Below are positions 1 to 43,060 of a stretch of DNA of 43,060 nt, one piece after another (the first letter of the stretch is position 1; every line of letters begins with the position of its first letter). The position numbers and the translations under genes are program-made. Source of the DNA: Verrucomicrobiales bacterium (GTDB taxonomy: Bacteria; Verrucomicrobiota; Verrucomicrobiia; Verrucomicrobiales; DEV007); the NCBI GenBank assembly GCA_029213195.1, contig JARGNI010000012.1, positions 93,254-136,313 on the forward strand, given 5' to 3'. The notes beneath the pieces are model-generated. The model had not been told where the DNA came from and did no database searches. It worked only from the letters and a program-made list of their open reading frames with translations.

Positions 1-1
1 G

Positions 2-991
2 TTCGACGAAATCCAAGCCCTCTACGATCTCCCTTTCTTTGACCTCATCCAGAAGTCTCGAAAGGTCCACGAAGCTCACTGGCCGGAGAATGAGGTTCAA
101 CTCTGCACCCTTCTCAGCATCAAGACAGGAGGCTGCTCGGAAGACTGCTCCTACTGCGCCCAGTCGGCGCGCTACAGCACCAGCGTCGAAGCCGAGCGTC
201 TCATGGAGAAAGAAGAGATCATGGAGCGGGCGCAGCTGGCCCGGGAGAATGGCTCGACTCGTTTCTGCATGGGTGCCGCGTGGAAAGGCGTCCGCGATGG
301 CACCAAGCGATTCGACCAGGTCCTCGATATCGTCGAGAGCGTGAGCGAACTCGGTATGGAGGTCTGCACCACCCTCGGGGAACTTGGTCCGACAGAGGCC
401 GAGAAGCTGAAAGAAGCCGGGGTCACCGCCTACAATCACAACATCGACACCTCACCCGAGCACTACAAGAACATCGTCTCGACCCACACTTTCGAAGACC
501 GGCTCAATACCCTTCGCCACGTCCAGGATGCCGGAATGTCAGTCTGCTCAGGCGGCATCCTCGGGCTCGGTGAAAAGACCGAGGATCGGCTCAAGATGCT
601 GGAGATTCTTTCCAACTTCAATCCCCAGCCCGAGAGCGTTCCCATCAATTCTCTCGTCCCGATCCCGGGAACCCCTCTCGCCGAGGAACAGGGCGTCGAT
701 TCTTTCGAAGTTGTCCGCATGATTGCGATCGCCAGGATCGCGATCCCGACGGCCAAGGTTCGTCTCTCCGCCGGTCGCAAGCAGATGAGCGAAGAATTGC
801 AGACCCTCTGTTTCTTCGCCGGGGCGAATTCCATTTTCTACGGAGACAAATTGCTCACGACCGGAAATCCCCAGTCCGAGGCCGATCTCAAGCTCCTCGA
901 AAAACTGGGCCTTTCTCCCCAGAAACCCAACCGCGATCTCTCTGCGCCCGATGCCGAGGAATCACGGCCTCTCGAACCTGCGCTCTCGTGA
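2..991 (+). CDS. bioB: Biotin synthase, 5' end outside window
   Basis: Radical SAM enzyme that inserts sulfur into dethiobiotin, the last step of biotin synthesis. The frame is open from base 2, so the start lies upstream; 329 residues are visible. The S-adenosylmethionine cluster motif C-SED-C-SY-C falls near residues 45-52 of the visible part, preceded by KTGG as usual in BioB. Further on are family blocks such as YNHNIDTSPE, the GGILGLGE segment and NSLVPIPGTPL, which hold conserved cluster-ligand and substrate-pocket residues. The C-terminal sequence FFAGANSIFYGDKLLTT is diagnostic for BioB. The gene ends just before folP, and the two are probably co-transcribed. Identification is secure; only the N-terminus is missing. 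Confidence 0.96.
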   Translation, partial: FDEIQALYDLPFFDLIQKSRKVHEAHWPENEVQLCTLLSIKTGGCSEDCSYCAQSARYSTSVEAERLMEKEEIMERAQLARENGSTRFCMGAAWKGVRDGTKRFDQVLDIVESVSELGMEVCTTLGELGPTEAEKLKEAGVTAYNHNIDTSPEHYKNIVSTHTFEDRLNTLRHVQDAGMSVCSGGILGLGEKTEDRLKMLEILSNFNPQPESVPINSLVPIPGTPLAEEQGVDSFEVVRMIAIARIAIPTAKVRLSAGRKQMSEELQTLCFFAGANSIFYGDKLLTTGNPQSEADLKLLEKLGLSPQKPNRDLSAPDAEESRPLEPALS

Positions 992-1016
992 TTTCCAACC
1001 ACGACTTCGCGCTGGA

Positions 1017-1847
1017 ATGAAGTGGTGCTGTCGTGGAACCGTCTTCGATCTCTCCAAGCAGGGAGAGATCATGGGAATTCTCAATGTCACTCCCGATTCC
1101 TTCTCGGACGGGGGGCGATACGAGACGCAAGCCACCGCGCTGGCTCAGGCCGAGCGGATGCTCTCGGAAGGGGCTGCCATTCTCGATGTCGGTGGCGAGT
1201 CGACTCGCCCCGGAGCCGAGGACGTGCCGGAAGAGGAGGAGACGAGACGAATCGTTCCAGTCATCGCCGAGATCCGCGAGCGCTTTCCCTTGGCAACGGT
1301 ATCCGTCGACACCTCCAAACCTGCGGTCGCAAGAATAGCCCTCGAAGCCGGCGCCCACATCATCAATGACGTCACCGGTTTCCGGGATCCCGAGATGATC
1401 GAAGCCGCCGCGGAATATGACGCCGGATGCGTCGTCATGCATATGCAGGGAACCCCTCGCACGATGCAGCAGTCTCCCAGCTACGAGAATGTTGTCCGCG
1501 AGATCGCCGACTTTTTCCGGGAGCGACTCGCCTCAATGCAATCCGCCGGAATCGCTCCGGAAGCGATCGTATTCGATCCCGGAATCGGATTCGGCAAGTC
1601 TTTCGACCACAATCTCGCCCTCCTGAATCATCTCGAGGAACTCGAGATCGAGGGGCGACCACTTCTCCTCGGAGTTTCCCGAAAATCCTTTCTCGGAAAG
1701 CTGATCGATTCCGACGCGCCGGAAGAACGCGACTGGCCCACCGCAGCGGTGACCTCGCTTGCCGTGGAAAAAGGAGTGCTGCTGCACCGGGTCCATGCCG
1801 TCGGCCCCAATCGCGAAGCGATGCGGATGACGGAGGCGATGAGGTAG
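1017..1847 (+). CDS. folP: Dihydropteroate synthase
   Basis: Condenses p-aminobenzoate with hydroxymethyl-dihydropterin pyrophosphate in folate synthesis; cytoplasmic TIM barrel and the sulfonamide target. Visible motifs: the pterin-site block GILNVTPDSFSDGG near residue 22, STRPGAE, the VDTSKP strand, INDVTGF, HMQGTPRTMQ, DPGIGFGKSFDHN and GVSRKSFLG. The length from this start, 276 residues, is normal for the family. The same frame is open further upstream to 951, overlapping bioB, but those extra residues match nothing expected, so I chose the ATG at 1017, 25 bases after the bioB stop. It ends with TAG, 29 bases before the convergent acyltransferase gene. Confidence 0.95.
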   Translation: MKWCCRGTVFDLSKQGEIMGILNVTPDSFSDGGRYETQATALAQAERMLSEGAAILDVGGESTRPGAEDVPEEEETRRIVPVIAEIRERFPLATVSVDTSKPAVARIALEAGAHIINDVTGFRDPEMIEAAAEYDAGCVVMHMQGTPRTMQQSPSYENVVREIADFFRERLASMQSAGIAPEAIVFDPGIGFGKSFDHNLALLNHLEELEIEGRPLLLGVSRKSFLGKLIDSDAPEERDWPTAAVTSLAVEKGVLLHRVHAVGPNREAMRMTEAMR

Positions 1848-1876
1848 GCAATCGAAGAAATCGCGTCTCGATCACC

Positions 1877-2839
1877 CTACAGAACCACAAAAAGAACGAG
1901 GTAATCCTCCTGCCGATCGGCCCATCGCTCCTTGTAGGGCGAATGCATGCCGAGGTCGTACTCGCTCCTTCCTTCCGTGGCGGAGCGCTTCAGATTCTCC
2001 AACTGGAGCCAGTTGCCGAGCCCCCACGATTTCGCTTCGTCCACGTAGCTCATCTGGAGTCCTCGGTAACCCTTCTCGTAGAGGCCACCCAACTGGAAGG
2101 CGACATCGCGATCGCTCTCGGTCACGAAGAGGACGCGGAGCTGATTCCGTTCCTGCAGATCCGTCATCAGTTGAGCATAGAAAAGTCGATACTCCTCGCT
2201 CAGAAAGATATCGGTACCCTCTCGCCATTTGTAGGTCTGTTGCTGGATGGCGAGAATACGCTGCATGAGATCGGGGACGGGGGCATCGGAGGCGTCCACA
2301 ATCTCGCTCCCGTCCGGGACTCGCAGCTGACGCATTGTCTTCCGAAATTTCTTCGAGCGTCGGGCGAGCCAGGCCTCATACCCCTGGGAAAGATCGATCA
2401 ACATGCAGTCCGTTCCGGGAAACTCCTGCCAGTGGTGGCAGGAGCTCTTGCGTCGTTCCAGCGCGGCGAAGTGCGCTCCCGATTTTCTCACCCCGCCGAG
2501 GCAGAAACCAACCTTTCCGCGGAATCCCTCTTCGGCGACCCGGAAGAGAAGATCGACGGTTGCTTCCGGATTCCCGATCAGCGAACTCCCGAACATCCAG
2601 GAAGACTCCCACGGATAGAAAACTCCGGTCCCCTGGCGCTCCGCAAAAAGCAGCCAGTTCCCCTCTTCCTCGATGATGAGTCGCTCTCCCGCAGTCTCCC
2701 CGGAAGCCAGGTTGTCGATCGCAGCTCGCTGCCAGGGCGTCTGGCTGCAGAAGGTCGCGATTTCGGGAGTGGCCAACACCGCTCGATCGAACTCCTCCCG
2801 ACAGGCAAGGAATCGATCGAGAGAAATTCGCTTCATCAC
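1877..2839 (-). CDS. GNAT/FemAB-like acyltransferase, unknown substrate
   Basis: A 320-residue soluble protein without a signal peptide. The C-terminal half resembles the GNAT-fold acyltransferase group typified by FemAB and the BioF2/CelD-like proteins: a block rich in Arg and Lys (WLARRSKKFRKTMRQLR, near residues 165-180), then QQQTYKWREG, VTESDRDVAFQLGG, and a closing YDLGMHSPYKERWA segment that is common in this group. Family members attach acyl or aminoacyl groups to amines; the substrate cannot be read from sequence. It is the last gene of a minus-strand run behind the HtrA-like protease, with 108 bases between them. Family confidence is moderate; function is open. Confidence 0.7.
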   Translation of the reverse strand: MMKRISLDRFLACREEFDRAVLATPEIATFCSQTPWQRAAIDNLASGETAGERLIIEEEGNWLLFAERQGTGVFYPWESSWMFGSSLIGNPEATVDLLFRVAEEGFRGKVGFCLGGVRKSGAHFAALERRKSSCHHWQEFPGTDCMLIDLSQGYEAWLARRSKKFRKTMRQLRVPDGSEIVDASDAPVPDLMQRILAIQQQTYKWREGTDIFLSEEYRLFYAQLMTDLQERNQLRVLFVTESDRDVAFQLGGLYEKGYRGLQMSYVDEAKSWGLGNWLQLENLKRSATEGRSEYDLGMHSPYKERWADRQEDYLVLFVVL

Positions 2840-2947
2840 TTCTTCTCCTTCCCCTCTGTTGCCTCCCGGACCCGCCCCTGTTGCTCCCGTGAAGAAAGAG
2901 GGGCGAATCGCACAATCAGCCCTTTGGAAACGAATTGTCGAAACTGA

Positions 2948-4498
2948 TCACGGGGTCAGAAAAGCGCGGATGAGTCGACCCTCGCGGCTCAGGATCATGA
3001 CGGTGGTCTTGTCCTGGGGAAGAGATCCGAGGAGATCGAAGAAGGTCGCCGTATCCGTCACCGGATCCTGGTTGATCCGATGAATCAGGTCACCCACCTG
3101 GAACTGCTGCTCGGCCTGCGAACCCGCCTTCAATTCGCTCACGAGAATGGCAGGAGTGGTCTCCTTGAGCCCGAGAGCGAGCCGCTGATCCGAAGTCAGG
3201 TTCGAAACGGAAATCCCGATCGCATCGGCAATGGACTGACCATTGCTCGAAATATCGGAACGAAGCCGAAGGGTATTGGGATCGGATTTCGAGATCACGG
3301 CAGCCTCCAGCTCGATCACGTCTCCCTTGCGAGCGATCGTAAGCTTGGCGGTCTCACCGGCTTTCTTGGATCGAATCCGTCCGAGAGTTTCCTCAGCCGT
3401 CTGGACTTCCTTGTTCTCGAACTTCAAAATCACATCCCCGGGCTTGAGCCCGGCACTCTCGGCAGGTGAGCCTTTCACCACATTGGTGATCAGGGCTCCT
3501 TTCGTGCTCCAAAGCCCGAGCGCGAGTGCGTAGTTCCGCGTGATATTCTCCAACTCCAACCCGAGGTAGCCCCGAATCAGCGGGCGACCGAGGACAATCG
3601 CCTCGAAGACTTCCTTCACTTCGTTGGCCGGAATCGCAAGACCGATCCCCTGCCAGACCTTGACCTCCTGCTGGCCAGCAAAAATGGCGACATTGATCCC
3701 GATGACCTCTCCTCGCACATTGACGAGTGGGCCTCCCGAATTCCCGGGATTGATAACCGCATCGACTTGGAAATATTCATTCGAGCCATCGCTGAGCTCG
3801 CGCTGCTTCGCACTGATGATCCCTCTCGTCACCGTTTCATTCAGACCAAAGGGGTTCCCGACAGCGAGAACCATTTCGCCCACCCGGACCTGGTCGGAAT
3901 CTCCAAAGGCGAGCGGTCGAAATTCCGGGAGCGTTGTCCCCTCGGGAGGCACGATCTTGAGAACGGCGACATCGACGTTTGGATCACTCCCGACCCATTC
4001 CGCAGCATACTCGCTGCCATCGTGAGCTGTCACCCGGATCTCGTCGACACCGGCGACGACATGGTGATTCGTCACGATGTGGCCCTGGTCGGTCACGATC
4101 ACTCCAGAACCCAGGCCGGGAGCCTGATACCGCTGGCTCTGGCGTCGCCCGAACAATCCAAACGGATCCGCCGGAACGATGCGGGTGACATCGACATTGG
4201 TCTTCGTATCAATACTGACGACGGAGGGAACCACCGCATCGGTCAGATCGGAAAGCGCCATGCTCACTTCTTCGAGAATCCCGGTGTCGTTGAGATCGAG
4301 CGGAACCGCGCGAGGAAGCGTCTGTTCACCGGCCTGGGCGAGAACGGGTGGCGAGGAGCCGATGACCGCGGTGAGCGACCTCCCCCGGAGAAGGTCGAAG
4401 ATGTCGTATCGGCTCTCTTCCTTGATGAGAACGAGGTAAATCGCACCGGAAAGGACGAGAAAGGCAAAGAGAGAAAGGATCTGGGAAAGAATTCTCAT
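2948..4498 (-). CDS. HtrA/Deg-type periplasmic serine protease with two PDZ domains
   Basis: Membrane-anchored, 516-residue protease for envelope protein quality control. Residues 5-25 form one hydrophobic segment, better read as an uncleaved anchor than as a signal peptide. The trypsin-like domain holds the full triad: His146 in TNHHVVAG, Asp176 in PNVDVAVLKI and Ser254 in NPGNSGGPLVN. Two PDZ domains follow, the first near residues 315-405 (YLGLEL through SPAESAGLKPGDVI) and the second near 420-510. An open frame extends further upstream, but that part is antisense to nothing recognisable and would overlap the neighbour; the ATG at 4498 gives the expected N-terminus. It lies 52 bases downstream of the thioredoxin-fold gene, suggesting an envelope-maintenance operon. 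Confidence 0.93.
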   Translation of the reverse strand: MRILSQILSLFAFLVLSGAIYLVLIKEESRYDIFDLLRGRSLTAVIGSSPPVLAQAGEQTLPRAVPLDLNDTGILEEVSMALSDLTDAVVPSVVSIDTKTNVDVTRIVPADPFGLFGRRQSQRYQAPGLGSGVIVTDQGHIVTNHHVVAGVDEIRVTAHDGSEYAAEWVGSDPNVDVAVLKIVPPEGTTLPEFRPLAFGDSDQVRVGEMVLAVGNPFGLNETVTRGIISAKQRELSDGSNEYFQVDAVINPGNSGGPLVNVRGEVIGINVAIFAGQQEVKVWQGIGLAIPANEVKEVFEAIVLGRPLIRGYLGLELENITRNYALALGLWSTKGALITNVVKGSPAESAGLKPGDVILKFENKEVQTAEETLGRIRSKKAGETAKLTIARKGDVIELEAAVISKSDPNTLRLRSDISSNGQSIADAIGISVSNLTSDQRLALGLKETTPAILVSELKAGSQAEQQFQVGDLIHRINQDPVTDTATFFDLLGSLPQDKTTVMILSREGRLIRAFLTP

Positions 4499-4550
4499 AG
4501 TCGAAGGTTGGACGATCGGAGAAAAGAGATCAGGTGACCGTCGGGGGCGA

Positions 4551-5582
4551 TCAGGGAGCTGCCTCCTCGGGGGACTCCAATGTATCAACAGCGGGGAAAG
4601 ACTCCACCAACTTTTGATCGGCAGGAGCAAGGTCATTGAGCTTGACGATCCAGGTCTGGCCCGACGCATCCTGGAGACGGACCCGGGTCCCGTCGTGGGC
4701 GAGAAACCTGGCAAAGAGGAGCTTGCCCATGTAGTTGGACCAATCCCGAAAACCGTACCGGACGAGCTCTGCCTTGCGGGCTTCGATCGACTCGAGGATG
4801 GGGAGACAGGCGCCTCGAAGCCGGTTGAAGTAATCGACGGGACGCCCCTTGCGATACCCTCGGATCCCTTTCTCGACTTCCCCGTTGGGATTGAAGAGAA
4901 GCACATTGGGATATCCTTTCACTTTGAACTTGTCCTTGATGCGGCGGAGGGCGTCGTGATTGTCGGTGATATTCCGCTCATAGTTGAGATAGCAGATGAC
5001 GAGATTCTCTTTCACATACTCGTTGAAGCTCTTGGTCGAAAAGACTTCCTGGGAAAGGGCCATCGCCTGTTCATTCCAAATCCCAGTGAAAAGCAGCATC
5101 AGGGGCTTCTGTTCCCGTTGCGCCCGATCAAAAGCGTAGTGAGGATTGATCTCCCACCAAGCACTGTCGGGATCATCAGGGAAGACCTTGACCCGTTCCG
5201 GTCGAAACTCCTCGATCTTACGGCTGTCGATCTTGAGGGGAGCTACCGTCACTCCGGCGGGAGTATTCGAGGGAGCATCAGGCACCATCTTGATACTTGG
5301 ATCCGGCATCACCGCGGGCGGAGGCGGATTGAAGGGCCTCGGATCCACAGCCTGGGGACCCGTGGGAACGGGAGTCGCAATCATCCCGCCGGGACTTCCA
5401 GAAGTCGTTGCCTCCGGCGCAACAGGCTGTGCCTGGATTGGGGCGCCTGATGCCGAAGGAGCCGGATTCCCCGAATCCTGGGCTATTCCGAGGCTCGCGA
5501 TAACTCCAAACGACGCGAAAACGCCCCAGACGGAACCGATCCGTCCGCATAGAGCGCCATTCTTTCGTCGTTTTGTCCTCAT
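4551..5582 (-). CDS. Secreted thioredoxin-fold protein without CxxC, with SHD1-like C-terminus
   Basis: A 343-residue exported protein. The basic N-terminus plus a hydrophobic stretch (about residues 12-34, ending near GIAQ) looks like a signal peptide. A Pro/Ala/Ser-rich linker (35-115) follows, then a thioredoxin-like domain (about 145-260) with the fold signatures KPLMLLFTG and KGYPNVLLFNPNG. The active-site Cys pair is gone: Trp169 is followed by Asn-Glu-Gln-Ala where W-C-x-x-C is expected. Residues 286-330 (FLAHDGTRVRLQD through LAPADQKLVESF) resemble the SHD1 domain frequent in Verrucomicrobiota and Planctomycetes secreted proteins; a related domain occurs in the DUF1549 gene at 41.0 kb. 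A binding or chaperone role is more likely than redox. I took the ATG at 5582 because residues upstream of it are not signal-like. Confidence 0.75.
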   Translation of the reverse strand: MRTKRRKNGALCGRIGSVWGVFASFGVIASLGIAQDSGNPAPSASGAPIQAQPVAPEATTSGSPGGMIATPVPTGPQAVDPRPFNPPPPAVMPDPSIKMVPDAPSNTPAGVTVAPLKIDSRKIEEFRPERVKVFPDDPDSAWWEINPHYAFDRAQREQKPLMLLFTGIWNEQAMALSQEVFSTKSFNEYVKENLVICYLNYERNITDNHDALRRIKDKFKVKGYPNVLLFNPNGEVEKGIRGYRKGRPVDYFNRLRGACLPILESIEARKAELVRYGFRDWSNYMGKLLFARFLAHDGTRVRLQDASGQTWIVKLNDLAPADQKLVESFPAVDTLESPEEAAP

Positions 5583-5637
5583 TTCGCCGAAACCGAGAGT
5601 AACAAAGCACGGATTTTCAAGATAGGGAAATTGACAA

Positions 5638-5654
5638 TCGGCACGAGCCTTGCT
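5638..5654 (+). promoter_or_regulatory. Candidate sigma-54 type promoter for the Mrp operon
   Basis: The 17 bases fit the -24/-12 consensus YTGGCACGRNNNTTGCW at all positions but one (C for T at position 2). GG lies at 5640-5641 and GC at 5652-5653, with the required 10-base spacing. Transcription would start near 5665, leaving a leader of about 20 bases before mrpE. An overlapping TTGACA at 5631-5636 could instead be a -35 box, but the hexamer 17 bases later (TCAAGT) is a poor -10. It sits in the 102-base divergent gap between the thioredoxin-fold gene and mrpE. Confidence 0.35.
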
Positions 5655-5684
5655 CAAGTCCACTTCCCCACCCGCTCTTTCGCG

Positions 5685-6215
5685 ATGGAAGAATCCGAAC
5701 CCAAACACTATCTTTACCGAGGCATCGTCTTCGTCATGCTTTTCGTGACGTGGTTCATCCTGTCTGGTTTCAATGATGGGTTTCACCTGACGCTGGGCAT
5801 CATTTCCTGCGGGCTGGTGACGTGGATGTCATCCGACCTGCTCTTCGAGCATAGGGATGCGTCGGTGTTCGCACGCTTGCGGCAGATGGGACGACTCCTG
5901 GCCTACCTGTGCTGGCTGGTCTGGCAAATTTTCCTGGCCAATCTGCACCTCCTCAAGCTCTCCTTCAGTCCCCGCTCGGCTCTCCAGCCACACATCCTCC
6001 GATATGAATCGAATCTCGAGACCGACTTCGAACGATTCCTTCTTGCGAACTCCATTACCCTGACTCCGGGAACCGTCACGATCAAGATCATCGGCAACAT
6101 GTATTACATCCACGCGATCAGCGACATCTCAGCACAGGGCCTCGATGGGGAGATGGAGCGCCGGATTCGCCACATTTTTGAAACATCCCCTTCCCGGAAA
6201 ACCTCCGAAGCCTGA
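5685..6215 (+). CDS. mrpE: Mrp Na+/H+ antiporter subunit E
   Basis: Small membrane subunit of the Mrp (Mnh/Pha) cation/proton antiporter, 176 residues from this start. Two or three hydrophobic helices (about residues 12-50 and 70-95) precede the family's cytoplasmic region: LRYESNLETDFERFLLANSITLTPGT, with NSITLTPGT highly typical of MrpE, then VHAI-like residues and a short tail. An upstream in-frame start at 5631 would add 18 residues without family support; the ATG at 5685 begins the expected N-terminus and lies downstream of the promoter candidate. It is the first gene of a ten-gene operon, with only 3 bases before mrpF. Confidence 0.9.
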   Translation: MEESEPKHYLYRGIVFVMLFVTWFILSGFNDGFHLTLGIISCGLVTWMSSDLLFEHRDASVFARLRQMGRLLAYLCWLVWQIFLANLHLLKLSFSPRSALQPHILRYESNLETDFERFLLANSITLTPGTVTIKIIGNMYYIHAISDISAQGLDGEMERRIRHIFETSPSRKTSEA

Positions 6216-6218
6216 GCC

Positions 6219-6542
6219 ATGACTTTCGAGTATTTTTCCATCGGCGTAGGACTCGCGGTCCTCATCTTCATGCTCCCGGCCATGTGGCGCCTGACGGTAG
6301 GCCCCACCGCTCTCGATCGGATCGTCGCGGTGAATGTCATCGGGACGAAAACTGCGGTGCTTCTCGTGATCATCGGAGTCATCTTCGGTCGAGTCGAAAT
6401 GTTCGTCGATTTCGCCCTCGCCTACGCCCTCCTGAATTTTACCGGCTCGCTTGCCGCTGCCCGCTTTCTCCACAAAACCAAGCGGCCTGCGGTGGAACCT
6501 GAAAAAGAATTTCCGACCGAGTCCAGTCGGACCGAATCATGA
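6219..6542 (+). CDS. mrpF: Mrp Na+/H+ antiporter subunit F
   Basis: A 107-residue protein with three transmembrane helices, matching the usual MrpF size and layout. The block RLTVGPTALDRIVAVNVIGT near residues 25-45 is the family signature, and the third helix ends in FALAYALLNFTGSLAAARF. It overlaps mrpG by ATGA, indicating translational coupling. Its role is structural within the Mrp complex; it has no activity alone in characterised systems. The polar C-terminal tail (after residue 85) is slightly longer than typical. Confidence 0.92.
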   Translation: MTFEYFSIGVGLAVLIFMLPAMWRLTVGPTALDRIVAVNVIGTKTAVLLVIIGVIFGRVEMFVDFALAYALLNFTGSLAAARFLHKTKRPAVEPEKEFPTESSRTES

Positions 6543-6910
6543 TCATCACGATTCTCAGCGTCCTCCTCATCGGAGCGGGCACGGTCTTCTTCCTCGGAGC
6601 CGCCGTCGGGTTGGTGCGATTTCCTGATTTCTATACCCGCACCCATGCCGCCGGAAAGGGCGACACTCTTTCGAGTCTCCTCGTCATTCTGGGCTACTGC
6701 GTCTATCAACTGAAGGATTTCGAAAGCTTCGGAGAAAGCTGGCCCATTCTTCTCGTGATTCTCAAGCTCCTCGGGATCTCGGTTTTCATTCTCATCACGA
6801 GCCCCACCAGCACCCATGCCCTGATGGATGCGGGTTGGGAGGACAAGGTGGAGCCCACGATCCAAGAGGGTCACCCCAACCACCTCAACGACGATAGTGG
6901 AAAATTTTAA
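6539..6910 (+). CDS. mrpG: Mrp Na+/H+ antiporter subunit G
   Basis: A 123-residue, three-helix subunit of the Mrp complex. The sequence GLVRFPDFYTRTHAAGKGDT near residues 24-44 is the MrpG signature, followed by a helix and SPTSTHALMDAGWE, where family members carry SPTaaHaiarAA. The start overlaps the mrpF stop by 4 bases. The polar C-terminus (EDKVEPTIQEG onward) is the usual short cytoplasmic tail. Confidence 0.92.
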   Translation: MIITILSVLLIGAGTVFFLGAAVGLVRFPDFYTRTHAAGKGDTLSSLLVILGYCVYQLKDFESFGESWPILLVILKLLGISVFILITSPTSTHALMDAGWEDKVEPTIQEGHPNHLNDDSGKF

Positions 6911-6922
6911 CTGCCTTGCACC

Positions 6923-7168
6923 GTGATTCTCGCCTTTGACATCGTCATTCTCGTCTTCCTGGTGATCGCAGCGATCATCTCGTTGAGCGTGAAGGATTTG
7001 CTCAGCGCTTCGATGATCTATGGGATCTACGGATTCCTCATCTGTCTGCTCTGGGCGGAAATGGGAGCCGTCGACGTCGCCTTCACTGAGGCCTCGGTGG
7101 GAGCCGGAATCTCCACCGTTCTTCTCGTCGCCACGGTGTTCAACACGAAACGCAAATCCTCGGACTGA
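6923..7168 (+). CDS. MbhD/DUF4040-like subunit (MrpA C-terminal piece)
   Basis: An 81-residue protein with about three hydrophobic helices and a GTG start. LSVKDLLSASMIYGIYGFL and then AEMGAVDVAFTEASVGAGI match the DUF4040/MbhD domain, which is normally fused inside the C-terminal part of MrpA and is a free subunit in membrane-bound hydrogenases and some Mrp operons. Here it is free, supporting a split MrpA. There is no clear Shine-Dalgarno sequence, so coupling to mrpG 12 bases upstream is likely. In characterised complexes this region lies in the ion-translocation path near MrpG; that role here is inferred from the family. Confidence 0.82.
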   Translation: MILAFDIVILVFLVIAAIISLSVKDLLSASMIYGIYGFLICLLWAEMGAVDVAFTEASVGAGISTVLLVATVFNTKRKSSD

Positions 7169-7178
7169 CTTTGACGTG

Positions 7179-7970
7179 ATGCTCTCGAAAGTATTTGCCA
7201 CCCTCGCCGTTGTCATCACCGGCAGCATTCTCCTCTACGGGGTTACCGATTTCCCGGCCTTCGGCGATCCCAAATCCCCGGCCAGCGCCGGTGTCCCGGG
7301 AAGCGAAAGCGTCTCCCAGTACTTTATCACCGAGAGCTACGGAGACACCAAGGTGCCCAACCTTGTAACCTCGGTCCTCGCCGACTACCGGGGCTATGAC
7401 ACGATGTTCGAAACCGTCGTGATCTTTGCGGCGGGAATGGCCATCTTCGCAATCCTCCGTGTCGTGGGTGATGAGAAAGACTCTCGAAAAAAGCGGGTCG
7501 AGGAAAACACCTTCACCAACGGCGACCACAGCCGCATCATCGTGGGGACAACCTGTCGTATCGTGGTCCCTGTGATTCAGCTTTTCGCACTCTACGTGAT
7601 TGCCCACGGCCACCACAGCCCGGGAGGTGGGTTCCAGGGAGGTGTGATTCTCGGAGCGAGCTTCATCATCCTGGCGCTCTCGGATCATCTCAATGCCGCT
7701 CTCCGTCGCTTCAGTGAGAAGAGCTACACGATCATTGCGGTGGTCGGCATCCTGATCTACGCCGCCTTTGGTGTCGTCGCCCAGCTTCTCGGCGCCAACT
7801 TTCTCGACTACGGCGTCTTGCAACCTCTCCTCTTTACCGACGGACCCGAAATGGCCCGCTCTCACAGCATGCTTGGAGTCGAAATCGGGGTCGCCTTTAC
7901 CGTCACGGCGATCATGTTCGCGATCTACGCCAATCTTTCCACCCGAGGTCTGCTCCGCAACGGGCTCTAA
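7179..7970 (+). CDS. mrpB: MbhE-MrpB fusion subunit of the Mrp antiporter
   Basis: A 263-residue membrane protein with two family modules. Residues 1-95 resemble MbhE: a first helix, then a periplasmic stretch (VSQYFITESYGDTKVPNLVTSVLADYRGYDTM) leading to a helix with FETVVIFAAGMAIFAIL. Residues 115-263 are MrpB/MnhB, with HGHHSPGGGFQGGVILGASF as the clear signature. In long MrpA proteins the MbhE part is the C-terminus of MrpA; here it is joined to B. I chose the ATG at 7179; a GTG one codon earlier is an equal alternative. It lies 10 bases after the MbhD-like gene and 12 before mrpC. Confidence 0.87.
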   Translation: MLSKVFATLAVVITGSILLYGVTDFPAFGDPKSPASAGVPGSESVSQYFITESYGDTKVPNLVTSVLADYRGYDTMFETVVIFAAGMAIFAILRVVGDEKDSRKKRVEENTFTNGDHSRIIVGTTCRIVVPVIQLFALYVIAHGHHSPGGGFQGGVILGASFIILALSDHLNAALRRFSEKSYTIIAVVGILIYAAFGVVAQLLGANFLDYGVLQPLLFTDGPEMARSHSMLGVEIGVAFTVTAIMFAIYANLSTRGLLRNGL

Positions 7971-7982
7971 TCGTTTTCCTTT

Positions 7983-8516
7983 ATGGCTCACTTTGTCGAA
8001 CATACGCTGCAACCTCATTTCAACTTCTGGATCTATGTGATCCTGATGATGATTGGCTTGTGGGCTCTTATTGCGAAAAACAACCTGATCAAGAAGCTGA
8101 TCGGATTGTCGATTTTCCAGACCGCGATCATTCTCTTCTACGTCTCCCTCGGGGTGAAGGAAGACTCCACCATTCCCATTCTCGAGCACAAAGCAGAGGA
8201 GCAATACCAGGCAGAGAAGAAGGTCTACTACGCCGAGTTGGAAGCCTACGAGGCCGCCAAGAAAGAAATCAACGGGAACAGCGAAACGGCCGGGGAAAAG
8301 CCGAAAAAGCCCAAGAAACCTTCCCACTACGTGATCCCCGATCCCGACAAGATGGAGAACCCTCTCCCCCACGTCCTCATGCTGACGGCGATCGTGGTCG
8401 GGGTCGCGACTCTCGGAGTTGCGCTGGCAATTTCGCAGATGGTGTTCAAGGAATTCGGCTCGCTCGAGGAAGACGAAATCCTTGAAGAACTCAAATCAGG
8501 AAAAGCCGATGTCTGA
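7983..8516 (+). CDS. mrpC: Mrp Na+/H+ antiporter subunit C with charged insertion
   Basis: NuoK-like subunit. Helix 1 covers about residues 15-31, helix 2 about 38-57 (LIGLSIFQTAIILFYVSLG), and helix 3 is preceded by NPLPHVLMLTAIVVGVATLGVALA, the standard MrpC ending. The family is usually 110-120 residues; this protein has 177 because about 50 charged residues (roughly 68-122, rich in Glu, Lys and Ala, with a coiled-coil-like heptad pattern and a KPKKPKKP stretch) separate helices 2 and 3. The acidic tail (EEDEILEELKSG) is also extended. It overlaps mrpD by 8 bases. The core function in the antiporter is secure; the role of the inserted loop is unknown. Confidence 0.9.
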   Translation: MAHFVEHTLQPHFNFWIYVILMMIGLWALIAKNNLIKKLIGLSIFQTAIILFYVSLGVKEDSTIPILEHKAEEQYQAEKKVYYAELEAYEAAKKEINGNSETAGEKPKKPKKPSHYVIPDPDKMENPLPHVLMLTAIVVGVATLGVALAISQMVFKEFGSLEEDEILEELKSGKADV

Positions 8517-10083
8517 TCAACTCCCGGCAGTTCTTGTCCTCGCTCCTCTCTTCGGAGCCCTCCTCGTCACCCTGGTGGGATGGAAGGATCATCGCGTCTG
8601 TTTCCCCATCACGGCTACGACCCTCTTCGTGACCCTGCTGACGGCGATCGCAGCCGCCTACCAGGTCTTCACCACCGGAACGATCGACTACTTCGTCGGC
8701 GGTTGGGAGGAACCCATCGGGATCGGAATCCATCTCCGCATCGATGCTCTCAACGCCCTCCTTCTCGTCGCGATCGCAATTGTCGCGTTTCTCGTAAGTT
8801 TCTTTTCAATACGACGAATCGGGGAAAAGAATGCGGAGAAGACGCCCTACTTCTACTCGCTGTTCCTCATGCTCTGCCTCGGGCTCTTTGGGATCACGAT
8901 CGCAGGAGACGCCTTCAACCTTTTCGTTCTCGTCGAGGTCTCCTCCCTGACGAGTTACGGGCTCATCGCAATGGGGAGTTCACGCCGAGGAACCCTTGCC
9001 GCTTTCAACTACGTCCTCATGGGAACCGTGGGAGCGTCCTTCTACCTGATCGGAGTCGGCTACCTTTATCTCAAGACGGGAACTCTCAACATGCAGGAGA
9101 TCCACACGATCATGGGAGCCAATCCCGAGATCGCCGCCTCCAAGGCCGTGTCGATCGCGTTTCTTTTCATCCTCATCGGGATCTGGATCAAGATGGCGTT
9201 CTTCCCCCTCCACGGGTGGCTGCCCAACGCCTACAGCTACTGTCCATCGAGCAGTGCCTGTCTCCTCGCCCCGCTCATGACCAAGATCTCGGTCTACGTC
9301 ATGATCCGCGTCATGCTGAGCGTGTTCGGCTACGACTGGGTCTTTCTTTCGCCAGGCTGGAGCAACCTTGTCGTCTGGCTGGCCGTCATCGCGATTCTCG
9401 TCGGGTCCATCCTCGCTCTTGCGCAACGGGAGTTGAAGAAGATGCTGTGCTATCTCATCGTCGCCGAAGTCGGCTATATGGTCGGCGGAGCCTGGCTCGC
9501 CGATAAAGAGCTCTGGGGGCTCACTGGATCGCTCTATCATATTCTTGCCGATGCGATGATGACCCTCTGCCTCTTCCTCGCGGCAGGGATCTTTGCGAAG
9601 CGCTTCCGGGCTCGAGAGATTTCGGACCTCGAAGGGATGTTCCGAAGGGCACCGGTGGTATCGATCGGTTTTGTCGTCGGAGCTCTCGCCATGATCGGGG
9701 TGCCTCCCACCGCCGGCTTCTTCAGCAAATTCTACCTCATCCGAGGAGGGATGGATGCCGGCCACTGGGAGTTCGTGGTGGCCCTGCTCATCTCCAGCCT
9801 CGTCAATGCCGTTCTTTTCTTCCGGATCTTTGAAATCGCTTTCTTCGGCAACAAGCCCGCAGAAGGTCACGGTCATGAAGAAGGAGACGGGCACGAGGAC
9901 GAAGCCGATCTTCCTCTTTCCAAGAATCCCCCCACCTCAGCTCCACCGGCCTGGGCCGGGATCTTCCCTCTTCTCACCTCCGCAGCCCTGATCCTCCTCT
10001 TGGGGATCTTCAACGGCGAGATCGTCGGATTCATCCGAGTGTTCCTCGAGAGCCTCCCCCACCTCGCGAGTCACTTGCAGTAA
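8509..10083 (+). CDS. mrpD: Mrp antiporter subunit D, His-rich loop near C-terminus
   Basis: A 524-residue polytopic subunit of the NuoL/M/N-type antiporter family (Proton_antipo_M). The key ion-path residues are present: Glu143 in LFVLVEVSSLTSYG (helix 5), Lys228 and His235 in GIWIKMAFFPLHGWLPNAY (helix 7) and Lys259 in APLMTKISVYV (helix 8). AMIGVPPTAGFFSKFYL in the second half is typical of MrpD. Residues 450-470 form an unusual acidic and His-rich loop (GHGHEEGDGHEDEAD) between the last helices. The start at 8509 overlaps mrpC; an upstream in-frame start at 8419 lies inside mrpC and is rejected. This is the most canonical of the three large antiporter-like subunits here. Confidence 0.92.
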   Translation: MSDQLPAVLVLAPLFGALLVTLVGWKDHRVCFPITATTLFVTLLTAIAAAYQVFTTGTIDYFVGGWEEPIGIGIHLRIDALNALLLVAIAIVAFLVSFFSIRRIGEKNAEKTPYFYSLFLMLCLGLFGITIAGDAFNLFVLVEVSSLTSYGLIAMGSSRRGTLAAFNYVLMGTVGASFYLIGVGYLYLKTGTLNMQEIHTIMGANPEIAASKAVSIAFLFILIGIWIKMAFFPLHGWLPNAYSYCPSSSACLLAPLMTKISVYVMIRVMLSVFGYDWVFLSPGWSNLVVWLAVIAILVGSILALAQRELKKMLCYLIVAEVGYMVGGAWLADKELWGLTGSLYHILADAMMTLCLFLAAGIFAKRFRAREISDLEGMFRRAPVVSIGFVVGALAMIGVPPTAGFFSKFYLIRGGMDAGHWEFVVALLISSLVNAVLFFRIFEIAFFGNKPAEGHGHEEGDGHEDEADLPLSKNPPTSAPPAWAGIFPLLTSAALILLLGIFNGEIVGFIRVFLESLPHLASHLQ

Positions 10084-10087
10084 TTCT

Positions 10088-11599
10088 ATGGAGAACACGG
10101 TATCCAGTTTCCTTCCCGTCTGGGCCTGCCTGGCTTCGCTCCTCGCAGTGCCCCTCATCGTGATTTTTCGAAAAGAGATTTTCCTCCGCGAACTCTCCAC
10201 CTTCACAGCAGGATTTGTGAAGCTGGGCTTCGTCATCGCGATGCTCCCCATCATTCTCGAGGGCAAAGTCATCACGACAACCCTGGTTCCGGCGATCTCG
10301 GGAATCAATGTGCCAATCGAATTCCGGGTCGACGCCCTGGGAATTCTCTTCGCCCTCGTAGCTTCCTCGCTCTGGATCGTGACCTCTCTCTACGGCGTGG
10401 GATACATGCGCGGGCTCAAGGAGCATTCGCAGACGCGTTTCTTCGCCTTCTTCGCTGTTTCTCTTTCGGCCACCCTCGGGGTCGCCTTCGCAGGAAACCT
10501 GCTCACTTTGTATCTCTTCTACGAGATGCTCTCCCTGGCGACCTGGCCTCTCGTGACCCATCACCAGGACAAGGAGGCACGGACCGGAGGACGCACCTAT
10601 CTCGTCTTCCTCCTCGGCACTTCGATCGCCTTCGCGATCCCCGCGATCATCTACACCTACCTCCAGGCCGATGGGGATCTCTCCTTCGCCGGACCGGCCA
10701 TTCTCGCGGGAAATGATCTCGGCTACCTGCCGGCTGTCTGTTTGCTGCTCGCCTTTGCCTTCGGATTTTCCAAGGCGGGACTGATGCCGTTTCACTCCTG
10801 GCTCCCTGGAGCCATGGTCGCCCCGACACCGGTCAGCGCCCTGCTTCACGCGGTCGCCGTCGTCAAGGTGGGAGTCTTCTGTGTCATTCGTGTCGTCACC
10901 GGGATCTTCGGGATCGATCTTCTGAGAGACCTGGGGGCGAATCTCGTCCTTTGCTGGATCGCCGCTTTCACCGTGATCACCTCCTCGCTGATCGCCCTGT
11001 CGCAGGACAGCCTGAAACGACGGCTCGCCTTTTCCACGATCGGCCAGCTTTCCTACATCGTGCTCGGTGTCGCACTGCTCCACGAGTTTGCGGTGGAGGG
11101 CGCGGTTCTCCACATCGCCGCCCACGCGGTCGGCAAGATCACGCTCTTCTTCTGTGCCGGTGCCATCTTTGTCGCGACCGGGAAGAAATACATCAGCCAG
11201 ATGGCGGGCCTCGGAAAGCAGATGCCCTTCACCATGGCCGCTTTCTTCCTCGGCTCGCTCGGAGTCATCGGGCTCCCTCCCTCGATCGGTCTGATCTCGA
11301 AATTCCACCTGGTGCTCGGAGCGGCCGAAGCCGGACAGATCGCGCTGATGGTGGTCTTCCTCATTTCGACCATCCTCAACGCCGCCTACTTTCTCCCGAT
11401 CTCCTACCAGGCCTTTTTCCCTTCCAAGGATGCCGAGGGCGATCTCGTCGACACGAAATTTTCGTGGGATGCCGTTCGCGAAGCACCTCCCGCCTGTGTC
11501 ATCCCCCTCGTTTTCACGGCCTGTCTTACCGTAGGTCTCTTCTTTGCCCCGAACCTCTTCCTCGAACTTTCCAACCTCTTCTTTGAGCAGGTCAAATAG
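10088..11599 (+). CDS. Second MrpA/MrpD-like antiporter subunit
   Basis: A 503-residue, 14-helix-class membrane protein of the Proton_antipo_M family, 4 bases after mrpD. Conserved residues: Glu146 in TLYLFYEMLSLATWPLV, Lys229 and His236 in GFSKAGLMPFHSWLPGAM, and Lys260 in ALLHAVAVVKVGV. The SALLHAVAVVKVGVFCVIR segment resembles NuoL and the N-terminal part of MrpA (SALLHSSTMVKAG in those proteins) more than MrpD, so it may stand in for the missing MrpA antiporter domain. GVIGLPPSIGLISKFHL marks helix 12. It ends with TAG. Paralogue assignment is tentative; family membership is secure. Confidence 0.88.
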   Translation: MENTVSSFLPVWACLASLLAVPLIVIFRKEIFLRELSTFTAGFVKLGFVIAMLPIILEGKVITTTLVPAISGINVPIEFRVDALGILFALVASSLWIVTSLYGVGYMRGLKEHSQTRFFAFFAVSLSATLGVAFAGNLLTLYLFYEMLSLATWPLVTHHQDKEARTGGRTYLVFLLGTSIAFAIPAIIYTYLQADGDLSFAGPAILAGNDLGYLPAVCLLLAFAFGFSKAGLMPFHSWLPGAMVAPTPVSALLHAVAVVKVGVFCVIRVVTGIFGIDLLRDLGANLVLCWIAAFTVITSSLIALSQDSLKRRLAFSTIGQLSYIVLGVALLHEFAVEGAVLHIAAHAVGKITLFFCAGAIFVATGKKYISQMAGLGKQMPFTMAAFFLGSLGVIGLPPSIGLISKFHLVLGAAEAGQIALMVVFLISTILNAAYFLPISYQAFFPSKDAEGDLVDTKFSWDAVREAPPACVIPLVFTACLTVGLFFAPNLFLELSNLFFEQVK

Positions 11600-11601
11600 G
11601 T

Positions 11602-11901
11602 ATGAATCCCTCTCCCAAGGAAGCCTTACAGAAGGTCCGGTCATCAACCGGCCGAGTGACGCGGACTCTTTTCGGAGCCGCTGTCGTACTGCTCATCGCC
11701 GAAATCTTTCTTCTCGTTTCCCACGACCGACACATCTACTTTCCGATCCCTGACTGGGGTTGGGGATTCTACGCCGCCCTCGGATTTTTCGGGGCCTTGA
11801 TGCTCGTGTTCCTGAGCGGTGGACTGGGAAATCTTCTTCGCCAGGAAGAAGCCCCGTCCGATGAACCTTTGCCGGAGGACCTCGATGAACGAATTCGCTA
11901 A
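11602..11901 (+). CDS. Small two-helix membrane protein in the Mrp operon
   Basis: 99 residues with a basic N-terminus, a hydrophobic helix (about residues 22-40), a short periplasmic loop (HDRHIYFPIPDWGWG) and a second helix (about 54-75), then an acidic tail. It starts 2 bases after one antiporter subunit and overlaps the next by 17, so it is certainly translated as part of the operon. I do not recognise a named family. Small proteins of this layout (two helices joined by a YFPIP-like loop) sit beside MrpD paralogues in some bacterial operons, as far as I recall. An accessory or assembly subunit is the natural inference. Confidence 0.75.
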   Translation: MNPSPKEALQKVRSSTGRVTRTLFGAAVVLLIAEIFLLVSHDRHIYFPIPDWGWGFYAALGFFGALMLVFLSGGLGNLLRQEEAPSDEPLPEDLDERIR

Positions 11902-13684
11902 CTTCCCTCCCGCAATCCTCCTGATGCTGGGCGCGCTTCTCGTGCCCTTCCTCAAGCCAGCTTGGCGATCGATCTACGTGATCGCTCTTCCTCTCGCAGC
12001 CCTGCTCCTGATTCTTCAACTGGAGGAAGGACAAAGCTGGCAGTTCTCGTTTCTCGGATTCACCTCGGATCCCGTGGAGTTTCTCCGCGTCGACAAACTC
12101 TCGCGTGCCTTCGGGATCATCTTTTCGCTGAATGCCTTTGCCGCCTTCCTCTACGCGTTCTACTACAAGAAACGCACGCATCACGTCGCCGCGCTCTTTT
12201 ATATCGGAGGCGCTCTCGGAACGGTCTTCGCCGGGGATCTTCTCTCGCTCTACGTTTTCTGGGAATCGATGGCGGTCAGCTCGACCTTCCTGATTCTCTC
12301 GCGAAACACGGAAGCCGCGAAAGGTGCGGCCTACCGCTACATCATGATTCACCTCGTGGGGGGACTTCTCCTGCTTGCCGGAATCATCCTGACCATCGTC
12401 CAGCAGGACGGAAGCATCGCCTTCAACGGATTCGATTTTGCCTCGCAAAACCACGCCGGAACCTGGCTCATCCTCCTCGGGATTCTCGTGAACTGCGGAG
12501 CACCTCCCCTCTCGGCCTGGCTCCCCGACTCCTACCCCTCGGCCAGCGTCACGGGAGGACTCATTCTCAGTGCCTACACGACAAAGACGGCCGTCTACAC
12601 CCTTCTCCGCGGCTATCCCGGATGGGACCCTCTCATCTACATCGGCTGCGCCATGGCGATCTACGGAGTGGTCTATGCGATCATGGAAAGCGACATGCGT
12701 CGCATCCTCGCCTACGCCATCATCAATCAGGTCGGTTTCATGGTCGTCGCGGCCGGAATCGGGAATGAGGAAGCGATCAACGGCGCCACTGCCGCGGCTT
12801 TCTGCCACATCCTCTACAAGTCCCTGCTCTGGATGGTGACGGGAGCGGTGCTCTATCGCGTTGGGAAAAGCAATCTCTCGGAGCTGGGAGGGATGCGACA
12901 CTCGATGCCGCTGACAACGATCTTCTGCTGTATCGGGGCGCTCTCGATGGCCGCTCCCGGAACCTGCGGCTTCACCAGCAAGACGATGATCATCCATGCA
13001 GCGGAGTACAAAGAAGAACTCGCTGCCTGGCTCATTCTCGAGCTTTGCTCCGTGGGCATCTTTCTCGCGGCAGCGCTCCGGATGCCCTACTACCTTTTCT
13101 TTGGCAAGGATCGCGGAATCCGGGTCAAGGAGGCTCCGAAAACGATGATTGCTGCGATGTCCCTGCTCGCCTTCCTCTGCATCCTCTTCGGCGTCTATCC
13201 GCAGCCCCTCTACGACCTCCTTCCACACGGGGTGGACTTCCATCCATACAAGCCGGCTCACCTTACGATTGTCCTCCAGTGGCTTGTTTTCACCGGCATC
13301 GCCTTTGCCATCTTCCGGGCTCGGTTGGCTCCGAAAGCAGGAAAGCTGGTCGACTTCGACTGGTTCTATCGCAAGGGCAGCCAGTCCTTTTACCAGGCGG
13401 CAGACCGCTCTCTCAATGCGATCAACGCAGCCTCGGCGAAATTCTTCATCGGCACGGTCGCGAAAGGCGTCAGCAATTTCCTCGAGTCAGGAGGCGCACG
13501 TACTGCCTGTCTCATCATGACACCGGTCTGGATGATGCAGGGACTCGACGAGAAAGAGGTGGAAGATCGGCGCCAGGCCTTTTTCCGGCAGAGCAAACGA
13601 GGTGCCTTCCCGATTGGAGTCACCACTTTCTTCGCCGTGATCCTCCTCGGGATGCTCTCGGTGATCTTCCTCGTCGAACGCTAG
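11885..13684 (+). CDS. Third MrpD-like antiporter subunit with extended C-terminus
   Basis: A 599-residue polytopic protein of the Proton_antipo_M family, last in the operon. Glu127 in LLSLYVFWESMAVSSTF (helix 5) is kept. The helix 7 motif reads LVNCGAPPLSAWLPDSYPSA: the usual Lys is Asn203 and the usual His is Ser210, while Lys234 in the following helix (SAYTTKTAVYTL) remains. This Lys-shifted pattern occurs in a known branch of MrpD-like proteins. After about residue 480 the protein continues with a TM helix, LVDFDWFYRKG, an amphipathic stretch and a final helix (575-597), reminiscent of NuoL's lateral helix and terminal TM. The ATG at 11885 lies inside the preceding gene's end; earlier in-frame starts are rejected. 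Confidence 0.88.
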   Translation: MNEFANFPPAILLMLGALLVPFLKPAWRSIYVIALPLAALLLILQLEEGQSWQFSFLGFTSDPVEFLRVDKLSRAFGIIFSLNAFAAFLYAFYYKKRTHHVAALFYIGGALGTVFAGDLLSLYVFWESMAVSSTFLILSRNTEAAKGAAYRYIMIHLVGGLLLLAGIILTIVQQDGSIAFNGFDFASQNHAGTWLILLGILVNCGAPPLSAWLPDSYPSASVTGGLILSAYTTKTAVYTLLRGYPGWDPLIYIGCAMAIYGVVYAIMESDMRRILAYAIINQVGFMVVAAGIGNEEAINGATAAAFCHILYKSLLWMVTGAVLYRVGKSNLSELGGMRHSMPLTTIFCCIGALSMAAPGTCGFTSKTMIIHAAEYKEELAAWLILELCSVGIFLAAALRMPYYLFFGKDRGIRVKEAPKTMIAAMSLLAFLCILFGVYPQPLYDLLPHGVDFHPYKPAHLTIVLQWLVFTGIAFAIFRARLAPKAGKLVDFDWFYRKGSQSFYQAADRSLNAINAASAKFFIGTVAKGVSNFLESGGARTACLIMTPVWMMQGLDEKEVEDRRQAFFRQSKRGAFPIGVTTFFAVILLGMLSVIFLVER

Positions 13685-13711
13685 CGCCAGGGCTCGTTAT
13701 TCTGCGACTGG

Positions 13712-14650
13712 TTACGTATCCTCCAAGATCGAGAACTGGATGATGACCGGGAGGTGGTCGGAACCCCCATCGCTCCCGACACGACGATCGTCGATCTGGA
13801 TCTCGGGCGAATGCAGGACATGATCCAACGGGATCCTCAAGAACCAGTTTCCCGTGGGCCAAGTGGTTTGCACACCAAACCCGTTCATGCTGTTCCGGAG
13901 ACCTGATTCGCGAAGCAGAGCGCGAAAGGAGTGCCCCCAGGGAGTGGTGTTGAGATCGCCGAGGAGAAGCACGGGGACCGTGTCCGAGAGAGTTTCTGGG
14001 AGCAAGGCGAGCTGCTCATCCCGCATTTTCGAGTTGCGGGAACCGATCGGCGGAAGCGGGTGAGTCCCGACGACTTGGATCTCGCCCTGGTTGGTTGCGA
14101 CCGTGGCGAGAATGGTAGGCACCTCTGCGCTACCCAGGAAGACCACTTCCGAATCCGTCACCGGAAATTTGCTCCAGAGCCCAATCCCGAAGTTGTCAGC
14201 TCGGGGCTCCAGGATCTGATGCGGATACCGTCGCGTAGTCTCGGAAATCTCCTCGATCCAGCGCGAATCGACTTCTTCGAGAACCAGCAGGTCGGGATCG
14301 ATCTCTTCGATCAGCTCTGCCACCGCAGCCGGGGATCCGGTCTGCGTGTTGACGTTGTAGAGCATCGCGGTTCCTGTCGGACTCGATGACGAAGCACCGG
14401 TTCCGCCCCAAAACAAGGGAAGGAGAAGCAACAGGTTGGCCACAGCGACGATCATCGCTGTGGTGCCAAACAGTAAACTCTTTCGCGCGAAGAGAACGGC
14501 GCCTAGCGCCAGGGCCGCGAGAAAATACTGCACCCGAAAGTGAGAAAAGAGATCGAAAAACCAGGAAATACCGCCGGCAAAGCCAAGAAGGGTCGCGAGC
14601 GCCAAGACCAGCATCGCCGCCTGGACCAATCCTTCGAGCCGCACCTTCAT
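13712..14650 (-). CDS. Membrane-anchored endonuclease/exonuclease/phosphatase-family hydrolase
   Basis: 312 residues. Three or four hydrophobic helices fill residues 8-82, followed by an EEP (DNase I-like) domain. Catalytic and metal-binding blocks are visible: LYNVNT, PDLLVLEEVDSRW (Glu metal ligand), VVGTHPLPP, LLLGDLNTTPWGHSF (Asp-Leu-Asn) and near the end GSDGGSDHLPV (Asp-His pair). Family members cleave phosphodiesters or phosphomonoesters of nucleic acids, phosphoinositides or sphingolipids; with membrane helices in front, the domain probably acts outside the cytoplasm on an unknown substrate. It overlaps the upstream gene by 4 bases (ATGA-type coupling) and converges with the Mrp operon 27 bases away. 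Confidence 0.85.
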   Translation of the reverse strand: MKVRLEGLVQAAMLVLALATLLGFAGGISWFFDLFSHFRVQYFLAALALGAVLFARKSLLFGTTAMIVAVANLLLLLPLFWGGTGASSSSPTGTAMLYNVNTQTGSPAAVAELIEEIDPDLLVLEEVDSRWIEEISETTRRYPHQILEPRADNFGIGLWSKFPVTDSEVVFLGSAEVPTILATVATNQGEIQVVGTHPLPPIGSRNSKMRDEQLALLPETLSDTVPVLLLGDLNTTPWGHSFRALLRESGLRNSMNGFGVQTTWPTGNWFLRIPLDHVLHSPEIQIDDRRVGSDGGSDHLPVIIQFSILEDT

Positions 14651-15156
14651 TCTTTCTCAGGCATCCTGCGTCTCTCCAGTTTCCGTGCCCAGGTCGGGCC
14701 GGTGAAGATGAGGATGAGCGCGATGATCATCGTCAGGACGGGATAGTAGAGATCGTAGACCTCCCCGGTTTTCACCGCCTCGCGAAACCCCGCCTCCGCT
14801 CCCTGGGTCGCGAAATAGTGAAGCCAGTTCAGGACGAAACCGATCTCCGAGAGGAAGAAATAGACCCCCACGATGACAAACCCACCCGCATAGACATCTT
14901 CTCGCGAGAGCCCCTCCACGGAGACCTCGCCCTGATGTCCTTTCAAGAGGAGACGCGAAATCAAACCTGCCAGAAGCCACAGGACAATGCCGAAGACAAG
15001 ATAGGTGAGAGCGATCCCGGCATTCCAGAGGGCACTCGGCTCAGCATATCGCATCACGGTCAGCGCGAGAGCCGCGAGCTCTGCCACTCCTTTGACCAAC
15101 CAGCAAAGAGCGAAAATTCGAACTATGAGGAAAGCGATCGTCTGACTCGCCATCAT
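14647..15156 (-). CDS. Four-helix membrane protein, unknown function
   Basis: 169 residues with four hydrophobic helices (about 8-30, 43-68, 90-112 and 136-155). A charged loop (RLLLKGHQGEVSVEGLSREDVYAGG) separates helices 2 and 3, and the C-terminus is strongly basic then acidic (WARKLERRRMPEKE). No family recognised. It is translationally coupled to the EEP-family gene downstream by a 4-base overlap, so the two probably act together or share regulation. Confidence 0.7.
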   Translation of the reverse strand: MMASQTIAFLIVRIFALCWLVKGVAELAALALTVMRYAEPSALWNAGIALTYLVFGIVLWLLAGLISRLLLKGHQGEVSVEGLSREDVYAGGFVIVGVYFFLSEIGFVLNWLHYFATQGAEAGFREAVKTGEVYDLYYPVLTMIIALILIFTGPTWARKLERRRMPEKE

Positions 15157-15186
15157 GGCAGGGACACGTGGTTGGAAAAAGATCGA

Positions 15187-15648
15187 CTAGCGAACCAGTT
15201 TCGCGCGAAGCACCTCGGCCTCTTCCTCGGGATAGGAGTCCAGAAGAGGATCGATCGTGTATCCTCCATGAATTTTCTCCCCCCGCGTAAACATCCAGTC
15301 GGAAATCTCCCCCTTCTCGATCGTCCAGGGTTGCCCGTATTGCACATTCTGAACGATGCCCGGATCATTCCCGACCGATCCCGTGAACTGCCCATCGGCA
15401 AAGGTGACGTCCGTAAACCAGAAATGCTCGGTCCCGTTCTCATCCTTGATCGGTGCCTTGACCGAGAAACTGTCGGCATCGCCCTTCTCCAGAACGACGA
15501 GGAACTGGTCCACCTCGGCCCGCGCTCTCGCGATCGCCGCATCCATCCCACTTTCGTCATAATTCCGCACCAGGGTTTCCGGCTCGGCTCCCTGCTCGCA
15601 GGAAAAGAGAAAAAGGGAGGTGAAAAGAAGAAGCGGCAGGATTTTCAT
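15187..15648 (-). CDS. DUF2314 (YegJ-like) lipoprotein
   Basis: 153 residues. The N-terminus KILPLLLFTSLFLFSC is a signal peptide with a lipobox ending at Cys17, so the mature protein should be lipid-anchored. The body matches DUF2314: AIARARAEVDQF, FSVKAPIKDENGTEHFWFTDV, then the closing VQYGQPWTIEKGEISDWMF and GYTIDPLL region, which is the characteristic end of the family. Function of the family is unknown. It ends with TAG. It lies 59 bases after the ATP-grasp gene on the same strand. Confidence 0.82.
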   Translation of the reverse strand: MKILPLLLFTSLFLFSCEQGAEPETLVRNYDESGMDAAIARARAEVDQFLVVLEKGDADSFSVKAPIKDENGTEHFWFTDVTFADGQFTGSVGNDPGIVQNVQYGQPWTIEKGEISDWMFTRGEKIHGGYTIDPLLDSYPEEEAEVLRAKLVR

Positions 15649-15707
15649 ATGCGGTGGATCGAGGAGTATCGTGATTTGCCTCCCGGGTAAAGCGGATTCC
15701 GACGAGC

Positions 15708-16628
15708 TCAGCCAGCGCCCCTTCTCGAGCCGTGTCCCGCCTCGCTGCCGACCCGATTCCAGAGCGCGGCGAAAAACCGCTCCGGGTCCAGCCCCATGGG
15801 AAGGCCGGAAACTCCTCCATCACCGACTTCCACGACCTTCCAGGTGCCATCCGTAAGAAAGGCCACATCGATCGTCAGGAACAGGGAACGAAACCGCCTC
15901 GCGATTTCCTCCCACCGCCACTGCTCGTCGAGAGGTGACGGCGAACGTTCGCTGGGTGGCACGAGGATCTGATTCTGCCAGAAAAACAATCGCGTTTCCT
16001 CGATCACCGGAAGTCCATGAATCTCGCTTCCCCGCTCGACGATGGGGAGAAACTCACGAAGCACCACCCCTCGATTGAAGCGAGCCCCTCGCTCAGTTCG
16101 GAAAACAGAAAAGATCTCCCGGAACCGCGCCTTGGTCGTTCCTGCCGGAATGAAGCAACCCTCCCTCCATCGCCGTTTCGCCGACTTGACCCAATCCTTG
16201 ATGATTGCGTCGCCGCCTTGGAAAGACTGGTAGAGCTCCCAGGCCTCTTCCACGTCTTCCCCCTCGATCCATTGACTGCGAGGAGCGTCCCCCACGAGGT
16301 GACGATAGGCCAGCGGCAGGTAGTGAGCTTCGTCATATCCTTCCGGAGTCACCTCGGGTACGTAGCCACGAGAGATCAGCTCTTCGTAGGCGAGTTCGTA
16401 AATCTCACCAGGCACCATCCATGAACGAAAAATCGTGCGGGATGGAGCGCCGGCAGATTGGAGATCCTGAAACGCCTCACTCGCCTCCCCCGCGGTGAGA
16501 GCGAGATGGTCATAGAGAAAGGTCGAAAACCCGATGACCCGTGCCGCTTCATACTCCTCTGCGAGCGCTGGGTCGACCTTGGAAGGCGATCCCGGCTGAC
16601 AGGGAAAAAGAATCAGAAACGCAGACAT
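15708..16628 (-). CDS. ATP-grasp domain protein (R2K-type), unknown substrate
   Basis: 306 residues, cytoplasmic. The C-terminal half carries ATP-grasp features: GGDAIIKDWVKSAK (ATP-contacting Lys region), EREFL-like segment VVLREFLPIVERGSEI, RLFFWQNQIL, FLTIDVAFLTDGTWKVVEVGDGGVSGLP with the acidic metal ligands near the end. This layout fits the R2K group of ATP-grasp proteins, which are usually annotated without substrate. ATP-grasp enzymes join a carboxylate to an amine or similar nucleophile via an acyl-phosphate. It starts 4 bases after the preceding unknown gene, which in turn follows crtO by 43 bases, so it may be co-transcribed with the carotenoid genes. Any link to carotenoic-acid chemistry is inference. 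Confidence 0.72.
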   Translation of the reverse strand: MSAFLILFPCQPGSPSKVDPALAEEYEAARVIGFSTFLYDHLALTAGEASEAFQDLQSAGAPSRTIFRSWMVPGEIYELAYEELISRGYVPEVTPEGYDEAHYLPLAYRHLVGDAPRSQWIEGEDVEEAWELYQSFQGGDAIIKDWVKSAKRRWREGCFIPAGTTKARFREIFSVFRTERGARFNRGVVLREFLPIVERGSEIHGLPVIEETRLFFWQNQILVPPSERSPSPLDEQWRWEEIARRFRSLFLTIDVAFLTDGTWKVVEVGDGGVSGLPMGLDPERFFAALWNRVGSEAGHGSRRGAG

Positions 16629-16632
16629 CTTC

Positions 16633-17247
16633 TCAGGTGATCGCTTCCACGATGCCGACGAACTCGTCGACTGCCTCTGCTCCTGAAATGGAACCTTCCG
16701 GGGCGGCCCCCGAGAAAGCCATCGCGACCGTCGAGAACGGAGCTTCCCCCTCGCAAAAAGGTCCCACCACCCCGATGCGCCAATCCGTTCCCGCCCAGTG
16801 CCCTTCGGCCATGCGGTAACGCAGGACCTCGAAGACCCCGGACTCGCCTTTCACGGCGCGCTCCATGTTCTCGATCGTCTCGACTTCCACAGGGGCGGCC
16901 TGGAGTTCGTTCGGGTGCAGCAACCAGTAACTGAGCATCGCTCTCGCCTGTTCCTCACGAGACTGCCACTCCCGGGGAAAGAGATCGTGTCTTTCAAAAT
17001 AGCCGAGCATCTCGAAGAGGAGCGGACGATTCTCGAGAGCGCTCCCCACTTCGCGAACTTCGTCGGGAAGCACACTCTCTTTTGCATTCAATTTCTCCGC
17101 GAGGGGATCGAGGCGATCGAGGATGACCTCATCCCTCTGAGCGATCCCTCGCCGCACCGATCCTCTTCTCCACATCACGTAGAAGGCAAGCAAGAGCAAG
17201 GGGATCGCGAGGAGATACCAGATCATCGATTCAAGAATGAAAGCCAT
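16633..17247 (-). CDS. Unknown protein with single N-terminal membrane helix
   Basis: 204 residues. A hydrophobic segment (about 8-25, MIWYLLAIPLLLLAFYVMW) is followed by Arg-rich residues and a soluble domain with helical first half (VLPDEVREVGSALENRPLLFEMLGYFERHDLFPREW) and a more beta-like second half (GVFEVLRYRMAEGHWAGTDWRIGVVGPF). No family recognised. The ATG at 17247 was chosen because the open frame further upstream overlaps crtO and is not hydrophobic; a second Met seven residues on is possible. It sits between crtO and the ATP-grasp gene with short gaps on both sides. Confidence 0.65.
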   Translation of the reverse strand: MAFILESMIWYLLAIPLLLLAFYVMWRRGSVRRGIAQRDEVILDRLDPLAEKLNAKESVLPDEVREVGSALENRPLLFEMLGYFERHDLFPREWQSREEQARAMLSYWLLHPNELQAAPVEVETIENMERAVKGESGVFEVLRYRMAEGHWAGTDWRIGVVGPFCEGEAPFSTVAMAFSGAAPEGSISGAEAVDEFVGIVEAIT

Positions 17248-17290
17248 TTCTCCGAGACAAGGTCTCTTGAGAATTCCTGACTCGAAAAGA

Positions 17291-17779
17291 TTACTCGCCT
17301 TCCTCGATTTGAGAAAGCAAATGTCGCATCCGGGCTCTCGTGAACCGCTGCAGGAGAATGCAAGGCAGGTTCGAAAGAAAGGCATAGACGATCATGACGA
17401 TGGCCGCGACCGGCCAGGGATTCCAGATCAGGGTGAGGAGGATCCCCGGGATCTGCGCGTAGTGGGCCGCCTCCCCGCGACAAGTCTCCCGGATGAAATT
17501 TCGCAGGTATTCCGGATCCTTTTTCCCCAGGCTCCCCTTGGCAAAGCCATCGAACCACGGCGCCGCATCGGGGATGAATCCCTTCCAGTTTCGAATGCGA
17601 AAGACGCGATGGTATACCGTCCCGTTCTTCTCCCAGGCGCGATGGCGAAAGAGAGGGCTCTGCGGAGAAAATCGCTCCGAGGAAAGCCGGGTAAAGATCC
17701 AGGAGATGCCGAGATGAATCCCCGGAATCCCGATCACGTTCAGGATCACAATCCAGAGGTTGGAAAGATCAAGCCACAT
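17291..17779 (-). CDS. crtO: Glycosyl-4,4'-diaponeurosporenoate acyltransferase-like
   Basis: 162 residues with hydrophobic helices at both ends (about 5-28 and 120-145). The middle matches staphylococcal CrtO: YHRVFRIRNWKGFIPDAA, then EYLRNFIRETCRGEAAHYAQI, where CrtO has the conserved FIxETCRaEltHw block. In staphyloxanthin synthesis this enzyme adds a fatty acyl group to the sugar of the glycosyl carotenoate. Do not confuse it with the cyanobacterial ketolase also named CrtO. The start at 17779 overlaps the end of the glycosyltransferase gene by 11 bases; an upstream frame extension of nine residues is less likely. Confidence 0.86.
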   Translation of the reverse strand: MWLDLSNLWIVILNVIGIPGIHLGISWIFTRLSSERFSPQSPLFRHRAWEKNGTVYHRVFRIRNWKGFIPDAAPWFDGFAKGSLGKKDPEYLRNFIRETCRGEAAHYAQIPGILLTLIWNPWPVAAIVMIVYAFLSNLPCILLQRFTRARMRHLLSQIEEGE

Positions 17780-18872
17780 CGCGCCCCTTCCATTGCACCT
17801 GCCCACCCTGCTTCTTTCTTCTCAGGGCACGAAAGAAAAGCCCCTGGTAAAAAAAGAGCCCGATTGGAAAGAGCAGGGCGCTCCAGGTCGAGAAGGATCC
17901 CGCGTGCTTTATCAGGTAAAGCGTCTGGATCGCGCAAAGTCCGTAGAGGACAAGGATCCCGATGAGAACGGTCGATCCTGCCAGGGGCAGAAAGGTCAGG
18001 GAGATCGTGCTCATGATGAGCCCGGAAAGCCAGAGTGAGATCCCGATGAGTGCGTTCCGGGGAGTGTTGTCCATTCCCGAAACGAATCCCTTGCTCCATC
18101 CACGAACCAGATCGTCAAACCCTTCCGGGAACATCCGCATCCAGATCGTCCCTTTCCCCAGGTAACAGCGGCACTCATACCCGGCTTCCGCGAGGGGGCG
18201 GGAAAGATGAAAATTCTCCAGCACTTCCTGCTTCACGACCTCGTGCCCTCCGACCTTCTCGTATTGTTCCCGCGAGATCAGGAGAGCCTGCCCGAAGAGT
18301 CCGATTCCCTCCGCCTCGTCCCCTTTCATCGAAAAGGCATTCATCCCCAGCAGCATGATCACATTGAAAAATGCGGACAGTTCCTCGTAGGGGCTTTCGA
18401 CACGGTGAAAGGGGCAGATCGAATGCACGGCACCGGCGTCCTCCGTCAGGGCAGCGATACGAGAGAGAGCCCCTTCTTCCAAGGCGGTGTCGGCATCGAG
18501 AAAGAGAAACCATTCCCCCTTTGCCGCCTCGGCGCCCTGCTGACAGGCCCATGGTTTTCCATACCACCCCTCTGGCAAAGGCTTGCCCGACAAAACCTGG
18601 GCACCGTTCTCGGTCGCCAGGGTGGCCGTAGCATCTTGCGACTGGTCATCGATCACGATGATCTCGAAATCAGGATAGTCCTGGGAAACGAGAGAGGGAA
18701 TCAGCCGCGAGAGATTATCCTCCTCGTCCCGCGCCGGGATGAGGATGGAGATCTTTGGCGTAGCCGCGGGACTCTCCACCATGGGCACTCTCCGGAAGCG
18801 AGCAGAGACGACCCAGCCAAAAACCCAGAAGCATCCGGTCAGACCGAGAAAGAGCCAGAAGAAGAGGTCCAT
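17769..18872 (-). CDS. crtQ: 4,4'-diaponeurosporenoate glycosyltransferase-like, family 2
   Basis: 367-residue membrane glycosyltransferase. An N-terminal helix (about 4-24) is followed by a GT-A domain: ISILIPARDEEDNL, IIVIDDQSQDAT, GWYGKPWACQQGAEAAKGEW and FLFLDADTAL with the DxD-type metal site, then EVLENFHLSRPLAEAGYEC and MFPEGFDDLVRGWSKGF. Three or four helices close the protein. This domain order matches CrtQ, which transfers a sugar to the carotenoic acid carboxyl. The sugar cannot be told from sequence. The ATG at 18872 begins the first helix; an upstream in-frame start adds 17 non-hydrophobic residues. A 123-base gap separates it from crtP. Related HpnI-type hopanoid glycosyltransferases are an alternative, disfavoured by the context. 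Confidence 0.85.
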   Translation of the reverse strand: MDLFFWLFLGLTGCFWVFGWVVSARFRRVPMVESPAATPKISILIPARDEEDNLSRLIPSLVSQDYPDFEIIVIDDQSQDATATLATENGAQVLSGKPLPEGWYGKPWACQQGAEAAKGEWFLFLDADTALEEGALSRIAALTEDAGAVHSICPFHRVESPYEELSAFFNVIMLLGMNAFSMKGDEAEGIGLFGQALLISREQYEKVGGHEVVKQEVLENFHLSRPLAEAGYECRCYLGKGTIWMRMFPEGFDDLVRGWSKGFVSGMDNTPRNALIGISLWLSGLIMSTISLTFLPLAGSTVLIGILVLYGLCAIQTLYLIKHAGSFSTWSALLFPIGLFFYQGLFFRALRRKKQGGQVQWKGRDVA

Positions 18873-18995
18873 GGTTCGAGAGTCACTGAGCAAGGTTTGG
18901 CGCCGCCCGCCGGGGCGAACCAACAGTATGTCTACGCCTCAGGTTTCCCGAGAAGTTGTCCCGAAATCCAAGGGCTCGCGAACGGATTCCGACGG

Positions 18996-20513
18996 TCAGG
19001 CCATTTTCGCTTCCTGCTTCACGACACGGTCGGAAACTTTCTGCCCACAGAGAATCGCCATCGGCATTCCCCCTCCGGGGTTTACACTTCCCCCGGTGAA
19101 GAAAAGGTTTTTGTATTTGGACGACTGCTTTGGTGCCTTGAAGGCCTGGTTGAGTTTCCAGTCGCTGACGACGCCATAGATCGAGCCCTGGTTCGAGTTG
19201 TACATCTGCTCGATGTCGACGGGAGTGAGGACGTCCTCGACAACAGTGTGCTTTCGCAGGTCGGTCAGCCCCATGCGTTCCAACTTGTCGATCACCCGCT
19301 CCTTGAGAGCCATGTATTCCTCGTGGGTATGCGGATTCTCCGGATCGATCGGGGGAATGTGGGGGAGGATCTTGATGTTGTCGTGACCCTCGGGAGCCTT
19401 TGAAGGATCGGTCCGGGTCGGAGCGACCAGGTAGATTGTCGGATCTTCGGGAAGCTTGCCCTGCTGGAAGACCGAATCGAAATGCTTGTTCTGGTTCTTC
19501 GAGTAGAAGAAGTTGTGGTGCGCGAGCTGGTCGTAGATCTTGTCCGTTCCCAGGTGGATGACGAGTCCCGAACAGGCTGGCTTGTATTTCTCCAGCTTCT
19601 TCATGAACTTGGGAGGCTCGCTGAGCAACTTCTTGTAGGCCGGAATGACCTCCATGTTGCAGACCACGTAATCCGCGGGAAGGGTTTCTCCGGACTTCAG
19701 GGTCACCCCGGTGACGGTCTTGCCGGACTGGTTGATTTTTTCCACTTCGCTGTCGAGACGGACCTTGACCCCGAGATCGGCGAGGAGCTTATCGAGACCT
19801 CGCGCGAGGTTGTACATTCCGCCTTTCACATACCAGAGACCGTAGTCGAACTGGATCAGGGACATCAGGTTCATGTATCCCGGCGCATCCTTGGCGGAGG
19901 ATCCGACATACTTGATGAAATATTCGAAGATCATCCGGAGATACGGATCGTCGAAGTGTTTTTCGATCGCGCCGGACATCGAATTTGAATGATCCATCTT
20001 CGTAATGAGCCGGAGCTTATAGTAGCGAAGCATCTCCCAGAGGGTGTCCAACCCCTCGGCAAAGTAGCCTTCATCGACAAGCTCATACTGATCGCGCCCA
20101 TAGGCGAGGAACTGCTGAAACTGCTTCCAGTGTTTCTCCGGATCTCCCTGGAGCTTTTCCAGCTCCTTCTGCATTTGATCCATCTCCTCATAGAGATCGA
20201 GGACCAGCCCGTCTTCGAAGAAATTTCTCCAGTGCGGAGTCACCGGCTCCAACTGCACATAATCCTCCATCTTCTTCCCGGCACGTTCCCAGAGGCTTTC
20301 GAAGAACTGGGGGAGCGTGAATATGGAAGGACCCAAATCGAATCCGAAGCCATCGATCTCCTTGAAATTCAACTTCCCTCCGATGCGCTCGTTCTTCTCG
20401 ACCAATTCCACGTCGAAGCCTTCGGCATGCAGGGAAACGGCGGCCGAAAGGCCTCCGAGGCCGGCGCCTACGACGATCACTTTCTTTCCCCGGGGGGAGG
20501 AGGAGGAGCTCAT
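18996..20513 (-). CDS. crtP: CrtI-type oxidoreductase, likely 4,4'-diaponeurosporene oxygenase
   Basis: 505-residue FAD enzyme. The Rossmann motif VIVVGAGLGGLSAAVSLHAEG starts near residue 12, with VELVEKNERIGGKLN and FDLGPSIFTLP following. The C-terminus reads NLFFTGGSVNPGGGMPMAIL, the ending typical of CrtP-type oxidases that convert a terminal methyl of a C30 carotenoid to an aldehyde. The start overlaps the crtN stop (ATGA), so the two are coupled. Which of the two paralogues desaturates and which oxidises is assigned by resemblance and order, not shown; both belong firmly to the CrtI family. Confidence 0.85.
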   Translation of the reverse strand: MSSSSSPRGKKVIVVGAGLGGLSAAVSLHAEGFDVELVEKNERIGGKLNFKEIDGFGFDLGPSIFTLPQFFESLWERAGKKMEDYVQLEPVTPHWRNFFEDGLVLDLYEEMDQMQKELEKLQGDPEKHWKQFQQFLAYGRDQYELVDEGYFAEGLDTLWEMLRYYKLRLITKMDHSNSMSGAIEKHFDDPYLRMIFEYFIKYVGSSAKDAPGYMNLMSLIQFDYGLWYVKGGMYNLARGLDKLLADLGVKVRLDSEVEKINQSGKTVTGVTLKSGETLPADYVVCNMEVIPAYKKLLSEPPKFMKKLEKYKPACSGLVIHLGTDKIYDQLAHHNFFYSKNQNKHFDSVFQQGKLPEDPTIYLVAPTRTDPSKAPEGHDNIKILPHIPPIDPENPHTHEEYMALKERVIDKLERMGLTDLRKHTVVEDVLTPVDIEQMYNSNQGSIYGVVSDWKLNQAFKAPKQSSKYKNLFFTGGSVNPGGGMPMAILCGQKVSDRVVKQEAKMA

Positions 20514-22087
20514 ACGGTAACTTTTGTTTTGCTGTATTGAAGACCGAAGGAATCGGAAATCAGGTTGGAGGAAATACGCGCCGACTCGAAAATCGTAGGC
20601 AGTCCACTTCCCGGGTGGGTTCCCCCGCCGACCAGATAACAGTTTCTGAATTCTTCAAATCGATTCCGCGGTCTCATGAAAGCGAGCTGAGAAAGACAAT
20701 GCGAGAGGTTGAAGGTGGCTCCTTTGAAAATATCCAGTTCGGTCTCCCAGGTCTTGGGCGTGTAGATCTTTTCCACCTCGATGTGCTCTTCGAGATCATC
20801 CATTCCCAGACGATCGGCGAGAGCCTTCATCGTGAGACCTCGATAACGCGCCTGAGCCTCCTCCCAATCGATGTCGCCATCGAGATTCGGGGTCGGAACG
20901 AGGATGTAGAGACTCGACTTTCCTTCAGGAGCAAGCGTCGGATCCGTCACACTCGCGTTCCGAATGTAGAAGGAAATGTCGTCTGACTCCTGCCCGGAAG
21001 TGAAGATTTCGTCGACGTTCTTCTTGTAGTCCTTGGCAAAGACGATGGTGTGATGTGGCAGGTCGTAGAGCTTGTCGACCCCGAGATGCATCATGAAGGT
21101 CGAGCAGCTGTACTTCATCGAGTTCAGCTTTTCCTTGGTGTATTTCTTCAGCGCTCCATCCGGAACCAACTGGCTCATCGCCTGGGCAAAGTCGGCGTTG
21201 ATGACAACACTGTCGGCATACACTTTTTCGCCGTTCTCCAGCTCCACGCCCGCGACTTTTCGTCCGTCGAGGATGAGCTCTTTCACTGCTGTGCCCGTGT
21301 GAATCTTGGCCCCGCAATCTGCCGCCGCCCTTCCGAGGCCGGCAGGAATCTCGCTGAGACCGCCCTTGGTGTGGAAAATCCCGTGCTCATGCTCCATGTA
21401 GGAGAGCATCGCAAAGGCCCCCGGACACTCCCAGGCAGACATCCCAAGATACTTGCTCTGAAAGGAAAAGAGGAGCGCCAGCTTCTCGTTCGAGAAATAC
21501 TTTTTCAGATTGTCGAAGACCGTCGTCCCCAGGGAAAGATGCGGCAGCGCCGGGAGCAAAGTCGGATCGAGCGATCTCGCCGGGCTCGAGAAGTCTCGTT
21601 CGAATGCGGGAAGGAGACGATTGAGCCGGGCTCTTTCCCGCTCCAGGAATTGATCCATTCCCGCGGATTGACCGGGAAAAAGTCGCTCGATCTCAGCCTT
21701 GGTGTCTTCGACATTGTCACCCGCACGGAAGACTTCATCATCGAACCGCAGCTCGTACATCGGATCGAGCCGCTCGAAGTCGAGGTAGTCTTCGGATTTC
21801 TTTCCAGATTCCTCGAAAATCCGATCCAGAAGCGACTTCATCATCAGGAAAGTCGGCCCGATATCGAACCGATAGCCATCGATCTCGTGGGCGGCCGTTC
21901 GACCTCCCAGTCGCTCGTGTTTCTCGAAAAGATCGACTTCGACGCCCCGGCTCGCGAGAAGCAACGCGCTGGCTACCCCACCGGGACCACCCCCCACAAT
22001 GATGACTCTCTTCTCTTTTCCTCCGGATCCATCCGAATCTGGTCCTCTCATCGTATCAATGACATTCCGTTGTTTTGTCTTTCCCAT
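20510..22087 (-). CDS. crtN: CrtI-type desaturase, likely 4,4'-diapophytoene desaturase
   Basis: 525 residues. FAD motif VIIVGGGPGGVASALLLASRG at about 28-48, then VDLFEKHERLGGRT and FDIGPTFLMM, as in diapophytoene and phytoene desaturases. The middle has FSFQSKYLGMSAWECPGAF and GIFHTKGGLSEIPAGL (substrate-binding region), and the end GGGTHPGSGLPTIFESARIS is the CrtI signature. It would introduce the conjugated double bonds. The N-terminus before the FAD motif is about 25 polar residues; a second Met at residue 13 is an alternative start. First gene of the minus-strand carotenoid operon, divergent from the aldehyde dehydrogenase gene. Confidence 0.87.
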   Translation of the reverse strand: MGKTKQRNVIDTMRGPDSDGSGGKEKRVIIVGGGPGGVASALLLASRGVEVDLFEKHERLGGRTAAHEIDGYRFDIGPTFLMMKSLLDRIFEESGKKSEDYLDFERLDPMYELRFDDEVFRAGDNVEDTKAEIERLFPGQSAGMDQFLERERARLNRLLPAFERDFSSPARSLDPTLLPALPHLSLGTTVFDNLKKYFSNEKLALLFSFQSKYLGMSAWECPGAFAMLSYMEHEHGIFHTKGGLSEIPAGLGRAAADCGAKIHTGTAVKELILDGRKVAGVELENGEKVYADSVVINADFAQAMSQLVPDGALKKYTKEKLNSMKYSCSTFMMHLGVDKLYDLPHHTIVFAKDYKKNVDEIFTSGQESDDISFYIRNASVTDPTLAPEGKSSLYILVPTPNLDGDIDWEEAQARYRGLTMKALADRLGMDDLEEHIEVEKIYTPKTWETELDIFKGATFNLSHCLSQLAFMRPRNRFEEFRNCYLVGGGTHPGSGLPTIFESARISSNLISDSFGLQYSKTKVTV

Positions 22088-22306
22088 ACTCGTTGGAGAT
22101 CAGGCAAAGCCTCTTTATTCTTCGTTTGAGGGAGCGCGTTCGTCGACTACTTTTTTCCGGGCAACTCGGAGCCGAATAACCGAGATCATGCTCGCTTCGA
22201 CTCATTCTCCATCGGGTTCCGCCCCTTTGCATGAGAATGACCGGCGGATTCCTGCGTATTTTTTGACCCCATCATGCTTCCATCGCCATCCAACCAGGAT
22301 ACCGCC
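22088..22306. promoter_or_regulatory. Divergent gap between crtN and aldH
   Basis: About 220 bases that should hold promoters for both carotenoid transcription units. On the plus strand, TTGAGG at 22126-22131 is followed 16 bases later by TACTTT within the run TCGACTACTTTTTTC (22143-22157). A nearly identical run precedes the amidase gene at 33048-33061. No clear repressor operator or terminator is visible. Confidence 0.4.
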
Positions 22307-23677
22307 ATGCCAGATTCATACGATCTCAACGCCCTCGCAGAAGCGCAGGCTGCCTATTTTCGAGAAGGAAATACCGAATCGCTCTCGTTTCGGATCGACC
22401 GACTCCGTGGATTGGAGTCGATTCTGACCCGACGCTCCGACGATCTCCTCGATGCCCTCGCCAGCGATCTCGGAAAGCCCGCGGTCGAGGGATACATGTC
22501 GGAGGTGTACTTCTCGCTTCTCGAAATCCAGCTTTTTCTGAAGAAACTCCCCAAGTGGATTCGCCCTCGTCGAGCAGGACATCCTTTTTTCGCCCTCCCC
22601 GCCCGCAGTTGGGTCCAGCGTGAACCCCTCGGGAGAGCCCTGATCGTTTCTCCCTGGAATTATCCGCTTCAGCTTGCCCTGAGCCCCCTCATTGCTGCGG
22701 TTGCGGCAGGGAACACCGTCATTCTCAAACCTTCCGAATTCGCTTCCACCTCCGCCAAACTGCTCGGCGAAATCATCGCCGAGGCCTTCAACCCCCAGCA
22801 TGTCGCAGTCCTCCAGGGGGGACCCGAGCTGGGGGAAGCCCTTCTCGAACTTCCTTTCGAAACCTGCTTTTTCACCGGCAGTGAACGGGTGGGACGAAAA
22901 TACGCCGAAGCGGCAGCCCGCAATCTGGCTCCCATCACCCTCGAACTCGGAGGAAAATGCCCCTGTCTCGTTTTGGATGACGCCCCCCTCGAGACCGCGG
23001 TGGAGCGAATCATCGCCACCAAGTTCTTCAACGCCGGCCAAACTTGTATCGCTCCCGATTTCGTTCTCGTTCCGGAAGCCCGACGGGGTGAATTTGTGAA
23101 ACTTGCGCAAGAGACCCTGGAGAAATACTACTCCGAAGATATCGAAGCCGATCTCGCGACGATGATCCACCAGGATCACTACGAACGAGTCGAGAAACTC
23201 TGCGATGGGTCCGCCATCCAGGTCGGAGAGGACGATAAAGGCTCGCTGCGCCTCGCCCCGAGACTCCTGCCGGAGGCAACCTGGAACTCAGCGGCAATGG
23301 AGGAGGAGATCTTCGGACCTGTCCTTCCCATCCTTGGATATACCAGCCTGGTTGAAACCTTGGCAGAATTGAGGAGTCGCCCCGATCCGCTCGCTCTCTA
23401 TGCCTTCACCAAATCCAGGGAAAAGATCGATCTTCTTCTCCGCGAAACCCGATCGGGCAGCGTTTGCTTCAACGACACCATGAAACAGGCGATCAACCTG
23501 GAGCTCCCCTTCGGCGGTGTCGGGGCCAGTGGCATGGGCCGCTATCGTGGGAAATACGGATTCGAAGCGTTTACCTACGAGCGCGCCATCACGAAACGGA
23601 CCTTCTGGAAGGACCCTTTCTTTTCACCTCCGCCCTACGGGAACCTCATCGAAAAATTGCGAAAATATGTGAAGTAA
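22307..23677 (+). CDS. aldH: Aldehyde dehydrogenase, probable diaponeurosporenal dehydrogenase
   Basis: 456-residue NAD(P)-dependent aldehyde dehydrogenase of the class-3 type. Active-site residues are intact: Asn118 in SPWNYPLQL, Glu214 in LELGGKCP and Cys247 in NAGQTCIAPDF; FGGVGASGMGRYRGKYGF marks the C-terminus. In C30 carotenoid pathways such an enzyme oxidises the terminal aldehyde made by CrtP to the carboxylic acid, and the position divergent to crtN supports that role. The substrate is inferred from context. I prefer the ATG at 22307, with AGGA a few bases upstream, over the ATG at 22274, which adds 11 residues. Confidence 0.87.
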   Translation: MPDSYDLNALAEAQAAYFREGNTESLSFRIDRLRGLESILTRRSDDLLDALASDLGKPAVEGYMSEVYFSLLEIQLFLKKLPKWIRPRRAGHPFFALPARSWVQREPLGRALIVSPWNYPLQLALSPLIAAVAAGNTVILKPSEFASTSAKLLGEIIAEAFNPQHVAVLQGGPELGEALLELPFETCFFTGSERVGRKYAEAAARNLAPITLELGGKCPCLVLDDAPLETAVERIIATKFFNAGQTCIAPDFVLVPEARRGEFVKLAQETLEKYYSEDIEADLATMIHQDHYERVEKLCDGSAIQVGEDDKGSLRLAPRLLPEATWNSAAMEEEIFGPVLPILGYTSLVETLAELRSRPDPLALYAFTKSREKIDLLLRETRSGSVCFNDTMKQAINLELPFGGVGASGMGRYRGKYGFEAFTYERAITKRTFWKDPFFSPPPYGNLIEKLRKYVK

Positions 23678-23735
23678 AGGAACCTTCTGCCTCCATCCTG
23701 ATTTTCTTCCCGCTCTTCTTGTCGACCCTTCCACC

Positions 23736-24560
23736 ATGTCTCGCCTCCTGCCTTTTCGTCGATTTGCCATTCCCGCATCGCTCGCCATCCTCGCCGCTGG
23801 CGCAACGCTCTCCAGCCACGCCCAGCCCTCCTCGCTCCAGCTCACCGCAAAGAGTGCCATGGCCGTCCGCGTAGACCAGAGATTGGTCGTGTTTTCGAAG
23901 AACATCGACGAGAAGCGACCTGTTGCGAGCACCCAGAAACTCCTGACCGCACTGATCATCGCCGAGGCAGGCAACCTCGAGAAGAAGATCCCCGTTCGAA
24001 AAACCGACGGCCAGGTTCAGCCCCGAAACCTCTGGATCACCGAGGGAAGCTACTACGAACGAGGAAAGCTTCTCGAGATGATGTTGGTCAAGAGCTTCAA
24101 TGACGTCACCAAGTGCCTCGCCCGGGACCATGCGGGGAGCCAGGCTGAGTTCGCCCGGATCATGCGGGAGCGAGCGGAAGCACTTGGGATGCGGGACTCA
24201 TTTTTTGTCACCGCTCATGGCCTGCCTGCCGAGGGCCAGCACTCCACGGCACGCGACATGATGAAGCTCGCCTACGCCGCCTGGGAGAATCGCGAGATTC
24301 GCCGCCTCGTGCGCATCAAGAACACGACATTCACTTACCATGGGGCCAAGACGATCCCCATCAAGAACAGCAACGAATTGCTCCACACCTTCCCCGCCTG
24401 TGTCGGAATGAAGACGGGTTTCACCAATGCGGCAGGTCGCTGCCTCGTCGCCGCAGCGGAGGAAAACGGCAAGGTGGTTCTCGCCGTCATTCTCGGGAGC
24501 ACGATGGAAGATGTCTGGAACGATGCGGAAAAGCTCCTTCGCTATTCCCTTTCTCGATAG
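23736..24560 (+). CDS. D-alanyl-D-alanine carboxypeptidase (S11 penicillin-binding protein)
   Basis: 274 residues with a signal peptide (cleavage plausible after SHA, about residue 29). The three penicillin-binding motifs are present: Ser65-Thr-Gln-Lys68, Ser120-Phe-Asn122 and Lys226-Thr-Gly228. It trims the terminal D-Ala of peptidoglycan stem peptides in the periplasm, or cleaves cross-links. The protein lacks the extra C-terminal beta domain and amphipathic anchor of PBP5, so it is probably soluble. It lies 58 bases after aldH; no clear terminator is seen. It ends with TAG, 24 bases from the convergent gene. Confidence 0.92.
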   Translation: MSRLLPFRRFAIPASLAILAAGATLSSHAQPSSLQLTAKSAMAVRVDQRLVVFSKNIDEKRPVASTQKLLTALIIAEAGNLEKKIPVRKTDGQVQPRNLWITEGSYYERGKLLEMMLVKSFNDVTKCLARDHAGSQAEFARIMRERAEALGMRDSFFVTAHGLPAEGQHSTARDMMKLAYAAWENREIRRLVRIKNTTFTYHGAKTIPIKNSNELLHTFPACVGMKTGFTNAAGRCLVAAAEENGKVVLAVILGSTMEDVWNDAEKLLRYSLSR

Positions 24561-24584
24561 CCAGCAAGATGACGCGCGACGGCT

Positions 24585-26957
24585 TCAATACCACCAGCTC
24601 CACCCCTTCGGTTTTTCCGATCCGGTGAGTTCCCAGGGATTGAAGTCCCAATCGACATCGGGAAACCATCGCATGATGTCAGCCTGGCTTCCCAAGGCGG
24701 TATTGCGATTTCGATTCACCAACTGCTTGTAGAAAAAGTCGGCGGTCCTCGGTGTTCTGGTATGGGTCCACGATCCGGCAATCGCGAGGATCCGGGCGGC
24801 TTCGTCGTCGTCCTGTGGCATCAGTCGCACCACCTCCCAGGCAAGATCCTGGGCCACGGATCGGTAGTGAAACCGGGAGACATAGGGCAGCTTCCCATAG
24901 TGCTCGAGCCGCCACCGTTCCGCTCGGGTGGCGGGGAGATTCCCCTCGACCGGTTCGCTCTGCGACCATCTCAGATTGCGACACTCGTCACGGTTTTCTT
25001 CTGCGAGGGGGTTTCGAAAGTGATCCGAGAAGTCGGGATCAAAACGTTCCACCGCACTTTCTCCCGATCTCACCTCGGCATAACTGCGTGAGGAGAAATT
25101 TCCTTTCCCGAGGCAAAACCAGTCCGGTCCCAGCTCCGTGCCAAAATATTCCATTCCCAGCTTCCGATGGATCTGGGCGGCTTCCCACCCTTTCTCGATC
25201 CGCTCGCCATCTTCCCGGGACGAATCGAGCAAGACGCGATACCCCTCGACATAGCGGTCGAAGATGGGGACAAGCTCATCGGGCATGAGGTCACGAGCAT
25301 TCTTGAAGTAATGATCCCGGGCCAGTCGACGCGCCGTGAGATAGCGAAGCCGGGCGTGTATCGTTCGCTCCCGGTGCGGCACGAAGTAGGGGTCATCGGG
25401 GCAGTGATCGAGAACCCAGCGAAGCAGCTCGTCGCGCGAGAGCAACTGCTCCGCGACATAAGCGACCTCATACCAGTAGCCGCTTTTCACGAAGGCATCG
25501 AGCGCCCCGACGACATCATCCTCGGCCAATCGAACCATACCCAGATCCCCCCAATATTGACTGTTCCGGAAGTCCAGCGCTCCTTCCTGTCGCACATAAC
25601 TCCACTGCTCGGTTCGAGGTTGGGACAGAGGGTGATCGAGTTTCGCTTCAAAGGAGGGTCGAACCTCCTCCAGGGCACGTCTCGCCTGGCTCGTTCTCCC
25701 CTGCTGCAGGTCCAGCTTCGCTTGCACCCAGTGCCCGACCTCATCGTATTCCCGGGCCCGGTTCAGCCAGCGTTCTGCTCTTTCGAATTCGCCGACCTGG
25801 TAGGAGAGCCAGGCCAGGCGACAAGCGTCGAAGTCGTAGACCTCGGCCTCCTCCATCGCAGAGAGCCAGGTTTCCTGCTTCTCATCCATAGACAACTGGT
25901 CCGGGCTCCAGTAGGAAACATGCTGAGGTCCTTCGAAAAGGCAGGCTGTCCGAATTCGGCGGAGGAAGGGGTCTTTCGCCGCAATCTTGACATCCATTTT
26001 CTTCACCAGCTCCGAGAGAGAGTTGCGACTGAACTCGTCTCCCGTTCGGGCATGGGCAAAGTAATAGCGAACCGCAAGACCGGGATTTCCTTCGAATTTC
26101 GACGTGTAGTCCGCAACGCATTTCAAGGCGTCCCACCCGACCCGAAAATTGTCGAAGCACCCTTCTTCCCGCAGGGTCAGCACTCGCCGAAAATGAGAGA
26201 TGCTTTTTCCCATGTCAGGATCGCCCTGGGCGAGTCGACAACGTCCGATCATATAGGAGGCGAGTGTGGAGCGATAGAGCCGCACTTCCTGCGGACGAGC
26301 GAGAAGCTTCTCGAAGTGGCCGATCGCCTTCTCGTAATCCTTTTCGCGGAAGGCGGCCGCCCCATCCAGGTAGTCGATGAATTCGTCGGGGAGTCCCTGG
26401 GGCCATCCCCGGGCGTCGATCTGGGCCTGGATTTCCGGATTCTTCTCCAGTCCGTACATGACCCGCCGGATTTTCTCATAATCATCGAGGAGAGTGCGGT
26501 CCGCGATCGCCTCGAACGCATTCGCAGCCATGGGCCGTCTCGCGAGGATCTCGGCCAGCTCTCCCATTTCGCGAGCCAACTCGGAGGGACTGGACAGCAG
26601 AAGGTCCCGGCAACCTTCCTTGTTCTCGAGCAAGTCTTCTGAACTCAGGCGATCGAGATACTCGTGCTCTTTGTAGGGGGATTTCGGTCCCTCATTGACT
26701 TGTCTCGCTCTCTGGATCCTGGAAGAAGGCATCTTTGCTGGAACGACCAGCCTCCCGGGGAGCGACACATCGAGTTCGATGCTCTCGAGCTCCACTTCGA
26801 AGATCGGGACCGGTGTCTTGATCGCCGAGTAGGCGGCTTGAAAAAGACTATCGGGAAACCAGGGGCCACAAGCCTCGGAGTTCCGGACGGATCCCGCGAC
26901 AGGGAGGAAGCTCGCCAAACAGAGGAGCCAGGTTCTGGAGAATGAGAGGGATTGCAT
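24585..26957 (-). CDS. Exported TPR-like helical-repeat protein, unknown function
   Basis: 790 residues. The N-terminus (SLSFSRTWLLCLASFLPVAG) is a signal peptide, soon followed by ACGPWFPDSLF, a short motif seen at the mature start of related exported proteins. Most of the rest is helical and repeat-like, with TPR-type stretches such as AAFREKDYEKAIGHFEKLL, YQVGEFERAERWLNRARE and LDLQQGRTSQARRALEEV. No catalytic motif is evident, so a scaffold role is plausible. The ATG at 26957 is chosen because it begins the signal peptide; the open frame upstream overlaps the DUF3142 gene. It lies 89 bases after that gene on the same strand, and the pair probably functions together. Confidence 0.72.
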   Translation of the reverse strand: MQSLSFSRTWLLCLASFLPVAGSVRNSEACGPWFPDSLFQAAYSAIKTPVPIFEVELESIELDVSLPGRLVVPAKMPSSRIQRARQVNEGPKSPYKEHEYLDRLSSEDLLENKEGCRDLLLSSPSELAREMGELAEILARRPMAANAFEAIADRTLLDDYEKIRRVMYGLEKNPEIQAQIDARGWPQGLPDEFIDYLDGAAAFREKDYEKAIGHFEKLLARPQEVRLYRSTLASYMIGRCRLAQGDPDMGKSISHFRRVLTLREEGCFDNFRVGWDALKCVADYTSKFEGNPGLAVRYYFAHARTGDEFSRNSLSELVKKMDVKIAAKDPFLRRIRTACLFEGPQHVSYWSPDQLSMDEKQETWLSAMEEAEVYDFDACRLAWLSYQVGEFERAERWLNRAREYDEVGHWVQAKLDLQQGRTSQARRALEEVRPSFEAKLDHPLSQPRTEQWSYVRQEGALDFRNSQYWGDLGMVRLAEDDVVGALDAFVKSGYWYEVAYVAEQLLSRDELLRWVLDHCPDDPYFVPHRERTIHARLRYLTARRLARDHYFKNARDLMPDELVPIFDRYVEGYRVLLDSSREDGERIEKGWEAAQIHRKLGMEYFGTELGPDWFCLGKGNFSSRSYAEVRSGESAVERFDPDFSDHFRNPLAEENRDECRNLRWSQSEPVEGNLPATRAERWRLEHYGKLPYVSRFHYRSVAQDLAWEVVRLMPQDDDEAARILAIAGSWTHTRTPRTADFFYKQLVNRNRNTALGSQADIMRWFPDVDWDFNPWELTGSEKPKGWSWWY

Positions 26958-27046
26958 AGTTCGAAGGCGGCGATTTCTCGGGTGCCACTCTTTCCCTACC
27001 GGGATTCTTCGAAAGGTTACGAAAAAAGTTCGATCGATCTTTCGCT

Positions 27047-28369
27047 TCACCTGGAAAACTCGACCACCAACTCTCCCGGCCCCGTCTTCCGAACCCAACC
27101 GATCGGAAGCTCGCGACCGATGGGGAGCGGCACGAAATCATGTTTTTGGGAAACGAGAGTGAAGGAAACCTCGTCTCCTGCCGCGCCTTCGGTGGCATAC
27201 CATCGCCCTCCATCCGCCCCCACCAGGGAGCCGGTGCCCTCGAGACGAACCGTGATCGCTTTCGGGAAGTGAGCATCGGGTAGCTCACCAGCATTGCGAA
27301 GCGTCAATCGGTGAAATGCCTCGTCCTCGGTCTGAATATCGACTCGCAACTCTCGCTGAGGTACTTCTCCGGCCCTTACCTTGGCCCAGGCCGAAGCCGG
27401 CCAGTTGAGAACGTCTCCTTTCACAGGCAGTCGATACCAGAAGACCCCCTGGAAGTGCGGATCGGGAGCTTGTCTCGACCAGGCGGAGATCATTCCCGCG
27501 ATCTCCTCGGCGGGGGCCTCTCCGAGAATCAAACGCTGATCTTCGGAAACTGTCGAGAAATCGAGATCTTCCGAGATCACGTTGACGACCTTCTCGGTAG
27601 ATTTGTCGAAGACGACAAAACTCGAATAGGTCGGAAGGGCGACGAAGTAGGGGGTCTCGAGTTGGGCAGCCTTCTTCACCGCGGATCGCGCGAGGGAGGG
27701 ATTCATCACCACCACGGGATCCCGCGCGCCCTTCGGAAGTTCGAGGGCATGCACCTGCAGGACGAAATAATCGGAGATTTCCGCGAGCGCACGAAACCCA
27801 TCCTTGTCCGAATCCAACCAGGAAGGGAGCGAGGTGAAACTCAGCTCGAGCGACGCCAGCTCCTCATCCTCCTGCAAGGATCTCAACAACTTCCCGTAGT
27901 CTCCCAATCGAGAAGCCGGACAATCGTAGTCGATCTGCAGTCCCACGACCTCCACCTCCCCGGCGGTCGCCTCCTTCAGCAACTCGCTCGCGAGGGAACG
28001 GGTTTCGGCACAGGCCCAGGAGTCCCAGTTCGTCTTTGCTCCGGAATCCCCGACCCGGATCACCAGGGTCAACGGAGGCCCTTGCTGCGAAAACGATCCG
28101 GGCTTCCACCGAATCCGCGTGACCTTGGCCTTCCTGCTCCCCGGCTCGAACGCGACCTCGGCAACGAGAGGAAGCACCCCCTGAATATCACCCGGCAAAC
28201 CCTGCAGAGCTTCGGCAACTTCCGCAGTCCAAACGCGCTGCCAGACATACACTCCCTCCGAAAGAGGACTTCGCGGCCCCTCGAGGGTACTCCGCAGGAA
28301 AAGAAGAAGACCGGCGGCGACAGCAATCCCTGCGATCCAGAGAAATCTACCAAGCAGGGCCTTTCCCAT
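27047..28369 (-). CDS. DUF3142 domain protein, membrane-anchored
   Basis: 440 residues. A helix at about 8-26 anchors or exports it. The following YVWQRVWTAEVAEAL is the opening of DUF3142, and the domain continues with VVGLQIDYDCPASRLGDYGKLLRSL, whose Asp residues at the end of a strand suggest a TIM-barrel, glycosidase-like fold. Residues 345-440 form an apparent beta-rich C-terminal domain. The function of the family is unknown. It is placed directly before the TPR-like gene and 8 bases after the SDR gene, in one minus-strand run. Confidence 0.78.
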   Translation of the reverse strand: MGKALLGRFLWIAGIAVAAGLLLFLRSTLEGPRSPLSEGVYVWQRVWTAEVAEALQGLPGDIQGVLPLVAEVAFEPGSRKAKVTRIRWKPGSFSQQGPPLTLVIRVGDSGAKTNWDSWACAETRSLASELLKEATAGEVEVVGLQIDYDCPASRLGDYGKLLRSLQEDEELASLELSFTSLPSWLDSDKDGFRALAEISDYFVLQVHALELPKGARDPVVVMNPSLARSAVKKAAQLETPYFVALPTYSSFVVFDKSTEKVVNVISEDLDFSTVSEDQRLILGEAPAEEIAGMISAWSRQAPDPHFQGVFWYRLPVKGDVLNWPASAWAKVRAGEVPQRELRVDIQTEDEAFHRLTLRNAGELPDAHFPKAITVRLEGTGSLVGADGGRWYATEGAAGDEVSFTLVSQKHDFVPLPIGRELPIGWVRKTGPGELVVEFSR

Positions 28370-28377
28370 TTCCGACT

Positions 28378-29166
28378 TCAGTAGGCTTCGACCATCGCCC
28401 CATCAATGAGGATGTTCTGCCCGGTGAGATAGGCATTGGACTCGGAGCAGAGAAACGCGACAATTCTTCCGAAGTCGGCCGGTTCGCCATATTTTCGGAG
28501 TGGAATGGCCTGCTGCGACTGCTCTCGCTGTTGCTCGAAAGAGATTCCGGCTTTCTCCGCCCAGATGGTATCGAGCTGCTCGATTCTCTCCGTATCGACT
28601 CGTCCTGGCCCCACCGTATTCACGAGGATCCCTTCGGGACCGAGGTCACGGGCGAGCGACTTGCCGAGACCGACCAGACCCGATCGAAAGACATTCGAGA
28701 GAAGCAGTCCATCGATGGCCTGTTTCGTGGAAACGGAGGTGTTGCTGACGATGCGCCCACCGCCTCCATTTCGCATGTGAGGCAGGGATGCCCGGATCGC
28801 CCTGACATAGCTCAAAAGCGTCAGCTCGAAGGCGGACTGCCAGGCGGCATCATCGAACTGTTCAAAGCCTCCCGGAGGAGGGCCACCGGTGTTGTTGAAA
28901 AGGGCCCAGAGATTCCCGAATTCGCTCGCGGCCTGGTCCACCGCCGCTTCGACCGCGCCCGCCTCGCAGAGGTCGCCAACGACGAACGAAGGTCGATTCC
29001 CGGTCTCGGTCGCGATCGCTTCCGCCGTCTCCGCAAGCTTATCTTCGGAACGAGCAAACAACATCACGCGAGCTCCTTCCCGAGCCAACTCCATCGCGAC
29101 TCCCTTTCCGATGCCGCCACTCGAGGCCAGCACGACGACTCCCTTGTCTTTCAATCCAAGATCCAT
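28378..29166 (-). CDS. SDR-family protein with altered active site
   Basis: 262 residues with a Rossmann fold: LASSGGIGKGVAMELAREG (glycine motif), VGDL, and NNTGGPPPGGF where classical members have NNAG. The catalytic Y-x-x-x-K is missing: the aligned block LLLSNVFRSGLVGLGKSLA has Ser157 and Arg161 in those positions. The Gly-Pro-rich stretch and this substitution are shared by a recognised branch of SDR proteins related to beta-ketoacyl-ACP reductases, so it is not decay of this copy. Whether the branch is catalytic is unclear to me. Usually annotated as 3-oxoacyl-ACP reductase, which should be treated with caution. Confidence 0.82.
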   Translation of the reverse strand: MDLGLKDKGVVVLASSGGIGKGVAMELAREGARVMLFARSEDKLAETAEAIATETGNRPSFVVGDLCEAGAVEAAVDQAASEFGNLWALFNNTGGPPPGGFEQFDDAAWQSAFELTLLSYVRAIRASLPHMRNGGGGRIVSNTSVSTKQAIDGLLLSNVFRSGLVGLGKSLARDLGPEGILVNTVGPGRVDTERIEQLDTIWAEKAGISFEQQREQSQQAIPLRKYGEPADFGRIVAFLCSESNAYLTGQNILIDGAMVEAY

Positions 29167-29208
29167 GGAGCCAGCATAGACCTCAAAGACAGCGCGACAA
29201 GTTTCCTC

Positions 29209-29892
29209 TTACCGGCGCAAATCGAAAACCACAAGATGCTCGCGGATCTGCATCTGATATCCTGACGCGAGTGCCGCGGCTTCCAGAGCAGAGAACAAGC
29301 TGACGTCTTCCAGGTTCAGGGTAATACGGACCGGCTGAGGTTGTTTCAGCACCAGGTTGACTCCTTCTCGAAGATCATCATTCCGGTCCAGCTCCTTCGA
29401 CCTCTCCCGGAGAAAATCCAGGACATCGCGGAGCATGGCATCCTGCAGTTCGAGCTTCGAAAGCCGGATCGATTTGAGTTCTTCCTCCAGCGCTTCGTGC
29501 CCGGGCAGCCTTTCCACCACATTGGGAATCCCTCCCCGGGAGATCAGGATCAGTTCCGGTCTGCGCGTGATATGCGCTCCGACCATTTCAGCGGTCGTAG
29601 TGAGGGCGGTGCGGAGAGGGACTTGGGAAAGCTGCAGAAAAACCGTATCTTCCTGAAGGCGCTCCTCGGCGAGGACGACCAGGTTGAGTGGTTGTGGATC
29701 CTGGCCTGCTTTCGATTGGATCTCCCTGGCTCTCCCTTCCAGGAAATCCAGGGCACTGGTGAACTCGGTATCGACGAAGTGAATCTCGGGAATCACGATG
29801 GTATCGAGAATATCCTTTCCCTCGGGCTCCAGAGCGAGATCATCCTGACCCGAACCGATATTCGGCAGGAAAGCCAATCCAACGAAGAACAC
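29209..29892 (-). CDS. Exported protein with STN-like repeats; start uncertain
   Basis: 227 residues from a GTG start. Two similar segments (about residues 62-112 and 172-222) each read as LNLVV... followed by a VPLRTAL or VSLFSALEAAA helix and a short strand, the pattern of the STN domain found at the N-terminus of secretins and TonB receptors. No barrel follows, so it is a stand-alone periplasmic or exported protein. Oddity: 24 bases upstream in the same frame is ATG-AAA-TAG, followed by codons for VVVLWVFFVGLAFLPNIGSG. This would be an ideal signal peptide if the TAG were a sense codon; starting at GTG leaves a short one. The gene may be nonsense-damaged or truly start at GTG. Confidence 0.6.
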   Translation of the reverse strand: MFFVGLAFLPNIGSGQDDLALEPEGKDILDTIVIPEIHFVDTEFTSALDFLEGRAREIQSKAGQDPQPLNLVVLAEERLQEDTVFLQLSQVPLRTALTTTAEMVGAHITRRPELILISRGGIPNVVERLPGHEALEEELKSIRLSKLELQDAMLRDVLDFLRERSKELDRNDDLREGVNLVLKQPQPVRITLNLEDVSLFSALEAAALASGYQMQIREHLVVFDLRR

Positions 29893-30219
29893 CCAGAGAA
29901 CGACAACCTATTTCATACACAGGGTTCTACCAAGCCAGTTCGCCTGCGTCGAGAGTGGAAACAGTCGGTGGATACGGCCCGCTTCTCGGGAAATTGGGCG
30001 AAGCTGTTGGGAAACTCTCCTGAATCCTTGGAATCCATGTTCCATCCGTTTCAATCCGTGCCAGAAAATCGGTTAGGCATGGATTTCACGATCCATGGAT
30101 CGCTCTCGCAAAAGCGCCTGTGGCATTTTTCACTACAGATTTCCCCGACACCCGGACGTTCCCAAGTCCCGGACTTGATCGATGCCCCTCCCAAAATCCC
30201 AAGGGCCAGAGTGCTCGGA
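29893..30219. other. 327-base gap with phased ATCC repeats and dyads
   Basis: No convincing gene. ATCC recurs at 30024, 30033, 30044 and 30054, about one helical turn apart, in a stretch reading ATCCTTGG, ATCCATG, ATCCGTT, ATCCGTG. Downstream are an inverted repeat ATGGAT-TTCACG-ATCCAT (30079-30096), a perfect 12-base palindrome GATCCATGGATC (30090-30101) and a short dyad AAGTCC-C-GGACTT (30164-30176). It lies between the ends of valS and the start of the STN-like gene, so it should contain the latter's promoter. It may be an intergenic repeat element or a protein-binding region. Confidence 0.45.
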
Positions 30220-32949
30220 TCAATCCCCGAGACTCTCGATCATTTTCTCGAGCTCCTCGACCCGCTCCTGCCAATGCTTCTGGCGCTCCTTAGCTTCGGC
30301 GACCACTTCCTCAGGAGCACGTGAGACGAAGTTCTCGTTGGCGAGTTTGCCGTTGATCTTCTTCTGCTCATCCTCGGCCTTGGCCAGCTCCCGACCCAAT
30401 CGCTCACGCTCCGCATCGAGATCGATGAGCCCTTCGAGAGGGAGGTAGATCTTTCCAATCGCGGTCAACGCCGTTGGGACTCCTTTCTCGGCTTCGAACC
30501 CGGGCTCGATAAGAATTTCCGCAGCTCCAACGAGTTGGCGGAACACATCCGACTCGGTGAAATCGCTTTCGGGGTCGATGATGAACTTCACTTCCTTGTT
30601 GGCGGAGAGCCCATACTCGGCCTTGAGATTCCGCGCCCGACTGACGGCTTCGTAGACAGCTTTCACCTTCGTCTTGGCAGCCTCAACGACCGATTCCTCC
30701 AACTCCGAAAGAGTCGCCTCGGTCGAAATCGGAGTCTGCATGAGAAATTCCGGGTCGCCTTCGTTTCGATAGCCGAGATTCACCCAGAGCTCTTCCGTGA
30801 TGTGCGGCATGAAGGGATGCAACTGGAGAAGCACCCGCTTCAGGACGAGGTCCATCGTAGCCACCGTCGAAGCGCGGAGAGCCGGATCGGCATCCTCGGC
30901 AAAGGCTCCCTTGGAAGACTCGAGGAACCACGAGCAGTAGTTGCTCCAGAAGAAATCGTAGAGCAGCTGCGAGAGTTCGTTGAAACGATAGTCCTCGTAG
31001 GCCGCGGCCATATCTTTTTCCAACTGATCCAGCTTCGCGAGAATATCGATGGAGTAGATCGAGAGAGCGGAAGGCTCGAACTCGGCGCTGCCTTCCTGCA
31101 TGTTGCGATAGCGAGCCGCATTCCAGAGCTTGTTCGCAAAATTCCGTCCTTCGACGACCTGGGGGTAAATCTCTTTCCCTCCCTCGTTGGCAATCTCGAA
31201 CCGGATATCCGCTCCGAGAGGTGCCGTCCGCATGATCGCGAATCGGAGGGCATCGGCGCCATACTCGTCGATGATGTGAAGAGGATCCGGTGAATTCCCC
31301 AGGCTCTTCGACATCTTTCGGCCTCGTCCATCACGAACGATCCCCGTGAAGTAGACGTTCTTGAAAGGCAGCTCGTCACGCCAGCGATAGCCAGCCATGA
31401 TCATCCGCGCGACCCAGAAAAAGAGGATCTCCGGAGCGGTCACGAGGTCCGTCGTGGGGTAGAATTTCTTCTCGGTCGCGGAGGGCTCCGCATCCGAGTT
31501 CGTCATCGTCGCAAAAGGCCAGAGCCAACTGGAGAACCAGGTGTCGAGAACGTCTTCGTCCCGAACCCAGTTTTCCTCATCGGCAGGAGGATCGATGCCG
31601 ACATGGATGTCGCTTCCTGCATCCTCGGAGCTTAGATTCTCGCGGGCCTGGAGTTCCTCGGATTTCTCCTTCCGATACCAGACCGGAATCTGGTGCCCCC
31701 ACCACAACTGGCGACTGATGCACCAGTCCTGGATGCCCTCCATCCAGTGGGCATAGGTCTTCTTCCACCGGTCGGGGCGAAAACGAATCTCGTCGTTGGC
31801 CACCGCGGCCGAGGCCTCTTCGACACAGGGATACTTGAGAAACCACTGCATGGAGATGCGCGGCTCGATCGGCACATCGGCCCGCTCGCTGAAGCCCACG
31901 TTGTTGTCGTAGTCCTCGACCTTCACGAGCTGTCCCATTTCGTCGAGTTTCTCGGCCGCTTTCTTTCGGGCCTCGAAGCGATCCATCCCCTCGAAATCGG
32001 GACCGCCGTGTTCATTGATCGTCGCATCCGGGTTGAAGACGTCGATGATTTCGAGATTGTTTTTCACCCCGATTTCAAAGTCGGCCTTGTCGTGAGCCGG
32101 GGTCACCTTGAGAACACCGGTTCCGAACTCCGGATCGATGTGTTCGTCGGCCACCACCGGGATCTCAGCTTCCGGAAAGGGTCGCAGCACTTTTTTCCCG
32201 ACGAGATCGCCGTAGCGCTCGTCCTTGGGGTTCACCGCGACACCCGTGTCCCCCATGAGAGTCTCGGGACGGGTCGTCGCGATCTCGACCCAGCGGTCGG
32301 GGCGGCCGTCCGCGTCCTCGCCTACCACCTTGTAGCGCATGTAGTAGAGCTTGGACTTCTGGGGTTTCATGATGACTTCCTCATCACTCAGGGCGGTGAG
32401 TGATTTCGGACACCAGTTCACCATCCGCTTTCCACGGTAGATCAGCCCTTCTTCAAAGAGATCGACAAAGATCTTCGAAATCCACTTCGAGTATTCCTCG
32501 TCCATCGTGAACCGCTCGCGATCCCAATCGCAGGAGCATCCGAGTCGCTTGAGCTGCTGAATGATGATGCCGCCGTGCTTTTCTTTCCAATCCCAGACTC
32601 GCTCGAGGAAAGCCTCGCGACCGAGATCTCGTCTCGTCTTGCGTTCGTCTTTCCGAATCTTCTGCTCGACCTTGGACTGGGTTGCGATACCGGCATGGTC
32701 GGTTCCCGGAAGCCAGAGGACTTCCTTCCCCTCCATGCGAGCACGGCGAGCGAGGATGTCCTGGATCGTGTTGTTGAGAACGTGCCCCAGGTGAAGAATC
32801 CCGGTCACGTTGGGGGGAGGGATGACGATGGAGTAGGCCTCACGGTCGCTGGATTCGTCGCCGCGAAAACAACCCGCGTCGACCCAGCGGTCGTACCACT
32901 GTGTCTCCACCTCACCGGGTTGATAGCCTTTGGATAGTTCTGTCGTCAT
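30220..32949 (-). CDS. valS: Valine--tRNA ligase
   Basis: 909-residue class I aminoacyl-tRNA synthetase that charges tRNA-Val in the cytoplasm. The HIGH-type motif is HLGH at residues 53-56 within PPPNVTGILHLGHVLNN, and KMSKS lies near residue 545 in GRKMSKSLGN. The CP1 editing domain includes WVEIATTRPETLMGDTGVAV. The C-terminal coiled coil (ERLGRELAKAEDEQKKINGKL onward, about 855-905) is characteristic of ValS and separates it from IleS and LeuS. Full length, no disruption. Divergent from the amidase gene by 150 bases; no T-box or other leader is evident there. Confidence 0.97.
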   Translation of the reverse strand: MTTELSKGYQPGEVETQWYDRWVDAGCFRGDESSDREAYSIVIPPPNVTGILHLGHVLNNTIQDILARRARMEGKEVLWLPGTDHAGIATQSKVEQKIRKDERKTRRDLGREAFLERVWDWKEKHGGIIIQQLKRLGCSCDWDRERFTMDEEYSKWISKIFVDLFEEGLIYRGKRMVNWCPKSLTALSDEEVIMKPQKSKLYYMRYKVVGEDADGRPDRWVEIATTRPETLMGDTGVAVNPKDERYGDLVGKKVLRPFPEAEIPVVADEHIDPEFGTGVLKVTPAHDKADFEIGVKNNLEIIDVFNPDATINEHGGPDFEGMDRFEARKKAAEKLDEMGQLVKVEDYDNNVGFSERADVPIEPRISMQWFLKYPCVEEASAAVANDEIRFRPDRWKKTYAHWMEGIQDWCISRQLWWGHQIPVWYRKEKSEELQARENLSSEDAGSDIHVGIDPPADEENWVRDEDVLDTWFSSWLWPFATMTNSDAEPSATEKKFYPTTDLVTAPEILFFWVARMIMAGYRWRDELPFKNVYFTGIVRDGRGRKMSKSLGNSPDPLHIIDEYGADALRFAIMRTAPLGADIRFEIANEGGKEIYPQVVEGRNFANKLWNAARYRNMQEGSAEFEPSALSIYSIDILAKLDQLEKDMAAAYEDYRFNELSQLLYDFFWSNYCSWFLESSKGAFAEDADPALRASTVATMDLVLKRVLLQLHPFMPHITEELWVNLGYRNEGDPEFLMQTPISTEATLSELEESVVEAAKTKVKAVYEAVSRARNLKAEYGLSANKEVKFIIDPESDFTESDVFRQLVGAAEILIEPGFEAEKGVPTALTAIGKIYLPLEGLIDLDAERERLGRELAKAEDEQKKINGKLANENFVSRAPEEVVAEAKERQKHWQERVEELEKMIESLGD

Positions 32950-33029
32950 GATTCCGCCCCGTTTCGCCGGGGGTCGAAACTATTTCTTGGTTGAACCCCT
33001 TTGTAAAACTGAAATCCCCATTTCGCGCA

Positions 33030-33061
33030 TTGCGTTCCCGACAGGAATCGACTACTTTTTC
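33030..33061 (+). promoter_or_regulatory. Candidate promoter of the amidase gene
   Basis: TTGCGT at 33030-33035, 17-base spacer, TACTTT at 33053-33058. The second element is part of TCGACTACTTTTTC (33048-33061), a run also found upstream of aldH at 22143-22157. The amidase ATG follows at 33100. The -10 is a weak match to the sigma-70 consensus, so the assignment rests mostly on spacing and the shared run. Confidence 0.35.
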
Positions 33062-33099
33062 GCTTCCAGATCGTTTCGTTACCCCACGACACTTCTCTG

Positions 33100-34122
33100 A
33101 TGCGTCCCCTCGCACCTCTATCCCAGCATCCTCACACGCCGAAAGCGACCTTTCCGGTCGGATTTTTTCTCGTGCTTGGATTGATTCTCCTCCTTTTTCT
33201 TCCCACCATCGGGCAGTCGAAAGACTGGGAAGTCTATCGTCTTGGAGGGCGGGACTACGTCTCGGATGAGAATGTCGCCCGGTTCTACCAGTTCCAGCGA
33301 TTTGCAAAAGAGGACTCGAATCGCATCTTCAAGCACCCCAGCCTCGTCATGACCTGGCGAATTGGCTCCCAGTCGATTTACGTGAACAACATCAAGTTCA
33401 ACCTCAGCTTCCCCGTGGTTTCCAATGGAGACAAGGCGATGATCTCGACGGTCGATCTTGCCAAGCTCGTCGATCCCGTCGTCCGCCCGAGCTACATCAA
33501 GAAACCGATCAAGTTCGATACCGTCGTGATCGATGCAGGACACGGAGCCCACGATTCCGGGGCCAAGGGAGTCTACGGCTACGAGAAAAACTACGCACTC
33601 GATATGGCATTGCGGCTGGAGAAAGCCCTGCAGCAACGGGGGCTCAAGACCCTCCTGACGCGCCGCACCGACACCTTCCTCACCCTGAGCCAGCGGGTCG
33701 CGATCGCGAACAAGCAGAAAGACGCCATCTTCATCAGTCTTCACTTCAACAGCTCCGGATCCCGCGATGCCAACGGGATCGAGACCTACGCTCTCGCGCC
33801 CCAGGGGACGCGCTCGACCAACGGGGGAAGCCCCTGGAACTCCATGCTCAGCGGGAACGTTCGGGATGCGGAGAACATCGCCCTTGCCACCGCCGTCCAT
33901 GCCCACGTGGTCCACGAGCTCCGTCCTGTCGATCGTGGCATCAAGCGGGCTCGGTTCAATGTTCTCCGAGGCATCAACAAGCCGGCGATTCTTTTCGAGG
34001 GCGGCTTCGTCACGAACAAGAACGAAGGGCGCCTTATCCATGACCCCGATCATCGCCAGAAAATGGCGGAATCGATTGCGGCGGCGATCGTGAAGTTCCG
34101 CACCGCCGTCGCGAAACGCTGA
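33100..34122 (+). CDS. N-acetylmuramoyl-L-alanine amidase (Amidase_3 type)
   Basis: 340 residues. A helix at about 19-38 exports or anchors it. An unusual N-terminal region (40-130: VYRLGGRDYVSDENVARFYQF, SIYVNNIKFNLSFPVV) looks like the copper amine oxidase N-terminal type fold often seen ahead of amidases. The catalytic domain starts near 138 with zinc ligands His148 (IDAGHGAHDSGA), Glu162 (YGYEKNYALD) and His215 (FISLHFNSS), and the catalytic Glu300 (ILFEGGFVTN). It cleaves the amide between N-acetylmuramic acid and the stem peptide, typically in cell separation. Its 3' end is only 4 bases from the convergent neighbour. Confidence 0.93.
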   Translation: MRPLAPLSQHPHTPKATFPVGFFLVLGLILLLFLPTIGQSKDWEVYRLGGRDYVSDENVARFYQFQRFAKEDSNRIFKHPSLVMTWRIGSQSIYVNNIKFNLSFPVVSNGDKAMISTVDLAKLVDPVVRPSYIKKPIKFDTVVIDAGHGAHDSGAKGVYGYEKNYALDMALRLEKALQQRGLKTLLTRRTDTFLTLSQRVAIANKQKDAIFISLHFNSSGSRDANGIETYALAPQGTRSTNGGSPWNSMLSGNVRDAENIALATAVHAHVVHELRPVDRGIKRARFNVLRGINKPAILFEGGFVTNKNEGRLIHDPDHRQKMAESIAAAIVKFRTAVAKR

Positions 34123-34126
34123 GGGA

Positions 34127-35002
34127 TCATTCGCGCATCTGCTTCACGAAATCCGTGAAGGGAAGATCGTGGACTTCCTCGAGACTGCGAGCTCTCTCCA
34201 GGAGTCCCTCACGAGACAACCCCTTCTTCCGCCGGCTAGCGATCACCGCGAGATTGCCCGTCCGAGGAACATCGATCACCCGCACGACCGGAAAGACTTC
34301 GCGCAGGGATTCGAGATCCCCAGGCGTCGTCTTGCGATAGGAAATCAAATTGCAGGCGAGGACCCCATCTTCCGACAGTTGATCTCTCATCGTCTCCAGG
34401 AAAGCGACCGTCTTCAGGCGGGCCGTTTTCCCATCGGCTTCCGCATCGACCGAAGGGCGCAGAAAGGCATCGAGATAAATCGCATCGAACGCGTTGTGTT
34501 TCCGCTGAAGAAAGGCAAAGGCATCTTCCGCATGGAGGATGACTCCCGGCTTTTCCGTCGTCTGGAAATACTCTCCAGCAATTCGCACCACCGCCGGATC
34601 GATCTCGACCGCTTCGATCGTCGCCTCCGGAAACCGCTCCTCGACAAAGCGAACCATCCCCCCACCACCGAGGCCAATCAGGAGCATGCGTTCCTGCGGA
34701 TTCTTGAATAGGAGGGAAGCAAACAGCGCCCTTGTATAGGCCACCTGCAACTCACCAGGATTTTCCAGATCGATGGTCGACTGCAACTGCTCGACTCCGG
34801 AGTCGGTGACGAAGAGAAGATGGCGCTTGGAATCCGATCCGCGAACCCGGATGCGCGAAAAATCCGACTCTTCCTCGTGAAGAATCGGACCATAGGCGGT
34901 GCGAGGAAGAAAGGCGCTCTTTGGAAGGACGAGGACACCAAGTGCGATGGCTCCGAGGAGACAGAGCAGGCTGATGAGTTGGAGGGTGGAAACACGCTTC
35001 AT
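34127..35002 (-). CDS. Spermidine synthase-like methyltransferase-fold protein, membrane-anchored
   Basis: 291 residues. An N-terminal hydrophobic segment (about 7-28) is followed by the spermidine-synthase fold: FSRIRVRG, HLLFVTDSGVEQLQS, YTRALFASLL, MLLIGLGGGGMVRFVEERFP (nucleotide-type glycine loop), IEAVEIDPAVV, and FDAIYLDAF. True spermidine synthases have Asp-rich polyamine contacts and no membrane helix; this belongs to the broader 'spermine/spermidine synthase-like' group often annotated as putative. The product is therefore uncertain. No operon partner: the next gene upstream on this strand starts 56 bases away. Confidence 0.78.
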   Translation of the reverse strand: MKRVSTLQLISLLCLLGAIALGVLVLPKSAFLPRTAYGPILHEEESDFSRIRVRGSDSKRHLLFVTDSGVEQLQSTIDLENPGELQVAYTRALFASLLFKNPQERMLLIGLGGGGMVRFVEERFPEATIEAVEIDPAVVRIAGEYFQTTEKPGVILHAEDAFAFLQRKHNAFDAIYLDAFLRPSVDAEADGKTARLKTVAFLETMRDQLSEDGVLACNLISYRKTTPGDLESLREVFPVVRVIDVPRTGNLAVIASRRKKGLSREGLLERARSLEEVHDLPFTDFVKQMRE

Positions 35003-35058
35003 GAAAAATCCGTCTCATCATCGAGTCTCCTCGCCCAATCGCCAATGAGAGAATTCCC

Positions 35059-36381
35059 CTATTCGGACGGTGAATTTTCGACAGGGTCGGATTGCGATTG
35101 ATGGAGTCGCTCCACCTTTGCTTTCTCGTCCTCGGTCAGTTCCGACAATTCCCGCTGAAAATAAACCAGGGCGAGCAATTTCCGGGGTCCCAGTTCGGGT
35201 TTCGAAGTCAATTCGACGGAGATGGGAGGCCAGATCCGATCCTTTTCCGGACGAACTTTCGATTCAATCTCGTAGTCGCCAACCTTGGCACGTCCAATGA
35301 TCGCTTCTTCGGGGGCATCGGCATCGACTTCCTGTGCTGCCGTTTCGAAGCGGGTCGTTCCGAGCGTGAACTCTCCCGGTTCGAGCATCACCGCGGAATC
35401 CTGCTCTCGCGCCATCAGGGTGAAATTCTGTGGCATCACGAGATCCTCACAATCAAGATAGTCGGCCACGCTCAGATTCTTGAACTGAACACGCGAAACT
35501 CCATCGGCAAGCATCGCCTGCTCGATCGCCCCATCAAAGAAGAGAATACGATGACTGGTTTTTCCCCCTACCGTGGCAAACTCAACGCTGAATTTGATCT
35601 CTGCTATCACTGCCTCGTGAATTCCCGGAAGGAATGCCCCGGAGACCTTCTTGTTGAAAGGCATCTCCCGTCCATCAATGATGACAGGGCTCGCGTCCGA
35701 AAGTTCGACCTTGATGTAGTCACTGACGACTTCGACTTCTTCGAGTTCGAAGCTTTCCCCATCGATCTTCAAACCGGCGAGACGAACCAGGGGAATCTCG
35801 ATATCGAGTTCTCCATCCGGAGAGCGAAAATGACTGTTCGCGAAACGGAGTTCCTGCAGTTCAAAAAGGAAATCTTCTCCATCCTTACTTGTATCTGTTT
35901 CAGAGCCTGAGTCTGAGACCTCCTCTTCCTCCTCCTCGTCGGTCATATCCTCGAAGAAACTCGAAGCGACCACGAACTCGGCGCGCTCGGTCGAGAGTTC
36001 TTCAATGATCAGCCTCTTGTTCCAGATCGAGTCGACCAGCCCATTGAAATGGAACTTGAATCCCTCAACCGTGGAATCGCCTTCCGCGCCATACACGACG
36101 ATCTCCTTTACCGTCACTCCCTTGGAAATCGATCCGCCAACTCCACTGAGATCAATGGACGAGCCATCCAGGTTGGAATTTTCCGCAACCTCGCCGGCCA
36201 ACCACTTCACGGGTAGGGGCGAATGAAAGATGAGGAGATAAGGGACCAGGAAGAGAATCGCGAGAACCAGTACGGTGATCCCAAGGCATCCGAGACACCC
36301 CTTCTTTTTCGTCGAAGGATCAACAGGGCTGGGAGCGGGATGAAGGGGATGAGGTTGTTCGAGCGGTGGCGGTCGATCCAT
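35059..36381 (-). CDS. Membrane-anchored protein of unknown function, AsmA-like features
   Basis: 440 residues from the ATG at 36381; a TTG seven codons earlier is an alternative. A Pro-rich N-terminus and KKKGCLGCLG precede one helix (about 32-55). The rest is rich in beta strands with phrases such as LDGSSIDLSGVGGSISKGVTVKEIVVYG and LVDSIWNKRLIIEELSTERAEFVVAS, reminiscent of AsmA/DUF748-type proteins of the cell envelope. An acidic low-complexity run (about 148-170, mostly Glu, Asp and Ser) interrupts it. No catalytic motif is visible. Such proteins are thought to act in the periplasm in lipid or outer-membrane homeostasis, but the assignment here is weak. Confidence 0.6.
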   Translation of the reverse strand: MDRPPPLEQPHPLHPAPSPVDPSTKKKGCLGCLGITVLVLAILFLVPYLLIFHSPLPVKWLAGEVAENSNLDGSSIDLSGVGGSISKGVTVKEIVVYGAEGDSTVEGFKFHFNGLVDSIWNKRLIIEELSTERAEFVVASSFFEDMTDEEEEEEVSDSGSETDTSKDGEDFLFELQELRFANSHFRSPDGELDIEIPLVRLAGLKIDGESFELEEVEVVSDYIKVELSDASPVIIDGREMPFNKKVSGAFLPGIHEAVIAEIKFSVEFATVGGKTSHRILFFDGAIEQAMLADGVSRVQFKNLSVADYLDCEDLVMPQNFTLMAREQDSAVMLEPGEFTLGTTRFETAAQEVDADAPEEAIIGRAKVGDYEIESKVRPEKDRIWPPISVELTSKPELGPRKLLALVYFQRELSELTEDEKAKVERLHQSQSDPVENSPSE

Positions 36382-36676
36382 AGCAAGTTTCTGAGCTTTC
36401 AATCGCTCAAAAGAGTAGACGACTCAGCGGAAGGCGACACTACAATTCGATCCCCAGATTCTAACGGCCCCCTGGTATGGCTATTCCGCAAGACTGACTC
36501 GGATCCGCTCCTTGTCGTTGCGGGGAAAGGCGGACTGCATCGCAAAGGCTTGAGCAGCCCAGACGACAGGACGTCCAAAAGCCTCGTTGGTCGGCTTGAG
36601 GAGATGGTCTCGCGAGATCTCCCGGCGTCGTCTCCGCAATGAGAAGGTGACCGGTTTCGGAAAAAAGGCAGAACTT
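36382..36676. other. Gap between dnaE and the AsmA-like gene
   Basis: About 295 bases without a supported gene. It holds the minus-strand run TCGTCTACTCTTTT (36409-36422 read in reverse), similar to the runs before aldH and the amidase gene and 28 bases ahead of the downstream ATG, and a 10-base palindrome TCTCGCGAGA at 36608-36617. Small frames here are out of line with any family. No clear terminator for dnaE is seen. Confidence 0.4.
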
Positions 36677-39600
36677 TCAAGCGATCCACGAAGCAACGCC
36701 TTCGGCCGTCGCAAACTCGTCGGAAACCCCATAGGCCGTTCCCGCTTCCAGGGTAACCCGTTTCCCGGTCGCCGTTCGCACTTCCAGATGCAAAGGCCGA
36801 TCGCCGGGAAATTGCTGCGCCGCATCACGAATCATGCTGATCGCAGAAACCGTATCTCGCACCGAGTCGAGTCGGAGCAACACTGGCATCGCAAATGGTG
36901 GCGTGCTGTGGTGTCCATTGCTACCCGCAGAACTGGATCCACCGTTCGGCTGCCCAACGGGGTGCTGCCCAACAGGGTTAGGTAACCCATCGGACCCTGT
37001 CGGACGGCGCCCTGTTGGATCCGCCCCCACCGGAATCGTGGCGCGTGCCCCCATGGCATGACGCACCGGATCGACCGACATCTGCACCGCATTGGGATCG
37101 GGTTGGATCTCTTTGACCTCGTCCGCCGTGAGCCGGTTTTCATCGGATCGATTGTCCTGCTCGATCTTGGCCTTCAGTTCGATGACATTTCCCTTCACAA
37201 GTGATTGATTGCACTTCTGAAAGGTTTCATTCCAGACCATGACTTCCGTGGTTCCGGTGAAATCCTCGAGGAGGAGAATCGCAAAGGGCTTCCCTTCGCG
37301 TTTCGTGTATTTGACCGTCGCCTCGGCGATGAGCCCCGCATAGCGTTGCCCCTTTTTGCCCGGCTTCATCTGGGCAAGATTTCCGATCTCGTTGTATCCC
37401 CCCTTTTCAAGGATGGGTCGATACTCGTCGAGCGGATGCCCCGTCACGTAAAACCCTAGCAGATCCTTTTCGTGCGTGAGATACTCGCGCTGATTCCAGA
37501 CGACCCTGTCTTCTTCGATGGTATCGGGCACGGGAGCGGCCGCCATGAGTTCGTTCATGTCGAACAGCGAAGTCTGTCCAGTAGCTCGATCCTTTTGCGC
37601 GGCGCTCGAACCGGCGATGACTTGGCCGACGCGGGAAAACATGTCGTCGCGCCGCTCCATGGTGAAGTCGAAGGCTCCTGCCTTGATCAAATTCTCGAGG
37701 ATCTTCCGGTTCACCGACTTGCTGTCGAGACGACTCGCGAAATCCTCGAGCGATTTGAATTCTCCATTCTCTTCCCGCTCCTTGATCGCCACCTCCATCG
37801 CCGCGCCCCCCACGTTCTTGATCGCGGCGAGACCAAAACGGATTGCCTTGCCTCCATCAGGCAAGGTTTCCGGAGCAAACTTGAGCCGGCTCCGATTCAC
37901 ATTCGGCGCCAGGATCTCGATCCCCATTCGCTGACACTCGGCCACGAACACGGAAATCTTGTCCATGTTGTTGATCTCGTTCGAAAGGACGCCGGCCATG
38001 AATTCGACCGGGTAGTTCGCCTTGAGGAAGGCAGTGTGATAACTGATCAACCCATAGGCTGCCGAGTGCGACTTGTTGAATCCGTATCCGGCAAATTTCT
38101 CGAGCAAGTCAAAGATCTCATTCGCCTGCTTCTCAGGAATGTTGTTCACTTCGCGGCAGCCCTTCACGAACTTTTCCCGCTGCTTGATCATCTCCGAGAC
38201 CTTCTTCTTACCCATGGCACGACGGAGAAGGTCAGCCTCACCGAGTGAGTATCCCCCGAGCAAGTTGGCGGCTCGCTGGACCTGCTCCTGGTAGATGAGA
38301 ATTCCGTAGGTCTCCTCGCTCGCCTCCTCGAGAAGCGGGTGGAGGTACTTCACTTTCTTCTTCCCTTTCTTCCGGTCAATGAAGTCGGGGATCAGGTCCA
38401 TCGGACCCGGGCGGTAGAGCGCGATCAGGGCGATGATGTCCTCAATGCGGTTCACATCGAACTGGCGACAGAGGTTCATCATGCCACCGGACTCCAACTG
38501 GAACACCGCCGTCGTCTCGCCCCGGTTGAGAAGATCAAAGGTCGCCTTGTCATCATACCCCTCGTTGTCGAGCTCGAAGTCGGGCGTGTGGACATGGATG
38601 AGATCCATCGCGTCCTGGATCACCGTGAGCGTCTTGAGCCCAAGGAAGTCCATCTTGAGCATCCCGACATCGGTGAGAGGACTCATCGCATACTGGGTCA
38701 CGACCTCCCCTTCCTTTCCTCGGATCAACGGGATGTGATCGGTGAGTTCCCGATCCCCGATCACGACACCGGCGGCGTGGATTCCCGTTCCGCGGGTCAA
38801 ACCCTCGAGGAACATCGAGGTTTTCCACAGCTCGGCAGCGGTCGGATTGTTTTCGAGTTCGGCCTTGAGATCCGGGTTCTTTTTCTTGGCATCCGCGAGC
38901 GTGATGTTCAGCTCGTTGGGAATCATCTTCGCCATCCGATCCCCCTCGCTGAAGCTCAGCCCCATGACACGGGAAACGTCCCGGACCACACTCTTGGCTC
39001 CCAGCGTTCCAAAGGTCACGATGTGAGAAACGGCACGCTCCCCATACTTGCGTCGAACATACTCGATCACCTGAGGGCGTCGGGTCTGGCAGAAGTCGAT
39101 ATCAATATCCGGGGGAGAGACACGTTCCGGGTTGAGGAATCGCTCGAAAATGAGACCGAATCGGAGCGGACAAATATCGGTGATGCCGAGAACATAGGCC
39201 ACAATCGAACCCGCCGCCGATCCTCGACCCGGGCCGACAGGAACACCGTTGTCTTTCGCCCACTTCACAAAGTCCCAGGTGATGAGGAAGTAGGACACGA
39301 AGCCCATCTTCTCCATGACCCCGATCTCGTAATCGAGACGCTTGCGCAGTTCTTCATCGGTGTTGGCCCGTTCGCCATAGCGCCACTCGAGCCCTTCGAA
39401 ACAGACCTTGCGGAAATAAGCTTCCCGAGGGCTTCCATCTGGTGAGTCGAACTGCGGATACTTCTCCGAACTGGTCGAGTCGAGGTGAATCTCGACATCG
39501 ATCATCTGCGAAATGTGGTAGGTATTGGCCACTGCCTCGGGAAGATCCTTGAAGAGTTTCCTCATCTCGTTCGAAGTCTTGAAATAGACCTCGGGAGAAT

Positions 39601-40345
39601 ACTTCATCCGATTCTCGTCCATGAGGAGTGAACCGGTGCCGATGCAGATCATGACATCGTGGGCATCGTGATCGGCGGCGTTGAGAAAGTGGACATCGTT
39701 CGCGGCGACCAACCCGAGGTCGAATTCCTTCCCAAACTCGACCATCTGCTTCGTGCAGAGCGCCTGCTCGGTGAAGCCATGATCGTGAACCTCGAGGAAG
39801 AAATTCTCCGGTCCGAAAATATCGCGAAACTCTCCGATACTTTTGCGGGCATTGTCGAGATCCTCGTTCTGGATGAACTGGTTGACCTCTCCGTTGATAC
39901 ACCCACTGAGGCAGATGATCCCCTCCGAATGGGCTGCGAGGGTCTCCTTGTCGATCCGGGGTTTGTAATACATCCCCTCTAGGTGACCGATACTGGTCAG
40001 CTTCATGAGGTTCGCGTAGCCGGTATTGTTCGCGGCAAGAAGCGTGATGTGGGAATTGCGCTTCTTCTTCTTGGCCCCCACCGCAACAGGCTCGGCCTTC
40101 TTGTCCGTCAGCTTGACCCCGGGAGGCGTCAGGTAGGCTTCGCATCCGATGATGGGCTTGATCCCGGCCCCGGTACAGGCCTGGTAGAAGTCGATCGCGC
40201 CGAAGATGTTCCCGTGGTCCGTCATCGCGACCGCCGGCATCTTGCATCGCTCCGCCTTCTTCATCAGGTCCTTGATCCGGACCGCTCCGTCGAGAAGAGA
40301 ATATTCGGTGTGGAGATGAAGATGAATAAACGGATCGGCAGGCAT
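36677..40345 (-). CDS. dnaE: DNA polymerase III subunit alpha
   Basis: 1222 residues, replicative polymerase. The PHP domain starts at once with FIHLHLHTEYSLLDGA (residues 6-21). The polymerase active-site block PDIDIDFCQTRRPQVIEYV lies near residue 410. Also visible are GPGRGSAAGSIVAYVLGI (about 370), GLTRGTGIHAAGVVIG, LYRPGPMDLIPDFIDRK, AGYGFNKSHSAAYGLISYHTAFLKANYPVEF, and an OB domain ending near 1095. Residues 1105-1135 are a Pro/Gly-rich insert made of short repeats (PTGRR, PTGSD, PVGQH, PVGQP), encoded by a palindromic DNA element. This part is not expected to affect the polymerase core. The C-terminal tail (1137-1222) resembles the domain found after the OB fold in many DnaE1 proteins. 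Confidence 0.96.
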   Translation of the reverse strand: MPADPFIHLHLHTEYSLLDGAVRIKDLMKKAERCKMPAVAMTDHGNIFGAIDFYQACTGAGIKPIIGCEAYLTPPGVKLTDKKAEPVAVGAKKKKRNSHITLLAANNTGYANLMKLTSIGHLEGMYYKPRIDKETLAAHSEGIICLSGCINGEVNQFIQNEDLDNARKSIGEFRDIFGPENFFLEVHDHGFTEQALCTKQMVEFGKEFDLGLVAANDVHFLNAADHDAHDVMICIGTGSLLMDENRMKYSPEVYFKTSNEMRKLFKDLPEAVANTYHISQMIDVEIHLDSTSSEKYPQFDSPDGSPREAYFRKVCFEGLEWRYGERANTDEELRKRLDYEIGVMEKMGFVSYFLITWDFVKWAKDNGVPVGPGRGSAAGSIVAYVLGITDICPLRFGLIFERFLNPERVSPPDIDIDFCQTRRPQVIEYVRRKYGERAVSHIVTFGTLGAKSVVRDVSRVMGLSFSEGDRMAKMIPNELNITLADAKKKNPDLKAELENNPTAAELWKTSMFLEGLTRGTGIHAAGVVIGDRELTDHIPLIRGKEGEVVTQYAMSPLTDVGMLKMDFLGLKTLTVIQDAMDLIHVHTPDFELDNEGYDDKATFDLLNRGETTAVFQLESGGMMNLCRQFDVNRIEDIIALIALYRPGPMDLIPDFIDRKKGKKKVKYLHPLLEEASEETYGILIYQEQVQRAANLLGGYSLGEADLLRRAMGKKKVSEMIKQREKFVKGCREVNNIPEKQANEIFDLLEKFAGYGFNKSHSAAYGLISYHTAFLKANYPVEFMAGVLSNEINNMDKISVFVAECQRMGIEILAPNVNRSRLKFAPETLPDGGKAIRFGLAAIKNVGGAAMEVAIKEREENGEFKSLEDFASRLDSKSVNRKILENLIKAGAFDFTMERRDDMFSRVGQVIAGSSAAQKDRATGQTSLFDMNELMAAAPVPDTIEEDRVVWNQREYLTHEKDLLGFYVTGHPLDEYRPILEKGGYNEIGNLAQMKPGKKGQRYAGLIAEATVKYTKREGKPFAILLLEDFTGTTEVMVWNETFQKCNQSLVKGNVIELKAKIEQDNRSDENRLTADEVKEIQPDPNAVQMSVDPVRHAMGARATIPVGADPTGRRPTGSDGLPNPVGQHPVGQPNGGSSSAGSNGHHSTPPFAMPVLLRLDSVRDTVSAISMIRDAAQQFPGDRPLHLEVRTATGKRVTLEAGTAYGVSDEFATAEGVASWIA
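36942..37019. repeat. Palindromic and direct repeats inside dnaE
   Basis: Within the C-terminal coding part of dnaE. A direct repeat GCTGCCCAACGGGGT / GCTGCCCAACAGGGT occupies 36949-36963 and 36964-36978 with period 15. An inverted repeat CCAACAGGG (36969-36977) pairs with CCCTGTTGG (37010-37018). Between them lie GGGTTA-GG-TAACCC (36975-36988) and CCCTGTCGGA (36995-37004), a near copy of CCCTGTTGGA (37010-37019). All keep the frame, giving the pentapeptide repeats PVGQH/PVGQP and PTGRR/PTGSD. It looks like a small mobile palindromic element tolerated in a linker. Confidence 0.7.
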
Positions 40346-40355
40346 CGCAAAGAAA

Positions 40356-40371
40356 AGGAGGGGAACCTCCT
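40356..40371 (-). promoter_or_regulatory. Hairpin in the dnaE leader
   Basis: On the dnaE transcript the sequence AGGAGG-TTCC-CCTCCT folds into a 6-bp stem with 4-base loop, followed directly by TTTTCTTT and then the ATG at 40345. The only Shine-Dalgarno-like AGGAGG is the 5' arm, 20 bases from the start and so too far to work as usual. The element looks like a weak intrinsic terminator or an occlusion hairpin; its stability is modest. Confidence 0.35.
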
Positions 40372-40411
40372 GATCTTAGAGAGCCTTGGAAAAGAGGCAA
40401 GGACACACCTC

Positions 40412-40440
40412 CGAAAATCGGATTTCACACCGATTTTTCG
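40412..40440. promoter_or_regulatory. Inverted repeat between lectin gene and dnaE
   Basis: CGAAAATCGG (40412-40421) pairs with CCGATTTTTCG (40430-40440) across an 8-base loop, with one extra T. It is about 35 bases after the lectin-type gene and 67-95 bases ahead of dnaE, both on the minus strand. Neither side carries a clear U-tract beyond the stem, so it may be a poor terminator of the lectin gene or an operator for dnaE. Confidence 0.35.
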
Positions 40441-40475
40441 TCCCTCACCAGCGCTCCGGAAAGCCCGCTGGCCGG

Positions 40476-40802
40476 TCAACTTCCGGCGGCAAACCACTGG
40501 AACTCGGCCGAATAGACACGGGTCGACCGCCAGGTCGAAAGGATCGCCGAAAACCCGTAGGGCGTGATATCCGAAGCATTCAACCGAAGTCGCGCACTCG
40601 TTTCCTGGGCAAGATCGAATCCAGTCAGCCCGAGATGAACCACCGGCGCCGAAGAAAATGGAGTCGAGAACTCGATCGGCACGACGAAGGAACGCCCCTC
40701 GGAATGTTCCGCCACGAACTCATCGAGCGTCCAGCCTTCCGTCTCGGTTCCGACAAAGACAGAGGAGGAAAGAAAATGGAGAGGGAGGATGTCACCGGTC
40801 AT
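40476..40802 (-). CDS. Small H-type lectin domain protein
   Basis: 108 residues from the ATG at 40802 (a TTG at 40835 would add 11). Residues from about 45 on, VPIEFSTPFSSAPVVHLGLTG then LNASDITPYGFSAILSTW and VYSAEFQWFAAG, match the H-type lectin fold (Helix pomatia agglutinin, discoidin C-terminal): Phe-x-x-Pro-Phe, aromatic Trp, and a closing W-x-A-x-G. This domain binds GalNAc-like sugars in animals and protists and is sporadic in bacteria. There is no signal peptide, so export would need another route. No other domain is attached. It lies alone between dnaE and the divergent DUF1549 gene. Confidence 0.72.
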   Translation of the reverse strand: MTGDILPLHFLSSSVFVGTETEGWTLDEFVAEHSEGRSFVVPIEFSTPFSSAPVVHLGLTGFDLAQETSARLRLNASDITPYGFSAILSTWRSTRVYSAEFQWFAAGS

Positions 40803-40887
40803 ATCAGAATCTAACAAGCTCACACCAATACACAAATCGGAAGATTTATTTCTCCGTCCGACCCCCTCCTCCGCACCCCAGGGCTCT

Positions 40888-40914
40888 TTGACGGAATAGA
40901 CATATAAATATACT
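40888..40914 (+). promoter_or_regulatory. Candidate sigma-70 promoter of the DUF1549 gene
   Basis: TTGACG at 40888-40893, 15-base spacer, TATACT at 40909-40914, in the AT-rich stretch of the divergent gap. The spacer is short but both boxes fit well. It implies an untranslated leader of about 110 bases before the ATG at 41031. On the opposite strand the same AT-rich stretch could serve the lectin gene. Confidence 0.4.
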
Positions 40915-41030
40915 TCGCATCTGGCCCGATGCGTGCTTTTGTCTCTCTATCTCCTGATTCTATTGAACGAATCCGACTACCTATTCCGATCTATTGGCTA
41001 GTAGATCGAATCACTCAACCGTTTGTGTTC

Positions 41031-43010
41031 ATGAAGTCTACCTGGAGATACTTCCGCCTCTTTGTTGCGTTCTTTTCATTACCCCTGATTCTTTCCGAAG
41101 CAGGGGGAGAAGAGATTCGAACCTGGACCGATTCGCAGGGTCGAACGGTAGAGGCCAGCTACGAGGGCATTGTCGGGAAACAGGTCAATCTCAAGCTCGG
41201 AAACGGGAACCTCATCCCTTTTCCGATCGGAAAGCTCTCGCCCGCAGATCAGGACTGGCTCAGGGAAAAATGGAACTCCTCTCCAGTTGCGATTGCCTCA
41301 CGAATCGATCAGTTCGTGATGCAAGGGCTGCAAAGCTCCGGGCGCCAACCCAACCCCAAAACTCGTGATTCCCAGTTCGTTCGTCGCGCCTACCTCGATA
41401 TCACCGGCGCAATCCCCACCTATGACCAAGCCACAAGCTTCCTCGAATCCACCGATCCTGACAAGCGCCGAAAACTGATCGACGAACTCCTCGCCTCTGA
41501 AGAGTATGTCAGCCACACTTTCAACTGGTATGCCGATCAGCTTCGTGTGATCTCCAAGCTGAGAGACTTTGCGATCTACGAAAACTACATCGCCTGGATC
41601 AAGGAATCGATCGCAGAAGACTTGCCCTGGGACGAGTTCATTCAACGCCTCATCGTTGCCGAAGGAACTGTCATGGATGATCCCGCCGCAGGATGGTATC
41701 TCCGTGACTATGGCATGCCACTGAACAATTTCTCTTCCATGATCTCGACTTTCCTGGGCACCGAGATCACTTGTGCTCAATGTCATGATCACCCCTTCGA
41801 AGACTGGACCCAAATGGATTACTACCAGTTGGCTGCCTTTCTCGGTCAGAAAAGAGATCACTATGCCAATCCGGAGTTCAACAAGGAGTTCACGGAAACC
41901 CGGGATCGCATCGAGGAAGAGATCCGCACCCTGCAGAATGAGTCGGAGGGTTTCTACAGCAACGCCGTACGACTGATCATGTCTTTCAACCGCTGGAAGA
42001 TCAACGACGACACTTCTCGCGCGCTGGCGCTACCCGACGATTACAAATACGAAGACGCAGAACCCGGCGAAGAGGTCAGTGCCCTCACCATCTTCGGCGA
42101 AGACATCTCACCTGGAGATGCAGAAAGCCCGCGCAAGGCTTTCGCCCAATGGCTGACCTCTTCCGAGAATCCCCGATTCTCCGTCAATATCGCAAACCGG
42201 GTCTGGGACTGGACGTTCGGGCTTCCGCTGCACAATCCGGTCGACAATCTCTCGAATCTCAAGAAGGCGCAAAACCCGGAGTTGCTCGAATATCTCGGTG
42301 AAGCGCTCGAGGATCTTGATTTCAGTCTCAAGGAACTCCGCCGCGCCATCTACTACTCGGAGGCATGGCAAAGAGAAGCGTCGCTCGAAGGTGCTACGGA
42401 GTCCGAAATCGGCAGAAACGAATATCCCTTCCCAGGACCCCTGCTGCGCCGAATGACCGCCGAGCAACTCTGGGATTCCTACATGACACTCTTGATCAGC
42501 GATCCCTATGATATCCGTCGCGACGTGGCGGATGACTTGAACGACTCCCTGACCATGAACCTCTCGGACCTCGACGGGAAAACGGCCTGGGACAAGATGG
42601 AGGCAGCTTCCAACCTCATCAGGAAAACGGTCGGAGGCCATGCCCCGTCGCTCGATATCATCACCGATGACCAGAAGGGCCTCGGCTACCGCGAGAACGG
42701 TGACCTTCTTCGCAGCTACAGCACCTATTTCGTCCGCGCTTCTGAAATCCGCCAACCGGCGGGAGATCGCCACTTTCTCCGCTCTTGGGGACAGGCAGAT
42801 CGCGAGGCCTCCGACAACGGATCGACCGAGGGATCCGTTCCCCAGATCCTGCACATGCTGAATGGCTCCCTGACCCACTTCCTCGCAAAAGAAGACTCGA
42901 TGATTTTCAAGAAAGCAGGAAGTCAACGAGCCACCGGAGATAAGCTCGACCAGATTTACCTCTCGATTCTCTCCCGCCCGCCCGAGGGGAATGAAAAGGC
43001 GATCTGCTAG
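41031..43010 (+). CDS. SHD1-DUF1549-DUF1553 exported protein, probably interrupted by amber codon
   Basis: 659 residues to the first stop. Signal peptide at about 8-24. Residues 28-80 resemble SHD1 (TWTDSQGRTVEASYEGIVGKQV, LSPADQDWL). DUF1549 follows from about 85, with RRAYLDITGAIPTYDQATSFL and the C-x-x-C-H motif near residue 248 (CAQCHDHPFEDWTQ), which could bind haem. DUF1553 (from about 370: ARKAFAQWLTSSENPRFSVNIANRVW) runs to LSILSRPPEGNEKAIC. Here TAG ends the frame at 43008, but family members continue for some 40 residues past RPP, and the in-frame codons after TAG (THSQKEVRENAKFDLY) look like that continuation. The function of these proteins is unknown; they are abundant in Planctomycetes and Verrucomicrobiota. 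An upstream in-frame start at 40929 overlaps the promoter candidate and is rejected. Confidence 0.83.
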   Translation: MKSTWRYFRLFVAFFSLPLILSEAGGEEIRTWTDSQGRTVEASYEGIVGKQVNLKLGNGNLIPFPIGKLSPADQDWLREKWNSSPVAIASRIDQFVMQGLQSSGRQPNPKTRDSQFVRRAYLDITGAIPTYDQATSFLESTDPDKRRKLIDELLASEEYVSHTFNWYADQLRVISKLRDFAIYENYIAWIKESIAEDLPWDEFIQRLIVAEGTVMDDPAAGWYLRDYGMPLNNFSSMISTFLGTEITCAQCHDHPFEDWTQMDYYQLAAFLGQKRDHYANPEFNKEFTETRDRIEEEIRTLQNESEGFYSNAVRLIMSFNRWKINDDTSRALALPDDYKYEDAEPGEEVSALTIFGEDISPGDAESPRKAFAQWLTSSENPRFSVNIANRVWDWTFGLPLHNPVDNLSNLKKAQNPELLEYLGEALEDLDFSLKELRRAIYYSEAWQREASLEGATESEIGRNEYPFPGPLLRRMTAEQLWDSYMTLLISDPYDIRRDVADDLNDSLTMNLSDLDGKTAWDKMEAASNLIRKTVGGHAPSLDIITDDQKGLGYRENGDLLRSYSTYFVRASEIRQPAGDRHFLRSWGQADREASDNGSTEGSVPQILHMLNGSLTHFLAKEDSMIFKKAGSQRATGDKLDQIYLSILSRPPEGNEKAIC

Positions 43011-43060
43011 ACCCATTCTCAGAAAGAAGTTCGGGAAAACGCGAAATTCGACTTGTACGA

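Follow-up and report, generated by a model that had tools for sequence, protein, structure and literature searches.

Five adjoining genes make up the cluster described here, which lies in the window (the whole stretch of 43,060 nucleotides analysed from a Verrucomicrobiales bacterium, whose numbering is used throughout). On the reverse strand, a crtN-type C30 desaturase of 525 amino acids (20510 to 22087) is followed by a crtP-type terminal-methyl oxidase of 505 amino acids (18996 to 20513), whose start overlaps the crtN stop by 4 bp; both belong to the CrtI family, scoring 455.5 and 376.4 bits respectively against TIGR02734 (cut-off 238.1). Next on the same strand come a CrtQ-like glycosyltransferase of the GT2 type (17769 to 18923, an open reading frame of 384 amino acids; Glycos_transf_2, 82.2 bits) and a member of the CrtO glycosyl-diaponeurosporenoate acyltransferase family (17291 to 17806, 171 amino acids), which reaches 94.2 bits in a Pfam profile search against PF18927 (cut-off 27.3). 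By our own reading the likelier starts of these two are internal ATGs at about 18872 and 17779, and with them the genes overlap by 11 bp. An aldehyde dehydrogenase, presumably responsible for the AldH step, runs divergently on the forward strand (22274 to 23677; PF00171, Aldedh, 268.2 bits), and the region between it and crtN (22088 to 22273, no strand assigned) is presumed, from its position, to hold a divergent promoter. The gene cluster is thus confirmed as the first-pass annotation described it, with all five genes in place, on the expected strands and with family support, except for its extent. That annotation had let it begin at 16633, where an open reading frame (tested as 16633 to 17304) matches no Pfam or NCBIfam family and has no tblastn match at 1e-8 across the 103 loci compared; it was therefore dropped as a pathway gene, and the cluster is taken as 17291 to 23677.

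The arrangement is not peculiar to this genome. Among 80 loci kept from 301 matches, chosen by CrtP similarity and nearly all verrucomicrobial, homologues of the aldehyde dehydrogenase occur in 72, of the glycosyltransferase in 69, of CrtO in 63 and of CrtN in 61; all five genes share one piece in 48, with 40 of the 80 pieces shortened by contig ends, and in 65 loci the aldehyde dehydrogenase and crtP lie on opposite strands. Such recurrence of the other four genes with CrtP means that their grouping is far above chance. The layout is kept within Verrucomicrobiota, Rubritalea marina having an orthologous crtN-ALDH-crtP-GT-crtO locus, and variants of the cluster turn up in five other phyla, the loci being assigned to Acidobacteria, Bdellovibrionota, Fibrobacteria, Spirochaetes and Kapaibacterium by their labels. 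The CrtO family itself (PF18927) has members in half of the order's genomes (28 of 56). The gene set is common within Verrucomicrobiales, and the window carries a well-preserved, largely ordinary case of it.

The placement of the two CrtI-family proteins points to C30 substrates. In a tree of this family, for which 63 of 81 rows were used (the 18 others, including a long branch present in another run, were omitted to thin relatives), the window CrtN falls within a CrtN clade of 31 rows (support 100/99), separate from six C40-type CrtI rows (100/100). It is 32% identical to Staphylococcus CrtN, itself a long branch without resolved position in this tree. The window CrtP joins the CrtP of Staphylococcus and Cytobacillus (99/95), and the CrtP of a Staphylococcus equorum plasmid, at 48.9% identity, is its best counterpart among the 263 plasmid records with a match. 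On this placement the two window proteins were rejected as C40-type CrtI: the paralogues do not group with the C40 phytoene desaturases, which would have counted against the first-pass annotation. Its proposal of a late staphyloxanthin-type C30 pathway also agrees with a CrtP-clade oxidase, a CrtN distinct from C40 CrtI and a CrtO with an adjoining GT2. The remaining enzymes are more distant. The glycosyltransferase is 33-34% identical to those of two Staphylococcus crt clusters, and identities to the S. equorum counterparts are 33% for the glycosyltransferase, 25% for CrtO and 35% for the aldehyde dehydrogenase; at this distance from characterised enzymes, sugar and acyl specificity are not readable from such matches.

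What the cluster lacks is a synthase for the C30 skeleton. The host assembly, 95% complete, has only two SQS_PSY genes (PF00494), both outside the window: gene A on contig C24 and gene B on contig C57. Gene A groups with HpnD in the SQS_PSY tree (support 95/92 for its grouping with two HpnD and 83/79 for that with every HpnD row). It scores 256.8 bits, under the TIGR03465 cut-off of 278.6, as do the 238.2 bits of an Edaphobacter HpnD encoded beside HpnC. Constraining gene A to Staphylococcus CrtM gave a p-AU of 0.019, in a test picked after the tree was seen. The absence of CrtM from the cluster had been noticed before; the PF00494 search, the tree and this constraint rule out a local crtM and a distant one alike, so that by tree no CrtM-type enzyme occurs in the whole assembly, window included. 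The first two also rule out crtB: the assembly has by tree no CrtB-type enzyme, and a C40 synthase elsewhere in the genome, which would have spoken against the first-pass annotation, was not found, as no SQS_PSY gene falls on the CrtB side.

Gene B seems to be distantly squalene-synthase-like, judging from its sequence. Its acid motifs (DTxAD and NILRDxxxD) resemble those of squalene synthase, and in a ranking of PDB structures squalene synthases come first, with CrtM and phytoene synthase structures close behind. Its profile scores, all far under the cut-offs, are 95.9 bits for HpnD, 67.4 for HpnC and 62.7 for squalene synthase (TIGR01559). The best model for its R. marina orthologue is squalene synthase, at 81.9 bits, and R. 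marina has the same two synthases as the host. In the unrooted tree, whose rows include no experimentally tested squalene synthase, the gene-B clade adjoins HpnC without support (65/45). Of the order's 42 good-quality genomes, 40 have the two genes together, some of them with no carotenoid desaturase detected, by our own reading and with genomes outside the tree labelled A or B by PF00494 score ranges.

None of the order's 56 genomes, host included, has an HpnC or an HpnE that reaches the curated cut-off, and HpnE reaches its own in none of five named verrucomicrobial genomes, yet reference proteins do cross: HpnC of Edaphobacter (307.8 bits) and Sinorhizobium (273 bits), and HpnE of Edaphobacter (414.6 bits). 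None of 14 control genomes exceeds either cut-off. The genome thus offers an HpnD-type enzyme, with crtM, HpnC and HpnE not found by tree or cut-off. Of the earlier proposal that squalene made by HpnCDE, as in planctomycetes, feeds the pathway, one half stands, squalene being probably the precursor of the C30 pigment, and HpnCDE as its source is not supported. HpnD yields presqualene diphosphate, according to the part of PMC6439483 drawn on here; with HpnC and HpnE missing, squalene synthesis would rest on gene B. In neutrophilic Verrucomicrobia, squalene synthase rather than hpnCDE is already reported in print.

Taken together, the window would hold the late, tailoring half of a pathway to C30 carotenoid glycosyl esters, with squalene supplied by enzymes coded elsewhere, a reading to which we give a probability of about 70%. 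Its chemistry, which we infer from gene families and clades, could run as follows. Farnesyl diphosphate (FPP) would be converted into squalene by the HpnD-type presqualene-diphosphate synthase and the squalene-synthase-like enzyme, the latter possibly being enough alone. CrtN would desaturate squalene to a 4,4'-diapocarotene, CrtP would convert a terminal methyl group, at one end or at both, into an aldehyde by oxidation, and the aldehyde dehydrogenase would carry this on to the acid. The GT2 enzyme would then attach a sugar and CrtO acylate it. The predicted product, of the kind known from Rubritalea squalenifaciens and Methylobacterium extorquens AM1, is diapocarotenoic or diapolycopenedioic acid bearing an acylated sugar in ester linkage.

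For the supply of squalene we tentatively suggest a division of labour in Verrucomicrobiales, in which the HpnD-type enzyme might form presqualene diphosphate and the squalene-synthase-like one reduce it, replacing HpnC and HpnE and supplying the C30 pigment as well as membrane triterpenes; this is possible, with the odds against it. A comparable split of squalene synthesis exists in the alga Botryococcus. No bacterium was found described with this pair in the literature searched, which did not extend to Santana-Molina (2020, 2022); these papers reportedly deal with the evolution of the squalene route and may already treat this order.

Another explanation, which we consider unlikely, is that the HpnD-type enzyme acts like CrtM and gives dehydrosqualene to CrtN, while the squalene from the squalene-synthase-like enzyme goes into other membrane lipids; the chemistry would then be staphyloxanthin-like but begun by an enzyme of a different clade. 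CrtM and HpnD have their first half-reaction in common, and hpnD does occur near crt genes: in Verrucomicrobiota bacterium JB023 crtP-GT-crtO is followed by lepB and hpnD on one strand, so that hpnD adjoins the cluster, and five relatives have hpnD, in one case as a fragment, at a distance of about 5 kb from another crtN. No gene-B orthologue was found in the 103 crt-centred loci. Against this, gene A groups with HpnD and not CrtM, and by our own reading the order's 15 good-quality genomes without a CrtI-family gene over the cut-off all carry both A and B, so gene A has a role outside carotenoids. In the host assembly, hpnD is unlinked to crt genes, and a further crtN on contig C115 has a MerR protein beside it. 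This protein was rejected as a full CarH light regulator: the match to CarH is confined to its HTH part (43.6 of 400 bits), and Pfam finds MerR domains only.

It is improbable that HpnC and HpnE were simply missed, through divergence or the 95% completeness, and that standard HpnCDE runs, with gene B perhaps a divergent HpnC. The host has a distant HpnE-like oxidoreductase (74.2 bits), and gene B both scores slightly higher on HpnC than on squalene synthase and neighbours HpnC in the tree, if without support; however, it carries the NILRD motif and not that of HpnC, and the empty searches across the order stand against the references that cross the same cut-offs. A pathway that starts with a C40 phytoene synthase and has C40 carotenes oxidised by the cluster is most improbable in a host with no CrtB-side SQS_PSY gene and with three CrtI-family genes over the cut-off that all fall outside the C40 clade, although C40 pigments occur nearby, given a CrtB-CrtI pair in at least three relatives among the 56 genomes and a CrtB-side synthase in two more.

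The order is a clean test case for whether CrtN accepts squalene that is formed in the absence of HpnC and HpnE, the assumed supply route being corrected from HpnCDE to an HpnD-type and a squalene-synthase-like enzyme. The genes of the cluster are candidates for the making of Rubritalea-type carotenoid glycosyl esters; no gene assignment for these was found in the literature searched.

A comparison by product is offered by R. squalenifaciens, a verrucomicrobial relative reported to make xylosyl esters (A-C) of diapolycopenedioic acid (PMC3967232, in the part used); the host is known here from its genes. Four Rubritalea species other than R. marina accumulate squalene according to the same portion of PMC6439483, and no squalene report for R. 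marina itself was met in the literature searched. With staphyloxanthin crtOPQMN of Staphylococcus, including its plasmid copies, the window shares CrtN, CrtP, CrtQ, CrtO and the aldehyde dehydrogenase step; unlike it, it has the order crtN-crtP-GT-crtO, and CrtM is absent from its cluster and, by tree, from the assembly. The squalene route of Planctopirus limnophila uses CrtN and CrtP as well. There an HpnD-type enzyme is required for the C30 pigment (PMC11958385, in part); the host has such an enzyme too, whereas HpnC and HpnE are missing from it by cut-off. The aldehyde dehydrogenase adjoins the window cluster, whereas AldH genes lie far from theirs in S. aureus and Methylomonas, as the section of PMC7764019 at hand has it. 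M. extorquens AM1 resembles the host in leading CrtN and CrtP types to a C30 acid without CrtM and in tailoring it by a glycosyltransferase and an acyltransferase. In AM1, to go by the available portion of PMC10448405, both tailoring enzymes were confirmed by deletion and complementation in a squalene route that ends in 4-[2-O-11Z-octadecenoyl-glucopyranosyl]-4,4'-diapolycopenedioic acid. Unlike the host, AM1 uses HpnCDE, clustered with the hopene cyclase, and its aldehyde dehydrogenase is unidentified in that portion; the window carries a candidate for this step beside crtN.

The genes assigned by the first-pass annotation to a C30 carotenoid ester cluster are real and oriented as claimed, each with support from family searches: profile searches find two CrtI-family oxidoreductases (crtN, 20510-22087, and crtP, 18996-20513), a family 2 glycosyltransferase (GT2; 17769-18923) and a CrtO-family acyltransferase (17291-17806) on the minus strand, and an aldehyde dehydrogenase (ALDH; 22274-23677) on the other. 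There is a 4-bp overlap between crtN and crtP, and the frames of the glycosyltransferase (GT) and crtO overlap as well, so these four look like one transcription unit, with the ALDH divergent. The frame at 16633-17385, which opens the interval first given, is not counted in the cluster because it has no family match in profile searches and no tblastn match at 1e-8 among the 103 loci compared. An ATP-grasp protein of the R2K_3 family (15708-16628) lies immediately downstream of the cluster, and a DUF3142 protein (27047-28369) adjoins a TPR protein (24585-27098).

The cluster is widespread. Genomes were scanned for CrtP relatives, and the best 80 of 301 loci were kept and searched by tblastn with the window proteins. 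Among these 80, 40 of which are shortened by contig ends, homologues of the GT (69), CrtO (63), ALDH (72) and CrtN (61) are frequent, all five genes occur together in 48, and in 47 crtP is closely followed downstream by GT and CrtO, ALDH being encoded on the opposite strand. Among the sources of the 80 are Rubritalea marina, Roseibacillus and Luteolibacter, as well as loci labelled Acidobacteria, Bdellovibrionota, Fibrobacteria, Spirochaetes and Kapaibacterium. In these other phyla the layout varies, the best ALDH match being weak in several (28-41%) and on the crtP strand in some, and in the Spirochaetes locus no ALDH is seen by comparison with the window protein. Within the order, 28 of 56 genomes carry CrtO-family genes.

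Both desaturase-family proteins fall on the C30 side. The 505-aa CrtP is 48.9% identical to a Staphylococcus equorum plasmid CrtP, the top one among 263 matching plasmid records, with Pantoea phytoene desaturases at about 30% among the plasmid matches listed. In a 63-row tree it joins the CrtP proteins of Staphylococcus and Cytobacillus in one CrtP clade (support 99/95), and the 525-aa protein lies inside a 31-row CrtN clade (100/99), whilst six C40-type CrtI rows (100/100), including those of Pantoea and Deinococcus and the CrtB-adjacent CrtI of relatives, fall outside the CrtN clade; Staphylococcus CrtN is a long branch whose placement lacks resolution. The window's CrtN and CrtP thus stand apart from the phytoene desaturases, in keeping with the pathway first suggested.

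A third CrtI-family gene of the host genome (contig C115, 2621-4093; locus L101, 2606-4210; 460.2 bits) has as neighbours an ECF-sigma-like frame and a MerR protein, whose likeness to CarH is confined to the HTH part. The C115 CrtN groups with those of the Rubritalea, Roseibacillus and Luteolibacter clusters (100/100), the window CrtN with one from Bdellovibrionales (100/99). Given these different lineages, the original crtN of the cluster seems to have been replaced in place by one from elsewhere, the alternative being an old duplication. Of the 33 genomes in the genus, at least 19, counting the window's, have the window-type crtN as judged by identity; 15 of them have no other CrtN over the cut-off, so it should be able to work on its own. 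Rubritalea marina DSM 17716 (L157, L163) has two CrtN-CrtP pairs, one accompanied by GT, CrtO and ALDH and the other not, within the stretches covered.

What, then, supplies the C30 precursor? The host genome, assembled to 5.9 Mb in 115 contigs and 95.4% complete, holds two SQS_PSY (PF00494) genes, and neither is of CrtM type by tree. Gene A (contig C24, 6238-7002) scores best on the HpnD model, at 256.8 bits (cut-off 278.6); an Edaphobacter HpnD adjoining HpnC is likewise under it, at 238.2. In the tree it is joined to the HpnD proteins of Sinorhizobium and Mycetohabitans (95/92), a branch supported at 83/79 separates all HpnD and A rows from the rest, and forcing A together with Staphylococcus CrtM gives a p-AU of 0.019. 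Gene B (contig C57, 231878-232750) forms a separate 16-row clade (100/100), adjoining HpnC in the unrooted tree, unsupported (65/45). Squalene synthases lead its PDB matches at 44 bits, closely followed by phytoene synthase and CrtM at about 38-39, and its acid motifs, DTxAD and NILRDxxxD, differ from those of the HpnC rows. As the NCBIfam models of HpnD (95.9) and HpnC (67.4) outscore that of squalene synthase (62.7 of 286.75), we call it squalene-synthase-like, not a squalene synthase proper, although the R. marina orthologue scores best on the latter model (81.9). Plasmid records of Burkholderia and Caballeronia replicons (H101-H105) hold 35-37% relatives of B at sites where no gene is listed.

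HpnC and HpnE are over the cut-off in none of the 56 genomes of the order by profile search. As controls, HpnC reference proteins score 307.8 and 273 against a cut-off of 250.45, and of six named genomes Edaphobacter alone has an HpnE over its cut-off, the other five, all verrucomicrobial, having none; none of 14 control genomes is over either cut-off. The earlier suggestion of squalene as precursor is reasonable, but the HpnCDE route behind it is not encoded. The host also has a squalene-hopene family cyclase (contig C85, 22991-24706; L011), 602 aa long and scoring 90 bits; a DADDT motif is recognisable in it by eye, and a short adjacent frame appears related.

A and B, assigned by tree placement where available and otherwise by score range, occur together in 46 of the 56 genomes (the full pair is lacking in G001, G002, G003, G008, G009, G017, G018, G033, G038 and G045; G004 has a fragmented A) and in 40 of the 42 with completeness of 90% or more and contamination of 5% or less. 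Fifteen of those 42 have no CrtI-family gene over the cut-off, and every one of the fifteen keeps the pair, so A is not dedicated to carotenoids. Of the two, it is nevertheless A rather than B that is found near crt genes, no orthologue of B having been found among 103 crt-centred loci. In the Verrucomicrobiota bacterium JB023 (L180, 8989-14258) crtP, GT, crtO, the signal peptidase gene lepB (PF10502) and hpnD follow on the same strand, a direct link of hpnD to the C30 cluster, seen in one locus of the best 80 of 301. A distance of about 5 kb separates hpnD from a crtN in five relatives belonging to the window's genus (L102-L106), the hpnD of L106 being a fragment at a contig end; the genes between in L103 are lepA, a signal peptidase, a MerR protein and an ECF sigma factor, and on C24 lepA- and lepB-like frames, by eye, precede hpnD. 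One relative (genome G026; L108, L110, L104) combines a CrtB-CrtI pair with the C30 ester cluster and also has a crtN with hpnD some 5 kb away. As to A and B catalysing consecutive steps, these observations point both ways. The order-wide pairing of an HpnD-type with a squalene-synthase-like enzyme is the remaining point of some interest.

An account of neutrophilic Verrucomicrobia reports a squalene synthase gene, not hpnCDE, with the pathway of most ending at squalene (PMC9543262); a squalene synthase inhibitor reduces bile tolerance in Akkermansia (PMC7671984), and squalene accumulation is listed for four species of Rubritalea, a list that does not include R. marina (PMC6439483). CrtM is described as Firmicutes-specific (PMC10745290), and its absence here is the expected state outside that group; the same source proposes Methylomonas as a squalene synthase user without HpnCDE. 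M. extorquens AM1 makes an acylated glucosyl diapolycopenedioic acid via HpnCDE and squalene, and the roles of its GT and acyltransferase have been confirmed (PMC10448405); R. squalenifaciens produces xylosyl esters of diapolycopenedioic acid (PMC3967232). The window's cluster is thus a typical example of an already described type, the C30 glycosyl-ester set.
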